Source: Shewanella woodyi ATCC 51908
GTDB taxonomy: Bacteria > Pseudomonadota > Gammaproteobacteria > Enterobacterales > Shewanellaceae
NCBI RefSeq assembly: GCF_000019525.1
Contig: NC_010506.1
Coordinates: 1,116,001 to 1,180,000, forward strand
Reading direction: 5' to 3'
DNA: 64,000 bases
This document shows, one piece after another, positions 1-64,000 of the stretch (position 1 is its first letter; every line of letters begins with the position of its first letter). Both the position numbers and the translations under genes were made by a program. Below the pieces are notes generated by a model that was given only the letters and a program-made list of their open reading frames with translations, made no database searches and was not told where the DNA came from.

Positions 1-51
1 AGGCTCATTGACATCTTTAATACTTAACCCTGTGTTGAGATATTCGTCCAT
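1..51 (-). CDS. Partial CDS, N-terminal 17 codons only
   Basis: An ATG at 51 on the minus strand opens a frame that runs off the left edge of the window. It is preceded by an AAGGA ribosome-binding site about 8 nt upstream. It lies 16 bp after the stop codon of the hybrid sensor kinase and in the same orientation, so the two are probably co-transcribed. The visible peptide begins MDEYLNTGLSIKDVNEP. That is too short to assign a family. A response regulator or other output protein for the kinase would be a natural partner, but this is inference from position only. Confidence 0.6.
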   Translation of the reverse strand, partial: MDEYLNTGLSIKDVNEP

Positions 52-67
52 GTGACTTGTTCCTTTA

Positions 68-3000
68 TTAACCTATCTGTTGTGCCAATATTTTCAATTT
101 CTTACTGGCACTGAAGTAATCTACGTCTTGAATCTCCAGTAAAATTGATTCAAGTGCGTCATTGTGGTCCTTGGTTGCACTTGTTGCTTTTAGCATATGA
201 ATGAGTTTTTCTGCGGCTGCATTATCGTCTTCTAATAGTTCATTTAGTTGATGAATGAGTTGTTTTACTCGTTTACTGTCATCCACGTCTGAACTTGTTA
301 TGGTCGAGCTCTCCTCTACTTGTAGCTGCGTTAGCGAAGCTAATGAATGATTGAACTGTGTGAAAAAGAGGGCAAGCTCCTGCTCTATTTTTTCATCCAA
401 CTCCTTGTCGACTGGCACAGCTAAATTGTGCATTAGCTTCTCAAGTGTAGATGCTAGTTCAGATAGTGTGGCTTCGCCTAAGCTAGCTGCAGAGGATTTA
501 ATGGTGTGGAAGAGTCTATGTAAGTAGGTAAAGTTACCTTGAGACTTCTCCTCTCGGATCTCCTGCTCGATATTGCGGTATTCCTTGTAGAATAAATTAA
601 GCATTCTGAGGTAAAGATCCGCTTTATGATTATGACGTTTTAATCCTATCGATGTATCGAATCCTGGAAGCTCTATTGGGAAAGTATCTTCCTTCTCTGT
701 GGAGGTTGGCTCACTGGTTTTATCCTGCTCGCTGAAGGAGAGGTAGCTATCTGGTTCATCAGCATCGAATTGATTGATGCTTGCGCTTGCATCTATCCAG
801 CGGGTAATTGTGCGGTATAGAAGCTGGTGATCTATGGGTTTATTTAAATGGTCGTTCATGCCTGAATCTAAACTTCTCTTATAATCATCAGGAGACGCAT
901 GTGCGGTCATGGCAATGATAGGTAATTGTTTATACTGATTATCTTCCCTAATAATTTGAGTTGCCGTTAAACCATCCATCACTGGCATCTGTACATCCAT
1001 CAGAACCAAGTCGTAATTGGCTTGTTTAATCATGCGAATTGCTTGCTCTCCGTTGGAGGCGGTGGACACCTTGATTCCTACATCCACAAGGAACTCCCTT
1101 GCCACTTCACGATTGAGCGCACTGTCATCAACGACTAAGATGCGGCTGTCACGCAGAACACTGAGATCTAAACTGCCTAATAGGTTGAGCTCTCTGTTGG
1201 TGCTTGTGGGGCGAGGTATCTTCTCCTGGAAGAAGATCTCAGCTAGGCTGTCATGGATCCCTGAGGCATCGACAGGCTTTGAGATTATTTTTTTAATATT
1301 GGCTTGATGGGCATCGGTCTCTACCCTGTCCACATCGTATGCGGTGACCATTAGCATGGCGACAGGCGGCTTGATATTAATATTGTTTTCAATCTTCTTG
1401 GCGGTTTCGACTCCATTGATTGCTGGGATATTCCAATCCAGAAAAACCACATCATAGGGGCTATCACTGCTGGTTGCAGATTCAAGCTCATCAAGTGCGG
1501 CGTAACCATCTGCAACCGTTGTCACCTCAATCCCTAAGGAGGAGAGAATATCGGCGAGCACCTCTCTGGCCATGGCATTGTCATCGACCACTAAGGCCTG
1601 CATCCCTTTTAATTTATTATATGAAGGCCAGCGCTGACTGTTACTGCCATTATTTGGCTTTATCTTGCAGGTAAAATGAAATTGGCTCCCCTTGTTTATC
1701 TCGCTATCGACCCAGATCCTGCCATTCATCAACTCAGTTAATTGGCGACAAATTGCTAGACCCAGTCCTGTTCCACCATATTTTCGGGTGATACTGGAGT
1801 CGATTTGAGTAAATGGAGAGAATAGCTGGTTGAGCCTGTGATGATCGATCCCTATTCCTGTATCAATGATGCTAAAGCGAAGAGTGCTCAACTGACCTTG
1901 TTGTTCTAGCAGCTTAACGCGAATAACCACTTCACCTTTTTCAGTAAACTTGACTGCATTACTGGCCAAGTTAATGAGGATCTGTCCTAGACGTGTCGGA
2001 TCGCCTATCCAATGAAATGGCACCTTTTCGTCGACATCGAGAAGGAGTTCAACTCCTTTACTCTGGGCTTTATAGGCGCTGATATTGGTTACTCGGCGCA
2101 AGACATCCCTTAAATCGAATTGAAACTCATCGAGTGTGAGCTTATTGGCTTCTATTTTTGAGTAATCTAGAACATCATTAATCGTATTTAGCAATACATC
2201 TGAGGAGGAGAGAACTTTCTCCATAAAGTCACGTTGGCGCTTGTCCAAACTGGTTTTTAGCATTAACTGACTTAAGCCAATGATGGCATTCATCGGTGTT
2301 CGAACTTCATGGCTCATATGGGCTAGAAAGTTTGACTTTGCCTTGCTGGCGATTTCGGCTCTCTTGTGAGACTCCACCAGCTCTGAAGTACGCTCAGATA
2401 CTTTTTGCTCAAGAGTGGTACTGTACTCAAAAATTCTACCAGCCATAGACTTAAACACATTGGCCAAGATGCCCATTTCATCTTTTCGATGGCTAGGTAG
2501 TTCCAGATCGCCGCGAGCAACGAGTTGGTAATTTGCCTGTCCTATCTCTGCCGATGCTCGGCCGAACATCTTTAGTGGATTGACGACTTTATTTAGCGTG
2601 ACAAAGTAGAGCATTAACATCTCAACAATCAGAGACAGTAAGCCAATGATGAGTACAAAGTGCGCTGTGGAACGAGCGGCTGTGATCACTAACTTTTTGG
2701 GATATACGGTAACTAGAAGCCAATCTGGTCCATTAATCCGAGCGATCGCCATCCAGGCTTGCTCAGTTTCATCAAAATTAATGAGTACGTTTTCATCTGT
2801 CTGCTGACTTGCGGTGATTATCTTATTTATCATTGATTTGAGGTGAGGGTCGTTTTGGGTGCTGGTGGGCAGTTCATTCGCGCCACTTTTCATGATCTTT
2901 TCATCATTGGGGTGCACGATAATCTGTCCATCGACACTGACCAGAAAGTTGTAGGTGCCTTCTAGCTTGTCATGGATGATCCGGTCAATCACATCGACCA

Positions 3001-3790
3001 GTAAAATGTCATGTCCAATAGTAATTAGGTGCTGGGAGTTCAGATCGACAGGGGTTTCCAAAGAAACCATCCAATCCTTAGCGGTTTTATCAAAATATAG
3101 TCCTGTCCATACTGGGGAGCGTTGGGGATTGTTTTCCTGAGTGGCTATGGTGTACCACTGCTCTTTAGTGATATCTAGTTGGGGTTCTGCGTCCAACCCC
3201 CAAGGTAATTCTGGCCAGTAGAGTAGTGCGACATTTTCAGGCATGGCAACATAGAGACTTTCAAAGCGGTTGGTCCAAGCGGGACCATATTGAGCCAATA
3301 GATGGTAGGAGATATTGACTTTATTTCTGAAAGTTTGATCCTCAATAGGAGCTTGGCTCCCAATATATCCAGTTAGATTTTTAAGCTGATCACCTTGTGC
3401 AGTACTTAATCCATAAAATGCTTCAGCTTGTAATCTAGTGGTGCCATCTTGTTGAGTGATAAAGCGCTGAGTAAATTCGTTGTCAGATACATTTATATTA
3501 CTGTTAAAAGCGTCGATAAAATTATTTTTAAATACTTGATGGTTTTCAGCTGCGAGCTCGAATATTAAACTTTCTTTATCGCTACGCTCTTTAATATACT
3601 TTTCAAGTGTTTCAACAACTTGAGTCTCATATATTGTTGTTATGTGCCAGTAAGTTGCTCCTGCGACTAATATCACGATAAAAGTAAGGCGGATCGCCAT
3701 CTGTAATAACATTGAGGTTGTCAGACGATCTTTGAATTTTATGGCATCAAAATCGGAAACTAATTCCATTGTTTTCATGCGTCCCTGCAT
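68..3790 (-). CDS. Hybrid sensor histidine kinase (Cache-like sensor, HAMP, HisKA, HATPase, two REC, HPt)
   Basis: This 1240-residue inner-membrane protein carries a complete multistep phosphorelay. A transmembrane helix near residues 30-50 is followed by a ~320-residue periplasmic region of dCache type, a second helix near 375-395 and a HAMP linker. The HisKA domain has the phospho-acceptor His near residue 494 in MSHEVRTP. The ATPase domain shows the N box (LINLASNAVKFT), DTGIGI and GGTGLGLAI. Receiver domain 1 has its Asp near 785 (VFLDWN) and receiver 2 near 932 (LMDVQMP). An HPt domain follows with its His near 1095 (FHTIKSS). This BarA/ArcB-like layout passes phosphate His-Asp-His to a separate regulator. 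The ligand of the periplasmic domain is unknown. The ATG start is preceded by AAGGGAT. Confidence 0.95.
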   Translation of the reverse strand: MQGRMKTMELVSDFDAIKFKDRLTTSMLLQMAIRLTFIVILVAGATYWHITTIYETQVVETLEKYIKERSDKESLIFELAAENHQVFKNNFIDAFNSNINVSDNEFTQRFITQQDGTTRLQAEAFYGLSTAQGDQLKNLTGYIGSQAPIEDQTFRNKVNISYHLLAQYGPAWTNRFESLYVAMPENVALLYWPELPWGLDAEPQLDITKEQWYTIATQENNPQRSPVWTGLYFDKTAKDWMVSLETPVDLNSQHLITIGHDILLVDVIDRIIHDKLEGTYNFLVSVDGQIIVHPNDEKIMKSGANELPTSTQNDPHLKSMINKIITASQQTDENVLINFDETEQAWMAIARINGPDWLLVTVYPKKLVITAARSTAHFVLIIGLLSLIVEMLMLYFVTLNKVVNPLKMFGRASAEIGQANYQLVARGDLELPSHRKDEMGILANVFKSMAGRIFEYSTTLEQKVSERTSELVESHKRAEIASKAKSNFLAHMSHEVRTPMNAIIGLSQLMLKTSLDKRQRDFMEKVLSSSDVLLNTINDVLDYSKIEANKLTLDEFQFDLRDVLRRVTNISAYKAQSKGVELLLDVDEKVPFHWIGDPTRLGQILINLASNAVKFTEKGEVVIRVKLLEQQGQLSTLRFSIIDTGIGIDHHRLNQLFSPFTQIDSSITRKYGGTGLGLAICRQLTELMNGRIWVDSEINKGSQFHFTCKIKPNNGSNSQRWPSYNKLKGMQALVVDDNAMAREVLADILSSLGIEVTTVADGYAALDELESATSSDSPYDVVFLDWNIPAINGVETAKKIENNINIKPPVAMLMVTAYDVDRVETDAHQANIKKIISKPVDASGIHDSLAEIFFQEKIPRPTSTNRELNLLGSLDLSVLRDSRILVVDDSALNREVAREFLVDVGIKVSTASNGEQAIRMIKQANYDLVLMDVQMPVMDGLTATQIIREDNQYKQLPIIAMTAHASPDDYKRSLDSGMNDHLNKPIDHQLLYRTITRWIDASASINQFDADEPDSYLSFSEQDKTSEPTSTEKEDTFPIELPGFDTSIGLKRHNHKADLYLRMLNLFYKEYRNIEQEIREEKSQGNFTYLHRLFHTIKSSAASLGEATLSELASTLEKLMHNLAVPVDKELDEKIEQELALFFTQFNHSLASLTQLQVEESSTITSSDVDDSKRVKQLIHQLNELLEDDNAAAEKLIHMLKATSATKDHNDALESILLEIQDVDYFSASKKLKILAQQIG

Positions 3791-4119
3791 AATTATCCCT
3801 TAGTAATATTAACTAACCTTAAATTTGATAAATGTATCTTGTTCTATTTTTCTGTAAGGCAAGTTTAGTTTAAGAGGCTGCTATTTCAAGTAGATATAAA
3901 TAATTATATCTTTGTTGATAATCGGTTTTGTTCTTTATGCTTAATTTACGTAAGCCGTGATATTGGCCTTATAAAAATCAATTAAAATGAGCTGCTTTAT
4001 GAGGGGAGAGCGTAAAGAGTGTTAATGCTAAGAGGGGGAATAACGCTTGGGAGAGTGTATTGAGTGATAATATATGGGAGGTACGCTTAGTGGTCCTCCC
4101 TTAAGGTTTCATCTGGGTA
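3791..4119. other. Intergenic region upstream of the hybrid kinase gene
   Basis: This 329-bp AT-rich stretch contains no convincing coding sequence. It separates two minus-strand genes, so it should hold the promoter of the kinase gene and the end of the upstream transcript. A GGGAGG/CCTCCC inverted repeat at 4076-4100 could form a hairpin just after the DUF2541-like gene. It is not followed by a clear T tract on that strand, so its role as a terminator is uncertain. Confidence 0.5.
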
Positions 4120-4506
4120 TTAGTCTTTGCGACCAAGTACTTTAACGCCAGCTCTAGAACCGTCTGAATTACCAAAGACCTCTAACTTTTTAACACAGCG
4201 CTTATAACCGAATCCGCGCCATTGTGTTTCTTGATCTTTTTTCAGATCGCGATAGAAGCTGATGGTTTTCGTGCTGCCGTTGTTGAAGGTGACAATAATC
4301 TTTTCAAGGTTCAGGTTGCGCTCGGCTCTGACCTTTAATGCATCTGCTTTACGGCAGATAAGTAATGGGATTTTTGCGCCGTGATCACCCGCACCCAATA
4401 AAATAGTACGACCTAAAGTGATCTGATCATCAGCTTGAGCTAGGCAAGCTGTGACAAGTAAGCTAGTGGTCACTAAAAGCTTAGCTACCAGTTGTTTTAT
4501 GTTCAT
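4120..4506 (-). CDS. Small secreted protein, DUF2541 (YaaI-like) family
   Basis: This 128-residue protein has a clear Sec signal peptide (MNIKQLVAKLL...CLAQADD) and a mature part of about 103 residues. The mature domain contains two Cys residues (LLICRKAD and YKRCVKKLE) and an alternation of short beta-like segments, which resembles the DUF2541/YaaI family of periplasmic proteins. The function of that family is not established. The gene stands alone, with the kinase gene downstream in the same orientation after 329 bp. The family call is from recognition of sequence style and remains to be confirmed by a profile search. Confidence 0.7.
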   Translation of the reverse strand: MNIKQLVAKLLVTTSLLVTACLAQADDQITLGRTILLGAGDHGAKIPLLICRKADALKVRAERNLNLEKIIVTFNNGSTKTISFYRDLKKDQETQWRGFGYKRCVKKLEVFGNSDGSRAGVKVLGRKD

Positions 4507-4768
4507 AATTAATACTAGTGAGTCAAAAGGGCGGCTACACTAGCCGCAAGCTCAAGACTGCGCTATCAAATGGTAACAATTATTCGATCCAGATATCATT
4601 TTATCTCTATTAAGTGCTGTTAAAAGCCGCAATAGCGGCGCTTTATGTGAGTTTTAGCTAAGGATGCAACATATATTCCCGTTCTCTAGCTATGGGTGGC
4701 CGGCTTCTAGCTTTCTTGGTGGTTTTGGATACAATAAAGGCAGTATTTATAGAGCTGAGAGTGTCTAA

Positions 4769-5137
4769 ATGAAGCGAGCTAAAATATTGATAATTGATGA
4801 TGACCCCGTTTGTACTGGGTTATTGCTTGCTGTGTTAGGTGATGATCATCAAGTTTTTACAGCTAACTCTGGTGATGGTGGAATAGATATTATTGATACC
4901 CAAACACCTGATCTTATCTTGCTCGATATCACCATGCCCCATGTTAACGGCTATCAAGTGTTAAAACACCTTAAGGCCGATCCCAGTAAAGCTGATATAG
5001 CAGTGATAGTGATCAGTAGTTTAGTTGAAACATCTGACAAAGATTTTGCATTAAAGTTAGGTGCTGATGATTATATGACTAAGCCCGTTTTACCTGCCGT
5101 TCTGCAAAATAAGGTAGAGATGTTTCTACAAAGATAA
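4769..5137 (+). CDS. Single-domain response regulator (REC only)
   Basis: This 122-residue protein is one CheY-like receiver domain with no output domain. The acidic pair is in IIDDDP, the phospho-acceptor Asp is in LILLDITMP near residue 52, the conserved Ser lies in VIVISSL and the Lys in MTKPV. Such stand-alone receivers act as phosphorelay shuttles or bind a partner protein. It is divergent from, and about 1 kb away from, the hybrid kinase, which has its own HPt domain and could in principle phosphorylate it. That pairing is only suggested by proximity. Confidence 0.92.
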   Translation: MKRAKILIIDDDPVCTGLLLAVLGDDHQVFTANSGDGGIDIIDTQTPDLILLDITMPHVNGYQVLKHLKADPSKADIAVIVISSLVETSDKDFALKLGADDYMTKPVLPAVLQNKVEMFLQR

Positions 5138-5284
5138 ACTGTTCCCTCTCTTACTCTTCAGCGCTCCTCAGCCTTTTTCTAAAGGGCTCTTGCTCATCCC
5201 ACATTAACTAAGATTAAAAGTCGCTGTTAGCTTATGTTGATATAATCGCACTAACGTTACTTCTTAACTTAAAGAGATGAAATC

Positions 5285-5800
5285 ATGCAGTTTAAACGCC
5301 TTGTCGTACCCGCTCTATTTACGTTTGGTTTGGGAGGCTGTGGCTATTTTGATGGCGATGAAAAACAGCAGTTAGAGCAAGCTTGGTTAGCCCAAAATGC
5401 GCAGTTACAGCAAGTGATTGAACAGATCCGCAGTCAAGGCATTGAAGCGGTAGCAAACGGTGCCGAAGTGGGCAGTGTTGCCGCTTGTGTTGCCAGTAAA
5501 CTGGAGATGGATCCCCTTGGTGAGCTGGTTAATGTAGAGGGCGCTTTAGTCGAGTCAGCCAAGATTGCAGAGCTTCTTAGTGAACTAGAAGGTTTAATGG
5601 AGCAAGATTTTAGTCTAGAAAATATCTCTGGTCTTTTACAAAAAGGTGCCGATGCGGCGGCTTATGCAAAACAGATCATTGCAGCTCAAGGATTAGAGAG
5701 AGGGCTGGAACATCTACAGCAGATGGCTGATTCGAGTCGAGAGTTTGCCAGCGAAGATTTAGGTGCTCACTTTCAACAGCTATTGAGTGAGTGTCAGTAA
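5285..5800 (+). CDS. Predicted lipoprotein of unknown function
   Basis: This 171-residue protein has a lipoprotein signal peptide with lipobox LGGC (Cys near residue 19). The mature part is mainly helical and rich in Gln, Glu, Ala and Leu, so coiled-coil segments are likely. A second pair of Cys residues (VAACVAS and the C-terminal LLSECQ) could form a disulfide. The start ATG has an AAAGAGATGAA ribosome-binding region. No domain is recognised. It is likely anchored to the outer membrane because the residue after Cys is Gly rather than Asp. Confidence 0.75.
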   Translation: MQFKRLVVPALFTFGLGGCGYFDGDEKQQLEQAWLAQNAQLQQVIEQIRSQGIEAVANGAEVGSVAACVASKLEMDPLGELVNVEGALVESAKIAELLSELEGLMEQDFSLENISGLLQKGADAAAYAKQIIAAQGLERGLEHLQQMADSSREFASEDLGAHFQQLLSECQ

Positions 5801-5949
5801 TCACTGTGAGTATAGATAAGCTACCGACTCACAGTGGCTTTTGGCAAACTTATTCAAGGGGAAGGAGTGATGCAGAGGTATTCCCTGTTCTTTCTTCAGT
5901 GGCAAGGTTACCATAGTGTTAATGACTGAGTTGAGATAGAGGGAAATGG

Positions 5950-6687
5950 ATGGGAGCATTGCTTTGCAATAGGGTGGCGGCGCAGCGCTTTCAGCGAGGG
6001 TTATCTGGGCTGAAGGTTTTGCTGATTATTCTGATCACGATTCTCCTCACCATGGGGATAACTATTTTTATTATTCGTACCTATGTTTTTCCCTCTGAAT
6101 TAACACCTGTAGTGCTAAATGCTAAAGAGGAGTCGAAGTTAGACAAAAAGCTGAGTCAGCTTGGTTGGCAAGCCGATACTAGTTCTACATCGAAAGCGAG
6201 TTCGAATGGACAAGGAAGCAAGGAGAGCATTGCTAAGGAGAGAGTATCTGAAGTCGATGAGTTAATGCCTGAGCCATATCGAGAGTTAGATGGTGATCGT
6301 CAGGTGACCTTTAGTGAAAAGGAGGTCAACGCCATGATAGGAAATAATCCAGACTTCGCCCGTCGTGTCGCTATTGATTTCTCCGATGAACTTGCCAGCG
6401 CTAAGATTTTAGTCCCAATTCCTGAAGATTTCCCCATCATGCCTGGTCAGATACTGAGGGTTAATGCCGGTATCGATATCCACCTCGATGATACACGTCG
6501 ACCAGTTGTTGCCTTAGTTGGGGTCAGCTTAATGGGTGTCCCTATTCCTAACGCTTGGCTTGGGAATATGAAAAATGTGAATCTAGTGGGGGAGTTCGGT
6601 GATAGTGGCTTTTGGAACAGTTTTGCCGACGGCGTGGAAGATCTTCAAGTGCGCGATGGAGAGCTGTATATCAAGCTACGGAAGTAA
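5950..6687 (+). CDS. Membrane-anchored periplasmic protein of unknown function
   Basis: This protein of up to 245 residues has a single N-terminal transmembrane helix (GLKVLLIILITILLTMGITI, about residues 22-42), a polar Ser/Lys-rich linker (about 60-100) and a C-terminal domain of about 140 residues. The C-terminal part contains VTFSEKEVNAMIG and a C-terminal LQVRDGELYIKLRK. That pattern is typical of proteins that end in a small beta domain. The true start may lie downstream, for example a GTG at 5974, because the first 15 residues look unlike a normal N terminus. No known function is recognised. Confidence 0.75.
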   Translation: MGALLCNRVAAQRFQRGLSGLKVLLIILITILLTMGITIFIIRTYVFPSELTPVVLNAKEESKLDKKLSQLGWQADTSSTSKASSNGQGSKESIAKERVSEVDELMPEPYRELDGDRQVTFSEKEVNAMIGNNPDFARRVAIDFSDELASAKILVPIPEDFPIMPGQILRVNAGIDIHLDDTRRPVVALVGVSLMGVPIPNAWLGNMKNVNLVGEFGDSGFWNSFADGVEDLQVRDGELYIKLRK

Positions 6688-6740
6688 TACCAGTTGATAT
6701 CATTATAGCGCCCACTTACTATGCAGATCTCAAGCATAAA

Positions 6741-6776
6741 CGCTAAAACAGATAGCAAGATTTATCTGTTTTAGCG
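6741..6776. terminator. Perfect 14-bp inverted repeat between convergent genes
   Basis: The arms at 6741-6754 and 6763-6776 are perfectly complementary and enclose an 8-nt loop. The hairpin sits between the 3' ends of a plus-strand gene and the minus-strand DUF465 gene. It can therefore serve as a bidirectional terminator, although neither side has a long T tract. Confidence 0.6.
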
Positions 6777-6793
6777 GATTCTATATACTCTTA

Positions 6794-7039
6794 TTATCTG
6801 TTATCAAGCGCTAAACATTGATACAGAGAGTCTTTTAACACAGCTCTATCATGCTTTAGTTGATGCATGGCCTCGTCATCGATGGGAGCCCCATTGAGTT
6901 CAAGTTCCCTGATCTCTTTATCGAGTGCATTGTATTGTTTAACACTATTTGCAAAAGTGTCACTGCTTTGAATAAGTTTCGCAATGGCATCTTTATACTC
7001 GGGAAACTCGTGGATAAGAGAGTGATCTTCACCTAACAT
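6794..7039 (-). CDS. DUF465 (YdcH-like) small protein
   Basis: This 81-residue, highly charged, helical protein matches the DUF465/YdcH family: an N-terminal HSLIHEFPEYKDAIAKL segment, a central heptad-like stretch and a second helix with LKHDRAVLKDSLYQCL. Family members are short helical-hairpin proteins of unknown function. The ATG start lies 7 nt after an AAGGGGA ribosome-binding site. It is monocistronic as far as can be seen. Confidence 0.85.
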   Translation of the reverse strand: MLGEDHSLIHEFPEYKDAIAKLIQSSDTFANSVKQYNALDKEIRELELNGAPIDDEAMHQLKHDRAVLKDSLYQCLALDNR

Positions 7040-7169
7040 AAAATCCCCTTAAAACTAGTTAAGAAATAACGAAATTAACCGCACAACCCATGCTAACCCC
7101 AAATCCTTTAAGCTTCAAATTTAAACAGATGGGTATAGAGTTATTCTAGTCGCTATATCGTTTTAGGTT

Positions 7170-7535
7170 TTAAATTTTAGGGGGGTGCATAGATTCAATT
7201 TTATTTTCGCCGCATTGATAGGCGTTAGCCATCATAGTAACGGAGCCTGTAAAGCCTAATGGGCGATAGAGGTAGATAGTATCAGCCCCCAATTTTGCGG
7301 CTTTTATGCGCATCTCATTGAGTGTTCCCCAGACCATATCTCTATCCGCATGAAGCCAGTAATCGTAAAAGTGTCCTTGAGAACCAATTACAGTACCTTT
7401 ATGTTCACATTGGCTGATTGTTTCTGGGTCATCCCAAAGTACCTTTACTTGGTTGGAGTGATCGGTTGGAAAGGTAATACAACCGCTTAAACTTATTGAG
7501 ATGATTAAGCCTGCTGCAATAGAGAGGAGTTTCAT
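7170..7535 (-). CDS. DUF4156-like lipoprotein
   Basis: The protein begins MKLLSIAAGLIISISLSGC and has a lipobox at LSGC near residue 19, so the ATG at 7535 is preferred. The same frame is open to 7571 but would add 12 residues before the signal peptide. The mature domain carries Cys in ISQCEHKG and AYQCGENK, and the segment MRIKAAKLGADTIYL is typical of small DUF4156 lipoproteins. Their function is unknown. The gene is convergent with nothing close by, and neither candidate start has a strong Shine-Dalgarno sequence. Confidence 0.75.
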   Translation of the reverse strand: MKLLSIAAGLIISISLSGCITFPTDHSNQVKVLWDDPETISQCEHKGTVIGSQGHFYDYWLHADRDMVWGTLNEMRIKAAKLGADTIYLYRPLGFTGSVTMMANAYQCGENKIESMHPPKI

Positions 7536-7948
7536 GCTGAGTTGAGTCGCTAAAATAAAAAAGTCGCTCATACTAATTTAAAAAGTATTTCTGGGTAAGC
7601 TTCTCTCGCAGACTTTGAGAACTAGGCGACATAATCATCAAAAATGGATTAGTAAATTAAGCTATCAGCTATTCTAAAAATAAATTAATCTGCGTTTAAT
7701 CTTCTTAGTTAATGATTTTATCTTTATGTTTTAAAAGGATTTAATTTCAAGTTGTTTTGGTTTTTTAGATTGTTTGTTGAAAATCAATGGGTTTGATAAA
7801 CAGTAGGGATTAACACATATTGCGGAAACAAAATATTGGTGGTGTAATCGTGCCACTATTAATTTTGGAGGTAACAAACCTAAATGGACGGCCCTGGTAG
7901 TCGACTTTACTTTTTAACTGGTTCCTTGTTCGAGGAGCTACTCCTACT
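7536..7948. other. AT-rich divergent intergenic region
   Basis: This stretch separates the minus-strand lipoprotein from the plus-strand TerC-like gene and should contain both promoters. It is strongly AT-rich between about 7580 and 7800. I examined the TerC side for the conserved blocks of the yybP-ykoY manganese riboswitch, which often precedes terC homologues, and did not find a convincing match. A CGAGGAG ribosome-binding site lies just before the TerC-like start. Confidence 0.4.
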
Positions 7949-8689
7949 ATGTTAGAACTCTTCCTATTACCTGAAACCTGGGTTATTTTTGCTACCTTGT
8001 TTGCTTTAGAGGTGGTACTCGGTGTCGATAATGTGGTGTTTATCTCGGTTCTTTGTGAACGCTTACCCAAAGAGCAGAGAAAGCTGGCTCGAAATCTTGG
8101 GATCAGCTTAGCCGTTGTTGCCCGTATAGGTTTAGTGTTTTCAATTGCATGGATTATGTCACTAACTAAGCCCCTTATTGGGCTGGGAGAGGTGTCGTTT
8201 ACCGGCAGTGATCTTATTATGATCTTCGGTGGTTTCTTCCTGTTGGCAAAGAGTTTGAAAGAGCTCTGGTCTTGGTTAACTGAATCGGAAACCAATCATT
8301 CGACCTACGCTCGAACTGGACTCATGGTGGTGTTACTGCAGATTGTAGCGGTCGATGCGGTTTTCTCCATGGATTCGGTGATCACTGCGGTGGGACTAAC
8401 AAGTGAAGTTCCCATTATGGTTGCTGCGATACTGTCATCGGCGGTAGTGATGATTTTAGTGGCGGGCAGAATTAATAATTTGATAACCGATCACCCAGGA
8501 TTTAAAACCTTAGCACTGCTATTTTTAGTCCTATTGGGTGGTTTATTAATGGCTGAAGGTTTTGATATTCACGTTAATAAAGGCTATGTCTATTTTGCCA
8601 TGGCATTTGGTTTAATCATTGAACTTTGTCATCTTCAATTAAAGAGAAAACAGCGGTTAACAGTTAAGGGGTTAGCGCCTCAATTGTAA
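7949..8689 (+). CDS. TerC-family integral membrane protein (YgdQ/YoaE-like)
   Basis: This 246-residue protein has about seven hydrophobic segments and the TerC-family signatures FALEVVLGVDNVVFI (near residues 19-33) and AVDAVFSMDSVITAVG (near 130-145). The acidic residues in these motifs sit inside membrane helices and are thought to handle metal ions. TerC relatives are linked to Mn2+ export and to metal loading of exported enzymes. The length fits the short YgdQ/YoaE group without C-terminal CBS or CorC domains. It is followed by a strong terminator, so it is probably monocistronic. Confidence 0.9.
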   Translation: MLELFLLPETWVIFATLFALEVVLGVDNVVFISVLCERLPKEQRKLARNLGISLAVVARIGLVFSIAWIMSLTKPLIGLGEVSFTGSDLIMIFGGFFLLAKSLKELWSWLTESETNHSTYARTGLMVVLLQIVAVDAVFSMDSVITAVGLTSEVPIMVAAILSSAVVMILVAGRINNLITDHPGFKTLALLFLVLLGGLLMAEGFDIHVNKGYVYFAMAFGLIIELCHLQLKRKQRLTVKGLAPQL

Positions 8690-8728
8690 TTATCTTCTCT
8701 ATCTAATTAAATCTCATAAAGAGAACAG

Positions 8729-8759
8729 AGGCTTATGCAGTGATGCATAAGCCTTTTTA
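8729..8759 (+). terminator. Rho-independent terminator after the TerC-like gene
   Basis: An 11-bp perfect stem (AGGCTTATGCA with its complement) closes a GTGA loop and is followed by five T residues. It lies 40 bp after the stop codon at 8689. Confidence 0.9.
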
Positions 8760-8855
8760 TTTATTACTATTAAGGTTAAGTGTAATCGCATGTAATATTA
8801 ATTGTCGTCTGACAGGGTTAATGTTTTATACCTCTTTATTTATAAGGAATATAAA

Positions 8856-10322
8856 ATGAGTAACTTGTATAGACATCTATCACTGGCTAGCTTGTTGGTA
8901 TTTAGTAGTTGTTTTTCACTGATTGCTTCGGCTGACACCTGGAACTGCCCAGTAGAAAAGAGTTGGTTGACAGCGCCCTCCTTACCAACAGAAGTTGATA
9001 AAAGTAATAAAGATAACACCTCAAACTTCTGTGATTTTTACCGCTTTTCAACCCAAGCTTACCTGTATCTGATGTCACCATCACTAGATAAACCTGGTAA
9101 ACGAAACTTTCAGGTCAATGCTAATTACCCAGTGCTTGAATATAACGGAGATAATAGCCCTGGCAACTCCTGTGATAAAGAGATCACGGGCCATACACTG
9201 CTCACTAGTTTGGAGCAGTCCTCTATCTCAACTGGACAAGCTGGCGGTGATGCCACCATCTATGCTCAAGACGGCAATGTGGCTTACTATGATGTGAGGT
9301 TTAATAAAGCGCTCTGTGATCTGACTGGAAGCGCGACTGAGATGCAACAGCAAGGAATATATAATTTTCCGGGAGGAACGACAGAGTTAAAGTTTGCATG
9401 GAAAGTGTTGAGTGCCGCTGAAGTGAGATCGGGTCAGTTTGTTACTCAGGAGCAGTTAATCTCAGGAAAGATGAAAACGCTTGGCCTTTTAGGTATGCAT
9501 ATCGCCATTGCAACTGAAGATCACCCTGAGTTTGTCTGGGCAACTTATGAGCATAAGACTAACTCTCCAGATTGTGATGCATCGGCTGCGCAGAAAAAGC
9601 AGGCATGGATGTTTGCAGATAACACTTGCACTCAAGACCTACCAGGTTCTGCGGCAAAAGGGGATAAGTGTAACTTTAACCACCCTAAATCTGGGTTAAC
9701 ATCTCCTACTGGTACACCAACCAATATCTGCCGTGTTCATCCATATGGTACCGCTAAAGGTGATCGTGATGCCGCCGAAAACTTAGGTGATATTCTCAGT
9801 CAAAATCAAAGCTTACTTAATCAGTTGGCTGACAGTAGCACCCCAAGTGCGATGAAAGTGCTCACTAACTATTTTAATCTTGGAGCCATTTGGGTGAGTG
9901 ATATTGCTCAAAGCTCTGGTGGTGTTGGAGTACCCAATGAGCGTGGCTCACTACGTCTAGCCAATAGCGTTGCAGAAACTGATTATCAAGATGTTAATCT
10001 CAACAGTCAGTTTGCTAGTAACTGTTTTGGTTGCCATAACTATCAGGGAACTGCAGAGACGCAAAAGAATAATATTACCACTCAGGCCCTGAGCCATACT
10101 TTTAAAGATATTAAGATTGGTCAAGGTCAACATATCGATGTGACAGCCTCAAGTTATATCGCCAGTAATGAACAAGCCGCTGGGATATGCGGCGTGACAG
10201 GTAAAAGCGACAAAGAGCAGGGAACCTGTAAAGGAACGGCCAGTTTCTTAAAATGGGATGGAAATTGGACTAATGTTAATCGGAGTGCGGGCTCTGTATG
10301 TGGCTGTGGTCCCGCTAAGTGA
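8856..10322 (+). CDS. Exported Cys-rich protein with one c-type haem motif
   Basis: The ATG at 8856 follows an AAGGA site and starts a Sec signal peptide (MSNLYRHLSL...IASADT). The frame is open further upstream, but that extension lacks a ribosome-binding site. The 488-residue product is rich in Cys in its first 330 residues, and a single CFGCH haem-attachment motif lies near residue 390. The C terminus ends in CGCGPAK. It therefore looks like a periplasmic mono-haem protein with a large disulfide-bonded N-terminal domain. No enzyme family is recognised. Candidates would be an exported redox or substrate-binding protein. No obvious partner oxidase or dehydrogenase lies nearby. Confidence 0.75.
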   Translation: MSNLYRHLSLASLLVFSSCFSLIASADTWNCPVEKSWLTAPSLPTEVDKSNKDNTSNFCDFYRFSTQAYLYLMSPSLDKPGKRNFQVNANYPVLEYNGDNSPGNSCDKEITGHTLLTSLEQSSISTGQAGGDATIYAQDGNVAYYDVRFNKALCDLTGSATEMQQQGIYNFPGGTTELKFAWKVLSAAEVRSGQFVTQEQLISGKMKTLGLLGMHIAIATEDHPEFVWATYEHKTNSPDCDASAAQKKQAWMFADNTCTQDLPGSAAKGDKCNFNHPKSGLTSPTGTPTNICRVHPYGTAKGDRDAAENLGDILSQNQSLLNQLADSSTPSAMKVLTNYFNLGAIWVSDIAQSSGGVGVPNERGSLRLANSVAETDYQDVNLNSQFASNCFGCHNYQGTAETQKNNITTQALSHTFKDIKIGQGQHIDVTASSYIASNEQAAGICGVTGKSDKEQGTCKGTASFLKWDGNWTNVNRSAGSVCGCGPAK

Positions 10323-10378
10323 GCAATAATGGGAGGTGATACTGATTGGTATTACTTTTAAGCTCTTATTTTTAAATT

Positions 10379-10414
10379 ATCCAGCGCTAATATTCGACAG
10401 CGCTGGATTTTTTA
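10379..10414 (+). terminator. Rho-independent terminator
   Basis: A 10-bp perfect stem (ATCCAGCGCT and its complement) with a 10-nt loop is followed by a run of T. It ends the transcript of the mono-haem protein gene and lies about 50 bp before the next start codon. Confidence 0.85.
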
Positions 10415-10461
10415 TGTAAACAGATAGCTAGAGAGTAGTATTTTTATCCCAGAGAGAGGGT

Positions 10462-11145
10462 ATGAAGGACTTTTTAGCTCGAACAGTGAATGAACTTGAT
10501 TGGAATTCTGGCCCTGAACAGCTGATTTTTATGGGGCTACTCCTGTTATGGCTTTGGCTTATCTGGCCGTCTGATGAGTTTAAGGCACTGCTTACCGATA
10601 AGGCTAAACAGACACAGATTTTATTAGCATCGGTTGCTTTAAATGCCCTCTGGTTACTTAATGCCAATGTCACCCAAGGGATACATGTTCATTTTCTTGG
10701 TCTTGTGACCTTGATGCTGATGTACGGTTGGCGAATGGCAAGTGTGATATCTATCCTTCCAGTACTCTTCTTTACCATCTTTGTGATTAAAAGCCCGTTT
10801 GATTTTGCCATCTATGGCCTACTGGGTATCAACCTACCTCTGTTTCTCTGCTTTATAGTTTATAGCCAAATATTTAAATACTTACCGCATCATCTTTTTG
10901 TGTATATCTTTGGTGGAGCGTTTATTAATGCTTTCCTATCTATCGTATTTCATATCCTATTATGGGCAGCTTGGCTTTGGTTGAGCACAGATTATGACTG
11001 GGCTTTCTTAAGGGATAACTATTTACTGATTATCCCTCTGCTTGGGTTTCCTGAAGCCCTGCTTAATGGGATGGCCATTACTCTGTTGGTGGTCTATCGT
11101 CCGCAGTGGTTATATGATTACTCAGATAGCACCTATCTCAAGTGA
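10462..11145 (+). CDS. CbiM/NikM-like energy-coupling-factor permease (orphan)
   Basis: This 227-residue protein has six or seven hydrophobic segments. It carries two features of the CbiM/NikM substrate-binding membrane component of cobalt/nickel ECF transporters: GIHVHFLGLVTLMLMYGW near residues 74-91 and FPEALLNGM near 195-203. In characterised systems the His residues of such segments bind the metal. The usual partners CbiQ (T component) and CbiO (ATPase) are not present here; the flanking genes are unrelated and separated by terminator-like sequence. It may work alone, share an ATPase encoded elsewhere, or serve a different substrate. Confidence 0.8.
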   Translation: MKDFLARTVNELDWNSGPEQLIFMGLLLLWLWLIWPSDEFKALLTDKAKQTQILLASVALNALWLLNANVTQGIHVHFLGLVTLMLMYGWRMASVISILPVLFFTIFVIKSPFDFAIYGLLGINLPLFLCFIVYSQIFKYLPHHLFVYIFGGAFINAFLSIVFHILLWAAWLWLSTDYDWAFLRDNYLLIIPLLGFPEALLNGMAITLLVVYRPQWLYDYSDSTYLK

Positions 11146-11276
11146 CTTTCACACGAGTGCTCACTAAAAAAACCATAACTGAAACCAACGGCGTTTAGCC
11201 CATGGTTCTTTTGCACTAGATCCGCGTTTGAGTAGTGGATAAATGAGGGGATGGAGGTGCTCCCCTCTGGTTAAGA

Positions 11277-12047
11277 TTATTTAAGTTTATATAGCTCAAA
11301 GCGATTGACGCCGCTTTTTATCAAGTGAGAGTGCTGCTTGAAGGTTGAGGATTGCTGGAATTTAGCGATGCCATCAGGGGTATCCCACTCGACAAAAGTT
11401 AGCTGACCTGGAGCGATTAAGGGAGAAGCGTGCGCTTCAAAATTTGGATTATTCATCTTGTAGATAAACCGTCCCCCGAGTTCGTTAACAGACTCCTTTA
11501 TGTTGTCCATATATTGAAGGTAGTCGTTGGGGTTTGTTGGGTTTAGCCAAGCAACAGCTAAGGTATAGTGTTTATCTGGTTTGAAGGTGAGGTGGAGATC
11601 GCGCTCTAGCTCCTGAGTATAGATCTTAATTTCATTCCAACCTTGAGGGCGACTCTGTTTCATTGATGGCCAGTCTTGATGTGAAATAAGTTTGTTTTCA
11701 GCAGCTTTACTTGGCCAAGAGTAAAAGATTAATCCGTCGGGACTAAAATTGCCTACTAAAGTGTCGTCAATCTGGAGTAGCGCTTCGCGCTTAAGGCCAA
11801 AGCTCTCACCAAGGGGCAAGACCTCTTTATAGTATTTTTGCCGCGCTTGCTCACCCGCTTCTCTTCTCTTTGGCATTACGAGGGAAAACAGTTGCCCCTT
11901 AGAAAGGTTAATGCTTGTTTCTTTATGTGTAACACCTGTTTGTGGGCTGCTTTTGGGGGAGGAAACATTATTTGTGCAGGCGAGTAACCCAAGGGATAAG
12001 GTTAATAGCATTGTATGGGGGATGAGGCTTTTATTATTAATTCTCAT
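11277..12047 (-). CDS. Predicted lipoprotein with DUF1330-like repeats
   Basis: This 256-residue protein starts with a lipoprotein signal peptide whose lipobox is LLAC (Cys near residue 24). A Ser/Thr-rich linker follows. The remainder seems to contain two ferredoxin-like alpha/beta units, seen as alternating segments ending in FYSWPSKAAENKL and FVEWDTPDGIAKFQQSS. Each resembles the end of a DUF1330 or antibiotic-monooxygenase-like domain. The function is unknown. It is divergent from the LysR-type regulator at 12153 with a 105-bp shared promoter region, so that regulator may control it. Confidence 0.65.
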   Translation of the reverse strand: MRINNKSLIPHTMLLTLSLGLLACTNNVSSPKSSPQTGVTHKETSINLSKGQLFSLVMPKRREAGEQARQKYYKEVLPLGESFGLKREALLQIDDTLVGNFSPDGLIFYSWPSKAAENKLISHQDWPSMKQSRPQGWNEIKIYTQELERDLHLTFKPDKHYTLAVAWLNPTNPNDYLQYMDNIKESVNELGGRFIYKMNNPNFEAHASPLIAPGQLTFVEWDTPDGIAKFQQSSTFKQHSHLIKSGVNRFELYKLK

Positions 12048-12152
12048 GGCGCATTAAAACCTTGCTAGTTGTTGAAGTTATATACAGCCTAACAGGGATT
12101 TTTGGTGCGGTATTGGATTTACTTTTCGAGTTAGTGGTGCGAATATGCACCA

Positions 12153-13019
12153 ATGAAAGATTGGGATAACTACCGACTCATACTCGCTTTGCATCGTTCT
12201 GGCACCCTACGTGGTGCAGCTGAGCGCTTGAATGTTAATCACTCAACCATCTCCAGACGCTTGGTGTTGATGAATAAGGATGCTGGTGGGGAGCTGTTTG
12301 AGAAGACGACATTGGGCTACCGTTCAACTCCTTTAGGGGATGAGCTTATTAGCGCGGCGCTTCAAATCGAAGAGATCACCATCTCAAGCGAGAGACAAAA
12401 ACGTGCCAGTGCAGAGGATATGTCTGGTGAGATTAACCTATCTGTTCCTCCGCCAATATTCCAATACCTGCTACTCGATGATTTTAAGCGATTTCAACAG
12501 CTCTACCCAAAAATACGCTTGAATATTAACGCCTCTTTTGAGCTCTTAAGTTTAGATAACTCCGATGCTGATATTGTAATTCGCGGCACAGATAATCCCC
12601 CTCAACACTTGGTTGGTCGCTGTATTGGTACCATTAGGTTGGGCTATTACGCCCAAAAAAACTATTTAACCAATACTCTTGAAAATGAACGTCGCTGGAT
12701 TGGTCGAGATGCGCAGGAGGAGTCGCCCGAGTGGATAAAAGACTCTCCTTTTCCAACTCTCAAGATAGGTATACGTTCAGATGACATTATGACTCGCCAC
12801 CTGATGGCTGTTGCTGGGTATGGCCTTACCCGTGGAGCCTGCTTTATGGCTGAACAGGAGCAAGAGTTAGTGCGGCTTTCAGAGCAATACACGGATTACT
12901 CTGCTCTTTGGGTGTTAACCCATCCAGATCTGAAAGAGACCCCGCGGATAAGGGTATTAGCTAAGTTCCTTATCGATTGTCTACTTGAGAAAAAAGGGAT
13001 GATTGAGGGAAACGTGTAA
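12153..13019 (+). CDS. LysR-family transcriptional regulator
   Basis: The 288-residue protein has the N-terminal winged helix-turn-helix of LysR proteins (ALHRSGTLRGAAERLNVNHSTISRRLVLM, about residues 10-38). The effector-binding domain begins near residue 90 (GEINLSVPPPI). The recognition helix motif NVNHSTISRRL is the variant common in LTTRs of Shewanella and Vibrio. It lies divergent to the lipoprotein gene at 11277-12047, which is the usual arrangement for a LysR regulator and its target. The effector is unknown. Confidence 0.9.
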   Translation: MKDWDNYRLILALHRSGTLRGAAERLNVNHSTISRRLVLMNKDAGGELFEKTTLGYRSTPLGDELISAALQIEEITISSERQKRASAEDMSGEINLSVPPPIFQYLLLDDFKRFQQLYPKIRLNINASFELLSLDNSDADIVIRGTDNPPQHLVGRCIGTIRLGYYAQKNYLTNTLENERRWIGRDAQEESPEWIKDSPFPTLKIGIRSDDIMTRHLMAVAGYGLTRGACFMAEQEQELVRLSEQYTDYSALWVLTHPDLKETPRIRVLAKFLIDCLLEKKGMIEGNV

Positions 13020-13157
13020 GGCAAAATTTTAAGGTCTAATCCCCCTTAAGTTTGAATACATTATTCATTGCTTATTATTCACGGTTAAAGATGTTACTCT
13101 AATTACACTACTTTTATTAGGGTTAAAATTTTTTCGTGGGCGAGGTGGTAGTTAATT

Positions 13158-14357
13158 ATGTTGCTAGGTCTTAGGGTTATTGCTTTTAGTCTTTTTTGTT
13201 TATTAGCTTTTGATTTACCTGCAAAAGAGCCTGCTTTACATTCAGTTGAATATGCGCATTCTGACGTATTGCAAAGCCAAGTACCTATTCTTAAATCGAG
13301 TGCTGACGCTTGCTCGAATAAGCATGCTGCCCCAAGGGTGATGGTTATAATGCCACTGGATAGAACCAGTACTTTTTGGGAAAACATCGTTAAGCATATG
13401 AAGTTAGCAGCAGAGCAGTTAACGATTAACCTAGATGTTCATTATTTAAAGCAATCGGACAGTAGGCGTTTTAATTATTCTGAATATTTAAATCGTGTTT
13501 TAGCGAGCAGTGAAAGGCCTGATTATTTAGTGACTCCATTTTTTAAGGGGTTAGAGAAGACGCTACTTGAGCTCACCTCCCAAGAGAAGATATCTCTATT
13601 TACCTTTAATGTGCCGCTCTCTGACGAAATGACTGCAACATTGGGCTTTCCAAGAGAGAGGTATCCCTATTGGATAGGGCATATTTCACCGGATGAGGTT
13701 GATGCCGGTTATCAGCTAGCCGATCGATTGATTCAGCTGGCCGCAAAAAACAGTACAGATGCCGTTAAGCTCATTGCTGTTAATGGTGATCGTACTGGGG
13801 TCGTAGGCCAATTAAGAGAGAAGGGGTTAATGCAGAGACTAGCATTAAGTCCAGATGTGGAGTTATTACAGCTAGTTGATGCTAAGTGGATGCCAGGTAA
13901 AGCCCAGTACATGGCGAGCAGGTTGGTAAGGCGTCATCAAGATATTGATCTATTTTGGGCTGCTAGTGACCATATTGCTATGGCTGTAGTAAATGCCTTA
14001 GCAGACTATGAAGCAACAATGGATAAGGCTATTGTCGGCAGTATTGATTGGACTAAAGAGATAGGATCATACATAGAGAATAGGAGTGTGGGTGTGAGCT
14101 TTGGAGGCCATATCTTCGAGGGCGCGTGGATTTTGCCTTTACTCTATGATCACTATAACCATCAAGACTTTGCTAAGGAGCTGACCTCGGTGATCAGCTA
14201 TAAAATGCAGGGTATCACAGCTAAAAACAGTGTCTTGTTGAAAGCTAACAATATAAATAAAATCGACTTTAGTTATTTAAGTCAATGCTTTACTGGTAAT
14301 GGTGGTGTTTATCATTTCTCCCCATTAAAGCAGTTAACTCAGTACGATGTTAAGTGA
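13158..14357 (+). CDS. Periplasmic sugar-binding-like protein (type 1 PBP fold), orphan
   Basis: This 399-residue protein has a signal peptide ending near residue 22 (LPAKE) and a type-1 periplasmic-binding fold. The segments VMVIMPLDRTSTFWENIVKHMKLA, DYLVTPFFKG and AVNGDRTGVVGQLREKGLMQ match the strand-helix pattern of RbsB/LuxP-like proteins. No permease or ATPase genes are adjacent. It may therefore act as a ligand-sensing subunit for a membrane signalling protein rather than for transport. The ligand cannot be read from the sequence. Cys residues near 54 and 375 may pair. Confidence 0.8.
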   Translation: MLLGLRVIAFSLFCLLAFDLPAKEPALHSVEYAHSDVLQSQVPILKSSADACSNKHAAPRVMVIMPLDRTSTFWENIVKHMKLAAEQLTINLDVHYLKQSDSRRFNYSEYLNRVLASSERPDYLVTPFFKGLEKTLLELTSQEKISLFTFNVPLSDEMTATLGFPRERYPYWIGHISPDEVDAGYQLADRLIQLAAKNSTDAVKLIAVNGDRTGVVGQLREKGLMQRLALSPDVELLQLVDAKWMPGKAQYMASRLVRRHQDIDLFWAASDHIAMAVVNALADYEATMDKAIVGSIDWTKEIGSYIENRSVGVSFGGHIFEGAWILPLLYDHYNHQDFAKELTSVISYKMQGITAKNSVLLKANNINKIDFSYLSQCFTGNGGVYHFSPLKQLTQYDVK

Positions 14358-14414
14358 ACCCTTTCATTGCTAACTCTATTCAAACGGCTTTTATTCAGTT
14401 CAGTCTAAAAGGAT

Positions 14415-14996
14415 TTAAGGTGAATAGGGCCAGCTTAGTAACTTGGTTTCTCCGCTAACGATATTGTATTGGATTGTAAGGAGCCTATCATCAGGAAAGC
14501 CACTGAAACTGCCGTTATAAAAGCCGCCAGTGTAGACAAAGTGGCAGTAGTTATCTTGGGTCTCACCTAGCTGGGGGAGCACACCTGCATTTCGTGACCA
14601 CTCACTTTTAACATGGCTACTCTGCCATCCGTTACTACCAGAGATAAAGTTTAGCGGCTCCTTATCTTCAACCATATCGTGCCAGATAAGGCTGCAATCA
14701 CTTTCAAATGCTTCATCTAGGATATCGCCGCCGGCCGGGAATCCAAGTTCGCTGGGCGTACTTTGATAGATAGAGAAAGCTGTGCTTGGCTGTTGATCTA
14801 TATTCCATTTACTGTGAAATAGGGTTTTGCCAGCAAGGATAGCGCTCATGTGTTGTTTGACCAGCGCAGAGTCGGCCTCTTTATTGAGATTGATAAATTT
14901 CGGAAGGGCGATAACGGCTAAGATCCCTAAAATAATAATCACAACCACGAGTTCGATTAAGGTAAAGCCTTTTTGTTTCTTTGAGCTTAAATACAT
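14415..14996 (-). CDS. Type IV pilin-like prepilin (pseudopilin)
   Basis: The protein has the class III leader KKQKG followed by FTLIELVVVIIILGILAVIALPKF, the hallmark of type IV pilins and type II secretion pseudopilins with Glu at position +5. The ATG at 14996 gives a 10-residue leader. The frame also opens at a GTG at 15035, which would give a leader of 23 residues, and neither start has a close ribosome-binding site. The mature part is about 180 residues with two Cys residues (SDCSLIW and DNYCHF) that could make the usual C-terminal disulfide loop. It is isolated from other pilus genes, so it may be a minor or MSHA-like pilin. Confidence 0.85.
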   Translation of the reverse strand: MYLSSKKQKGFTLIELVVVIIILGILAVIALPKFINLNKEADSALVKQHMSAILAGKTLFHSKWNIDQQPSTAFSIYQSTPSELGFPAGGDILDEAFESDCSLIWHDMVEDKEPLNFISGSNGWQSSHVKSEWSRNAGVLPQLGETQDNYCHFVYTGGFYNGSFSGFPDDRLLTIQYNIVSGETKLLSWPYSP

Positions 14997-15127
14997 CGAG
15001 GTAAAAATTTTCTTCCTATTAAGAGTGTGACTCACTCGCAGTTCTGGTTACGAATTGATACAGGTGAGAGCACATTAAAACACACTTGTTGTCATAAAGA
15101 CCACGCTAAAGGAGGGGACTAGTCACT

Positions 15128-16309
15128 TTATGAGCGACTCTGCCAATGCCAACTGGGCGTGGTTAAGATATCTTGTCCGAGAATTTCAGTCTGACCTAAC
15201 TGCTTATCCAGTTCAATTAAGTTGCAGTGTTCGAACTCATTAAGTGCATTGATAAGCCGATTGGCGTGGGAGACGACCCAGAGCTGACAATGCTCAGAGG
15301 CTTTGGCTATAAGACGTGAAAGCGCTGGCAACAGATATGGGTGTAAGCTGGTTTCTGGCTCATTTAAGACCATTAACTCTGGGGGTCTTGGGGTTAGTAG
15401 TGCTGCTACCAGCAATAGGTATCTTAAGGTGCCATCGGATAACTCTGCCGCGTTTAATGGCCTGAGTAATCCCTCTTGATGAAATTGAACCGTTAACATG
15501 CCATTGGATTCATATCCAATATGAACTCGGGCTCCAGGAAAGGCGTCGCTGACCGCTTCATTGAATCCCTGTTTATCACCTACCTCAAAGATGGTTTGAA
15601 TCGCTGAAGCTAGATCGCGGCCGTCATGATGCAATACAGGTGTTCGGGTGCCCAGCTGAGCTTTACGTGCAGGGGCATCACTGTCACTACGAAAGTGATC
15701 GTAGAAGCGCCAGGCGCGAATACTATCACGCAGTTTTATCACCTCAGGTGTTCGCTCAGGATCTGCAAGCTCAGTAAAGATGCTATCACCGTGCTGCATA
15801 TGCAGATTTAAGGTTTCCCAGCCAGCTTGCTTATTCTGTTCAGCGCGGCTTTTGACTAAGGGTCCACGCCTTTCAACTAATACCGATGCTGGGCGGTATC
15901 GATTGCCGACCCAGATAGCCTCACGTTTCACTTGCGGATCTAAACCAAACAGAGTGGTGGAGTCAGGTTTAGGCAAGCCAAGTTCAATAAGGTAACTGTA
16001 CTCGTCACTGGCAAACCCCAGTTTTAAGCGCTTAGCGTGTTGGCGAACAGTCGGCTCAATTGGCGTCTCACCACTGCGCATCCCTTTGCTGATGGTCTCA
16101 GGCCCAGCCCAGAAACTGGAATCCAGTCCTCCCTCTAAAGCCAGTGCATTGACCACGCCCCCTTGTGCGGTTTGTGCAAGTAATCGAAGGGCTTTATAGA
16201 GGTTAGACTTACCGCTGCCATTGGCTCCTGTGACCAGATTGAGCCGCTCCAGTGGAACGCGGATCTCACGTAGGGAGCGGTAATTTTGAATGGCTAGAGT
16301 GGTCAGCAT
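15128..16309 (-). CDS. RecF/SMC-like AAA ATPase (COG4637-type)
   Basis: This 393-residue protein has an N-terminal Walker A (GANGSGKSN, residues 29-37) within an ABC/RecF-like fold that starts ITT-like (LAIQNYRSLREI). It also has a C-terminal signature (ELSDGTLRYLLL), Walker B (LMVLNEPETSLHP) and the H-loop VVSHANRL. These are the marks of predicted OLD/RecF-like ATPases of the AAA_21 type without a TOPRIM domain. Their role is unclear, and DNA repair or genome defence are the usual proposals. No partner nuclease gene is adjacent. It is separate from the AAA-DUF4435 pair at 29.7 kb. Confidence 0.88.
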   Translation of the reverse strand: MLTTLAIQNYRSLREIRVPLERLNLVTGANGSGKSNLYKALRLLAQTAQGGVVNALALEGGLDSSFWAGPETISKGMRSGETPIEPTVRQHAKRLKLGFASDEYSYLIELGLPKPDSTTLFGLDPQVKREAIWVGNRYRPASVLVERRGPLVKSRAEQNKQAGWETLNLHMQHGDSIFTELADPERTPEVIKLRDSIRAWRFYDHFRSDSDAPARKAQLGTRTPVLHHDGRDLASAIQTIFEVGDKQGFNEAVSDAFPGARVHIGYESNGMLTVQFHQEGLLRPLNAAELSDGTLRYLLLVAALLTPRPPELMVLNEPETSLHPYLLPALSRLIAKASEHCQLWVVSHANRLINALNEFEHCNLIELDKQLGQTEILGQDILTTPSWHWQSRS

Positions 16310-16408
16310 AACTCAGTGGCTTCTCGCTGGCAGGTAACTGAGAGCCATAGTGCCAGCTTTTTTCTATATGAGCTATAAAGACCAGTTAAGTGACCAATAC
16401 CCTATCTG

Positions 16409-18349
16409 TTATTGAATATGTTTACGGGCAAAGGCCAGACTTTTTTGGTAAAGCTCAACTCGATTATCAGTATTAACAAAGCCATGTCCCTCTTTAGCTT
16501 TATAGAGCCATTCATAGCTGATATTACGTTTGTCGAGTGCTTCTTGAAGGTGTAATGCGCTTTGTGGGGGAACCCGTTTGTCTCTGCCCCCAGTGACTAT
16601 CATTAATGGGGTTTTTAGCTTGTCTATATAAGTCAGAGGTGACTCTTTTCGCCAGTGCTCCTCATTATCACCATACTTTTCCATCGCACCGATTGAGACT
16701 GAACTGCCATCCATATAGTCAGCATGTTTCATCTGATAAACCAGATCATAGGCACCATACATAGGGATAGAGCATCTGTAGAGTTCAGGCTCCATGAGCG
16801 CGGACATCAATGCAGAGTAGCCACCAAAACTGCCACCAGTGATACAAACTTTATCATCGCTAATGTTTTTTAAACCCAAAGCCCAGCGAGTACCATCGAT
16901 AATATCATGTTGGATCGTTGTGCTCCGTTCTAAGTAAGTAGACTCTTTGAATCTTTTGCCATATCCACCCGAGCCTCTAAAGTTTATCTGCAGCACGGCA
17001 AATCCGTTGTTAGCCCACATTTGAGCGCCACTGTCGTAATGCCACTTATCCATAGGGCCGTAAGGACCACCATGAACATCGACAATGAGAGGGTGGGGTT
17101 TATCACTGGGCTTTGGTAAAGTCAGATAGCCATGGATTTTCTGGCCATCACGGGAATCGAAATGGATAAGCTTCCTGTTTTGCATCTGCTCTGGATAGAT
17201 CCAGGGCTTGGCACTTAATAGGTAGTCTAGTGTCTTCTTTTTCTGGTTGAAGAGGTAGAAGTCACCAGGGTTCCTGTCTGTGATGATTTTTACTATCATC
17301 TCCTCATCATGAATACTGTTTGCCCTGATACTGATATCTGCTTGGGGAAAACTTGCTGCTATCTGTTGATGAATGAGTGCAAAAGGTGATTTGTCTAAGT
17401 AGTGGTATTTCATGCCGTCCATCATTGTTTCAACGGCAATAATATTTCTGCTATCGGGGGAGCGCACATAGGCGTTGATATCAACAACGGGATGATTGAA
17501 GAGCAACTTTACCTTTTTGGTTTCAAAGTTGTATTCATATAAGCCTGATGTCTCACCTTTCACGGCTTTACTCATGTAGAGCAGCTTTCCGTCATTGCTT
17601 AGTGATTTATATGAATAGCCTGAAAGAGGGCTATCTTTTGTTATCTCCTGCCAATCACCATTTTTGTAGGTGAAACGTTTAGTTTTTCCTTTTCTATCTT
17701 TACCTTTGGCAATAACAGGAATGCCATCACTATTGGTAACGACGCTGATATTACCTAGAGGCGTGGTAGCAATTCGAGTTCTTTTCTGATTGTAGATATT
17801 AATCTTATAGAGTTTATCTGGAGCGTCTCTGTCAGTGTTCCACTTTGAAGAACGGATTAGAATATGTTTGTCATCATTGGTGAGCATCTGGACAATATAG
17901 CCCCAGGCTCTTTCACCACGTTTAGAGGCTATCTCACCGCGCTTAGAGCTACCCTCACTTTTGCTGAAGCCATATAGCTGAGTGCGTTTACTACCATCAA
18001 TATTGGCGGCAAATATCTCTCCTTTATAACCTTTTCTTTCATAACCTTGTTTTTTGTAACTTTTGGTATAAACCAAACGTTCATTATTGCCCCAGTAAAA
18101 GTCACCAATATATTCATTATGGCCAAAGCCATAGGCGATAAGTCTCTTATTACTCTTACGTTCAACAACAATAAGAGCATTGGTATTCTCTTTTGGTACT
18201 GTAGCTGCAAAGTACTTGCCGTTAGGGGAGAGCTTAATGCTAGTGAATTGTGCAGGCTTAGCAAAGTACTCTAGTGGCAGAATCTCTGCAAAGCCTTGAG
18301 TGGTGAAAAAACAAAGCAGAAAGATAATTGAACTAATTAATTTTTTCAT
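16409..18349 (-). CDS. Secreted S9-family prolyl oligopeptidase-like peptidase
   Basis: This 646-residue protein has a Sec signal peptide (MKKLISSIIFLLCFFTTQGFAE), an N-terminal beta-propeller of about 370 residues and a C-terminal alpha/beta-hydrolase domain. The catalytic Ser is in GGSFGGYSAL, the Asp in VTGGRDKRVPP and the His in KEGHGF, which completes the triad in the normal order. It belongs with the acylaminoacyl/dipeptidyl-peptidase branch of family S9 and should cleave short peptides in the periplasm or outside the cell. The gene is followed at lower coordinates by the RecF-like ATPase gene but is probably independent. Confidence 0.93.
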   Translation of the reverse strand: MKKLISSIIFLLCFFTTQGFAEILPLEYFAKPAQFTSIKLSPNGKYFAATVPKENTNALIVVERKSNKRLIAYGFGHNEYIGDFYWGNNERLVYTKSYKKQGYERKGYKGEIFAANIDGSKRTQLYGFSKSEGSSKRGEIASKRGERAWGYIVQMLTNDDKHILIRSSKWNTDRDAPDKLYKINIYNQKRTRIATTPLGNISVVTNSDGIPVIAKGKDRKGKTKRFTYKNGDWQEITKDSPLSGYSYKSLSNDGKLLYMSKAVKGETSGLYEYNFETKKVKLLFNHPVVDINAYVRSPDSRNIIAVETMMDGMKYHYLDKSPFALIHQQIAASFPQADISIRANSIHDEEMIVKIITDRNPGDFYLFNQKKKTLDYLLSAKPWIYPEQMQNRKLIHFDSRDGQKIHGYLTLPKPSDKPHPLIVDVHGGPYGPMDKWHYDSGAQMWANNGFAVLQINFRGSGGYGKRFKESTYLERSTTIQHDIIDGTRWALGLKNISDDKVCITGGSFGGYSALMSALMEPELYRCSIPMYGAYDLVYQMKHADYMDGSSVSIGAMEKYGDNEEHWRKESPLTYIDKLKTPLMIVTGGRDKRVPPQSALHLQEALDKRNISYEWLYKAKEGHGFVNTDNRVELYQKSLAFARKHIQ

Positions 18350-18469
18350 TTCAACTCGATGCTATTTTAGGCTGTTTATAGATAAAATTAGAGTAACAAT
18401 ATGAGGTGAAACTAACAGTTCAAAAGCTAAAAACGATATTGAAACGAGAATAAATAGATAAAAAGTCTC

Positions 18470-19642
18470 CTAGCTCAATACCGCTTTTAGCACTCTTTGC
18501 CAGTTGCCGCCCATGATTTTGTCTCTGTCACTGCTGCTAAATCCTGTGTCCGCCAAGGCTGTATCGATACGCTCCATACGCTGGATATGGTTGAGTTCTG
18601 GGATCACCACATGGACAGGTTCTATCTCGTAACCAAGGACATTTTTAGCACGTAAGCTGTGCCACCAATCTAAGTACTGTTTGACCCCCTCGCTATTATC
18701 GTTATTGAGTTTGAGCAGGTTCTTCTGTCCCCGTAACGGATAGTCATTGGCGATGGCGACAGCATCTATGCCGCCAACTTTTGCCACATGCTTTAGATGT
18801 GCCATGTAGTGTTCAGTTGTTGGCACCTTGTCGTTGGTCAGCCAAAAACTCATCATAAACACACCGAACAGGCCGCCTGTGTCGCTAATGGCTTTTATCA
18901 CCTCATCAGGTGAGCAGCGGGCATGATTGACGATGGCGCGAACGGCGCCATGACTTTGTACTATGGGGGCATTTGACAGTTTCGCTGTGTCTAAAGCGGA
19001 TTGAGGACTCGAGTGGCTGACATCGATTAAGATCTGCTTCTGATTAAGCTTCTCGATTAACGCTTTACCTGCGCTCGTTAGTGGCTTGTTTAACCCTTGA
19101 TTTACGCCGTCAGATGAAGGTGCGTTATCCAGTGCTCCGCCACTAAATAGGTTGCCATAGTGATGGGTGAGTTGTAGTGCCCGCAGACCCTTATCAAAAA
19201 ATTCATCAACTTGATTGAGCCCTGACCCTATGCTCTCCTCGACGCAATCGGCCCCCTGAATTTGAAAGAAAACAGCGGTTTTTCCTGTGTGATGCGCTCG
19301 GGTAATATCGGCGGCACTCTCTCCTAAGATAAGCTTGTCTGGATTCTGTTTTACCCGAGTGAGCGCCTTATCGATACTCTTCATGCAGGCGTTATAGGTG
19401 CGTTTATAGTTGGTGGTGCCGTCGCTTTGCTTTATCGCTTCAATATCAGAGATATCACACAGGTAAGCATCGATTTTAGAGTCGGCTAAATCCGATAGTT
19501 CGTCGGGGAGAAAGCATAAACCGTCGACATAGAGGCGTTTAGGCGCTGCGGCAAATGTTGAGAAACTGCCAAGTTGGCTAAGTAGGCCCGTTGCGGCAAG
19601 TGCTTTAATCAGTTGGCGTCTATCGAGTGTTGTCTTGATCAT
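18470..19642 (-). CDS. M19 (renal dipeptidase)-like protein with altered metal site
   Basis: This 390-residue protein has an N-terminal DRRQLIKALAATGLL segment that fits a Tat-type signal peptide, so it is likely exported folded. The barrel keeps M19 features: DVSHSSPQSALD and IVQSHGAVR carry the two later metal-ligand His residues, followed by NHARCSPDEV. However, the first metal motif, normally DGHND, reads VDGLCFLPD, and the usual bridging Glu position reads FFQIQGAD. The canonical first zinc site is therefore lost or changed. It may be a non-peptidase M19 homologue. It is divergent from the TAXI TRAP transporter genes across a 206-bp promoter region. Confidence 0.85.
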   Translation of the reverse strand: MIKTTLDRRQLIKALAATGLLSQLGSFSTFAAAPKRLYVDGLCFLPDELSDLADSKIDAYLCDISDIEAIKQSDGTTNYKRTYNACMKSIDKALTRVKQNPDKLILGESAADITRAHHTGKTAVFFQIQGADCVEESIGSGLNQVDEFFDKGLRALQLTHHYGNLFSGGALDNAPSSDGVNQGLNKPLTSAGKALIEKLNQKQILIDVSHSSPQSALDTAKLSNAPIVQSHGAVRAIVNHARCSPDEVIKAISDTGGLFGVFMMSFWLTNDKVPTTEHYMAHLKHVAKVGGIDAVAIANDYPLRGQKNLLKLNNDNSEGVKQYLDWWHSLRAKNVLGYEIEPVHVVIPELNHIQRMERIDTALADTGFSSSDRDKIMGGNWQRVLKAVLS

Positions 19643-19848
19643 TTCATCTCTCTGGCGTCGATTTATTATTCTTATAACTGGTCATATTAACCTATCTAAA
19701 TAGACTATTCGATACCTTGACTTTGACCTGTCCTTAAGTGAATATCAGTGCGAAATTGAAGAATAAAACCACTAATAATTAAAGGTTTTTATTAAAAGCT
19801 ATCAGTAATTGCTAATAAGAAAATATCCTACATCTTAAGGGGAAACCT

Positions 19849-20769
19849 ATGTTTAATCGCATGTTTGCACTCACACTGTTGTTTGCTTTTTCGTCAGTTA
19901 TCAGTGCCGAAAATTACTCTATCGGAACAGGTGGGCAGAGTGGGGTTTACTACCCATTTGGCGGTGCATTAGCTAAGGTTTGGTCTGAGCAGGTGCCCGA
20001 TGTCAATGTGAAGGCTGAGGTGACCGCGGCGTCGGTAGAGAACACCATTAAGGTGGTACGTGGTGATATGATTGCAGGTATTGCCATGGGCAATGTGGTG
20101 TTAGATGCCTATAAGGGGGAGGGGAAGTTTAAGGGTAAGTTACCCGTAAAAACCCTGTTTGCACTGTACCCTAACTTGGTCCATGCCTTAACTCTAGATA
20201 AATCTGGCATTACCTCGCTGGCAGATCTTAAAGGTAAGCGTATCTCATTAGGCGCGCCTGCCAGTGGAACAGCGGTAACATCGGCGGCCCTGCTTGAGTC
20301 TATCGGTATCGATGTGAAAAAGGACATTGATGCTGTGTACCTTAACTACTCAGAAACCACCAACGCGTTAGCCAATGGCCAGATTGATGCGGGCTTTATC
20401 GTTGGCGGTCAAGGTGTTGGCGCCGTCACTCAGATAGCACTAACCCATAAGGTGAATATCCTACCTATCTCTGCAAAGGAGAGTGACGCTTTTATTGAAG
20501 CCTTCCCCGCTTATAGCAGTTACACCATTCCAGCTGATACCTACAATCATGTGGCTGCAGTGCCAACATTGAGTGTTTGGAATGTGTTAGTGGTGAATGC
20601 CAAGATGAGTGATGAGATGGCCTATAACCTAACGAAATCGGCATTTGAGAATATCGAACAGGTGCGCAAAGTGGTGAAGGCCGCTGAGATGACGACGCCG
20701 GCTAACGCCAATCGCCTCGAAGGTGTCCCACTGCATGCGGGTGCGCAAAAGTACTTAGATTCATTATAA
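19849..20769 (+). CDS. TAXI-family TRAP transporter solute-binding protein
   Basis: This 306-residue protein has a signal peptide (MFNRMFALTLLFAFSSVISA) and the start of a TAXI binding protein: YSIGTGGQSGVYYPFGGALAKVW. The segments TAASVENTIKV and LKGKRISLGAPASGTAVT are also typical of this family. It captures a small organic acid or amino acid such as glutamate in the periplasm and hands it to the fused membrane subunit encoded next. The AAGGGGAAACCT ribosome-binding site supports the start. The ligand cannot be determined from sequence. Confidence 0.95.
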   Translation: MFNRMFALTLLFAFSSVISAENYSIGTGGQSGVYYPFGGALAKVWSEQVPDVNVKAEVTAASVENTIKVVRGDMIAGIAMGNVVLDAYKGEGKFKGKLPVKTLFALYPNLVHALTLDKSGITSLADLKGKRISLGAPASGTAVTSAALLESIGIDVKKDIDAVYLNYSETTNALANGQIDAGFIVGGQGVGAVTQIALTHKVNILPISAKESDAFIEAFPAYSSYTIPADTYNHVAAVPTLSVWNVLVVNAKMSDEMAYNLTKSAFENIEQVRKVVKAAEMTTPANANRLEGVPLHAGAQKYLDSL

Positions 20770-20776
20770 AAAAATG

Positions 20777-20810
20777 AGCAAAGTTGACGTTTAGGCGTCA
20801 ACTTTGCGCT
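20777..20810 (+). terminator. Hairpin between binding-protein and permease genes
   Basis: A 12-bp perfect stem (20778-20789 with 20796-20107-equivalent complement ending at 20807) encloses a 6-nt TTTAGG loop. There is no strong T tract. Such a hairpin after a binding-protein gene can partly terminate transcription or protect the upstream message, giving more binding protein than permease. Confidence 0.7.
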
Positions 20811-20883
20811 ATTACTCTTCTATTTTTAGCGCTCTCCACTTAGATAAAAACAACAAAAATAACAAAAATAAGAGGATAAAAAG

Positions 20884-22791
20884 ATGGCTCCTCGTTCAGA
20901 ACTACTTCCTGTGAGAGATCCCGATTTAATGGGGACTAAAGCCCATGTGATCACGCTATTGGGTTATCTTATCTTAATTATGGCGGTGGCACTGTCGGCG
21001 TTTCAGATCTGGCAAGGGATCACCTCGACCATCTCTGCAACCTATTTCAGGCCTGTGCATCTAAGCTGGGTGCTGGTGCTTATTTTCCTCCACTACCCTT
21101 TAGTTAAACATCAGCAGAGCCGCTTCTATCTCCCAGGCAGAGTGTTAGATGTGGCGCTTTGTGGATTAACCCTGTTTGCTGCCTATCGAATGTCGATATT
21201 TGACTATAACGATATCGACCACCTTCTTTATGGCTTAGGGACTGAAGATCTCGTGGCAGGGTGTCTATTACTAGCATTGTTGATGGAGGGCTGTCGCCGC
21301 ACTGTTGGCTGGGTGATGGTATTGATTGCCGCGATATTTCTCTCCTATAGTGCCTTTGGCGATCTGCTGCCTAGTGGCTTTGCAACTAAGTCCTATTCGC
21401 TACAGGAGTTGATCCAGTTCCAGATCTATTCAGCCAATGGCGTATTTGGTTCAGCCTTAGGGATCGCGGCAACGACCGTGTTTATCTTTGTGCTATTCGG
21501 CGCCTTTTTAGAGGTGACAGGGGCGGGTAAGTTCTTTATCGATTTAGCGTTTTCCATTGCGGGTAAATATCGCGGCGGGCCGGCTAAAGCGTCAGTGTTA
21601 GCCTCGGCTGGGCTTGGCTCTATCTCAGGCTCTGCCATTGCCAATACGGTGACCACAGGCTCTGTGACCATCCCCATGATGAAGACGTTAGGCTATAAAC
21701 CTGAGCAAGCGGCGGGGATTGAAGCGTCGGCATCGACAGGCGGGCAGATCATGCCGCCTATTATGGGCGCAGGTGCGTTTGTGATGGCGCAGTTTACCGG
21801 CGTTCCCTATAGCGAGATCATGCTGGCCTCTATCGCACCAGCGATCCTCTACTTTTTCTGTACCTTACTTTACGTGCACTTGATGGCGTGCAAGTTGAAT
21901 TTGCAAGCGGTGAGTCGCACCGAAGCCGTTTTGGCTGTGATGAAACAGGGCGCTCACCACTTAATTCCGCTGGCGTTAATCACAACACTATTGATGATGG
22001 CCTACTCGCCACTCCTTGTTGGGGTTGCTGGCTGCGCAGCTATCATAGTGACGGCAGCGCTGCGTAAACACAGCCGTATTGGGCTCACTAAGTTTATGCT
22101 TGGGATGAAAAATGGCGCGCTGATGGCGCTGCCTATCTCGGTGGCTTGTGGCGCGGCGGGGATTATTGTCGGTGTGGTAGGGCAAACTGGCATAGGTTTG
22201 CAGTTCACCCAGTTTGTGATGGAGTTTTCCGGTGGCTACATGCTAGTAGCGCTGGGGCTTATCAGTATTGTGGCGCTGATATTGGGGATGGGATTACCCG
22301 TTACCGCGGCCTATATTGTGCTTGCTGTGATGGCGGTGCCCATGCTGGGTGATTTTGGACTGCCGCTATTAACCGCTCATCTTATTGTGTTCTGGCTGTC
22401 GCAAACCTCCAATGTCACGCCACCCATTGCCCTTGCGGCATTTGCTGGGGCGGGGGTTGCTAACGCTAACCCGATGAGATCTTCAATAGAAGCGTTCAAA
22501 CTCGCTGGTGGCCTGTTTATTATCCCCATCATGATGGCTTACACCGACCTGCTTAATCCGGAGGCCAGTGCGTTCGAGTTTGCCTTTGCCATCGCCCAAA
22601 CAGCAGCAATTATTATCGCGATTGCAGTCTCTATCGAGGGCTACCTGTTGAGGCGTTTATCGAATATTGAGCGAGGCGTGGCCTTTATGACAGTGCCGCT
22701 TATTTTGCTTAATCCATTTGGGGCTGGGGCTATTGGAATATTACTGTTAGCGGGTTTGATCGCAGTGCAGTGGAAAGGGAGGTCAAGCTAA
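20884..22791 (+). CDS. TRAP transporter fused 4TM/12TM permease
   Basis: This 635-residue integral membrane protein fuses the small and large TRAP membrane subunits, as is normal for TAXI systems. It has about 16 hydrophobic segments. The large-subunit domain includes GSISGSAIANTVTTGSVTIPMMK and ASASTGGQIMPPIMGAGAFVMAQ, and later SQTSNVTPPIALAAFAGAGVA. These are the paired hairpin motifs that form the sodium and substrate sites. It works with the binding protein encoded 115 bp upstream. The start ATG follows AAGAGGAT. Confidence 0.95.
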   Translation: MAPRSELLPVRDPDLMGTKAHVITLLGYLILIMAVALSAFQIWQGITSTISATYFRPVHLSWVLVLIFLHYPLVKHQQSRFYLPGRVLDVALCGLTLFAAYRMSIFDYNDIDHLLYGLGTEDLVAGCLLLALLMEGCRRTVGWVMVLIAAIFLSYSAFGDLLPSGFATKSYSLQELIQFQIYSANGVFGSALGIAATTVFIFVLFGAFLEVTGAGKFFIDLAFSIAGKYRGGPAKASVLASAGLGSISGSAIANTVTTGSVTIPMMKTLGYKPEQAAGIEASASTGGQIMPPIMGAGAFVMAQFTGVPYSEIMLASIAPAILYFFCTLLYVHLMACKLNLQAVSRTEAVLAVMKQGAHHLIPLALITTLLMMAYSPLLVGVAGCAAIIVTAALRKHSRIGLTKFMLGMKNGALMALPISVACGAAGIIVGVVGQTGIGLQFTQFVMEFSGGYMLVALGLISIVALILGMGLPVTAAYIVLAVMAVPMLGDFGLPLLTAHLIVFWLSQTSNVTPPIALAAFAGAGVANANPMRSSIEAFKLAGGLFIIPIMMAYTDLLNPEASAFEFAFAIAQTAAIIIAIAVSIEGYLLRRLSNIERGVAFMTVPLILLNPFGAGAIGILLLAGLIAVQWKGRSS

Positions 22792-22795
22792 GAAG

Positions 22796-23250
22796 GGCGG
22801 GCTTTGCCCTGCTAGGGCGTTCGCAAGCTCACTGCGAGAGCGCTGCGCTTCGATAAATTCAAGAGATAGACGTTGTTGAGCTTCTCCGTGGTCTCCGTGT
22901 CCTCTGTGGTGAATCGCCTTTATCTTGTGATGTTTAAGGAAAGAGCAAAAGATGTTCTCACCACGGAGCGCTGCGCTACACGGAGGTAAAGATGGAGGAA
23001 GAGATTATGGCTTTTGGTTTTCTCCGTGGCCCTCTGTGTTCTCAGTGGTGAATGGCTTTTATCTTGGAAAGTGTAAAAGGACGGGCTTTGCCCTGCTAGG
23101 TTCTAGGGCGCTTCGCTTCGAGTTAAGGAAAGAGCAAAGGAAAGAGCAAAGGCAAGAGCAAAGGCAAGAGCACCTTTTACCACTGAGCGCTGCGCTTCAC
23201 GGAGGTAAAGATGGAGGAAGAGATTATGGCTTTCAAATTTATGCGGATTA
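22796..23250. repeat. Mosaic of dispersed palindromic repeat modules, copy 1
   Basis: This non-coding block directly follows the TRAP permease gene. It contains two copies of a CTCCGTGG...GTGGTGAA module (22882-22928 and 23021-23067) and two copies of a module that runs from CCACGGAG through GGAGGAAGAGATTATGG (22961-23016 and 23180-23234). The two modules are partly complementary and could fold together as long imperfect hairpins. GGGCTTTGCCC and GCGCTGCGC micro-palindromes lie between them. The same modules recur at 23.7-24.5 kb and 28.6-29.0 kb. A plus-strand open frame across 22952-23251 is a by-product of the repeats, not a gene. Confidence 0.85.
23127..23174. repeat. 12-bp tandem repeat, four units
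   Basis: Four head-to-tail units of the form GGMAAGAGCAAA occupy 48 bp. The first two units are identical. The third has C at position 3, and the fourth also has C there and ends CACC. It lies inside the repeat mosaic between two dispersed modules and probably arose by slippage. Confidence 0.85.
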
Positions 23251-23381
23251 AACATGAGAGCTTTCACTGTGGTTCCCATACCTAATTATGATGTTATCGA
23301 TTTATTTTTATGGGGTGTATAGATAACACATTGCATCCAGCCAATTATGGCAAGTGAAGTTAGTTAGGAGGAATTTGGATA

Positions 23382-23663
23382 ATGAAGCAAGAGCAAGATT
23401 TAACAGAGGCTGAACTCATCAACATAGGTGAAATTCTGGAGCAATATCAGGGGAAGATGTTGAAGGAAATTGAGTCCGTAATAGAAAAGCATGTTCAAGC
23501 CGCCAGCTCCGAGCTGGTGAGCACTAACCCAGAACTGGCTAATTACGACTATTTTTCGGCAGTGGTTTTGGGAGAGTTATTCTCTAAACTGCACGGAGGG
23601 AACAAAGATACAGCCGAAATAATCATGCACAACCTTCAAGGGCAGGCAGGCTTGAACAATTGA
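23382..23663 (+). CDS. Small acidic protein of unknown function
   Basis: This 93-residue protein has an excellent ribosome-binding site (TTAGGAGGAAT) 8 nt before its ATG, which argues that it is real despite being surrounded by repeats. It is acidic and helical, beginning MKQEQDLTEAELINIGEIL, with no signal peptide or membrane segment. The middle helix EIESVIEKHVQAASSELVS could mediate dimerisation. No family is recognised. It is isolated between the two repeat blocks and may be part of the accessory region. Confidence 0.7.
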   Translation: MKQEQDLTEAELINIGEILEQYQGKMLKEIESVIEKHVQAASSELVSTNPELANYDYFSAVVLGELFSKLHGGNKDTAEIIMHNLQGQAGLNN

Positions 23664-23680
23664 TCGTAAATCTGAGAAGG

Positions 23681-24560
23681 GCGGGCTTCGCCCTGCTAGG
23701 GCGGCACTGCGCGCCTGCTAGATCGCTGCGCTGCTAGTAAAAGCTGAGACGAATGTCGCTTGTGACTCATTTGAGTACAGAACGCGTTGCTCACGGAATA
23801 GCCTGCGGCTACAGGAACGCTTCGCTGACAGTAAAGCTAAACTGAGTGTTTGCATTGCCGTCATCCCGGGCTTGTTCCGGGATCCATTCTCCTTTGATGT
23901 TCTCCGTGGTCTTCGTGTTCTCAGTGGTGAATCGCTTTTATCTTGGTAAGCGAAGAAGAGCGGGCTTCGCTCTGCTAGGGCGGCACTGCGTGCCTGCTAG
24001 ATTGCTACGCTGCTAGAAGCTTGGATGAATATCGCCTGCTGACGACTCATTTGAGTACAGAACGCGTTGCTCACGGAATAGCCTGCGGCTACAGGAACGC
24101 TACGCTGACAGTAAAGCTAAACTGAGTATTTATCATTGCCGTCATCCCGGGCTTGTTCCGGGATCCATTCTCCTTTGATGTTCTCCGTGGTCCTCTGTGT
24201 TCTCAGTGGTGAATCGCTTTTATCTTGGTAAGCGAAGAAGAGCGGGCTTCGCTCTGCTAGGGCGGCACTGCGTGCCTGCTAGATCGCTGCGCTGCTAGAA
24301 AAAGCTGAGATGAATATCGCCTGCTGACGACTCATTTGAGTACAGAACGCGTTGCTCACGGAATAGCCTGCGGCTACAGGAACGCTGCGCTGACAGTAAA
24401 AGCTAAACTGAGTATTTGCATTGCCGTCATCCCGGGTTTGTTCCGTGATCCATTTTCCTTTGATGTTCTCCGTGGTCCTCTGTGTTCTCAGTGGCGAATC
24501 GCTTTTATCTTGGTAAGCGAAGAAGGGCGGGCTTCGCAAGCTCACTGCGAGTTAAAAGCC
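23681..24560. repeat. Tandem array of a ~282-bp unit (three copies plus a truncated fourth)
   Basis: Units begin with GCGGGCTTCG at 23681, 23960, 24242 and 24527, giving periods of 279, 282 and 285 bp. Each full unit contains, in order, GGGCTTCGCCC-type and GGCACTGCGTGCC palindromes, a TTTGAGTACAGAACGCG segment, AGCCTGCGGCT, a CATCCCGG...CCGGGATCC hairpin and a CTCCGTGG...GTGGTGAATCGCTTTTATC module. The fourth copy breaks off after about 34 bp. Open frames in this block on both strands are incidental. No coding function is seen. Confidence 0.92.
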
Positions 24561-24772
24561 TTAAGAAAAGAGAAATGTCTACGGAACTCCAGGATCCACT
24601 ACCCCTTGTAAAAAACAAAGATATTTTGACTAGGTAGGAAAATGGAGGCAAATTAAATGGCTGGGGAGATAAAGATATGCTTGTCTGGCTATAATTTGTG
24701 TTAAGTTTCTTACTCTGGAAGACTATTACGCATAAAAAGGACCGATTACACACCTGTCGTAGTAGGTACTCA

Positions 24773-24928
24773 ATGTCAAGAATTTCGATTTCTGTTGCTA
24801 ATCCCGTGAACAATTTAGACGCGACTAAATTCCTCCATAAATTACTTGGAATATCGCTATTTACAGCAAAGACTTGTCTATCCAAAGGCAAAATGGGGTG
24901 TTATTCAGTGAAGTGCTTTTTTAAATGA
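24773..24928 (+). CDS. Possible small protein (51 aa), first of an ATGA-coupled set
   Basis: The ATG at 24773 starts a 51-residue frame beginning MSRISISVANPVNN. It contains a LHKLLGISLFTAKTCLSKGKMG segment that resembles the C-terminal helix-turn of ribosomal protein L7/L12-like folds. Its stop codon overlaps the next ATG in the form ATGA at 24925. This suggests translational coupling and supports reality of the reading frame. The frame is open upstream to 24698, but there is no good start signal there. It could instead be the surviving N-terminal half of a gene broken by a frameshift near the T6 run at 24917-24922. Confidence 0.4.
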   Translation: MSRISISVANPVNNLDATKFLHKLLGISLFTAKTCLSKGKMGCYSVKCFFK

Positions 24929-25113
24929 TAACAATTATATTACTGAAAAATATTAGAAAAATATTTTTACTTTTTGACATGATGAGTATTGACCTATTGA
25001 TAGTTGAAATAGACAGTGATATGGATTGGAAATATGCCTTCAACGACTCAAATATAATTTCCAAATCAGTCATGTTGAATATTCTAGATGAGGTAAAGGG
25101 ACGATACGAATGA
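24925..25113 (+). CDS. Possible small protein (62 aa), middle of the ATGA-coupled set
   Basis: This 62-residue frame overlaps both neighbours by 4 bp in the ATGA form: its ATG overlaps the previous stop, and its TGA overlaps the next ATG at 25110. An in-frame TAA lies directly before the ATG, so the start cannot be further upstream. The N-terminal 18 residues are hydrophobic and basic. A shorter start at the MMSIDLLIVEIDSDMDW segment is also possible. No family is recognised. Codon use is AT-rich like the rest of this islet. Confidence 0.45.
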   Translation: MITIILLKNIRKIFLLFDMMSIDLLIVEIDSDMDWKYAFNDSNIISKSVMLNILDEVKGRYE

Positions 25114-25757
25114 GTCGGTTTACATCAATAATTTTGCAGCAGAAGGGTATTACCCTTCAACAATTCTTCGATAGGTTTAATGTCTCTTTTCAGGAAGAGC
25201 TACTTGAACTAATTGATACCATCAAACATGTTAACCTCAGGCCAGTCGAAGCACTCTGCATTTATAGTGCTGGAGGGTTTAGGAGTATTGGCTATGCAGT
25301 ACGTGAAGAAGGTGATGTCGCGGCTACAGAAAGTTTTGATTTAAACTTTTTAGCCGCACTTAAAGGTCACGATGATTTAGAAGCGATGTTTAGCAATTCA
25401 GTATCAAGCGAAAGTGATTTATCTTTTCAAATCTGTGCAGATGAATGGCTGCACATTAACAAAATTGATTGTTTCTCCAAAACCAATGCCATAGTCGAGT
25501 CAAATCTAGATCAACTTTACGATGCTGGTTATGAGCAAAAGGTTATTCAAACTGAAATCCTAAATACAATCATTACCTCACTCGCTGAATTAACCTCTCA
25601 AGGGATGGCATCACCCCCCGAGTTTTCTTCTGACTCATTTTTCAGTGTGCAGTTTTCTGGTGGGGCGAACTCAAACATACTTTTTGAGTCCTCTAAACAG
25701 CTAAATAGTTCTCATTGGCATAAGAAAGTCGAACGATTTGTAAAAGAAAACTATTAA
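25110..25757 (+). CDS. Hypothetical protein, possibly DUF4303-like
   Basis: This 215-residue soluble protein begins MSRFTSIILQQKGITL and contains a segment LLELIDTIKHVNLRPVEAL followed by a predicted strand CIYSAGGFRSIGYAVREEG. A Trp-containing segment (CADEWLHINK) lies near residue 112. That order resembles DUF4303-type proteins found near polymorphic toxin loci, but I hold this only as a weak similarity. It is translationally coupled to the small frame upstream through an ATGA overlap. The next gene follows after 175 bp. Confidence 0.65.
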   Translation: MSRFTSIILQQKGITLQQFFDRFNVSFQEELLELIDTIKHVNLRPVEALCIYSAGGFRSIGYAVREEGDVAATESFDLNFLAALKGHDDLEAMFSNSVSSESDLSFQICADEWLHINKIDCFSKTNAIVESNLDQLYDAGYEQKVIQTEILNTIITSLAELTSQGMASPPEFSSDSFFSVQFSGGANSNILFESSKQLNSSHWHKKVERFVKENY

Positions 25758-25932
25758 ATGCTAGCGGTAGGAAGAAGGCTGGGCAGCCATCTCTTTTGTT
25801 TTCCTCTCACAAAGCTTGACAGAAAGTTTTCTGAATCAGACGTTGGAGCCAACTTCTCTGATAAGAATCAGGCATTTTGGTACATCGAAAAGATCACATT
25901 GTAAGTATCTGATAAAAAGGTTTAAAATTTTT

Positions 25933-26976
25933 ATGGAAGAGGGTTCAAACACATATGCGAAAACCGTGTATAGAGGCAGTCTATGGGAAGAACAATCCCA
26001 GTATCATCCACATACATTCTCAGGGATGACTCACTTGCCTCATTGCGACTATCGTAATGTTAATCCTTCAACCTACACTGAAGATATGTATGATGTCATA
26101 CATAGCAGTGAGGATGACTTAAATAATGAACACTGCTTAGAATCATTTGAATTTAATTCGAGAGTCATCAGGATAGTTACGTTTTCTAGAAGCTTTGCAA
26201 TACCATTATTATTTTCATTAGGTGGGTTTTGCTTATGTCTATTTGGCGTAATGATGTTTGCGGCCAGATTAGTTCGCCTTTATTTCTCTGATAATTCGAT
26301 TGAATTAACAATGGAAATCCTGCAGTTTCCGTTGTTAGCAATATTAGGATTGTTTTTATTTTGCATTCAATTCATGCCAGATCCTATTGTAAAAATTTTT
26401 TTTGGTGATGTTGTCCCTCATATTCAAGTGAGCCGTCAAACGGGCTTGGTAACGATTTGGCGATATATCCCCATCTTGGGTATTAAACGTAAAACCATTA
26501 TTAAACCTTTCTCTGAGTTTATTCCCTACCTGCATCACCTTGTCACACCAACAGGAACTGGCGCTGGATGGAATGTCTTTCTCGCCCATAAAGATTCACG
26601 ACGCATCAGTTTCGGTGCTATAGGAATGGCCAACCCTAAAAGTCGCGGAGATGCCTTGGCATTCTGGGATTTCTTGCAGCGCTACATGGATGTCGAACAA
26701 CCTTTACCTGATTCTCCTGTCTTCGAGACGGTTAGGCACCTTGACCCCACAACGAAAGCTTACGACGAGATGGTTGGACGCCCAGCCAAGTATTGGAAAA
26801 GAATGACAAAAGCACAAATTGACCGACGCTCTAATGAAATGGCTATGTACATCGAGCGCTTAGCAAACGGCGAAGATCTCTCGCCCTTTGAGTTTGATTA
26901 CGAGGCAATGTTAACGCCTCACGAACAGAAGCAGAGAAAGCGGGCGAAGAAAAACAGCCATGCTGAAGGCGTGTGA
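25933..26976 (+). CDS. Two-TM membrane protein, possibly DUF6708-like
   Basis: The ATG at 25933 gives a 347-residue protein; the frame is open to 25816 but the extra residues look unlike coding sequence. Two transmembrane helices lie near residues 80-105 and 122-145 (LLFSLGGFCLCLFGVMMFAA and FPLLAILGLFLFCIQF). A cytoplasmic-type region follows with VVPHIQVSRQTGLVTIWRY and GAGWNVFLAHKDSRRISF. A charged C terminus ends KQRKRAKKNSH. The arrangement resembles membrane proteins of the DUF6708 type encoded beside type VI effector and Rhs/VgrG genes. No VgrG, Rhs or PAAR gene is present here, so the function remains open. Confidence 0.65.
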   Translation: MEEGSNTYAKTVYRGSLWEEQSQYHPHTFSGMTHLPHCDYRNVNPSTYTEDMYDVIHSSEDDLNNEHCLESFEFNSRVIRIVTFSRSFAIPLLFSLGGFCLCLFGVMMFAARLVRLYFSDNSIELTMEILQFPLLAILGLFLFCIQFMPDPIVKIFFGDVVPHIQVSRQTGLVTIWRYIPILGIKRKTIIKPFSEFIPYLHHLVTPTGTGAGWNVFLAHKDSRRISFGAIGMANPKSRGDALAFWDFLQRYMDVEQPLPDSPVFETVRHLDPTTKAYDEMVGRPAKYWKRMTKAQIDRRSNEMAMYIERLANGEDLSPFEFDYEAMLTPHEQKQRKRAKKNSHAEGV

Positions 26977-27284
26977 ATCCTATTATGTGCTTTCCTTTCA
27001 TTACATAGCCCTGCCAAATGATGAGTGCCAGTGTCGGCAGAATGGATTTCAAATTTGAGTCATGATGTCGTCATATTGGAAGCTGGCAAGTGCTTTGATA
27101 GGAATACTGAAAACGAACATGGTGATGCCTCTTTTTGGGTGGTTTGATTAGAAAAGTGTGTTGAATCCCTTAACTAAGGGAACTGCAAAGCTGAATCAAC
27201 GGTGAAGGCTATTTACAGAGGCCCACGGCCATATCTACATGTGAGCCTGCTGCAGGCAATAATCGCCAATGAAGCATTGGTTAA
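26977..27284. other. Intergenic region, nothing recognised
   Basis: This 308-bp stretch separates the accessory membrane-protein gene from the convergent aminotransferase gene. Short open frames with plausible codons occur, but none has a start signal or recognisable homology. They may be remnants of genes lost from the accessory region. No terminator-quality hairpin was seen. Confidence 0.3.
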
Positions 27285-28481
27285 CTAGAGAGTTGTTAAC
27301 ATCTGGGCTGCTTGTAGCAAGGTATCATCCTCTTTGGCGAAGCATAAGCGGATGACTTTATCATTGGGAGCGCTTTGGTAAAACACGCTCAAAGGAATGG
27401 CGGCTACGCCCACCTCTTTAATCAGATACTCACAAAATGCCATGTCATCTAGCGGCGAGATCTCTGAATAATCGAGTAGTAAAAAGTAGGTGCCTTCGCT
27501 GGGGAGAATAGTAAAGCGGCTTTCTTGTAGGGCACTCACTAGCAGATCTCGCTTGTGCTGATAAAAGGGGGCGAGTGCGGTGATATGTTCACTCTCTTCG
27601 GCCAGCATATCGGTTAATGCCAGTTGCGCAGGAGTGAAGCTTGAAAAGGTGACATATTGGTGAATTTTTCTAAACTCTTGCGTCAGTGCCTCGGGCGCGA
27701 TGCAGTAACCCATCTTCCAACCTGTACAGTGGAAGGTTTTACCAAAGCTGGCGATAACAAAAGCGCGGGAGAAAAGCTCAGGATCGCTTAATACGCTGAT
27801 ATGTGGTGTGCCTTCAAAGGCGATATGCTCGTAGACTTCATCACTTATCAGCAATAATTGGTGTTTGCTCACCAGCTTTTTTAATTCATCAAACTCAGCC
27901 TGTTTTAAGGTTTTTGCGCTGGGGTTATGGGGCGTATTAATAATGATCCCGCGGGTTCTATCTGTTATCGCTGCTGCGACGTGCTGCCAGTCGATGGCAT
28001 AATCAGGAGCCTGCATGGCGATATGTACCGCATGGCCTCCAGCCAATTCAATCGCTGGTTTATAGGAGTCATAAGCTGGGTCGAAGATGATAATCTCATC
28101 GCCAGGATGGGTAATGGTTTGTATGGCGACAAACAGTGCTTCAGTCGCACCAGATGTTACTGTAACTGTGTCGAGTGGATTGATATTCGTGCCATATGTT
28201 CGCTCTGTGAGAGCGGCTATTTGAGCTTGAAGAGGCGCGATCCCACTTGAGGGCGCATACTGATTAAAGCCTTGATTGCAGTATTTGGCTAAGCCTTGTT
28301 TTAACCGTTCTGGAGCGTCAAATTCAGGGAAGCCTTGAGAGAGGTTAATGGCATTGTACTCATTGGCTAGCCCAGTCATAGTGGTAAAAATACTAGTGCC
28401 AAGGTGCGGTAATTTACTGCTATGAGTTAAGGTTTTCAATGGACTCTCTCTTGGTAAGTTTTCTCTATGGTAAATGCTCAC
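27285..28481 (-). CDS. PLP-dependent aminotransferase, methionine aminotransferase (YbdL)-like
   Basis: This 398-residue class I/II aminotransferase carries the PLP-binding Lys in SFGKTFHCTGWKMGY, the PLP-contacting NTPHNPSAKT and DEVYEHI motifs, and the N-terminal INLSQGFPEFDAPE segment. It is closest in style to YbdL/kynurenine-aminotransferase III-like enzymes, which transaminate methionine and aromatic or branched oxo acids with PLP. The frame opens at a GTG at 28481. A TTG at 28436 preceded by GAGAGAG would remove 15 residues and is a credible alternative. It is a core-type gene lying between two repeat-rich stretches. Confidence 0.92.
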   Translation of the reverse strand: MSIYHRENLPRESPLKTLTHSSKLPHLGTSIFTTMTGLANEYNAINLSQGFPEFDAPERLKQGLAKYCNQGFNQYAPSSGIAPLQAQIAALTERTYGTNINPLDTVTVTSGATEALFVAIQTITHPGDEIIIFDPAYDSYKPAIELAGGHAVHIAMQAPDYAIDWQHVAAAITDRTRGIIINTPHNPSAKTLKQAEFDELKKLVSKHQLLLISDEVYEHIAFEGTPHISVLSDPELFSRAFVIASFGKTFHCTGWKMGYCIAPEALTQEFRKIHQYVTFSSFTPAQLALTDMLAEESEHITALAPFYQHKRDLLVSALQESRFTILPSEGTYFLLLDYSEISPLDDMAFCEYLIKEVGVAAIPLSVFYQSAPNDKVIRLCFAKEDDTLLQAAQMLTTL

Positions 28482-28552
28482 TATTTAGTGAACTTTTTCA
28501 TTTTTTCATGGCCTCATCATATTCTAAATTAACATGATTTCATATTAGGTGA

Positions 28553-29040
28553 AGCTGAGAAGGGCGGTGAAGCTAAGAAGGGCGGGCTTCGCCCTGCTAG
28601 GGCGGCACTGCGTGCCTGCTAGAGCGTTCGCAAGCTCACTGCGAGATCGCTTCGCTGCTAGAAAAAGCTGAGATGAATGTCGCTTGCGACTCATTTGAGT
28701 ACAGAACGCGCTGCTCACGGAATAGCCTGCGGCTACAGGAACGCTTCGCTGACAGTAAAAGCAAACTGAGAGTTTGGCATTGCCGTCATCCCGGGCTTGT
28801 TCCGGGATCCATTGTTTGAAGCTGAGAAGGGCTTTGCCCTGCTAGGACGTTTGCAAGCTCACTGCGAGGGCGCTGCGAGTCAAAAACAAAGACTTAAGAC
28901 AAAAACAAAAGATGTTCTCACCACGGAGCGCTGCGCTACACGGAGGTAAAGCTGGAGGAAGAGATTATGGCTTTTGATTTTCTCCGTGGCCCTCTGTGTC
29001 CTCCGTGGTGAATCGCTTTTATTTTGTGGATTTAAAGAAG
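28553..29040. repeat. Mosaic of dispersed palindromic repeat modules, copy 2
   Basis: This block holds another copy of the 282-bp unit type (28582-28810), including the GGGCTTCGCCC, AGCCTGCGGCT and CATCCCGG...CCGGGATCC elements. It then carries the CCACGGAG...GATTATGG module (28921-28975) and the CTCCGTGG...GTGGTGAATCG module (28979-29025). The order matches the start of the 22.8-kb block. It lies just upstream of the aminotransferase gene and before the ATPase-DUF4435 pair, so repeats bracket the accessory genes. Confidence 0.88.
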
Positions 29041-29712
29041 CGAGAAAATGAGGAGGTAGTAATCTCTACTTTTTGATGGGAAATCGCTGTTAATGACTCT
29101 GCTTAGCTCTATTTAAAAGCTCCTAACACCACAAACCCTACCTAAATTGAAACTGATAGCTAGTTTAGGGTTCTCTTAACCTTATGATAATTAAGCTTAA
29201 TCAGTGAAATTGCTGATAGACATATTGTATACGGAACGATATATTGCCTCACAAATAACAAGGATGAAGCCTAATGCAGGCAGTGCCGATATCGCACCAT
29301 TAGCAACAGAGCATTAGCAGACACCTACATCAGGGACGATGTATCAATATTATGTGTTAACACCACAGCACCTTGATACCAATCACTACTACCTCCCTTA
29401 TCAGCTGTACCTTCCTTGTTGTTAGTTTTAAAGCAATAGAGCTAGGTGAACGCTGCGCTCACGGTTAACGGAACGCTTCACTCACAGAATGCTGCGCTTA
29501 CGGAGCACTGCACTCATGACAAAGCTTCTAGCTCTGGCTGGAATGACTAAAAACTCAGTATTTTAGTCGGTTATATGAAGTCCTAATCTTACGTTGTGGA
29601 GATAAAGCGACGAAGTGAGGGGGCATTATCCCATTTGGGATGGTTTTTAAGCTGTTAGGTTTCATTCTGTGTAGTGATACCTGAACCTGAAAATAAATAA
29701 GGAGATTGAACT
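29041..29712. other. Non-coding region upstream of the ATPase-DUF4435 pair
   Basis: This 672-bp stretch has no supported gene. At about 29444-29515 it holds a chain of degenerate GTGAACGCTGCGCTCAC-like micro-palindromes, which resemble those of the repeat blocks. The last 100 bp are AT-rich and should contain the promoter of the defence-like operon. An AAGGAG ribosome-binding site lies at its end. Confidence 0.5.
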
Positions 29713-31050
29713 TTGGAAAATAGAATAAGTGTTATCTCAGTTGATAAACTTTTTGGCTTTTTAAACCATAAAGTAGAAATAAAAGAAGAAGGCGTCACAT
29801 TCATTCATGGACCTAATGGTTGTGGTAAAACAACTTTTCTGAAATTAATAGCAAGTTTTTTTGAGTGGGATATAGCTAATCTAAATGATACTAATTTTGA
29901 ACAGATGTGTATTGAATTTCAAGATGAAAAGAAAATCACAATAGAGAAAACTATAAAAGTAAAGAAGTTTGAAAATGAAGAAGTAAAAACTCCTAACTTT
30001 ATTTTTAGACTATTTAAGAATAATGAAAATATTGAACTATACGAGTTTCACCGAAATCCTAAAGAAATTAGAATACCTCCATCACAATTAGATGAATACT
30101 TACCATTTCTACATCAGATAGGACCTAGACGGTGGGTCGATGGAAGAACGGATGAGGTTCTTTCATACCATGAGGTAATCGAAAGGTTTTCACATAGACT
30201 TCCATTCACTGGCAGAAAGAAGAGGCCAGAATGGCTGCAATCCCTTCAAGAAAATGCCAAGTTACACTTTGTACAAACTCAAAGGTTATTGAAGGTCAAT
30301 ATTGAGAATAGAGCTCACAGAACAGAGAAAAATGTTACCAATGTAATTGAAATTTATTCAGATGAAATAAAAAACAAGATCTCAAGATTATTGGCTGAGT
30401 CATCTGCAGTCTCTCAATCAAAAGACAGGTCATTTCCACAAAGGTTGCTCTCTATGTATTCAATAGAAGCGCTCTCAGAAGACAAAATAAGGAAAGATTA
30501 CGACGAAACTGAAGTCAAAATTGAGAAGTTGATGGAGGCTGGGTTGATTCAACAAGAGAAAAATCTTGCTTTACCTAGCAAGGCTTTTGAAGCAACAGAG
30601 AAGAAAGTATTAACACTCTACTTGCAAGATATAAATGAAAAACTAGCTGTTTTTGATGATTTGTTACTGAGGATAGAAACCTTTTTAAGCATAATAACTA
30701 AAAAGCTTAGAAATAAGAGTTTCAAAGTGAGTCAGCAGGATGGCTTTTTTATTGAAACAATTCAAGGTGAAAAACAAGTATTGAAACCAACTCAGCTATC
30801 TTCAGGCGAGCAACACGAGATTGTTCTGTTTTATGAGTTGATATTTAAAACAAGTGATAACTCTTTTTTCTTAATTGATGAACCTGAAATATCGTTACAC
30901 ATAGATTGGCAAAGACAATTCTTATCTGATATTTCAAAAATAGCTAGCTTAGGGCAGCACTCTTTTTTAGTAGCAACGCACTCACCACAAATTATTGGGA
31001 CTAGAAGAGATCTTGCTGTTTCACTTGATGGAGGCATTTTGAATGACTAG
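29713..31050 (+). CDS. AAA/ABC-type ATPase of a PARIS-like (AriA-like) defence pair
   Basis: This 445-residue ATPase has Walker A GPNGCGKTT (near residues 33-41), an ABC-type signature LSSGEQHEIVLF near 361, Walker B SFFLIDEPEISLH and the H-loop ATHSPQII. A helical insertion of about 200 residues separates the two halves. The start is a TTG with a strong AAGGAG site 8 nt upstream. It overlaps by 8 bp the following gene, which encodes a DUF4435 protein. An AAA ATPase plus a DUF4435/TOPRIM-like effector is the known composition of PARIS, in which AriA holds AriB inactive until a phage anti-restriction protein appears. Related OLD-like pairs share this layout, so PARIS is likely but not proven. 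Base composition is markedly AT-rich compared with core genes. Confidence 0.85.
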   Translation: MENRISVISVDKLFGFLNHKVEIKEEGVTFIHGPNGCGKTTFLKLIASFFEWDIANLNDTNFEQMCIEFQDEKKITIEKTIKVKKFENEEVKTPNFIFRLFKNNENIELYEFHRNPKEIRIPPSQLDEYLPFLHQIGPRRWVDGRTDEVLSYHEVIERFSHRLPFTGRKKRPEWLQSLQENAKLHFVQTQRLLKVNIENRAHRTEKNVTNVIEIYSDEIKNKISRLLAESSAVSQSKDRSFPQRLLSMYSIEALSEDKIRKDYDETEVKIEKLMEAGLIQQEKNLALPSKAFEATEKKVLTLYLQDINEKLAVFDDLLLRIETFLSIITKKLRNKSFKVSQQDGFFIETIQGEKQVLKPTQLSSGEQHEIVLFYELIFKTSDNSFFLIDEPEISLHIDWQRQFLSDISKIASLGQHSFLVATHSPQIIGTRRDLAVSLDGGILND

Positions 31051-31882
31051 TTGTTTAAGTCAAAGTGCTGAAGAGATTGTTACAGAAATTTCAATGTCAG
31101 AGTCAAAAAATCCTTGGCTAGTTGTTGAGGGAGATTCTGATGGAGTGTTCTTTTCAACTAAAAGACTTCATAAATCACCAAATACAATTGTCGCGCTAGG
31201 TTGGGAAAATGTCGTTGGTGTTATATCTCAAGTTATCGAGGAATCAATAACTAAGGCCGTTTTTGGGTTCATTGACCGTGACTATAGAGAGGAGTTAGGT
31301 GTTGTTGTTGATGAAAGCTATATTGTTACGACCGATTTTCGTGACTTAGAAATATCTCTTTTTGAATCATCATCTTTACATCGGTTAATTGTTGAATATG
31401 GCTCAAAATTCAAGCTTCCTTTAGATTCAAATGAAGAGGTAGATTTAGATGAAATTAAAGTAAAAATTTATTCTATAGCATCTAAAATGGGAAGGTTGAG
31501 GTATTTTAGTCTAAAGGAGGGGTATAACTATCCAATAAAAAAATTAGATTTTTCGAAGTTTATTGACCAAAAAACATTAGAGTTAGATGAGAGTAAATTA
31601 ATAAACCAAATTAATGCTAAAAGTGAAAATAAAATCAACTCTGATTTATTAAATACAATTCTTTCAGCCAAGCTGCCCACGACACTTTGTGATGCTAAAA
31701 ATATATGCAGTGGGCATGATGTAGTTGAGCTTCTAGGTTTAGCTCTAAAAAAAGTTTGGGGAACGAATAATTCAGGAGAAGTTGCTCGTGAAAAACTTGA
31801 ATCTTCTTTCAGAATTGGCTATTCAAATGAAGAGTTCTCTCAAACTACTATGTATAAAAAATTAAATGCTTTGTTGAGTTAA
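31043..31882 (+). CDS. DUF4435 (TOPRIM-like) effector of a PARIS-like pair (AriB-like)
   Basis: This 279-residue protein shows the DUF4435 pattern: an N-terminal WLVVEGDSDGVFF with the TOPRIM Glu, then AVFGFIDRDYREE with the acidic DxD, then YIVTTDFRDLEISLFES. These positions form the metal-binding nuclease centre in TOPRIM proteins. Its length fits AriB, the toxin of PARIS, which is reported to act on host tRNA when released. The ATG overlaps the ATPase gene by 8 bp, so the two are made from one message and probably in fixed ratio. A large hairpin with a T-rich tail lies about 130 bp downstream. Confidence 0.85.
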   Translation: MTSCLSQSAEEIVTEISMSESKNPWLVVEGDSDGVFFSTKRLHKSPNTIVALGWENVVGVISQVIEESITKAVFGFIDRDYREELGVVVDESYIVTTDFRDLEISLFESSSLHRLIVEYGSKFKLPLDSNEEVDLDEIKVKIYSIASKMGRLRYFSLKEGYNYPIKKLDFSKFIDQKTLELDESKLINQINAKSENKINSDLLNTILSAKLPTTLCDAKNICSGHDVVELLGLALKKVWGTNNSGEVAREKLESSFRIGYSNEEFSQTTMYKKLNALLS

Positions 31883-32014
31883 GAGAAAGGAATAATATTT
31901 AGGTCAGAGTAAATATAACCTCAACAACTTAAAACTTAGCCTAAAGCTACAATAACTCCCCGTTGGAAGTTGCCGAAATACGTGACAAAAATGCCGTATA
32001 GCCATAATGGATGA

Positions 32015-32068
32015 TGGCTAAGGCTCGGTGGGACATGGATGTCCCATCTGAGCTGTTAGGCTATTTTT
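32015..32068 (+). terminator. Large hairpin with T-rich tail after the ATPase-DUF4435 operon
   Basis: An 8-bp core stem (TGGGACAT/ATGTCCCA, 32029-32046) is extended by an outer imperfect stem that pairs GCTC with GAGC and CTAA with TTAG. It is followed by CTATTTTTGTTT. It is suitable as a terminator for the operon ending at 31882. The core palindrome also resembles the micro-hairpins seen further on. Confidence 0.65.
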
Positions 32069-32154
32069 GTTTAAGTATGAGGAATACAACTTCGTCGGGG
32101 CGGCAAGGGGAGATGCAAGAGGGGAATTGCTGTTGATCCCCTTATTGCCCTGGT

Positions 32155-32222
32155 GTGGAATGGAATTCCACGACGTTAGTTGTTAGACGTAGTCTAACAA
32201 TGAAGATTCAAGCGAAGCTTGA
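32155..32222. repeat. Micro-hairpin array A (three modules)
   Basis: Three short hairpins follow each other: GTGGAAT-GGA-ATTCCAC (32155-32171), GTTAGAC-GTA-GTCTAAC (32182-32198) and TCAAGC-GAA-GCTTGA (32208-32222). Stems are 6-7 bp and loops 3 nt. The first two are the reverse complements, with small changes, of two modules at 48274-48290 and 48247-48263. The array ends 10 bp before the duplicated csdE fragment. Confidence 0.9.
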
Positions 32223-32232
32223 TGAATTAAAG

Positions 32233-32397
32233 AATATTTGAAACTTGTTATTCAACAAGTCAGCGTAAACTAAACAGCAAAAGCCTTTATAGCCTTAGCC
32301 AAGGCAAACAACCCATTAGTCCGTGAGGGACTCAGTTGCCCTGTTAGCCCTAACATATCGAAATAACCCTCTATATCAAACCTTGCTATCTCAGCTG
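32233..32397 (-). pseudogene. Duplicated 3' end of csdE (gene fragment)
   Basis: This 165-bp segment matches 34140-34304 base for base without gaps, with about seven substitutions. The match covers the last 128 bp of the csdE reading frame and 37 bp beyond its stop codon. The fragment lacks the rest of the gene and cannot make a functional SufE-fold protein. Together with the intact copy it forms direct repeats that bracket the RAYT cassette (32398-34139). That suggests insertion at, or recombination through, the csdE 3' end. Confidence 0.92.
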
Positions 32398-32401
32398 TGA
32401 T

Positions 32402-32507
32402 AAAGACAGGACAGCCATATCTTTTTTTTGGTTTTTTTATTACGGAGCTTTAATAAGTTATTTTAAAAGGAGATTTATATAGAAAGACAGGACAGCCATA
32501 TCTTTTT
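32402..32507. repeat. Direct repeats upstream of the RAYT gene
   Basis: An identical 25-bp sequence starting AAAGACAGGACAGCCATATC occurs at 32402-32426 and 32483-32507. Related but diverged copies start at 33653 and 33982, on the other side of the transposase gene. They are likely REP-like sequences that belong to this transposase. Confidence 0.85.
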
Positions 32508-32573
32508 GTCTTCTCGGTGATCCCTTACTAAGCTTTTAGTTATCTTGACTTAGTTTTTTATGGGGGAGTATTT

Positions 32574-33617
32574 ATGACTTTAGCTCGCCGGACATTGATT
32601 GATGCAGAAACAACGCCTTTCTACCACGTAATTAATCGTTGTGTGAGAAGGGCTTACCTCTGCGGTAGTGATGAGCTGACAGGTAAGAGTTTTGAACATC
32701 GACGTGGCTGGATTGTCGATAAAATCAAGGTTCTTTCTTCCATATTTTGTATTGATGTTTGTGCTTATGCGGTGATGAGTAACCACTATCATCTAGTGTT
32801 AAAAATTGACTTGAATGAAGTTAATGCATTAAGTCATCGAGATGTAATTAGTCGCTGGCAGCAGTTGTTTCATGGTCATGAGGTTGCCACTAAATACATG
32901 AAAGGTGAGGAACTCATTGAGGGAGAGCAGATACTACTTGATGGACTGATTGCTGAGTGGCAGGAACGTTTAGCTAGTATTAGTTGGTTTATGCGTTGCC
33001 TTAATGAGGAGGTTGCACGAAAGGCCAATCGCGAAGATGAGTGTAAAGGTGCTTTCTGGGAGGGACGTTTTAAGTCACAAGCATTACTTGATGAGCAAGC
33101 ACTTCTTGCATGTATGATGTATGTGGACTTAAACCCCATTAGAGCAGGGATTGCAGACTCGCTACAATCTTCCGATTTCACCTCAATTCAAGAGCGCATT
33201 TCTGAGCTAAATACAGCTGAGAATACTCAAGAAAAAGTACTAAAAATAGTAGATAAGAAAACAGTGTTCAAGACTGTTACGCCGTTAAAGCCCCTTGCTG
33301 AATTTGATGGAGCTACTCACCAGGTAACTCAACTAGGCATCCCATTTCACTTCTCTGATTACCTACAACTCATTGATTGGACTGGCAGAGCGATTAGGTA
33401 TGATAAGAAAGGTTCTATTGATTCAAGCCGCCCTAAGTTACTTAGTGAATTAGGCATTTCATCAGCTGCCTGGTTAACCTCAACACGAGAGTTTCGTCGT
33501 CAATACAGCGGAGTTAGTGGCCGTTGGGATGCAATGTGTAAATTTAAAAAGAAACATCAGAGTGGGAAATGGTGCAAAGGCAAAGCTTCTAGCCAAGCAC
33601 TTCATCCATCACCATAA
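32574..33617 (+). CDS. REP-associated tyrosine transposase (RAYT, Y1/IS200-like)
   Basis: This 347-residue protein has the RAYT layout: an N-terminal FYHVINRCVRRAYLCG segment, the HUH motif in MSNHYHLVLKI near residue 72, and FWEGRFKSQALLDEQALLACMMYVDLNPIRAGI near residues 160-190. The catalytic Tyr is probably the one in CMMYVDLNP or a nearby helix. RAYTs nick single-stranded DNA at palindromic REP elements and are thought to spread them. The ATG follows a GGGGGAG site. The gene is flanked by AAAGACAGGACA-type repeats and by the csdE duplication. Confidence 0.92.
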   Translation: MTLARRTLIDAETTPFYHVINRCVRRAYLCGSDELTGKSFEHRRGWIVDKIKVLSSIFCIDVCAYAVMSNHYHLVLKIDLNEVNALSHRDVISRWQQLFHGHEVATKYMKGEELIEGEQILLDGLIAEWQERLASISWFMRCLNEEVARKANREDECKGAFWEGRFKSQALLDEQALLACMMYVDLNPIRAGIADSLQSSDFTSIQERISELNTAENTQEKVLKIVDKKTVFKTVTPLKPLAEFDGATHQVTQLGIPFHFSDYLQLIDWTGRAIRYDKKGSIDSSRPKLLSELGISSAAWLTSTREFRRQYSGVSGRWDAMCKFKKKHQSGKWCKGKASSQALHPSP

Positions 33618-34139
33618 AATGAGGAGAAGCCGAAAAAAGCAAAAGACAGACAAAAGACAGGACAATCACACCTTCTGCCTTTTGAGCTCCTCTCTTTTTC
33701 AAAGCAAAAGATGGTTTGCAGAGATAATCACAATACTTTGAGTTCAATGAAGCTTGGTAAATTCCGAGCACTGTTGCAACAGTATGCGTTGATGGCACGG
33801 ATGCCATCGTCGAGCCCTCAGGGATGAGTTGATGGCGTCCTACTGAGGTAACAGTGCATAAGCCTGCGGCAAGCAATAGATACAAAAACACCTGCTGCCA
33901 ATAAAGAATCAAAACAGGTATCTCATCTGCCTGCCGACGTAGCTTACCTAAATGGGAAGGGTCAGGTTATTCAGGGTTGAAAAAGACAGAAGAGCCATGC
34001 CTTCATTGCTACTTCAAATACCGACTAAGGCTATAAAAAACCACGACCTTAATCCAAACGAAGTTTGGAAAGCACTACCCAAGCCCCAAATCACATTGGG
34101 CATAATTGCCCATTTAACCTTCCCAATGACCCAATCAAA
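33618..34139. repeat. Right flank of the RAYT cassette, REP-like palindromes
   Basis: This non-coding stretch contains diverged AAAGACAGGACA-type repeats at 33653 and 33982. It also has two clean palindromes: ACTGTT-GC-AACAGT at 33770-33783 and GATGGCA-CGGA-TGCCATC at 33791-33808. The latter is followed by a partly complementary stretch up to about 33840. No gene is supported. It ends where the 165-bp csdE duplication begins. Confidence 0.7.
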
Positions 34140-34176
34140 AATATTTGAAACTTGTTATTCAACAAGTCAGCGCAAA

Positions 34177-34617
34177 CTAAACAGAAAAAGCCTTTATAGC
34201 CTTAGCCAAGGCAAACAAACCATTAGTGCGTGAGGGACTCAGCTGCCCCGTTAGCCCTAACATATCGAAATAACCCTCTATATCAAACCTTGCAATCTCA
34301 GCTGAGGTTTTACCCTGACAGGCGGTCAATAACAGGCCAATCAGTCCCTTCACAATGCGTGCATCGCTATCGGCGACAAAGTAGTGTTTATCCTCGATTA
34401 CACTGTGATAGAGCCAAGCACTGCTCTCGCAGCCTCTGACCTGCGCTGATTCGACCCGAAAGGCCTCATCAAGCTTTGGTAGCGCTTTGCCGAGCAACAT
34501 GATTTGACGATAGCGCTCCTGCCAGTTACTGGCTTGCTCAAACAACGGCAATATCTCACTGCTGTCGAGCTTAAGGGCTAAAAATGTTTCCTGTGAGGGT
34601 TGTGATACTTGACTCAT
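34177..34617 (-). CDS. csdE: SufE/CsdE-family sulfur acceptor
   Basis: This 146-residue protein is a complete SufE-fold protein with the acceptor Cys in QVRGCESSAWL near residue 62. The FDIEGYFDMLGLTGQLSPSRTNGL segment is also typical. It accepts persulfide sulfur from the cysteine desulfurase CsdA, encoded just upstream in the same orientation after a 243-bp gap. It then passes the sulfur to TcdA or other acceptors. Its 3' end is duplicated at 32233-32397. The CsdE rather than SufE assignment rests on the neighbouring CsdA-type enzyme and the absence of sufBCD here. Confidence 0.9.
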   Translation of the reverse strand: MSQVSQPSQETFLALKLDSSEILPLFEQASNWQERYRQIMLLGKALPKLDEAFRVESAQVRGCESSAWLYHSVIEDKHYFVADSDARIVKGLIGLLLTACQGKTSAEIARFDIEGYFDMLGLTGQLSPSRTNGLFALAKAIKAFSV

Positions 34618-34690
34618 ACTCGACCTAATTTGAATGCTTACTCTATTAAAAATAAAACCGCGCTTTTTAGCTTTGTTGTCTTAGCCTTTT

Positions 34691-34854
34691 CTAGCACCTA
34701 GCACCTAGCACCTGCTTTCCCTAGGATCTTCTTTCAAACCTGTGACGGCATAAATGCCGACCTACAAAATCTATTTTTTTCGGCTTAGCCCTTCCTAGTA
34801 CCTTCTTTTCCTAGGACCTTCTTTACCTAGAACCTAGAACCTAGAACCTAGAAC
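34691..34854. repeat. CTAG-containing heptad repeats between csdA and csdE
   Basis: Three CTAGCAC heptads occur at 34691-34711 and four CTAGAAC heptads at 34827-34854. Several CCTAGGACCTTCTTT-like units lie between them. The last unit runs up to the csdA stop codon. CTAG is normally rare in enteric-type genomes, so this density is unusual. Confidence 0.9.
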
Positions 34855-34860
34855 CTTCTT

Positions 34861-36072
34861 TTACAACAACATCTCTTTCACCGATGCCATCGCTTCGATA
34901 AAACGGTCGATATCCTCTTTACTGGTATATACACCGAGTGAGGCGCGACAGCAGCCCTTGAGTCCCAAACTTTGCATTAACGGCATAGCGCAGTGATGGC
35001 CGCAGCGAACGGCAATGCCTTGCTGGTCGAGCAGTATTCCCACATCTTGATGATGCTCATCGGCAAGATTAAACGCCACTGCGCCGATATTGCTGGTGTT
35101 GGCACCATAGAGTGTGATGTCGCCCAGCTGTTTCAGCTGAGTTTGAAGGTAGCTAAGTAGCTCAGCTTCCTGCTTGGCAATGACCTCTCTTGGGAGTGCA
35201 CTAAGAAAATCGATAGCGGCGCCTAAGCCTATCACCTCTGCAATAGGCGGCGTGCCCGGTTCGAGCCGGTTTGGCAGCTGGTTAAATTCGGTGGCTTCGA
35301 AACTTACGGTCTTTATCATCTCTCCACCTGTCATCAGTGGCATTAAGCTGTCCAGAATATCGAAGCGCCCGTAAAGCACGCCTACGCCTGTGGGGCCATA
35401 CATTTTATGGCCGGAGAAGACATAAAAATCACAGCCTATTGCTTGGACATCGACATCTAGATGCGCGATAGCTTGAGCGCCATCGACTAAGGTGATGGCG
35501 CCAACCTGCTTTGCAAGCGCAACGAGCCGGTTAACGGGATTAAGCGTACCTAAGGCGTTGGATACATGGCTCAGGGCAACAATGAAAGGGTTTTCTTGCA
35601 GTAGATGCTCATAGGCGGTCTCATCGAGACGGCACTCACTGTCTAAGGGGATTGGCTTAATGATGGCACCAGTGCGTTTGGCCAGCTCCTGCCAAGGGAC
35701 GATATTGGCGTGATGGGCTGCGGTGTCGATAAGGATGAGGTCTCCTGATTTTATCTGCCCAGTTAAGCCGTAGGCGACTAAGTTTATCGACTCTGTGGTG
35801 CCGTGGGTAAAGATGATCTCTTCACGCTGTTTAGCCTTGATAAAATGGCACACCTTATCGCGCACTGTCTCGTAATTACTGGTTGCGCGGGATGATAGCT
35901 GATGCGCTGCACGGTGGACGTTCGCGTTATCGTTTTCATAGTATCGGGCCATGGCGTTGAGCACTTGCTTAGGCTTTTGACTGGTGGCTGCGGTATCTAG
36001 GTAGCACAGTGGGTAACCAGCTAAAGTCTGCTCTAAGGTGGGGAATTGAGCGCGCAGGTGGTGAAAATCCAT
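34861..36072 (-). CDS. csdA: Cysteine desulfurase CsdA/SufS type
   Basis: The ATG at 36072 gives a 403-residue enzyme starting MDFHHLRAQFPTLEQ, which matches the normal length of group II desulfurases. The frame also opens at 36123. The PLP Lys is in FSGHKMYGPTG, and the catalytic Cys is in VRCGHHCAMPLM near the C terminus. HGTTESINLVAYGL is the usual PLP-phosphate region. It removes sulfur from L-cysteine to form alanine and an enzyme persulfide, which csdE accepts. No isc or suf scaffold genes lie in this window. Confidence 0.93.
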   Translation of the reverse strand: MDFHHLRAQFPTLEQTLAGYPLCYLDTAATSQKPKQVLNAMARYYENDNANVHRAAHQLSSRATSNYETVRDKVCHFIKAKQREEIIFTHGTTESINLVAYGLTGQIKSGDLILIDTAAHHANIVPWQELAKRTGAIIKPIPLDSECRLDETAYEHLLQENPFIVALSHVSNALGTLNPVNRLVALAKQVGAITLVDGAQAIAHLDVDVQAIGCDFYVFSGHKMYGPTGVGVLYGRFDILDSLMPLMTGGEMIKTVSFEATEFNQLPNRLEPGTPPIAEVIGLGAAIDFLSALPREVIAKQEAELLSYLQTQLKQLGDITLYGANTSNIGAVAFNLADEHHQDVGILLDQQGIAVRCGHHCAMPLMQSLGLKGCCRASLGVYTSKEDIDRFIEAMASVKEMLL

Positions 36073-36174
36073 GGTTTGGGTCCGATATTTGGCTGAAAAT
36101 AGAAAAGGCGATGAGATCATCAAAGATCTTATCGCCTAATGCAAGGAGCTTTTACCCTTAACTTAGAATTGAGT

Positions 36175-37218
36175 TTATGGGCAGGGCAGGCGGTAAACCT
36201 GGGCTAACTCATCGAGTCGCGCCATCAACTCAGGTGAGATGCTGGTGTTGATGCTGTCGATATTCTCCTTGAGCTGTTCAAGGTTGGTGGCCCCTATGAT
36301 GTTTGAACCCACAAATTTACGAGAATTGACAAAAGCCAATGACATCTGCGCTGGACTGAGCTTGAACTCGCGGGCCAGCTCGACATAGGCTTTGGTGGCA
36401 TCGAGAGCGACTTGTGAGCCAGTATAACGAGCAAAGCGTTTAAAGAGGGTGAGACGCGCCCCTTCTGGCCATTGGTCATCTAAATACTTACCACTGAGAG
36501 CACCGAATGCTAATGGTGAGTAGGCAAGTAGCGGCACCTCTTCACGGTGGCTTATCTCGGCCATTCCCACTTCAAAGCTGCGATTGAGCAAGTTATAGGG
36601 ATTCTGTACTGAGACTACGCGGGGGAGGTTATGCTTCTCTGCAAGTTGCAGGTATTTCATTAGGCCCCAAGGCGTTTCGTTCGAGACACCGATATAGCGG
36701 ATCTTGCCCTCTTTTTGCAATGCGGCTAGGGCTTCCAATGTATCTATGATGGGAGTGAGTTTCTCGTTCTCATCAATCTGCTGGTAGGAGAGCTCGCCGA
36801 AAAAGTTGGTGTTTCTGTCGGGCCAATGTACCTGATAGAGATCGATGGTATCTATCTGTAAGCGCTCAAGTGAGGAGTCGACCGCTTCATGGAGGTTACG
36901 CCAGTCTAGGGCCATATTGGGGCGTATATAGTCACCCTTTCCCCCTGGTGCAGCGACTTTAGTGGCGATGACTAAGTTATCGCGATTGCCTGCTTTTTTG
37001 AGGTAGTTACCTAAGATGCGCTCGGTGGCGCCTTGTGTTTCAGCTTTTGGTGGGACTGGATACATCTCGGCAGTATCAATAAAATTGATGCCTTGGCCGA
37101 TGGCGTAGTCAAGCTGGGAAAATGCTTCTGATTGGGTGTTCTGCTCACCCCAAGTCATGGTGCCTAAACAGAGTTCGCTCACTTCAAGGTTGGAATGTGG
37201 TAGTCGACGATATTCCAT
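36175..37218 (-). CDS. tas: NADP(H)-dependent aldo/keto reductase (Tas-like)
   Basis: This 347-residue AKR has the full family pattern: LCLGTMTWGEQNTQSEA, the Tyr and Asp of the active site in FIDTAEMYPVPP, the Lys in VIATKVAAPGG, and IGVSNETPWGLMK. Its length and the MTWGEQNT motif fit the E. coli Tas protein, whose natural substrate is unknown. The ATG follows a GGAGATC ribosome-binding site. It lies between csdA and the MarR-GNAT gene, all on the minus strand but with separate promoters likely. Confidence 0.92.
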   Translation of the reverse strand: MEYRRLPHSNLEVSELCLGTMTWGEQNTQSEAFSQLDYAIGQGINFIDTAEMYPVPPKAETQGATERILGNYLKKAGNRDNLVIATKVAAPGGKGDYIRPNMALDWRNLHEAVDSSLERLQIDTIDLYQVHWPDRNTNFFGELSYQQIDENEKLTPIIDTLEALAALQKEGKIRYIGVSNETPWGLMKYLQLAEKHNLPRVVSVQNPYNLLNRSFEVGMAEISHREEVPLLAYSPLAFGALSGKYLDDQWPEGARLTLFKRFARYTGSQVALDATKAYVELAREFKLSPAQMSLAFVNSRKFVGSNIIGATNLEQLKENIDSINTSISPELMARLDELAQVYRLPCP

Positions 37219-37310
37219 AAGATCTCCACTGTGTGTTAAGGAATGCCTTTCCTATCTTTGAGGCTAGCAAGCTTTTATAGGAAAAACTAGATTTATTGGG
37301 GACCTAGAGC

Positions 37311-38315
37311 TTATTTAAGTGCTAACAGCATCGGCATTTCGCAGGCATCATGTCCTGTATCACCTAAATGTTGTGAGATGTGCTCAAAACCGAGGGATTC
37401 ATACAATGAGATAGCTTCAGTAAGGCAGGCGGTGGTTTCAAGGTAACAGGTTTGGTATTTCTGTTCGCAAGCGTAATCCAGCGCCAGATAAGCCATACGC
37501 TTTGCAAATCCTTTGCCTCTGAGCTGTTTGCTAAAGTACATCTTCTGCAGTTCACACACTCCCTTTTCGCCACTTAATGGGGCGATACCTACGCCACCGA
37601 GCAGTTCACCGTCGAGTTCGATAACCCAGTAACATGCGCCTGTAGCTTGATACTGCTCGCTGGTGTTATCTAAGCTGGGATCGGCGACGCTAAAGCCTTT
37701 ATCGGCGCTGAGTCCATACTCTGCCGATACCTCTCTTATCAGCTTGGCGATAGCCAGATCATCCTCATGTGTTACCTCTCTGATGGTATAGCCTTGTTGG
37801 GCTTGAGTGCGGCTGATGGCTTTATTGTACGTGGCCATGGCTGACTCGATAGTGGTCGCCTCTTCGGTTGAGAGTTGAGATAGGATCTGGTCGAACATGG
37901 TGTTTTGTTGTTGATGGAGCTTTTGCAGTAGTTTCTTCCCTTGAGGCGTTAAATGGGCCAGCAGGCTTCGAGTATCTTTAGGGTTACATTGCGTGTAGGC
38001 AAACCCTTTTTCTGTGAGATGGGTGACAGCGCGGCTGGCATTGGATTTATCGATATTGAGCCGCTGGGCCAGTTGCTTGATGGACACCGCTTCGTTACTG
38101 AGCTCAATGAGTGCATGGGCCTGAACTGGCGAGAGTGGCAGTTCGCCAAAGGCGGAGTTGAGCATGCCTAGTTGTCTGACAATGTGGCGTGAGACTGCTC
38201 TTAATCCTGCCCTTGCTCTAACTCTAGGGCAAGGCTCACTATCCAAATCTGTCACACTATTACTAAACGATGTCAATCTTATGCCCTCTGTTAAGGTTTT
38301 TGATGCGACTAACAT
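37311..38315 (-). CDS. MarR-type HTH / GNAT acetyltransferase fusion
   Basis: The protein joins a MarR-like winged HTH (about residues 45-150, with IKQLAQRLNIDKSNASRAVTHL as the recognition region) to a C-terminal GNAT domain. The acetyl-CoA site in the latter is QLRGKGFAKRMAYLALDYACE. Such fusions are common in proteobacteria and may combine gene repression with acetylation of a small molecule or protein. The start is uncertain. An ATG at 38315 is used here, but a TTG at 38276 preceded by AGAGGGCA is also credible. Confidence 0.85.
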   Translation of the reverse strand: MLVASKTLTEGIRLTSFSNSVTDLDSEPCPRVRARAGLRAVSRHIVRQLGMLNSAFGELPLSPVQAHALIELSNEAVSIKQLAQRLNIDKSNASRAVTHLTEKGFAYTQCNPKDTRSLLAHLTPQGKKLLQKLHQQQNTMFDQILSQLSTEEATTIESAMATYNKAISRTQAQQGYTIREVTHEDDLAIAKLIREVSAEYGLSADKGFSVADPSLDNTSEQYQATGACYWVIELDGELLGGVGIAPLSGEKGVCELQKMYFSKQLRGKGFAKRMAYLALDYACEQKYQTCYLETTACLTEAISLYESLGFEHISQHLGDTGHDACEMPMLLALK

Positions 38316-38393
38316 CGATATTCTAAATCGCAAAGTATAACCTAGAGCGGTTTTAGATAAATTGCAAGTGGGGCAGAGGGCACAGAAGCTGTA

Positions 38394-38957
38394 TTAACGC
38401 TGGTAAAGCTCCTCATTGAGTAGCGGGGCCATGGTTAAGATTAGGGCTTGGGTGTAGATACTCTCTCTTGTCGCCACGCCTTGAGTTAATAGCCCGATCG
38501 CGCCGCCTTTTTGTTTGATATTATCGGTGTTGAACAGCCTGTCCATCACATCGCCTAGCTCCTCACCGTCACTTAATGCTTTATAAACCACTGGCGGCAG
38601 TGGGAGTATGGCACTGCGGCCCACTAAACGCTGCTGTTTATCTGAGATCACTATGTAGGCAAACGTGGCTGGACCATAGCTGAAGTTATCGACACCACCC
38701 TCGATGGCAATAAACAGATCCGCTTCGCTGGTATCTGGCGCTGACTGGCAATGTTCAACCCTGTTAATTGCTCCTTTAAGGGTTTCATCTGCCGTCATAG
38801 GTTGCTCTGCCACACCTGAAGGGGCATGACAGCCAAGGCACTCTATTTCGGTATTAGGAAGCAGTTGATTGAGCGCATGCTGAGCGGCTTGAACTTTTAC
38901 TGGGTTCTTGGAGCCGATAATGACTCGGATTTTTGCTAATTGGCTAATCTTTGACAT
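38394..38957 (-). CDS. yjjX: Inosine/xanthosine triphosphatase, YjjX family
   Basis: This 187-residue protein has the YjjX signature IIGSKNPVKVQAAQHAL near the N terminus and LFIAIEGGVDNFSYG in the middle. It should hydrolyse non-canonical purine triphosphates such as ITP and XTP and so keep them out of nucleic acids. The length is normal for the family. It stands alone on the minus strand, with a long intergenic region upstream shared with the sdaC promoter. Confidence 0.93.
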   Translation of the reverse strand: MSKISQLAKIRVIIGSKNPVKVQAAQHALNQLLPNTEIECLGCHAPSGVAEQPMTADETLKGAINRVEHCQSAPDTSEADLFIAIEGGVDNFSYGPATFAYIVISDKQQRLVGRSAILPLPPVVYKALSDGEELGDVMDRLFNTDNIKQKGGAIGLLTQGVATRESIYTQALILTMAPLLNEELYQR

Positions 38958-39613
38958 CTGTTTTTCGCTTTTTTACTTTTTCACTGCATTTTATTTTAAA
39001 CAGTGTGGCTCGTTTGCATTTAGGTTGCAATCCAATGAGGAGGGTAGATATAAAAATTATTGATGTTGTGGGGTTAACCATTGTTTACTATGGTTAAATG
39101 TTAAATCCCCCTCTGTTTTTCTTCTCTTTTCCTCTCAAAAAGTCGCGCGGCTAAAAAGTGAGTTGTGAATAAATTTAGTGTGTTTTGCCGAAAGAGGCTG
39201 GATACACAGTTTAATTGACTGTGACATGGTTCAAGTTTTTGCTTTGGCTTGTAAGTTAATGTCTCGTTAGTGCGTATTTTTGTGACGTTAATCGTTTTGG
39301 GCGAAATTACCGCGTGATTTTAAATATCAGCGTTTGGTAATTTATGTGATTATAATGTTGGGCTTTGGTTCGATCTCGTTATTCTCGTGGTGGTTTTATG
39401 AAAACTTATTACATAATAACTGAGAGGTGGATCACATTGCTGGCTTGTTCTGAAATTCGATTTCAAAACCCCGCGCTAGATCAACTTTTCAATGTACTAA
39501 TTCTATATTCTGACCTCGAATTTTGCTCTGACTGCGGGGCTTACCCATAACGACACAGTCAATGCTTATACCTCGAAAACCAAAGGTGTCATTAGCACCT
39601 CTAAGGTAACTTT
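38958..39613. promoter_or_regulatory. Long divergent regulatory region between yjjX and sdaC
   Basis: This 656-bp stretch has no supported gene; a 61-codon frame at 39365-39550 lacks a ribosome-binding site and homology. It separates two divergent genes and is unusually long, which suggests that sdaC-sdaA is regulated. A TGTGACATGGTTCA sequence near 39218 and TGTGATTATAAT near 39345 are partial matches to CRP half-sites. They are only weak candidates. Confidence 0.45.
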
Positions 39614-40885
39614 ATGCAAGAAGAAGTGATGAATACCCAAGTAGAATCATCTAGCCGTCAAGGTTGGACACGTCAGGATACAACTTGGATGTTAAGTTTA
39701 TTTGGTACAGCGGTCGGTGCCGGTATTCTTTTCCTACCTATCAACGCAGGGATGGGTGGTTTCTGGCCACTTGTAATGATGGCGATAATTATCGGTCCTA
39801 TGACCTATTTAGCCCATCGCGGTTTATCTCGATTCGTGTGCTCTTCACAGAAGCAGAGCAGCGATATTACTCACGTGGTTGAGGAGTATTTTGGTGTTGG
39901 CGCTGGTAAGGCAATTACATTGCTCTACTTCTTTGCTATCTACCCGATTGTATTGATCTATGGTGTTGGTATCACAAACACTATCGATAGCTTCATTGTT
40001 AATCAGCTTGGCATGGCATCGCCACCACGTTGGTTGCTATCTGGTGTACTTATTCTTGCCATGATGTCTGTAATGGTATCGGGTGAGAAGCTAATGTTGA
40101 AGGTGACTCAGTTCCTGGTTTACCCGCTTGTGGCTATTTTGGCATTTATGTCTCTATACCTTATTCCAAGCTGGAAGATGGATGCACTGACTCAAATTCC
40201 TACAACAGGTGAGTTTTTAGGTACTGTTTGGTTAACCATTCCAGTATTGGTATTTGCTTTTAACCACTCACCAGCGATTTCACAGTTCTCAGTTTCATTG
40301 AAGCGTGAGCACGGTGTTAATGCGGCTAAGAAGGCGGATGTTATTCTTCGTAATACATCTATGATGTTAGTTGGTTTTGTTATGCTGTTTGTATTCTCTT
40401 GCGTGCTTTCATTAAGCCCAGCGCAACTTGCAGAATCTAAAGCGCAAAACTTGCCAATTCTTTCTTACTTAGCGAACGTACACGCCAGTGGTTTCGTTAG
40501 TTACTTTGGTCCTATCATTGCTGTGATTGCCATTGTATCTTCTTTCTTCGGTCACTACTTAGGTGCGACTGAAGGTCTGAAGGGAATTATTACTAAGCAG
40601 TTACGTAGCAGCAATAAAGAAGTATCTGACAAGAAAATTAATAAGTTTATTCTTGGCTTTATGTTCTTCACCATTTGGGGGGTTGCGATTATTAACCCAA
40701 GCATCTTAGGTATGATTGAAGCGTTAGGTGGTCCAATCATCGCTGCGATTCTTTACCTGATGCCAATGTACGCCGTTTATAAAGTGCCAGCTCTTAAGGC
40801 ATACCGCGGTCGTATCAGCAACATCTTTGTGATTATTGCCGGCTTGTTAGCGATGACTGCTATCCTGTTCGGTATGATGTCTTAA
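39614..40885 (+). CDS. sdaC: Serine transporter SdaC (HAAAP family)
   Basis: This 423-residue permease has 11 hydrophobic segments. It starts its membrane part with [23 protein letters not shown], the segment that marks SdaC in the hydroxy/aromatic amino acid permease family. [19 protein letters not shown] and [21 protein letters not shown] are also conserved. It imports L-serine with protons. The ATG has an AAGGTAAC site upstream. It is followed after 76 bp by the serine deaminase gene, as in the sdaCB operon of E. coli, so uptake and breakdown are coupled. Confidence 0.95.
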
Positions 40886-40961
40886 GCAACACCGTTTTAA
40901 GATTGATAAGGGGATCAGCACTGAATTGGTGCTGGTCCTTTCTGCTTTTGAGGTAATTAAT

Positions 40962-42329
40962 ATGTTTAGCGCATTTGATATTTTTAAGATAGGTGTGGGT
41001 CCATCCAGCTCGCACACTGTCGGGCCGATGAAGGCCGCCAAAGAGTTTGTTGATGAGTTACGTCAACGTGGAGATATGACAAAAGTAACCCGTGTTAGTG
41101 TTGATATTTATGGTTCACTTTCACTCACTGGTAAAGGTCACCACACAGATACAGCTATCTTAATGGGATTAGGTGGAAACCTGCCTGAGAGTGTTGATAT
41201 CGAGGCGATTCCTGAGTTTATCCGTCAGATTGAAACCACTGAAACCTTACCATTAGGAAAAGAGGCCAAAAGTGTTGCGTTTCCTACAGGTTCCGTGACC
41301 TTTCATGCTTACGCACTACCGCTACATGAAAACGGTATGTCTATCCATGCTTGGGATGGTGACACTAGCTTATTCTCTAAAACTTACTACTCAACCGGTG
41401 GTGGTTTTATTGTTGATGAGGAGCATTTTGGTTTAGAAGCGGCTAATGAGGTGATGGTTCCATATCCGTTTGCCTTTGCTGACGATCTGCTTGCTATCTG
41501 CAAAGAGACTGGCATGAGTATCAGTGCTGTTATGTTGGCCAATGAGAAGGCTTTTAATAGCGAAGCGGTGATCTATGAGCGTTTAGGTGCGATCTGGGAC
41601 ACCATGAAGTCAGGTATCGAGAGAGGCTGTCAGACTGAGGGGATCCTTGCCGGTCCACTACGTGTGCCGCGCCGCGCTCCTGCACTGTACCGCCAACTTG
41701 TTACTGGTGAGCGTCACTCATCTGATCCTATGGCTATTTTAGACTGGGTCAATATGTTTGCCTTAGCGGTAAGCGAAGAGAATGCTGCTGGCGGACGCGT
41801 GGTGACGTCACCAACTAACGGTGCTGCGGGCATTATTCCTGCTGTGATGGCTTATTACGATAAGTTCATTCAGCCAATGACTCAGTCTGAGTACACCCGT
41901 TTTTACATGGCAGCGTCTGCGATTGGTAATCTGTATAAGCGCAACGCGTCTATCTCTGGTGCCGAGGTTGGTTGTCAAGGGGAGGTCGGCGTGGCTTGCT
42001 CTATGGCGGCAGCTGGTTTAGCCGAGATTATGGGGGCTACACCATCTCAAGTCTGTATTGCGGCTGAGATCGGTATGGAGCATAACTTAGGACTGACTTG
42101 TGACCCGGTTGCAGGCCAAGTTCAAGTGCCATGTATCGAGCGTAATGCTATTGCGTCTGTTAAAGCGATTAACTCATCGCGCATGGCGATGCGTCGCAGC
42201 AGTGAGCCTACAGTGAGTTTAGATAAAGTTATCGAGACCATGTATGAAACTGGTAAAGATATGCACGTTAAGTACCGTGAAACCAGCCAAGGCGGTTTAG
42301 CGATTAAAGTGACCAGTATCTGCGCGTAA
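40962..42329 (+). CDS. sdaA: Iron-sulfur-dependent L-serine ammonia-lyase
   Basis: The ATG at 40962, with a TGAGGT site upstream, gives a 455-residue single-chain L-serine deaminase, which is the usual length. The N-terminal domain begins [22 protein letters not shown]. The C-terminal catalytic domain includes [13 protein letters not shown] and Cys residues in [18 protein letters not shown] and VPCIERN that hold the 4Fe-4S cluster. It converts L-serine to pyruvate and ammonia. It forms a unit with sdaC. Whether it is the SdaA or SdaB type cannot be decided from sequence alone. Confidence 0.95.
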
Positions 42330-42344
42330 AGATAGTTTGGAGGG

Positions 42345-42545
42345 CGACCTTCGGTCTTTGAGAGCGGCTGAAAGCGCCTTCGAGAGCGTGACTTTGTCAC
42401 TGCGAGGGCGGCCAGCGGCCTTGGAGAAAAAGCTAAGTCACAAGCGATAAGTTACTGCTTGCTTCTTAGCTTTTTCTCGCCGCGAAGCGCTCTAGCAGGG
42501 AACGTGTTCCCGTACTCGTAGTGAGCCTGCGAACGCCCTCGAAGT
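42345..42545. terminator. Terminator and micro-hairpin cluster after sdaA
   Basis: The central element is a 14-bp perfect stem (42424-42437 with 42465-42478) that contains an inner CAAGC/GCTTG stem. Because it is A-rich on one side and T-rich on the other, it can terminate transcription from both sdaA and the convergent acetyltransferase gene. Around it lie short palindromes with 2-3-nt loops: GACC-TTC-GGTC, GTGAC-TTT-GTCAC, GGCC-AGC-GGCC and GGGAAC-GT-GTTCCC. Confidence 0.85.
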
Positions 42546-42556
42546 GTTCGCTCTCG

Positions 42557-43000
42557 CTATTTCTCTTCATACATCTGGTAGTAGCTTTTTTCCATCCCCA
42601 GCGCTGAATAGGTGCTTTGCGCTTTGGCGTTATCTTGCTCTACATAGAGCCTGAAACTTGCAGCGCCCCCATTTTGCTCCGCTATCTGTTTAACCTCGTG
42701 ATAAAGTTTTGCGTAGATCCCTTGTCTGCGGTTTTGTGGGCGGATATAAACACTCTGGATCCAGTAGTAATCTTTAGCGCGCCAATCGCTCCATTCAAAG
42801 GTCACCATTAAGGAGCCAGCGATCTCTCCATCGACTTCGGCTACAAGGTAGAAGCCTTTTTCTGGGTTAGAGAGTAGGGTATTGACTCCTTGGGTGAGGA
42901 CTGATTCATCTAAGGCAAGATCCTCAGTCTCCTTCGCCATGGCTAAGTTAAATTGAATCAAAGCATTAAGGTCTGATTTCTGGCCTTTTCTAATGTGCAT
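42557..43000 (-). CDS. GNAT-family N-acetyltransferase
   Basis: This 147-residue protein is a single GNAT domain: MHIRKGQKSDLNAL at the start, the acetyl-CoA-binding RPQNRRQGIYAKLYHEVKQIAE in the middle and NAKAQSTYSALGMEKSYYQMYE at the end. The substrate is unknown. It is convergent with sdaA across the hairpin cluster. The ATG follows a short GGAG site. Confidence 0.9.
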   Translation of the reverse strand: MHIRKGQKSDLNALIQFNLAMAKETEDLALDESVLTQGVNTLLSNPEKGFYLVAEVDGEIAGSLMVTFEWSDWRAKDYYWIQSVYIRPQNRRQGIYAKLYHEVKQIAEQNGGAASFRLYVEQDNAKAQSTYSALGMEKSYYQMYEEK

Positions 43001-43127
43001 TCTAGACTCCTTTTTTGAGGGTACTCTAGCATGTTACAACTGCCTTTGGCTGAAATATTATTCAAATTAAATATTCGACTAAAGTCTAACTCTGCTAAAC
43101 TTTTTAATAGTAAAGGTGGAGGTGTCT

Positions 43128-43424
43128 ATGGCGATGACTCATCATAAATTTCGTGTACGTAGATTATCAGCGAGTAAGGCTGTTAGTCAGGAGCCGGCTG
43201 AGCAGCATAAGTTGATCCACTTTTTGCTGACACTGGTTACTTTCGGTCTTTGGGGGTTGGTCTGGTGGTGGTTAATTTTAAAATCCGAAGGCAAGGCTGA
43301 TCAACTTTTTAGGGGCTTTGATGATGCTTATTGGAGCTACTTGATTGAGCGAGAGCAGCCACCAGCAGCACTGCATAAGATGAAGGTTGATGCTGAACTG
43401 AAGAGGGGATACTTCGATGCTTAG
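43128..43424 (+). CDS. Small membrane protein of unknown function
   Basis: The ATG at 43128 lies 5 nt after a GGAGGT ribosome-binding site and gives a 98-residue protein. The frame is open from a GTG at 43116, inside that site. One transmembrane helix is evident (IHFLLTLVTFGLWGLVWWWLIL), flanked by a basic N-terminal region and an acidic C-terminal region. No family is recognised. A strong bidirectional terminator follows after 12 bp. Confidence 0.75.
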   Translation: MAMTHHKFRVRRLSASKAVSQEPAEQHKLIHFLLTLVTFGLWGLVWWWLILKSEGKADQLFRGFDDAYWSYLIEREQPPAALHKMKVDAELKRGYFDA

Positions 43425-43436
43425 GCATATACCAAT

Positions 43437-43463
43437 AAAAAACCGCCAAAAGGCGGTTTTTTT
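43437..43463. terminator. Bidirectional Rho-independent terminator
   Basis: A perfect 11-bp stem (AAAAAACCGCC with GGCGGTTTTTT) closes an AAAA loop and is followed by T residues on both strands. It lies between convergent genes ending at 43424 and 43476. The same terminator sequence, with a one-base loop change, follows metK at about 51000. Confidence 0.95.
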
Positions 43464-43475
43464 ATTGGCATAAAT

Positions 43476-43889
43476 CTATTGCCTGCTTAATACGATTTGA
43501 GTCTTACCCGCTTCATCTTTTAAGAGTAACTTGCCTTTTGCAAGTACGGCATTGGTGATAGTAGGCATTGAAGACATTACTCTTTGCTCTTGAGCCATAA
43601 GTGCATCAACGCAAGCTTTCATGGTGTTACCAGCAGGCATAAGACGCACATTATCTCCATCGATAGAGTAACTTCCGAAGAAATTATTGCAGCTGTTGTT
43701 ACCAGATAGTTCCCCTCCATCAGCGAAAATAAGCTGGGCTGGGCTATAGTCGATAACAGGTTTGTCGGCAACGACCTCTATGTTCCATGTACCAAGCAGT
43801 TCGATATCTTGAGTTTGGGGAGCGCTTGTACTTTGGCAAGCCGTTAAGCTGATTAAGGCTGCGGAGATAATGAGAGATTTAATAGACAT
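43476..43889 (-). CDS. META-domain (HslJ-like) lipoprotein
   Basis: The ATG at 43889 starts a lipoprotein signal peptide (MSIKSLIISAALISLTAC). The frame is open upstream to 43964 but the extra part is not signal-like. The mature domain shows the META-domain pattern: LLGTWNIEVV, LIFADGGELSGNNSCNNFFGSY and MPAGNTMKACVDALMAQEQRV. Such domains occur in HslJ, a heat-inducible outer-membrane protein, and in secreted proteins. The exact role is unknown. It is separate from the GAF/GGDEF-like genes upstream. Confidence 0.88.
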   Translation of the reverse strand: MSIKSLIISAALISLTACQSTSAPQTQDIELLGTWNIEVVADKPVIDYSPAQLIFADGGELSGNNSCNNFFGSYSIDGDNVRLMPAGNTMKACVDALMAQEQRVMSSMPTITNAVLAKGKLLLKDEAGKTQIVLSRQ

Positions 43890-43989
43890 GAGAGAGCCCT
43901 GAAATAATATAATGGCCATATTGTGACAATTATAATGCAAGATAAACAGTATTAAATCTGTCAAAAAGCGAGAAAGTGGGATGAAAGTG

Positions 43990-44949
43990 TTAAAAGTTGT
44001 TCGCGCTTCCCAGCTTATTTAGATTTAGATTGTCATTTGCTTGTTTTTTCATCGGCTCGAGGCTTATTTGAGTATCTGGGGTGAAGAAGCTTTGACCTGT
44101 ATTGATGGTCAGTCCTGGGGCTTCTTTTGCTATCTGCTTTTTCAATCTTGAAACTAATGAGTCTAAATTGGCTTTATGGTCGATAAAACAGAGAATAATA
44201 AATTGGTTATGGCTGATCCTTGCAGAAACATCAGCATCTCTCATATTGTCATGGATAATGCGGGCTAGAAGTCGTCGTTTTTGAGCTTGAGAATCGCAGG
44301 TTAAGGCTGAGCTATTACTCTCCTCAATGTTCTCCTCAATATTTTCTTCAATTAGAATAATTCCTGCATGGGAGCCAAAGCGACGACTTAGGCTTAACTG
44401 CCTAGGAGCCATTAAGCTAAACCCATAGGGGTTTAGCATGCAGGTTTGATCATCTTGTACCGAGAGCATCTTAATTTGCTGCATTAAAAATAGGTGCTTT
44501 AGCTCAGCTTGAATAAAAGATTTACTGTTTTCAATTAGGGAGGATAGTGGTCCCGTCTGTTTATTCAGATCTGGGTCGCAGATTAGAATAGAGCCAAACA
44601 GCTCCCCGTCAGGCCAAAAAATAGGTTGGGTCAGCAGGTGTTTAAATTGATTCAAAGAGGAGGATAGATCTCTGCCGTCTGAGATTGTTGCCGTGTAACC
44701 GTTATGCTCCTCTATGATGGACTGTAAACCCGCATCTTCAAAATGGGTGCCACCAATCAACTGATACTTCTTACCTTTACGGGCACAAACAATCTGAAAT
44801 GAGTTATTGATGAACTGCACAATGAGGCAAGTTTCTGCTTGATAACATTCGCCAAGTAGAGACAGTTGTTGCTGCCATTTAGGCCAGCTAATAGCAGGGT
44901 GGTCTTGCTCTCTTAGCCAAAGAAGATGGTGTTGACTTTGGGCTAGCAT
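43990..44949 (-). CDS. GAF plus degenerate GGDEF-like protein, paralogue 1
   Basis: This 319-residue soluble protein has an N-terminal GAF-like sensor domain (about residues 15-155, with QPIFWPDGELFGSILICD). The C-terminal domain has the size and start of GGDEF (QTCMLNPYGFSLMAPRQLSLSRRFGSHAGIILIEE) but lacks a GGDEF motif; the equivalent site reads SARISHNQF. It should not be an active diguanylate cyclase. An EENIEENIEES stretch looks like a local duplication. A paralogue of the same layout lies 194 bp upstream, in the same orientation. Their role may be c-di-GMP or small-ligand sensing. Confidence 0.8.
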   Translation of the reverse strand: MLAQSQHHLLWLREQDHPAISWPKWQQQLSLLGECYQAETCLIVQFINNSFQIVCARKGKKYQLIGGTHFEDAGLQSIIEEHNGYTATISDGRDLSSSLNQFKHLLTQPIFWPDGELFGSILICDPDLNKQTGPLSSLIENSKSFIQAELKHLFLMQQIKMLSVQDDQTCMLNPYGFSLMAPRQLSLSRRFGSHAGIILIEENIEENIEESNSSALTCDSQAQKRRLLARIIHDNMRDADVSARISHNQFIILCFIDHKANLDSLVSRLKKQIAKEAPGLTINTGQSFFTPDTQISLEPMKKQANDNLNLNKLGSANNF

Positions 44950-45143
44950 AATTCATGTCTCACTTAATGTTGGATTTATAGAGTCATTTAAACAGTCGTG
45001 TACTTAAATTTAGTACCTTACTATTTGTAATCATACTTGTTTTTTTAGGTTATCTAAATGTAATTATGCTATCAGAGAGAGAATAGAGAGTTTCACTTTT
45101 GAGGTTAAAAAGTAGCTGCTAATGGAGACTGAGTTTGAGAGCT

Positions 45144-46136
45144 CTATGAAAGCGTGTTGCTGGCCTCATCTCTGGTTTCCTGCTCCAATATTGCGAGCTG
45201 AGCTTCTTGCTTTTCCTGTTCCGATTTTAACCCTTTTTTAGACTCTTCAATCATGGGGGAGAGCTTTAGTGATGAATCGGGTGTAAAGAAGTTACAGCTA
45301 ACATCAATTTTGAGGCTTTCATTCTGTTGATAGAGAAGTTTCTCAACACGTTGAGATATATGAAGAAGGTCGCGCTCTGAATCGATAAATACTAGCACCA
45401 CAAATTGTGACTCATCGTAGTGAGCCGCAATATCTGCTGTGCGTATGGTATCTTGAATTATCTTGCCTAATAATCGGTTGTGATGTTCTTGAATTTGCTT
45501 GATTAACGGATCAGGCAGTAATTCAAAGAAAATAATCCCTGCATGAGCACCAAATCGTCTTCCTAGGCTCAATTGTCTGGGTGCCATCATGATAAACCCA
45601 TACTCATTTAGCATGCCTGTATCCTTGTCTCTCATGGACAGAGACTCAATGCGTTGGGTCTGGCAGTAGAGTGAGAGCTCCTGTTGCAGTAGCACCTGAA
45701 ATGGTTCAAGCATAAATGCATCCGTTTCGCTTTTAGTTGTTCTGGAGTTTAAAACACAGATACAGCCGAAATGGGTGCCGTCAGGCCACAATATGGGGCG
45801 GGTTAACATGCTGTTTGCTTCGTTAAAGTCTTTAGGTAAGTCTTGTGACTTTTGACTGGTTAGATCGATATATAACCCTTCCGGTGGTGTATGGACTAAA
45901 CGTTGAAAAACAGGGGTCTCTTTTTCGAATAGGGTTCCAGTGGTAAAACACCTAGCTTCACTAATCGAGCTTACTATAATCTCAAACCCTTGACCTGTTT
46001 GCTGAATGACAAACACCACATCTGACTCATAGTAGCGATGCATTAATTCACATTGATGCATCCATCGAACTAAGTTTAACTGAGTATTATCACTTTCGAG
46101 CAGACTGATACTGGTATCAATATTTTCAGGAAGCAT
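45144..46136 (-). CDS. GAF plus degenerate GGDEF-like protein, paralogue 2
   Basis: This 330-residue protein shares the order and many residues of its neighbour at 43990-44949: a GAF domain with RPILWPDGTHFGCICVLN and a GGDEF-like domain starting MLNEYGFIMMAPRQLSLGRRFGAHAGIIFFE. The active-site region again lacks GGDEF and reads AAHYDESQFVVLVF. Both proteins also end alike (SCNFFTPDSSLKLSPMIEE). Tandem duplication is the simplest origin. The 194-bp gap between the genes is AT-rich and may hold a separate promoter. Confidence 0.8.
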   Translation of the reverse strand: MLPENIDTSISLLESDNTQLNLVRWMHQCELMHRYYESDVVFVIQQTGQGFEIIVSSISEARCFTTGTLFEKETPVFQRLVHTPPEGLYIDLTSQKSQDLPKDFNEANSMLTRPILWPDGTHFGCICVLNSRTTKSETDAFMLEPFQVLLQQELSLYCQTQRIESLSMRDKDTGMLNEYGFIMMAPRQLSLGRRFGAHAGIIFFELLPDPLIKQIQEHHNRLLGKIIQDTIRTADIAAHYDESQFVVLVFIDSERDLLHISQRVEKLLYQQNESLKIDVSCNFFTPDSSLKLSPMIEESKKGLKSEQEKQEAQLAILEQETRDEASNTLS

Positions 46137-46304
46137 AGTAACCTAGGAAAGACTAATATTATTGACACTAATTGTGGTTGTCATATTGGTTTTTGGCAAA
46201 TTTTTGCACAATCAAAGCTAATATTTTAGGGGATATTTCAATGGATTTGAGTATGTCTGTATAATACTAACTATCAAAAATATGGATCTGAAACGAGTTT
46301 TACA

Positions 46305-46850
46305 ATGAAAACTAGGCTTGCCCTTAGTGGTGATGTTGAGGAGTTAGAAAAGCTTGAGCGACTTTATCAAAATGATGAGCTTGGTGATGCTTCACAAGCT
46401 GGTGGCTTTGATGGTCAGGTATTTGGCTCAAAAGATCTTAGGAATTTGATTGAGAAGGGGTGGATTGTTGTCGCCGAAGAGAAGCAAGTTATTCTTGGTT
46501 ATGTGATTGCCGGCCCTTGGCCACTTTTTGAAACTGGGCCTGTTTACAGGCATATACTAGCGCGTCTACAAAGAGTTGAATTTGGTAGTGCTAAGTTAAC
46601 TAAAACTAATTCGTGCCAATATGGGCCAATCTGGATCCACCCAGAGTATCGCGGGCAGGGCACTTTTGAACTCTTGGTAAGTACTTTGAAGGAGCATGTC
46701 AGAGCTAAATATCCGTTTATGATCACTTTTATCGCCGAAGATAATATGATCTCCTTCTCCGCTCATACGAATAAAGCATCGATGCAGGTGTTGGACTTTT
46801 TTACTTTCGATGACAGGGATTACTACCTGTTAGTTTTGCCAACTCAATAA
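46305..46850 (+). CDS. GNAT-like N-acetyltransferase
   Basis: This 181-residue protein has GNAT features: MKTRLALSGDVEELEKLERLY at the N terminus, QYGPIWIHPEYRGQGTFELLVSTL as the acetyl-CoA loop and NKASMQVLDFFTF near the end. The acceptor is unknown. It is followed after 20 bp by a small hypothetical gene in the same direction, so the two may form an operon. It is divergent from the GAF/GGDEF-like gene at 46136. Confidence 0.85.
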   Translation: MKTRLALSGDVEELEKLERLYQNDELGDASQAGGFDGQVFGSKDLRNLIEKGWIVVAEEKQVILGYVIAGPWPLFETGPVYRHILARLQRVEFGSAKLTKTNSCQYGPIWIHPEYRGQGTFELLVSTLKEHVRAKYPFMITFIAEDNMISFSAHTNKASMQVLDFFTFDDRDYYLLVLPTQ

Positions 46851-46870
46851 CACCCTTGCTAAGGATATCT

Positions 46871-47221
46871 ATGTTATCTAAATCCCTTGCTTCAATCTTT
46901 GCTCCCTATTTAGGGCTTAATTTACCTGCTTTTGATAATCTGAAGTTGGTTGTTGCCGTATTAACTGCGCAGGGTGAAGAGTGTCATGGATTGGAGGCTG
47001 AACTCTGTTTCGATAATGAGCAGCAAAATGCCTATTTGGTGCGCTGGAAAAAGCACTTTATCTTTTGTGGCCGTACTAACTCCTATGGGAGTTCGATAGA
47101 TGAAGTACTCAATTTAGATGATATTAATCCTATGTCGATTAAGGTGTTGCAGCCACCAGTCTTGTCTATGCAACAGGTCTCATTTATGTGTATGGAAAAT
47201 GCCCATTTCGACCACTGTTAG
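46871..47221 (+). CDS. Conserved hypothetical small protein
   Basis: The ATG at 46871 follows an AAGGA site and gives a 116-residue protein. A TTG at 46856 would add five residues without a better start signal. The product starts MLSKSLASIFAPYLGLNLPAF and has no signal peptide or recognisable domain. It contains several Cys residues (EECHG, ELCFD, FIFCGR, FMCMENAHFDHC), and the last cluster could bind a metal. It is probably co-transcribed with the upstream acetyltransferase gene. Confidence 0.7.
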   Translation: MLSKSLASIFAPYLGLNLPAFDNLKLVVAVLTAQGEECHGLEAELCFDNEQQNAYLVRWKKHFIFCGRTNSYGSSIDEVLNLDDINPMSIKVLQPPVLSMQQVSFMCMENAHFDHC

Positions 47222-47458
47222 GTATACTCACGTCCGTATGGGCATCACGCGACTTCGGTTAAAAATAGTTTCAACTTACTTTGGCAACTAAGATGGGGAA
47301 TTAGCATTTTTTGTGAGTACCGCTATTGATTCGATTTCTGCAAGCAATGGTGATTCAGTATTAATACTGGCACCATAGAAACACTAATCTAGCATCAGAG
47401 CCTTGGTTTTTATCTTTAAATTTTTTCGAAGCTTCATGCTTCGCCTGGAAAACAACAT

Positions 47459-48154
47459 ATGAGTAGTACATCGACACATAAACCTCGGCCTATGGTTGAC
47501 CTGTTAGTGAGTATCGTCATCCCCGCTTTTATTCTAATGAAGCTAAGTGGTGATGATCAGCTAGGGGCGAGTGGTGGATTAATGTTGGCGTTAAGTTTTC
47601 CGCTGGGATGGGGCATATTTGAGCTGATAAAATACAGGAAGTTTAATTTTATCGCCTTACTTGGCTTAGCTAATGTGATGTTAACTGGCGGCATTGGTTT
47701 ACTGGAGCTTGACCTTAAATGGTTGGCAATTAAAGAAGCCGCGATCCCAGCCGCGATCGGCATTGCAGTGCTTATTTCGACCTTTACTTCTAAGCCACTA
47801 ATCAAAGCCCTAGTCTTTAATCCAGCGGTGATGGACGTAGATAAGATCATGAAGCGCTTACAACAGAACAATTGTATGGCGGCGTTTGAGCAGCGACTCA
47901 TGACGGCTACCTATTTGGTTGCAGGCTCGTTTGCGTTCTCCGCCACCATGAATTATGTGTTGGCTAAATGGCTAGTGACCAGCCCAACAGGTACCCCTGA
48001 GTTCAATGCAGAGTTGGGTGAATTGACCTTATACAGTTACCTGATGATAGCCTTGCCGTCGATGGTGATGATGATGGGGATTTTTTATTATTTATGGCGC
48101 ACTATTCGTGATTTAACTGGGCTTAAGTTGGAAGAGGTTTTGGCCAATCAGTAA
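47459..48154 (+). CDS. VC0807-like integral membrane protein
   Basis: This 231-residue protein has six or seven hydrophobic segments. Its pattern MVDLLVSIVIPAFILMKLSGDD followed by GLMLALSFPLGWGIFELIKYRKFNFIALLGLANVMLTGGIGL is that of the VC0807 family of membrane proteins of unknown function. The C-terminal helix runs SLPSMVMMMGIFYYLWRTIRDLT-like. No transport substrate can be proposed. The gene ends just before a micro-hairpin array that separates it from the convergent GGDEF-EAL gene. Confidence 0.8.
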   Translation: MSSTSTHKPRPMVDLLVSIVIPAFILMKLSGDDQLGASGGLMLALSFPLGWGIFELIKYRKFNFIALLGLANVMLTGGIGLLELDLKWLAIKEAAIPAAIGIAVLISTFTSKPLIKALVFNPAVMDVDKIMKRLQQNNCMAAFEQRLMTATYLVAGSFAFSATMNYVLAKWLVTSPTGTPEFNAELGELTLYSYLMIALPSMVMMMGIFYYLWRTIRDLTGLKLEEVLANQ

Positions 48155-48160
48155 GGTTGT

Positions 48161-48290
48161 GTCAGGTTGCGGCTGACGGTTCGCTTTACAGCGGAAAGTA
48201 ATCAAACTTCGTTTGATAAATCTATCAGGCTGCGCCTGAACTTTAAGTTAGACTGCGTCTAACAACTAACGTCGTGGGATTCCATCCCAC
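48161..48290. repeat. Micro-hairpin array B (five modules)
   Basis: Short palindromes follow each other at a spacing of 22-27 bp: a weak 5-bp stem at 48161-48177, ATCAAAC-TTC-GTTTGAT (48201-48217), TCAGGC-TGC-GCCTGA (48225-48239), GTTAGAC-TGC-GTCTAAC (48247-48263) and GTGGGAT-TCC-ATCCCAC (48274-48290). The last two are reverse-complement relatives of array A at 32155-32198. The array lies between the convergent 3' ends at 48154 and 48301 and could act as a terminator region or REP cluster. Confidence 0.92.
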
Positions 48291-48300
48291 ACATTGAATC

Positions 48301-50052
48301 TTACAAGATCAGTTCGCTAAAGCGATCGACATTGAGTGGCTGGCTAAACAAAAAACCTTGATAAAGATGACATTGCTGCTTTTTAAGAAAGGCGAGTTGT
48401 ACTCTATTTTCTACCCCCTCAGCGACAACGGTTAAACCCAAATGGTGAGCCATCACCATGGTGGTTTCAACAATGGCGGCATCGTAGCCATCATGGGGCA
48501 GACCCTGGACAAAGGATTGATCAATTTTAAGTGTGTTGATTGGTAGGTGTTTGAGGTAGGAGAGTGAGGAGTAGCCTGTGCCGAAGTCATCTAGGGCGAT
48601 GCGAATACCTAGCTCTTGAAGTCTATCCATTTTTTTTATCGTTGAGGGGATATCATGAATGGCGACGCCTTCGGTTAATTCAAGCTCTATCTGTTCCCCG
48701 CTTATCTGATGTTTGATTAAACATATCTCAATAAACTCAATAAAGTCAGGGTGTTTAAATTGGTTAGCACTGACATTAATCGATAAACATAACTCATGTT
48801 TTCCTGCATTATGCCATACCTTTAGTTGGCGGCAGCTCTCCTCTAAAATCCACTTGCCGACGGGAATAATTAGGCCGTACTCTTCGAGATGAGGGATAAA
48901 TTCATCGGGGTTGACGATTCCATGTCTAGGGTGTTGCCAGCGAAGCAGTACTTCGGCCTTTAGTATAGTTGTGCCCTCGGCATCGACTTGAGGTTGATAG
49001 TAGAGTAGGAACTCTTCATTTGTTATAGCTTGGCTTAGTTCATCTTCTAGTTGGTGACGACGTCGTTCACTTTGCTCTAGCTCCTCATCATAGAAACGGA
49101 CTTGGTTTTTCCCTGTATTTTTTGAGTGATATAGCGCGGCATCGGCGTATTTAAAGATGTCACTGTGGCTCATGGTGGCGTGATCTAAAGTAACGACACC
49201 TATGCTGCTGGTTATCTGAATTTTCAATTTACCAAGCAGTACAGGTTCGCTCAGTTGTACCCGAATCTTCTCGGTTATCTGCACTAGCTTTTGAGTCACT
49301 AAAGCGGAGTTTTCTCCTAAGTTTGATAGAAAGAGAATAAATTCATCACCGCCCATTCGTGCAACAAGATCTTCCTCATCCTGGGCATACTCGCTGAGTA
49401 CATCACTGACCTCACATAGGAGAAGGTCGCCTACCGTATGCCCATAATGATCGTTAACCTGTTTAAAATTATCTAGGTCGATATAGAGTAGGGCTGAGCA
49501 GTGCCCGCAGGGTTTTGTCAGCTCTTGAGCTAAGTGCTCCATCAGAAGGCGTCTATTTGCTACTCCAGTTAAGGCATCATGATATGCCATAAAAGTGATC
49601 TTATTTTCGGCTACAATCCGTTCAGTGATATCTGTGATTATGCCTGCAAAACCAGCAAACTGACCCGTTTCATCTTTGACCGCCCTGCAGGAGAGCTCAA
49701 ATATTCGTTTATCATTATCGGCAGTATTAAAGGTTATCTCTTCACTCATCTCGGTTAACTGCTTGGTGAGAAGTGCTTGAAACCCCGCGGTGCATTTTTG
49801 AGTGTCTTGAGAGGAGAGGTTTTCAGCAAAATATTTGCCTAAGGAGTTTTCTATGGAGTAACCAGACATACCATGCCATGCCTGATTGAGAAATGTCCAC
49901 TTGAGTGCTAAGTCGAGATGAAAGACTACATCACGTAGATGTCCCACTAAATCTTCGTAGCGTTTCTCTGATGCTTGCAGATGCTCAATCAACCTGTTTT
50001 GTGCCTGCGATAGGAGTTCGCTTGAGCTGGGTCCTTTCAAACCATCAGGCAT
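48301..50052 (-). CDS. PAS-GGDEF-EAL bifunctional c-di-GMP protein
   Basis: This 583-residue soluble protein has a PAS domain (about residues 25-145), a GGDEF domain with an intact MGGDEFILF site (near 235), and an EAL domain. The EAL domain starts with AEVLLRW and carries DDFGTGYSSLSYLK and the C-terminal VVAEGVEN. All key catalytic positions appear present, so it may both make and break c-di-GMP; the PAS domain would set the balance. The ATG directly follows the stop codon of the upstream isochorismatase-like gene with no intervening base, which implies translational coupling. Confidence 0.95.
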   Translation of the reverse strand: MPDGLKGPSSSELLSQAQNRLIEHLQASEKRYEDLVGHLRDVVFHLDLALKWTFLNQAWHGMSGYSIENSLGKYFAENLSSQDTQKCTAGFQALLTKQLTEMSEEITFNTADNDKRIFELSCRAVKDETGQFAGFAGIITDITERIVAENKITFMAYHDALTGVANRRLLMEHLAQELTKPCGHCSALLYIDLDNFKQVNDHYGHTVGDLLLCEVSDVLSEYAQDEEDLVARMGGDEFILFLSNLGENSALVTQKLVQITEKIRVQLSEPVLLGKLKIQITSSIGVVTLDHATMSHSDIFKYADAALYHSKNTGKNQVRFYDEELEQSERRRHQLEDELSQAITNEEFLLYYQPQVDAEGTTILKAEVLLRWQHPRHGIVNPDEFIPHLEEYGLIIPVGKWILEESCRQLKVWHNAGKHELCLSINVSANQFKHPDFIEFIEICLIKHQISGEQIELELTEGVAIHDIPSTIKKMDRLQELGIRIALDDFGTGYSSLSYLKHLPINTLKIDQSFVQGLPHDGYDAAIVETTMVMAHHLGLTVVAEGVENRVQLAFLKKQQCHLYQGFLFSQPLNVDRFSELIL

Positions 50053-50655
50053 CTATAGTCCTAAGGATTTTTCAATATCTTTTGATGACATCACGTTAGC
50101 GTAAAGAGGCATGATTTCATTGAGGTAGTACTCCTGCTCGAAGGTGGTTCTTGCCACCGTACAGTCGGATATTATGGTAACGCGATAGCCAAGGTCAGCT
50201 GCTTCTCGACCCGCAGTATCAATGCACAGAGAGGTGACAGCACCTGCGATAATGACATCTGTTATCTTATTCTCCTGCAACACCTTATGTAGCTCAGTAT
50301 TGGAGAAACAGCTTAATCCCCGTTTACCCGGTAAGGTGATTATATCGGCTGACATAGACTCTACTTCGTCAATTGTTGCAGCACCTACGGTATTGGATCT
50401 GAATGCACCGTTATCTTTGATTATTTTTAAGATACCTATGGGATCGTTGAGTTCGGAATAATCGGGAGTGAATATGATAGGCGTGGCGGCGATGACGGCA
50501 TCAGTCGGAAGTAAAGTTTTAATTAACTTCAGTGAATTAGATAATATTGTGCCGACTTGATCTGAGTTTTCCAGAGCACTGTGAAGAATACCGTCTTTGG
50601 CAAAATAGTCATTTTGATAGCCGATTAAGAGTAGAGCTGTATTTTGAATATTCAT
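50053..50655 (-). CDS. Isochorismatase-like hydrolase family protein lacking the usual Asp
   Basis: This 200-residue protein has the alpha/beta fold of cysteine hydrolases. The catalytic-type Cys is in VTSLCIDTAGREAADLGY and a Lys in LPGKRGLSCF. The first catalytic residue, normally Asp in a VIDxQNDF motif, is replaced: the segment reads LLLIGYQNDYF. It may be inactive, use another acid, or act as a ligand-binding partner. It abuts the PAS-GGDEF-EAL gene (TAG immediately followed by ATG), so it probably works with c-di-GMP signalling rather than in siderophore synthesis. Confidence 0.88.
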   Translation of the reverse strand: MNIQNTALLLIGYQNDYFAKDGILHSALENSDQVGTILSNSLKLIKTLLPTDAVIAATPIIFTPDYSELNDPIGILKIIKDNGAFRSNTVGAATIDEVESMSADIITLPGKRGLSCFSNTELHKVLQENKITDVIIAGAVTSLCIDTAGREAADLGYRVTIISDCTVARTTFEQEYYLNEIMPLYANVMSSKDIEKSLGL

Positions 50656-50988
50656 GACAATTCCCGCTATTTAACTGAACTTAAGTTTTGTTCATCTGCT
50701 TTGCTATTAAACATTACGGTTTACAGGGTCTTTATTAGTATAGTTAACTCTGATTTTTTATTGTTAAAAGGAGGGGCCTAGTAGCACTGTGTTACTTACT
50801 TTCGTTAGCAAATAATTAATAACTGAGTAAATATCTGGTTTGGTATGTGATTATAGTTCAGATTGTGGCTTTTTCATTTTTTTGTGCTTTTATTTTGATG
50901 TTTTGTGATTTTTTTATCTGGCTTTATGTCTTTTCTGTGAAAGCAATTAGGCAATTGGATTATCGTAATCGACATGGTGATAGGTATA
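50656..50988. other. Intergenic region downstream of metK
   Basis: This 333-bp AT-rich stretch lies upstream of the isochorismatase-like gene and downstream of metK on the minus strand. It should carry the promoter of the isochorismatase/GGDEF-EAL operon. No RNA gene or further coding frame could be supported. Confidence 0.4.
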
Positions 50989-51011
50989 AAAAAACCGCCA
51001 GAAGGCGGTTT
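50989..51011 (-). terminator. Rho-independent terminator of metK
   Basis: An 11-bp stem of AAAAAACCGCC and its complement closes a four-base AGAA loop, with T tracts on both strands. It lies 38 bp after the metK stop codon. Confidence 0.93.
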
Positions 51012-51048
51012 TTTGTGGGCTAAAGCGTAAGGCTTTAAGCGGCGAAGA

Positions 51049-52203
51049 TTAAAGACCAGCGTCTGCGCGCAGAGCTTCAACTTTGTCAGTCGCTTCCCAT
51101 GGGAACTCTTCACGACCAAAGTGACCGTAAGCCGCTGTGGACTTGTAGATTGGGCGAGCTAGGTTCAACATCTCTGTTAAGCCATATGGGCGTAGATCGA
51201 AGTGGCGACGTACCAGATCAATCAGTAATTCTTCAGCAACTTTAGCAGTACCAAATGTTTCGATACTGATTGACGTTGGCTCCGCCACACCAATCGCGTA
51301 AGAGACTTGAAGCTCACAGCGATCAGCTAGACCTGCTGCAACTATGTTCTTAGCCACGTAACGTGCTGCGTATGCCGCACTACGGTCAACTTTTGATGGA
51401 TCTTTACCAGAGAAAGCACCACCACCGTGACGTGCCATACCGCCGTATGTGTCAACGATGATCTTACGACCCGTTAGACCACAGTCACCTACTGGACCAC
51501 CGATAACGAAACGGCCAGTTGGGTTGATGAAGTATTTAGTCTCTTTAGATAACCACTTAGCCGGTAATACTGGCTTGATGATTGACTCCATTACACCTTC
51601 AATAAGGTCTGCTTGAGTCACATCTTCACTGTGCTGTGTAGAGAGAACAACCGCGTCGATACCGGCAATACTGCCATCACTGTTATAAGCAAAAGTCACC
51701 TGACTCTTTGCATCTGGACGTAACCAAGGAAGTGTCTTGTCTTTACGTACTTCAGATTGACGCTTAACCAGCATGTGCGAGTAAGTGATAGGTGCAGGCA
51801 TGAATACATCGGTTTCATTGTTGGCGTAACCAAACATTAGACCTTGGTCACCAGCGCCTTGCTCTTTAGGATCTGCGCGATCAACACCTTGGTTGATATC
51901 AGGAGATTGCTTACCAATAACGTTTAGTATGGCGCAAGAGTCTGCATCAAAGCCCATATCTGAGTGTGTGTAACCAATTTCGCGAACTGTATTACGGGTG
52001 ATCTCTTCGATATCAACCCAAGCAGATGTTGTGACTTCACCACCTACCATGACCATGCCGGTCTTAACGTAAGTTTCACACGCAACACGAGCTTTTGGAT
52101 CTTGCTCAAGTATTGCGTCTAATACCGCATCAGAAATCTGATCGGCTATTTTATCTGGATGACCTTCTGATACTGACTCAGAGGTGAACAAGTGCTTTGC
52201 CAT
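51049..52203 (-). CDS. metK: S-adenosylmethionine synthetase
   Basis: The ATG at 52203 gives 384 residues, the normal MetK length, starting [18 protein letters not shown]. The frame is open to 52260 but without a reason to start there. The methionine/ATP loop [16 protein letters not shown], the [12 protein letters not shown] motif and [19 protein letters not shown] are intact. It joins ATP and methionine to make SAM. A run of three MetJ-type boxes lies 122-145 bp upstream, so it is probably repressed when SAM is plentiful. It diverges from tkt. Confidence 0.97.
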
Positions 52204-52324
52204 GGTGGGAAATCTCGTCGTTGAACTATTTGAATGCATACCCAAGCTCTCAAGCCACATACATCGGGGGCGAACAGATCATCTGCTTAGAATAGAACTC
52301 AGCATCATGAAGCCGCTTGGGTAT

Positions 52325-52348
52325 AGAAGTATTTACATCTAGACGGCT
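52325..52348. promoter_or_regulatory. MetJ operator candidate (three met boxes)
   Basis: Three adjacent 8-bp units, AGAAGTAT, TTACATCT and AGACGGCT, match the met-box consensus AGACGTCT at 6, 5 and 7 of 8 positions. Tandem boxes are needed for cooperative MetJ binding, and this location upstream of metK is where E. coli also has them. Confidence 0.75.
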
Positions 52349-52729
52349 ATAATAATCCATTATTGCCCTCTTATCACCCCCGATGATGAATTATTCCTCG
52401 AAATTGTGACATTAAGTCTATTCCCCTATCCGACCTGCTGTTACTTTATCTTTTATTATTATGTGGTTATATATTTTTGTTTTGCTTTCTATCTTTGGAA
52501 AAAATTTTGTTGTTAAGTGTAAATGTCGATTGATGGGCCATGAGTTGTTGGCGGCTATTTTGCTGATGAGGCAGTAAAATGCCCATTAGGGCAATAAACA
52601 TTTGCGTCAAGGTGCTATGTAGGTGAAAATATGGCTCCCAAATTTGCCGTAGAGCATCGATGGTTAAATAAGTGCTGATCGATATAGTGCTCGTTGCTCT
52701 AGACCTCAAAAAATCAAGCAGGAGAGAGC
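52349..52729. promoter_or_regulatory. metK-tkt divergent intergenic region
   Basis: This AT-rich stretch contains the tkt promoter and the distal part of the metK promoter. A TATTAT element on the minus strand next to the met boxes could be the metK -10 region. No coding frame or RNA gene is supported. A CAGGAGAGAG ribosome-binding site ends the region at tkt. Confidence 0.5.
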
Positions 52730-54721
52730 ATGTCATCTCGTAAAGAACTCGCAAACGCTATCCGTGCGTTAACCATGGATGCCGTTCAAAAAGCCAATTC
52801 AGGTCACCCAGGTGCACCAATGGGGATGGCTGACATCGCTGAAGTGCTTTGGAATGATTTCCTTAAGCATAACCCGAATAACCCTGAGTGGGTTGATCGT
52901 GACCGTTTTATCCTATCAAACGGCCATGGCTCTATGCTTATCTACTCTTTGCTTCATTTGACTGGCTATGCACTGCCTATCGAAGAGCTTAAAAACTTCC
53001 GTCAACTGCACTCAAAAACACCGGGTCACCCTGAATATGGTTACACGCCAGGTGTTGAAACTACGACAGGTCCATTAGGCGCTGGTATCAGTAATGCTGT
53101 GGGTATGGCGATTGCTGAAAAGACATTGGCTGCTCAGTTTAACCAGCCTGGCCACGATATCGTTGACCACTTCACATACTGCTTCCTAGGCGATGGTTGT
53201 TTGATGGAAGGTATCTCTCATGAAGCATGTTCACTAGCAGGGACCTTAGGTCTTGGTAAGCTAGTGGCGTTCTGGGATGACAACGGTATCTCTATCGATG
53301 GCCATGTAGAAGGTTGGTTCACCGACGATACACCTAAGCGTTTCGAATCATACGGCTGGCATGTAATTGCTAACGTTGATGGCCATGATAGCGATGCTAT
53401 CCGTGCTGCTATCGAAGAAGCTAAGTCTGTGACAGACAAGCCAACAATGATCTGCTGCAAAACCACTATCGGTTTTGGTTCACCAAACAAGTCTGGCAGC
53501 CATGATTGTCACGGCGCACCATTAGGTGATGCTGAGATTGCTGCTGCACGTGAATTCCTTGGTTGGAACCACGATGCATTCGAGATCCCAGAAAACGTAT
53601 ACGCAGGTTGGGACGCTAAAGAAGCGGGCCAAGCGAATGAGTCAAACTGGAACGATAAGTTCGCGGCATATGAAGCGGCTTTCCCTGAGCTAGCAGCTGA
53701 ATATAAGCGTCGTGTGATCACGGGCGAACTACCAGCTGACTTTGAAGAGAAGGCACAGGCTTTCATTCAAGAGTCTCAAGATAAAGCGGAAGGCATTGCT
53801 AGCCGTAAAGCATCACAAAATGCGATTGGTGCATTTGGTGCAATTCTACCTGAAATGCTAGGTGGCTCAGCAGACCTTGCTGGTTCTAACCTAACGCTTT
53901 GGTCTGGCTCTAAAGGTATTCAAGACGATCCTGCTGGTAACTACATCTACTACGGTGTACGTGAATTCGGCATGAGCGGTATCATGAACGGTGCATCACT
54001 TCACGGTGGTTTCATCAATTATGGTGCAACGTTCATGATGTTTATGGAGTACGCACGTAACGCAGTACGTATGTCTGCATTGATGGGTATCCAAAATATC
54101 TTCGTTTACACCCATGATTCAATCGGTCAAGGTGAAGATGGTCCAACTCACCAGCCAGTAGAGCAGCTTGCTAACCTACGTATGACACCAAACATGACTG
54201 TATGGCGTCCATGTGATGCGGCGGAAACTGCTGTATCTTGGAAGAGTGCAATCGAGCGCCGTACTGCGCCAACTTCGCTTATCTTTAGCCGTCAAGGTTT
54301 GAAAGCACAAGCGCGCACCGCTGAGCAGTTAGCAAATGTGGCTAAAGGTGGTTATGTACTGAGTGATTGCGCTGGTACGCCAGAGCTAATCCTTATTGCT
54401 ACAGGCTCTGAAGTGCAACTGGCTCTTGATTCTGCTGCTGCACTGACAGAGCAAGGTAAGCAGGTTCGCGTTGTCTCTATGCCGTCAACTAACGAGTTCG
54501 ACAAGCAAGATGCAGCTTATAAAGAGTCTGTACTGCCACGTAGCGTTACTAAGCGCGTTGCAATCGAAGCGGCTCACGTTGATTTCTGGCACAAGTATGT
54601 TGGTTTCGACGGCGCGGTTGTTGGTATGACAACCTTCGGCGAATCAGCACCAGGTGGTGATTTGATGAAGCACTTCGGTTTCACTGTTGAAAACGTCGTT
54701 GCTACAGTTAACGCTCTTTAA
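52730..54721 (+). CDS. tkt: Transketolase
   Basis: This 663-residue enzyme is full length. It shows the thiamine diphosphate motif ([11 protein letters not shown]...WDDNG, near residues 153-190), the substrate His residues in [10 protein letters not shown] and [11 protein letters not shown], and the central pyrimidine-binding domain with the [18 protein letters not shown] loop. It moves two-carbon units between sugar phosphates in the pentose phosphate pathway and supplies erythrose 4-phosphate, the substrate of the next gene product. A strong CAGGAGAG site fixes the start. Confidence 0.98.
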
Positions 54722-54825
54722 AAAGTCATTGGTTATTCTATCAATGGTTTTGTTTAGCTAGCGCATCAATTGGTTGCTCTATGATGCAAAATAATTGTTT
54801 AAGTGTTTTTTGCTTTAAGCATTTA

Positions 54826-54868
54826 TGATACAACGGCTTACCTAATAAGGTAGGCCGTTGTTGTATCA
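54826..54868. other. Large hairpin between tkt and epd
   Basis: TGATACAACGGCTTACC at 54826-54842 pairs with 54849-54868 to make a long stem with one mismatch and a 3-nt bulge around a 6-nt loop. It is not followed by a T tract. It could stabilise the tkt message or reduce read-through into epd. Confidence 0.75.
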
Positions 54869-54901
54869 ATAAATGAGCTGTTAAAGGGAATAGAAAGCTT
54901 A

Positions 54902-55924
54902 ATGATCAGAGTTGCCATCAATGGATATGGCCGTATCGGTCGCTCAATTCTTCGTGCTGTTTACGAAACAGGTAAACGTGCCCAAATTCAGATCGTTGCT
55001 ATTAACGAGCTTGCCAAACCTGAAGCCATGCTTCATCTCACTCAGTACGATACTACCCATGGTCGCTTTCAATCTCAGGCTGAGTTAGATACTGACGGCA
55101 AGAAGCTCTTGATTGGTGATGATGCCATTACCTTACTGCATGAAAGCGATGCCAGTAAGCTTCCTTGGCATGAGATGGATATCGATATTGTCTATGAGGC
55201 TACCGGAGTCTTGTCTGACAGGGAAAGCTGTGAAGCTCATATCCAAGCGGGGGCTAAGCAGGTACTGATCAGCCACCCATCCTCCAGTGATGTAGACGCT
55301 ACCATAGTGTATGGCGTCAATCATCACCTGCTTGAAGCCGACCATACTGTGGTTTCAAATGCTTCCTGTACAACTAACTGTATTGTGCCTGTCATCGAAG
55401 TGTTAGATAAACACTTTAAGGTGAAAAGTGGGGCCATTACCACGATACATTCGGCGATGAATGACCAGCAAGTGATTGATGCTTATCATGATGATCTTCG
55501 TCGTACCCGAGCCGCTGGCCAATCTATTATTCCGGTGGATACTAAATTAGCGCGGGGGATAGAGCGTATCCTACCTCAGATGAAAGATAAGTTTGAAGCT
55601 ATCTCTGTGCGCGTGCCGACCATCAATGTGACGGCAATCGATGTCTCTGTGACGATTGACTCAAAAGTTGATATCGCCTTAGTAAATCAAGTGCTTTGTG
55701 ATGCTTCTAAGGGACTTTATAAAGGTGTTTTAGGGTATACTAACGAGCCATTAGTCTCCTGTGATTTTAATCATGATCCCAGATCTAGCATAGTCGACGG
55801 CACCCAGACCCGTGTCAGTGATGGACACCTAGTGAAGCTACTTTTATGGTGTGATAACGAGTGGGGCTTTGCCAACCGTATGTTAGATACTAGCTTAGAG
55901 ATGATTAGAGCAAGAAGGGCATAA
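54902..55924 (+). CDS. epd: Erythrose-4-phosphate dehydrogenase
   Basis: This 340-residue protein is a GAPDH-fold enzyme with the NAD-binding [14 protein letters not shown] and the catalytic [13 protein letters not shown]. Its place between tkt and pgk-fba, and the sequence of the active-site region, support Epd (GapB) rather than glycolytic GAPDH. Epd oxidises erythrose 4-phosphate to 4-phosphoerythronate for pyridoxal phosphate synthesis. The order tkt-epd-pgk-fba is a well-known gammaproteobacterial arrangement. Confidence 0.93.
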
Positions 55925-56044
55925 TAAGCTCACAAAGCTTCGAGCTAAATTTTTAAACCTGATGGCTTGGTGTTGTGTCCCAGCGTTCAGGTAACCGTTT
56001 ACTTTATTTTTAACTTTAATTTTAAGCATTTAAGGAAACGTAAT

Positions 56045-57220
56045 ATGGCTATTATTAATATGTCAGAGTTGGATCTACAGGGTAAGCGCGTGCTTATTCG
56101 TGAAGATCTCAATGTGCCTGTGAGTGAAGGGGTTGTGACCAGTGATGCGCGTCTACGTGCAGCTTTGCCATCCATCAAGCTAGCACTAGAGAAGGGTGCT
56201 GCCGTGATGGTGATGTCACATTTAGGGCGTCCAACAGAAGGTGAATTTAACTCTGAGTTTTCACTTCAGCCAGTGGTTGATTACCTGACTAAAGCCCTCT
56301 CTTGCCCTGTGCGTTTAGCTAAAGATTACCTCGACGGTGTTGAAGCTAACGTCGGTGAAGTCGTGGTTTTCGAAAACGTCCGTTTTAATGTCGGTGAAAA
56401 GAAAAATGATGAAGCGCTAGCGAAGAAATTAGCGGCGCTTTGTGATGTCTATGTGATGGATGCTTTTGGTACGGCTCACCGTGCACAAGCTTCAACCCAT
56501 GGTGTTGGTTTACATGCGCCTATCGCCTGTGCAGGTCCCCTACTTGCTGGTGAACTTGAGGCTTTAGGTAAGGCGATGGATAACCCTGCACGTCCACTTG
56601 TGGCGATTGTGGGTGGCTCAAAAGTATCGACTAAACTGACGGTATTAGAGTCTCTCTCTAAGATTGTTGATCAGCTGGTTGTCGGTGGTGGTATCGCTAA
56701 CACCTTTATCGCGGCTGCTGGCCACGAAGTGGGTAAGTCACTTTATGAAGCTGACCTAATTGATGAAGCTAAGCGTCTTGCGGCAAACGCCCAGAGCCGC
56801 GGTGGTGATATCCCTGTGCCGACTGATGTTGTGGTTGCTGGTGAGTTTAGCCCAACTGCAGCTGCTACCCTTAAAGGGGTGAGTCAGGTGTCTGCTGATG
56901 AGATGATTTTTGATATTGGACCTGACAGCAGTGAGGCGCTAGCCGAGATCTTAAAAAATGCAGGTACGATTGTATGGAACGGTCCTGTCGGTGTATTTGA
57001 GTTTGATCAGTTCGGTGAAGGCACTAAACGTATCGCGGCGGCCATTGCAGACTCAAGCGCATTTTCTATCGCCGGCGGTGGAGACACTTTAGCGGCAGTG
57101 GATAAATATGGTATCGCTGACAAGGTCTCTTATATCTCTACGGGAGGCGGTGCTTTCCTTGAATTTTTAGAAGGTAAGGAACTTCCTGCGGTAGCTATGT
57201 TAGAATCTCGCGGAAAATAA
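56045..57220 (+). CDS. pgk: Phosphoglycerate kinase
   Basis: The ATG at 56045 follows AAGGAAAC and yields 391 residues, the normal length. The frame is open from 55967 but without a start signal. Typical motifs are [15 protein letters not shown] at the N terminus, the [15 protein letters not shown] hinge, and the nucleotide-binding [12 protein letters not shown] and GGGDTLAA. It interconverts 1,3-bisphosphoglycerate and 3-phosphoglycerate in glycolysis and gluconeogenesis. Confidence 0.98.
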
Positions 57221-57237
57221 TGAACATCAGTCGATTT

Positions 57238-57353
57238 AGCGCCTAATAATTGAAAATATAATGATAAATAGGCGCTAGTGCGACATATAAAAGAAACCGT
57301 GTTTCGATTCAGGTGCTTTCATTGTCTATGATTAATGAATGAACTTGAATCGA
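57238..57353. promoter_or_regulatory. Two hairpins between pgk and fba
   Basis: The first has 8-bp arms AGCGCCTA/TAGGCGCT at 57238-57245 and 57269-57276. The second has 11-bp arms at 57304-57314 and 57343-57353 with one G-T wobble. The 200-bp gap suggests a processing site, attenuator or separate promoter for fba. Confidence 0.65.
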
Positions 57354-57420
57354 GACATAAAAATCAATCCAAACGATAGCGACCTCGCTGGTGTGAACCA
57401 GCCTATTATTGGAGTAAAAA

Positions 57421-58485
57421 ATGGCTTTAATTTCCCTACGTCAAATGCTTGATCATGCTGCAGAACATGGTTACGGCGTCCCAGCTTTTAACGTGAACAA
57501 CCTTGAGCAGATGCGTGCGATTATGCAGGCTGCTGAAGCAACTGATAGTCCTGTGATCGTTCAGGCATCAGCTGGTGCACGTAAATATGCACGTCCTCAG
57601 TTCCTTAAGTACTTGATGGCCGCAGCACTTGAGCAGTATCCAGATATCCCTGTTTGTATTCATCAAGATCATGGTACCGATCCTGATATCTGTCAGCGCT
57701 CTATTCAGCTTGGCATGTCCTCTGTCATGATGGATGGTTCTTTGATGGCCGACGGTAAGACGCCAGCTTCTTATGAGTACAACGTAGATGTCACCCGTAA
57801 GACGGTAGCGTTTGCCCACGCTTGTGGTGTGTCTGTTGAAGGTGAGATTGGCTGTCTTGGAAGCCTTGAAACTGGCGAAGCTGGTGAAGAGGATGGTATC
57901 GGTGCTGCTGGTATTCTTAGCATGGATCAGATGCTAACAACGCCTGAAGAGGCTGCTCGTTTTGTTGCCGATACCCATGTTGATGCTCTGGCTATCGCAA
58001 TCGGTACCAGCCACGGCGCGTACAAGTTTAGCCGTAAGCCTACCGGTGACGTGCTACGAATTGACCGTATCAAAGAGATCCACGCGCGTATTCCTAATAC
58101 TCACCTTGTGATGCACGGTTCATCTTCAGTGCCTCAAGAGTGGTTAGAGGTGATCAATCAGTACGGTGGTGCGATCCCTGAAACTTACGGTGTGCCTCTT
58201 GAGGAGATCGTTGAAGGTATCAAACATGGTGTGCGTAAGGTCAATATCGATACCGATCTTCGCCTAGCTTCTACTGGTGCTGTACGTAAGTTCCTAGCTG
58301 AAAACCCAACAGAGTTTGATCCACGTAAATTCCTGAAAGCATCTATGGAAGCGATGGCTGATATCTGTACGACTCGTTATGAAGCGTTTGGTTGTGCAGG
58401 AATGGGCTCTAAGATTAAGCCTAAGTCGCTGCAAGCTATGTATAAAGCTTATCAATCTGGTGAGCTAGATCCACAGGTTAAGTAA
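57421..58485 (+). CDS. fba: Class II fructose-bisphosphate aldolase
   Basis: This 354-residue zinc aldolase starts [27 protein letters not shown]. The zinc ligands are in IHQDHGTD and the later [13 protein letters not shown], and the phosphate-binding [16 protein letters not shown] is intact. It belongs to the class II form often labelled Calvin-cycle subtype, which is the normal glycolytic aldolase in Shewanella. It splits fructose 1,6-bisphosphate in glycolysis and works in reverse in gluconeogenesis. TTGGAGT precedes the ATG. Confidence 0.97.
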
Positions 58486-58507
58486 ATAGCCGTTTTACTT
58501 ATTGTTT

Positions 58508-58536
58508 AAAAATGCCCGCAACCTGCGGGCATTTTT
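58508..58536 (+). terminator. Rho-independent terminator after fba
   Basis: A GC-rich stem (ATGCCCGC/GCGGGCAT) flanked by A and T runs encloses a five-base AACCT loop. It closes the tkt-epd-pgk-fba cluster. Confidence 0.95.
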
Positions 58537-58713
58537 GTATTTATCGCTTTAATTAGCTGTTTTTATGCTTAATCCTTTAAATCACAGTGTCTTCATCTTT
58601 TTTTTGTTTATTTATCAGAATTTATTAATCTGTATCACTATTTTCAATTCTGTTTTTTGAGTGTTAAAATTGCGCAAATTTTAAGGGAAATGATCTTTCG
58701 GAGTATTATAAAA

Positions 58714-59454
58714 ATGAAGAAACTGCTTATTGCATCAGCTATTTTAATGGCGGCACCTTTTGCTGCTCAAGCCGGTGCTGATTTTGTTGAAGGCGATAAG
58801 ACCTTTGGTGGTGACGCTGAGCTGGGTGCCACCATCACCACTGGTAATACCGAGACGACCTCATTAAAGGGTCGTTTGGATATGAAGCATGAGTTAGGTA
58901 ACTGGGAAAACCAATATCTATTGGAAGCCCTTTATAAAGAGGATACAGGCGAAGTAACGGGTAAGCGTTACTATGGTCTATTCCAAGCTGATTATAAGTT
59001 TGATGAGGTGAGCTACCTGTTTATCAATGCTAACCACGAGGTTGATCCTTTTACAGGTTTTGATTCTAAATCTACTATCTCTTCAGGTTATGGCCATAAA
59101 TTTATCGATACAGGTAAAACCCTGTTTAATGTTGAAGTGGGTCCTGGTTACCAGTATAAGCGCTTAGACAATGAGAGCGCTCTAGAAGCGGGTTATGATA
59201 CGGAAGACAGCTGGGTTGCACACGGCGTGGTGAACTTTGAAACTGAAATTACAGATAGCTCTACGTTTAAGCAGATGTTTGTTGCCGACTATGGCGAGAG
59301 CCTAGAGGGACGTTCAGAGACATCAATTACAGCAAGTATTATTGGTGCTCTTGCGATGAAGTTTGCCGTTGTGGTTCGTTACAACAGTGAACCATTGGAC
59401 AATAAAGAAAGCACTGATACTGAAACCAATATGACGTTACTGTACGCGTTTTAA
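58714..59454 (+). CDS. DUF481 (YdiY-like) outer-membrane protein
   Basis: The ATG at 58714 with a CGGAG site starts a signal peptide (MKKLLIASAILMAAPFAAQA). The frame is open to 58657 but the extra residues precede the signal. The 246-residue product has the DUF481 pattern: GDAELGATITTGNTETTSLKGRLD, then alternating strands, ending in MTLLYAF with the C-terminal Phe of a beta-barrel. It should lie in the outer membrane. The family has no firm function. Confidence 0.92.
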   Translation: MKKLLIASAILMAAPFAAQAGADFVEGDKTFGGDAELGATITTGNTETTSLKGRLDMKHELGNWENQYLLEALYKEDTGEVTGKRYYGLFQADYKFDEVSYLFINANHEVDPFTGFDSKSTISSGYGHKFIDTGKTLFNVEVGPGYQYKRLDNESALEAGYDTEDSWVAHGVVNFETEITDSSTFKQMFVADYGESLEGRSETSITASIIGALAMKFAVVVRYNSEPLDNKESTDTETNMTLLYAF

Positions 59455-59490
59455 TCTTGACTAAATAGATTTTTATTCCGTCTCAGTATA

Positions 59491-59528
59491 GGGATGAAAG
59501 CATTTTTTATTGGCTTTCATCCCTTTTT
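59491..59528 (+). terminator. Rho-independent terminator after the DUF481 gene
   Basis: The 11-bp stem GGGATGAAAGC and its complement encloses a loop of about 11 nt and is followed by five T residues. Confidence 0.92.
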
Positions 59529-59725
59529 AGTTATACATCTCTTGAAAAGACTACTTTTCCATAACAAATCTAACTTATTAACTTAATCTATCTTGTTGAT
59601 ATTTAATAAATATGAGCGCTAAATCACGCTTCTTGCTTCTCGCTGAAAATAACGACTTGTGATCACAGAACAGCATGTTAGGAGAGGCTACAATAATTTG
59701 CTATTTAGTTAGTTGAGGCTGATAT

Positions 59726-60466
59726 ATGCAGATAGGCTCATGCTGGTTCGATATAAATAGTAAGACATTATCTAATCTCACCAATGATACCAGTTGGAAG
59801 ATGCCGGCTACCGAATTTTCAGTTCTTGAAGCCCTAGTGCTGCAGCGCGGTCAGGTGTTATCTAGGGAGGAGCTGTTATCGAGTATGCCCGAGGATAAAC
59901 AAGAGCAAGCTCAATTAATATTGGCTATTGAGCGGGTTAAGTTTTATTTAGGCGTTGAGTACGCTGAGTTATTAGAGACCGTTGATAAGCAGGGTTATCT
60001 ACTCCATTGTGCTGTTAAATCAAAAGCAAGAAGTACATCATCAGTACCGTTTGGCAGTATTTCGGCTAAAGATTACTTTATTTTTATCGTACTGTTATTG
60101 GGCCTACTTTGTTTAATTAACAGCCTGTTTGCTCCGTCTATGAAGATAAACTCTGTCACAGAACAAGTGATCACTAGTCATTCCTCTAAACTCTCCCTTT
60201 ACCCTGTTTTTAGTTCTGAAAAGCTTAAACGTGAATATCAGCCACAGACTGAGTTTTTGACTCAAAGCCTAAAGGATTGCACTAAGGTGCCTTGGCAAGA
60301 CCTTTTCCTCTCTGTTTCAACAGAGAATAACTTGATCAGTATGGTGCTAAAAAGGCAGCTTGATGCCGGAGTCGAGATGAAAAACTTAAAAGTAGCGCCT
60401 TTAGATGAGGGGTGGCAATTCATCACTCAAGAGTGGTTAATTAAGGTTGGGGTTTGTAGTGAATAA
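59726..60466 (+). CDS. ToxR/CadC-like membrane-anchored winged-HTH regulator, copy 1
   Basis: This 246-residue protein has an N-terminal OmpR-type winged HTH (about residues 1-100, including FSVLEALVLQRGQVLSREELL and ETVDKQGYLLHC). One transmembrane helix follows near 112-132 (DYFIFIVLLLGLLCLINSLF) and then a periplasmic domain. The periplasmic part has two Cys residues (LKDCTKVPWQ and the C-terminal GVCSE) that could form the disulfide known in ToxR. It overlaps by 8 bp the gene for a small membrane protein, the arrangement of toxR-toxS. A second copy lies at 62856-63596. Confidence 0.88.
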   Translation: MQIGSCWFDINSKTLSNLTNDTSWKMPATEFSVLEALVLQRGQVLSREELLSSMPEDKQEQAQLILAIERVKFYLGVEYAELLETVDKQGYLLHCAVKSKARSTSSVPFGSISAKDYFIFIVLLLGLLCLINSLFAPSMKINSVTEQVITSHSSKLSLYPVFSSEKLKREYQPQTEFLTQSLKDCTKVPWQDLFLSVSTENNLISMVLKRQLDAGVEMKNLKVAPLDEGWQFITQEWLIKVGVCSE

Positions 60467-61001
60467 ATCTCAGCAGTTTTTTTGTTTTGGCAAAAGAGTA
60501 TGGTTTCTAGTTTTCGCTCTGCTAGTGATTGTAGGTCTGTGCATAGGGTTGCATTACTTTTTTGTACCTGAAGAAAATGTGTCGTTAAGTTGCCGCGCCG
60601 CTCTATATAGTGAAGATATTAACCGAGATCTGGATGTTGGTTTAGAGATTGAGGCGAGGGGAGAGCTGGTTACGCTTCAGTATCGCTTCTTCGAATCAGG
60701 ATTAGAGAAGAGCTCTATGATTTTAAGTGGTAAGGTGAGTAAGCTTGATCTGAGCTCTATGTCGTTAAAGTTAGAGCTAGATAATGGTCAAGTTGTGTCT
60801 AACTTAGCACAAGCTAGGCTCTCTAAACATATGAAGACAATTATCGATGCGAGTCGATTGGCTATTACCAATGGAACGCCTTTATCGCTTGGTATAAATT
60901 TGGTTGAATTGGATGAGAAAGATAATTACGCGATTATTCAATTCTTACCAGATGATGGCTTGTGGGGCTGTCATCTTAAGCTGCATAAATTGGCTTTTTA
61001 A
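60459..61001 (+). CDS. ToxS-like small membrane partner, copy 1
   Basis: The GTG at 60459 lies within the sequence GTGAATAA and overlaps the stop codon of the regulator gene, as in the second copy, so it is preferred over a TTG at 60447. The 180-residue product has one N-terminal transmembrane helix (VWFLVFALLVIVGLCIGLHYF) and a periplasmic domain with Cys in SLSCRAAL and WGCHLKL. It is positioned like ToxS or TcpH, which bind and protect the periplasmic domain of the regulator. There is no strong sequence proof of that function. Confidence 0.75.
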   Translation: MNKSQQFFCFGKRVWFLVFALLVIVGLCIGLHYFFVPEENVSLSCRAALYSEDINRDLDVGLEIEARGELVTLQYRFFESGLEKSSMILSGKVSKLDLSSMSLKLELDNGQVVSNLAQARLSKHMKTIIDASRLAITNGTPLSLGINLVELDEKDNYAIIQFLPDDGLWGCHLKLHKLAF

Positions 61002-61006
61002 AGGGG

Positions 61007-61029
61007 AAAGGAGAGCGGGGCTCTCCTTT
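61007..61029. terminator. Hairpin between convergent genes
   Basis: A 10-bp perfect stem (AAAGGAGAGC with GCTCTCCTTT) closes a GGG loop. It separates the ToxS-like gene from the convergent lipoprotein gene and can stop both transcripts. Confidence 0.85.
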
Positions 61030-61037
61030 ATCACAGA

Positions 61038-61565
61038 TCACTGTGGAGGTAAAATTTCTAGCTCGTTTGAACTTAACGCGCCTTTGATCTCAATGGCGAC
61101 CTTGTATCTTTTTACGACTTCATCAGAGTCCCCTCGGCTCCAGTCAAGATCTGGGGCTTCGAAGGTGTAGCTTCCTTTCGTCTCTAATTCAGTGAGTATC
61201 CCTTCACACTCCTTCTCTTGGCTGTTACAGCTATAGCTGTTTGTTAGGTGCCAACGCTGCCATCCCTTAGGGTTATTGATCTTGCTGTTTTGTTCAGGAA
61301 AGCCGAAGTAGATGATCTTGTAATCTTTAGCCTGTGTGATCGCTTGTTTCTCATTATCACTTAAATTAAAACTCAGTGCGCCTGATGCTCCTTCAAAGCT
61401 TGTAAGTTCAATTTGTATGCTAGTGGCTTTATCTATATCGATTGTTGTGGCAACGGGTGGTGGAGCTATCTCGCCGCCATCATTACTGTCATTGCTATCA
61501 CTACCGCACGCTGTGGCCAAAAGGGTACAGGCAAGGAGTGAAGTGAGCCGTTTATTGTTCATCAT
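61038..61565 (-). CDS. Predicted lipoprotein of unknown function
   Basis: This 175-residue protein has a lipoprotein signal with lipobox LATAC (Cys near residue 20) and a low-complexity Asp/Asn/Ser/Gly and Pro linker. A globular domain follows with a Cys pair in TNSYSCNSQEKECEGIL. No family is recognised. It begins 8 bp after the end of the split-Soret-like cytochrome gene in the same direction, so the two are an operon and the proteins may be functional partners in the periplasm. Confidence 0.78.
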   Translation of the reverse strand: MMNNKRLTSLLACTLLATACGSDSNDSNDGGEIAPPPVATTIDIDKATSIQIELTSFEGASGALSFNLSDNEKQAITQAKDYKIIYFGFPEQNSKINNPKGWQRWHLTNSYSCNSQEKECEGILTELETKGSYTFEAPDLDWSRGDSDEVVKRYKVAIEIKGALSSNELEILPPQ

Positions 61566-61573
61566 CTACTCCT

Positions 61574-62398
61574 TTAGTTAAAGTGGCCGGTATGACATGT
61601 TGTGCATTCCATGTCGGTCTTGACACTGGCTGCTGAGCTCATGGTATCGCTAACGCCATGACAGCTCTGACAGCTTTGTGCATCACTGGAGGGCTTAGAT
61701 TCAGGAAGTGCAGCAATATCCTCTCCGTGGTATGCGCGATTGAGTAGTTCCACCAGATGAAAAGCGATAGAAGCGGACAGACGGTAGCAGCGCTCACCTT
61801 TCTGACTAAAAGTTTTACCTGAAGCTTTAGACCAGTTACTGATTGAGGAGTGGCATAGAATACTATTTGCCGTAGAGGAGCTGCCTACCAATGCTGTTTT
61901 CTCATCTGTTGAGCCGATACCGCTAACAAATTCTGGTGATGAGAAAGGCAGTTCAGTGTTTTCGTAGTAACGGAATGCGGCACCAATAACGGCTGAGTTT
62001 TGTTTGTTAATGTCATCAAGAATATTGATCAGCATGCCTGCAGCGTTAAGGTTTCCACATATGGTTCCTTGGCCAACAACACCTGCAAAACCGAAACCTG
62101 CTAACGCTGTTGGTATGGTTTTAAACTTGGCAGCATCTGCGCTTGATGAGTTACCTAACATGGTGACAAGGGAGTGGAAAACCTGATGCATACACCCACC
62201 ACCAGTTTCATAAGCAAGCTTTGCGGTGGCCATGGGATCCAGTGGCACATATTTAAGCTTGTCTCCTAGCTCGAGGTGGAAGTTTCCCTGATCATCTGTT
62301 GCAGCAAAGGCTGATGTGCCTACTAAGCTTACTCCCGCTGCAGCAGTACTTATTCCGATTATTCTTGTTAATGCCTGGCGTCTGTTAATTGTCATCAC
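61574..62398 (-). CDS. Tat-exported split-Soret-cytochrome-like di-haem protein
   Basis: This 274-residue protein begins with NRRQALTRIIGISTAAAGVSLVGTSAFA, a Tat-type signal. The mature part has a GGGCMHQVFHSL segment and further Cys residues of the C-GCAxxG-C-C type known in split-Soret cytochrome relatives. Two CxxCH haem motifs (CQSCH and CTTCH) lie near the C terminus. It is probably a periplasmic electron-transfer protein. The neighbouring genes are a lipoprotein downstream and ToxRS-like regulators on either side, which may control it. Confidence 0.82.
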   Translation of the reverse strand: MMTINRRQALTRIIGISTAAAGVSLVGTSAFAATDDQGNFHLELGDKLKYVPLDPMATAKLAYETGGGCMHQVFHSLVTMLGNSSSADAAKFKTIPTALAGFGFAGVVGQGTICGNLNAAGMLINILDDINKQNSAVIGAAFRYYENTELPFSSPEFVSGIGSTDEKTALVGSSSTANSILCHSSISNWSKASGKTFSQKGERCYRLSASIAFHLVELLNRAYHGEDIAALPESKPSSDAQSCQSCHGVSDTMSSAASVKTDMECTTCHTGHFN

Positions 62399-62855
62399 TA
62401 TCCCTTACTTAGCTTAAGTTGTTGTCATTGCTATCTGGTACACCGAGCAGGTTCTAACTGGCCGGTTTGCTTGGGGTAAGTGTCTAACTTGAATAGCGCA
62501 AATAGTGTGATCTTGTATGGATAAATATTGAACTATCACAAGCTCGATGAAGGGTAAGTATTCAGTGGTTAAATCTGAGGGGCGGGGGAGTAAATTAATT
62601 CACAAGATCCAAGGTTTAGCTCAAATGGTGAGCTGGATCATGTTATTTATAATCTTCATCTGAATTTATCAAATTTGAAGCTCTCTTAATTGAGGTATTT
62701 ATATATTTATCAATGTGATCCTCTTCGCAAACTAATAAGCTATTTACACACTTAGTGCAGCTTTTAACATGGGCTTTTAGAGGAGATAACCGCGATCACA
62801 GAAATGTTAGTTTAATTTACATATTATCGCTTCGATATTGGTGATGGGGCGTATT
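62399..62855. promoter_or_regulatory. Divergent regulatory region between the cytochrome and the second ToxR-like gene
   Basis: This 457-bp stretch holds no supported gene. It lies between the divergent starts of the split-Soret-like gene and the second regulator gene, so it is the natural place for the binding site of one or both ToxR-like regulators. The region 62640-62760 is AT-rich. No clear repeat pattern was identified by eye. Confidence 0.5.
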
Positions 62856-63596
62856 ATGATTTTGGGTACTTGTCAGTTCGATGCCCACCGGGCTCAACTA
62901 AAGAACCTTACTACTGGTGATGAATGGCTGCTACCGAGAGCTGAGCTTCAGGTATTGAAGTTATTGTTAGCCAGTCGAGGCTCAGTAGTAGAGAAGCATA
63001 AACTCGGTGCTGCCGATGATGAACATCCTGCTTTGACCGATTCTTCTGTGACACGAGCGGTATTTATGCTGCGCTCATTCCTTGGAGCCGAACATGAACA
63101 CCTCATCGAAACGGTAAAGGGGCGAGGTTACCGTTTACGTTGTGAAACCCGTCGTAGAAGAGATAAGTGGTTAACGCTAACTTGGGGTAAGCCTTGGCTA
63201 GTGCTCGTTATTTTACTGCCTTTTATCGTATTAACTGCGCTCCATTTTAGTGAAAATTATGCCGGTAATGGGCCTACGGCTCCCTTAAAAACTGTGGCAC
63301 TTTCTCTTCCTTCTGGACAAAAGCTGAGCTTGATTAGTTACAGTAAGTCAAAAACAAATAATGAGTCGTTATTACTCCTCATAGAACAACTTGAAATGGG
63401 GTTTAAGCAGTGTATATCAACGAGTTGGCAACAGGTTTACTTATCTCTTTCCCATGATAAACAAGTATTTAATATAACAATGAAGGGAGATAAATTAGGT
63501 CAGTCGGTGATCAGAAACTTGAAACTATCTGACTTTAGACAGCAGAAACAGTTTATCTCCCAAACTTGGTTAGATGAGGTCGCGCTTTGTGAATAG
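62856..63596 (+). CDS. ToxR/CadC-like membrane-anchored winged-HTH regulator, copy 2
   Basis: The ATG at 62856 is chosen because MILGTCQFDAH aligns with MQIGSCWFDIN at the start of the copy at 59726. A TTG at 62838 and an ATG at 62844 are alternatives. The 246-residue product has the winged HTH (ELQVLKLLLASRGSVVEKHKL and LIETVKGRGYRLRC), a transmembrane helix (WLVLVILLPFIVLTALHF) and a periplasmic domain with the same Cys pair (FKQCISTSWQQ and the end ALCE). It overlaps the following gene by 8 bp in the same way as copy 1. Confidence 0.88.
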   Translation: MILGTCQFDAHRAQLKNLTTGDEWLLPRAELQVLKLLLASRGSVVEKHKLGAADDEHPALTDSSVTRAVFMLRSFLGAEHEHLIETVKGRGYRLRCETRRRRDKWLTLTWGKPWLVLVILLPFIVLTALHFSENYAGNGPTAPLKTVALSLPSGQKLSLISYSKSKTNNESLLLLIEQLEMGFKQCISTSWQQVYLSLSHDKQVFNITMKGDKLGQSVIRNLKLSDFRQQKQFISQTWLDEVALCE

Positions 63597-64000
63597 AAAA
63601 CTATTGTGGGGGATCAATGGGTTAATCTTATTCATACTGATAATGAGTGTGACTTTTAGCTACCGTCAGCTTAATCCTTCTCAGGAGTTAATGATGAGTT
63701 GTAGCTCTGAGCTTTTCGATCCCAGTAACGAGAGGGAAAGTAAAAGCCGTCATTATCTATTGGTTGATCTGTTCGCTAAAGGAGAGCTAGCACAGTTTAA
63801 CTATCGCTATTTTAACCATGATGGTAGTTCTGCTGGTAATATCAGAATGAAAGGCAGTGTGGTTGGGGTCGATAATAGTGCGCAGAGATACTCTTTTTCG
63901 GTCAAGACCAAGGAGGAGTCTGGATTAGACGGAGATGAGATACCTGAACATATGAGTTATCTCTCCTATGTAAGCTCTTTTAATTTGGATAAAAAGGGGA
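63589..64000 (+). CDS. ToxS-like small membrane partner, copy 2 (cut by window end)
   Basis: The GTG at 63589 lies in GTGAATAG and overlaps the stop of the regulator gene. The frame stays open to the right edge of the window (137 codons). It encodes an N-terminal transmembrane helix (LLWGINGLILFILIMSVTF) and a periplasmic part with MSCSSELF and GELAQFNYRYFNHDG. The latter aligns with SCRAAL and GELVTLQYRFFESG in copy 1. It is thus a paralogue; the C terminus lies outside the window. Confidence 0.8.
   Translation, partial: MNRKLLWGINGLILFILIMSVTFSYRQLNPSQELMMSCSSELFDPSNERESKSRHYLLVDLFAKGELAQFNYRYFNHDGSSAGNIRMKGSVVGVDNSAQRYSFSVKTKEESGLDGDEIPEHMSYLSYVSSFNLDKKG

Follow-up and report, generated by a model that had tools for sequence, protein, structure and literature searches.

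A hairpin array of Shewanella woodyi is the 3' tail of a genus-wide structured repeat that may mark the edge of exchangeable DNA

Introduction

Three short hairpins follow one another within 68 bp of the genome of Shewanella woodyi ATCC 51908, beside a RAYT-like gene, and the locus raises the question of what such an array is: a folded element under selection, a substrate of the neighbouring gene, or a part of something larger. The original prediction favoured the first two answers. All positions given here refer to the window, that is, the whole stretch of 64,000 nucleotides that was analysed, in which the array (array A) occupies positions 32155–32222.

The hairpins of array A

The hairpins of array A are real and go beyond chance. 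Module 1 (32155–32171) reads GTGGAAT-GGA-ATTCCAC, a 7-3-7 hairpin of 17 nt; the second hairpin (32180–32200) is TTGTTAGAC-GTA-GTCTAACAA (9-3-9, 21 nt), and the third (32208–32222) is TCAAGC-GAA-GCTTGA (6-3-6, 15 nt). Three modules of about 17 nt and 7-3-7 layout had been claimed, and the hairpins are indeed present, but their sizes are unequal. Perfect triloop hairpins with a stem of at least 6 number 154 per 400 kb in an evenly spaced sample of this genome, and therefore three of them within 68 bp (P about 3e-6 per place at the sample rate, or about 0.003 for the 64-kb window) are not expected by chance. Reverse-oriented relatives, reported near 48.2 kb, were located at 48201–48290 (array B), where an A-T pair of module 1 is replaced by a G-C pair (GTGGAAT/ATTCCAC in array A, GTGGGAT/ATCCCAC in array B) exactly as described.

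A dispersed repeat with a hairpin tail

A DNA search of the S. woodyi genome with array A yielded 16 matches at E ≤10, of which five, counting the array itself, had E <1e-3. Extension of the query in the 5' direction gave nine matches in the same genome at E ≤0.01 and revealed a larger repeat, placed here at 31946–32174, whose profile matches 31946–32222 with 283 bits. Array A is the 3' tail of this larger structured repeat, a point missed by the original prediction. In other surroundings, many copies align with the query over positions of about 303–331 to 563–571, that is, from the 5' end of the element to just past module 1, and since copies elsewhere end there, the further tail hairpins lie outside the repeat proper. 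The parts of the repeat in the window, and its relative array B, are as follows.

31902–31913, plus strand: GGTCAGAGTAAA motif 5' of the core (motif search)
31946–32174, plus strand: a copy of the structured, dispersed repeat, made up of core and module 1 (profile match, copies in the same genome and the genus, fold)
31958–32100, plus strand: outer stem closing the TwoAYGGAY-type domain, 31958–31972 with 32087–32100 (helices 1 and 2, single-copy folds)
32000–32019, plus strand: hairpin 1, with an AUGGAU loop (helix 7 of the consensus fold)
32029–32046, plus strand: hairpin 2, with a ACAUGGAUGU apex (helix 9 of the consensus fold)
32115–32148, plus strand: long 3' hairpin (helix 10 of the consensus fold)
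32155–32171, plus strand: module 1, the final helix of the repeat (consensus-fold helices 11 and 12)
32180–32200, plus strand: tail hairpin with a C-GTA-G loop (hairpin count)
32208–32222, plus strand: tail hairpin with a C-GAA-G loop (hairpin count)
48201–48290, minus strand: array B, a tail only, comprising module 1 and three C-GNA-G hairpins without the core (hairpin listing, profile search for the core)

The repeat, which looks modular, is spread over the genus: a match at E ≤1e-3 exists in 118 of 129 genomes, about five candidates having been scored per genome, so that copy numbers are to be taken as minima. Across the order, an inner-domain model matches 64 of 345 genomes, in 12 of 108 genera. 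Beyond the genus such matches fall mostly in two genera (g12 and g35), and one genome each of g29 and g35 (G229 and G343) holds at least nine of them. No description of the repeat was found in the literature searched.

In 64 tails of about 260 nt there are 96 C-GNA-G hairpins, counted with at least 6 of 7 pairs required, and 15 tails hold none. Their density amounts to 5.8 per kb in the tails against 0.02 per kb and strand in the background, or about 290 times (800-kb sample, two genomes). The variable loop base is A in 39, C in 37, T in 12 and G in 8, and the commonest stems (TTAGAC, TCAGGC, TCAAAC, TCAAGC and CCAAAC, each with its complement) differ by paired changes. As a DNA mini-hairpin, C(GNA)G is extraordinarily stable. 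The idea that C-GNA-G hairpins form a free REP family throughout the S. woodyi genome was rejected: they account for 3 of 53 perfect triloop hairpins with stems of at least 7 in 400 kb, and two of these three belong to the tails of copies C1 and C2.

A conserved fold on one strand

The consensus fold of 64 aligned copies comprises 53 pairs, 40 of which show changes on both sides. Paired cells make up 96.8%, against 83.4% in shuffles (0 of 500 as high), a control inflated by sequence relatedness, and at most 50.0% when partners are slid, a control that retains relatedness but whose structure was derived from the same sequences; double-change cells number 463, against 115 when shuffled and at most 66 when slid. 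With 53 pairs, 40 of them doubly changed, the selection for a folded element that had been proposed from array A is strongly supported, and what might have spoken against it was not encountered, as copies occur in those 118 genomes and substitutions mostly preserve pairing rather than breaking it equally often. The non-standard cells of the 64 copies are 245 G-U, 20 A-C and 86 others, and the shuffled alignment gives 389 G-U and 185 A-C, so that composition accounts for a bias toward G-U of about 2:1, against the 12:1 observed. The excess of G-U over A-C therefore favours folding of the given strand, as in an RNA, and points to an RNA-like core fold on this (transcript) strand. On the other hand, a single copy folds unusually strongly both as RNA (z -6.2) and as DNA (z -8.3), and single-stranded DNA of the given strand is therefore also a possible folding molecule. 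Comparison of the copies shows that one strand conserves the outer stem, a TwoAYGGAY-type domain with two GGA-loop hairpins, the 3' hairpin and module 1, after which comes a variable string of C-GNA-G hairpins.

Resemblance to TwoAYGGAY and to CsrA sites

The inner domain resembles the TwoAYGGAY RNA (RF01731) in having two AYGGAY-loop hairpins inside a multistem, and helices 7–9 of the consensus fold are 94.9–98.7% paired. A scan of 20 loci with RF01731 gave one match above the 43-bit gathering score (L062, 48.0), 11 at 35.7–42.5, and 8 loci without a match at E ≤0.1. The S. woodyi genome yields five matches at E ≤1, all below the 43-bit cut-off (best 41.5, window copy 31.9), no matches at E ≤1 were obtained in 14 control genomes, and an Rfam scan of the whole window at the gathering threshold gave 0 matches. 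Unlike TwoAYGGAY, the Shewanella domain forms part of a longer repeat, which also contains a 3' hairpin, a module 1 with GGA and a hairpin tail and which has many copies per genus. Two loci, L124 (about 11600–11690) and L045 (near the end of metH), apparently carry one simple hairpin in place of the inner TwoAYGGAY domain and keep the outer stem, the 3' hairpin and module 1. In the window, just 3' of the RAYT gene, a second AYGGAY-type hairpin pair lies at 33780–33850 (GATGGCACGGATGCCATC and CTCAGGGATGAG), and L123, L127 and L129 have hairpins of similar look close to the GNAT gene.

The GGA triplet is kept in the loops of hairpin 1 (63/64), hairpin 2 (62/64) and module 1 (50/64). These loops resemble CsrA sites and may be candidates for binding. 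TwoAYGGAY has been proposed to bind CsrA (PMC4333381), and PMC7652899 gives RUACARGGAUGU as the CsrA SELEX consensus, with ligands that mostly have four or fewer contiguous pairs. Two CsrA-family matches exist in the S. woodyi genome, a strong one and another that only just exceeds the cut-off and has its neighbours in frame. It could thus be imagined that the repeats are a CsrA-binding RNA family spread as a CsrB-like sponge, whose GGA hairpins would titrate CsrA and whose nearness to variable genes would be incidental. The conserved GGA loops, the ACAUGGAUGU apex of hairpin 2 set beside the SELEX consensus, the proposal for TwoAYGGAY and the CsrA-family genes are in its favour; the window copy, with neither a promoter-like nor a terminator-like site on the plus strand at array A, gives no sign of a transcript of its own, each copy offers two or three sites only, and the stems exceed the at most four contiguous pairs typical of the SELEX ligands, which leaves this reading improbable. 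In the same way, the repeat shares with CsrB/RsmZ-type RNAs the GGA in hairpin loops close to the SELEX consensus, but differs from them in that each copy has no more than two or three such loops, in its many scattered copies and, in the window, in the lack of any sign of a promoter or terminator of its own.

Copies between conserved and variable DNA

Neighbouring cores less than 4 kb apart are divergent in 19 cases, one of which (L082) has an overlap of 46 bases and may be one self-complementary stretch, tandem in 25 and convergent in 2 (one duplicate locus removed; divergent against convergent, p 0.0002). Around 104 cores, the ORF on the 5' side is codirectional in 47 and opposite in 57 (p 0.38), and the ORF on the 3' side is opposite, and thus convergent, in 62, codirectional in 39 and absent in 3 (p 0.03). 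The idea that the hairpins belong to a 3' UTR, where they would stabilise or terminate the mRNA of a neighbouring gene, draws on this excess of convergent 3' neighbours, on the placement of tails at gene 3' ends and on a weak terminator-like site on the minus strand at 32222–32208 (shuffles mean 0.9). It is very unlikely, given that the split of the 5' genes shows that the element is not as a rule the 3' UTR of the 5' gene, and that the conserved fold lies on the strand antisense to the convergent neighbour. Cassettes of a gene plus a 3' element, as a rule, were likewise rejected from the 47 codirectional and 57 opposite 5' genes.

Two loci were compared between genomes. The first comprises VC0807, present in 22 genomes, and a related GNAT gene, which 41 genomes match at E ≤1e-25; in 16 genomes both lie on one stretch. 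Where the stop-to-stop gap between the two genes is 101, 163 or 229 nt, the core is present in 0 of 3 and tail pieces in two; where it is 621–4586 nt, the core is present in 12 of 13 (Fisher p 0.007 against the short gaps). Locus L231 (G108) has long DNA between the genes with tail pieces only and without the core. As read from coordinates, tails point toward VC0807 in 12 of 12 cases and toward the GNAT gene in 6 of 6. In L121 and L122 the core is separated from the GNAT gene by two further ORFs, and L127 and L129 have the core and no ORF of at least 90 aa between VC0807 and GNAT genes. The window's own VC0807–GNAT site holds tail B and an EAL gene without the core. The second locus was built from the L183 element, whose 3' neighbour is flavin-reductase-like by eye, and from 15 other genomes matching that gene. 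A core match is present in 13 of the 15, among them L299 with only a 16.6-bit fragment; of the other two, L297 gave just two short blastn pieces and L296 none. In this set, chosen for the right-hand gene and with some stretches that end a few hundred bases to the left (L304), the point at which homology to L183 starts is 1430–1493, the 5' end of the element, for 12 of the 15 genomes; for L299 and L300 it lies within the element, and for L296 at the gene. Homology to the left flank of L183 was found in 0 of 15. Copies at the two loci sit between the 3' end of a conserved gene, against which the tail lies, and DNA on the 5' side that differs between genomes. No insertion event with both breakpoints was found among the loci compared, and no recombinase was tied to the repeat.

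An alternative reading is a non-autonomous, MITE-like mobile repeat that accumulates at permissive intergenic sites, the adjacent variable genes being ordinary hotspot content and the element having no part in exchange. This can be entertained as a tentative possibility, as it agrees with the dispersed mosaic copies, their clear 5' and 3' ends, the cores without a cargo ORF (L127, L129) and the lack of an orientation rule for the 5' gene. Random insertion, however, would be expected to give neither the outward orientation of 19 against 2 nor the loss of synteny at the 5' edge of the element in 12 of 15 genomes, and the degree of fold conservation requires selection or constant re-copying. Divergent cores as the ends of one composite transposon were rejected, since 7 of 9 pairs are alike at 0.63–0.71, against a mean of 0.69 (sd 0.09) for unrelated cores; the other two are more alike than average (L125 0.82, L137 0.86).

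Neighbourhood and cargo

The surroundings of array A contain the following features.

29713–31882, plus strand: PARIS-like pair, the variable neighbour, with an AriA-like AAA ATPase (29713–31050) and an AriB/DUF4435-like gene (31043–31882) (family and PADLOC search)
32230–32397, no strand assigned: copy of the sufE 3' end, 95% to 34137–34304, directly after the tail (repeat search)
32574–33617, plus strand: RAYT-like gene with its own flanking repeats (NF047646 with 42.2 bits, cut-off 80; no Pfam match)
34177–34617, minus strand: sufE-like conserved neighbour (PF02657)

The order in the window is thus PARIS-like genes, GGTCAGAGTAAA motif, element, tail and sufE 3'-end copy. A direct repeat of 168 bases (32230–32397 and 34137–34304, 95% identical), which holds the sufE 3' end, flanks the RAYT gene; the gene thus lies between the two copies, as an insertion accompanied by a long duplication. 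At 22700–24600 and 28500–29500, between variable genes, there are several further families of interspersed repeats that have short hairpins.

Divergent cores 300–4000 bases apart form 15 pairs with 17 ORFs of at least 100 aa between them (one pair without an ORF). Against PADLOC at E ≤1e-10, 6 of 15 scanned ORFs gave a match, compared with 2 of 30 random ORFs taken from unbiased samples (p 0.011), the six being capP-like (L122), PDC-S20 (L133, L216), PDC-S31 (L137), AriA-like (L211) and RT-protease/LmuA-like (L218). Cargo of tandem cores gave a match in 1 of 12 scanned ORFs (of 23), and both kinds pooled gave 7 of 27 against 2 of 30 (p 0.07). A TIR-TM ORF of defence type (L131:6544–7575) lies beside but not between cores and was left out of the count. 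The enrichment of defence genes in the cargo between cores is suggestive.

Links to RAYT genes

From their place beside the RAYT gene, the hairpins of array A had been proposed as candidate REP-like substrates, and this could not be upheld as the main reading. The RAYT gene is flanked by a repeat of its own, of AAAGACAGGACAGCCAT type (32402, 32483, 33653 and 33982); no GTAG was read at the hairpin feet of arrays A and B, the only GTAG of array A lying inside the loop of the second hairpin; RAYT loci elsewhere in the S. woodyi genome show other repeated ends; and 11 other RAYT loci of this genome contain 3 C-GNA-G hairpins in 42 kb on both strands, near the 1.7 or so given by the background. 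CGTC REPs, which according to PMC3733652 have a CGTC tag, a stem of 8–9 and a loop of 4–5, were rejected as well: arrays A and B read CGTC beside module 1 on the minus strand, but with a stem of 7 and a loop of 3, and other copies continue with GACT or GACC. In general, the Shewanella repeat is like REP/BIME and other RAYT-associated repeats in forming dispersed intergenic palindromes in strings and in the GGGGTCAGAGTAAA motif common to some RAYT genes; it is unlike them in the lack of a GTAG foot, in stems and loops that differ from those of the CGTC families, in the lack of enrichment at RAYT loci and in its RNA-like multi-helix core.

A weaker link to another RAYT class, and an origin driven by it, are possible. 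As in REP systems, a RAYT of this kind would act on single-stranded DNA, cutting it at the 5' motif and at the hairpins. In line with this, 9 of 96 cores, the window copy among them, have CAGAGTAA in the 130 nt on their 5' side, always on the strand of the core (none on the opposite strand; 0.21 expected), and the DNA fold reaches a z of -8.3. The GGTCAGAGTAAA motif was found at 21 places in 5 of 6 genomes, where four loci besides L246, which is the window, hold a core or core piece; this search also placed GGGGTCAGAGTAAA directly before a RAYT gene in L260, with a RAYT or a piece of one within about 1.5 kb in L253 and L247. The motif fits GGGGWSAS, which PMC3733652 reports for the TIRs of RAYT-like genes. 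Against such an origin, the motif is missing from 87 of the 96 cores, the 350 nt around RAYT matches in the loci scanned contain no CAGAGTAA, the adjacent RAYT gene and others have different flanking repeats, and there is no GTAG foot, all of which makes it distinctly unlikely.

Discussion

The most likely description of array A is that it belongs to a structured repeat of the TwoAYGGAY class that marks the border of exchangeable DNA and possibly has a function there. Sequence comparison establishes the fold, the spread and the position at two loci; what we infer beyond this is a role in exchange, transcription and the binding of CsrA. The repeat would be a recombination or insertion boundary at which accessory genes, here the PARIS-like pair, are gained, lost or exchanged; its fold would work as RNA if transcribed, and its GGA hairpins may bind CsrA. 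Taken as a whole, the proposal of a genus-wide boundary element for accessory-gene exchange, with array A as its tail, is evenly poised in our judgement, and the lack of a recombinase tied to the repeat and of an insertion event with both breakpoints, the cargo-less cores (L127, L129), the core-less long VC0807–GNAT DNA of L231, the pooled cargo value (p 0.07), the low likeness of most divergent pairs and the missing promoter-like and terminator-like sites on the plus strand at array A were counted against it. A bolder version is unlikely: the repeat would be the docking site of an undescribed gene-exchange system, in which accessory genes, often single-gene defences, are inserted and replaced where a folded RNA or single-stranded element has its 5' edge, the tail staying anchored to the conserved gene and the fold being recognised by a machinery that perhaps includes a RAYT-class enzyme. 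In integron cassette arrays, too, a folded element (attC) borders exchangeable genes. Unlike in those arrays, the orientation of the cargo at the Shewanella repeat is not fixed, and no attC arm order was noticed by eye in the repeat.

These results reach beyond array A. A little-studied Rfam motif becomes linked to a large and strongly covarying repeat family in experimentally tractable bacteria, and the published proposal of CsrA binding by TwoAYGGAY becomes testable in CsrA-bearing organisms. Finally, the rule of position seen where loci were compared (conserved gene, then tail, element and variable DNA) offers defined places in which to seek gene exchange and defence genes.
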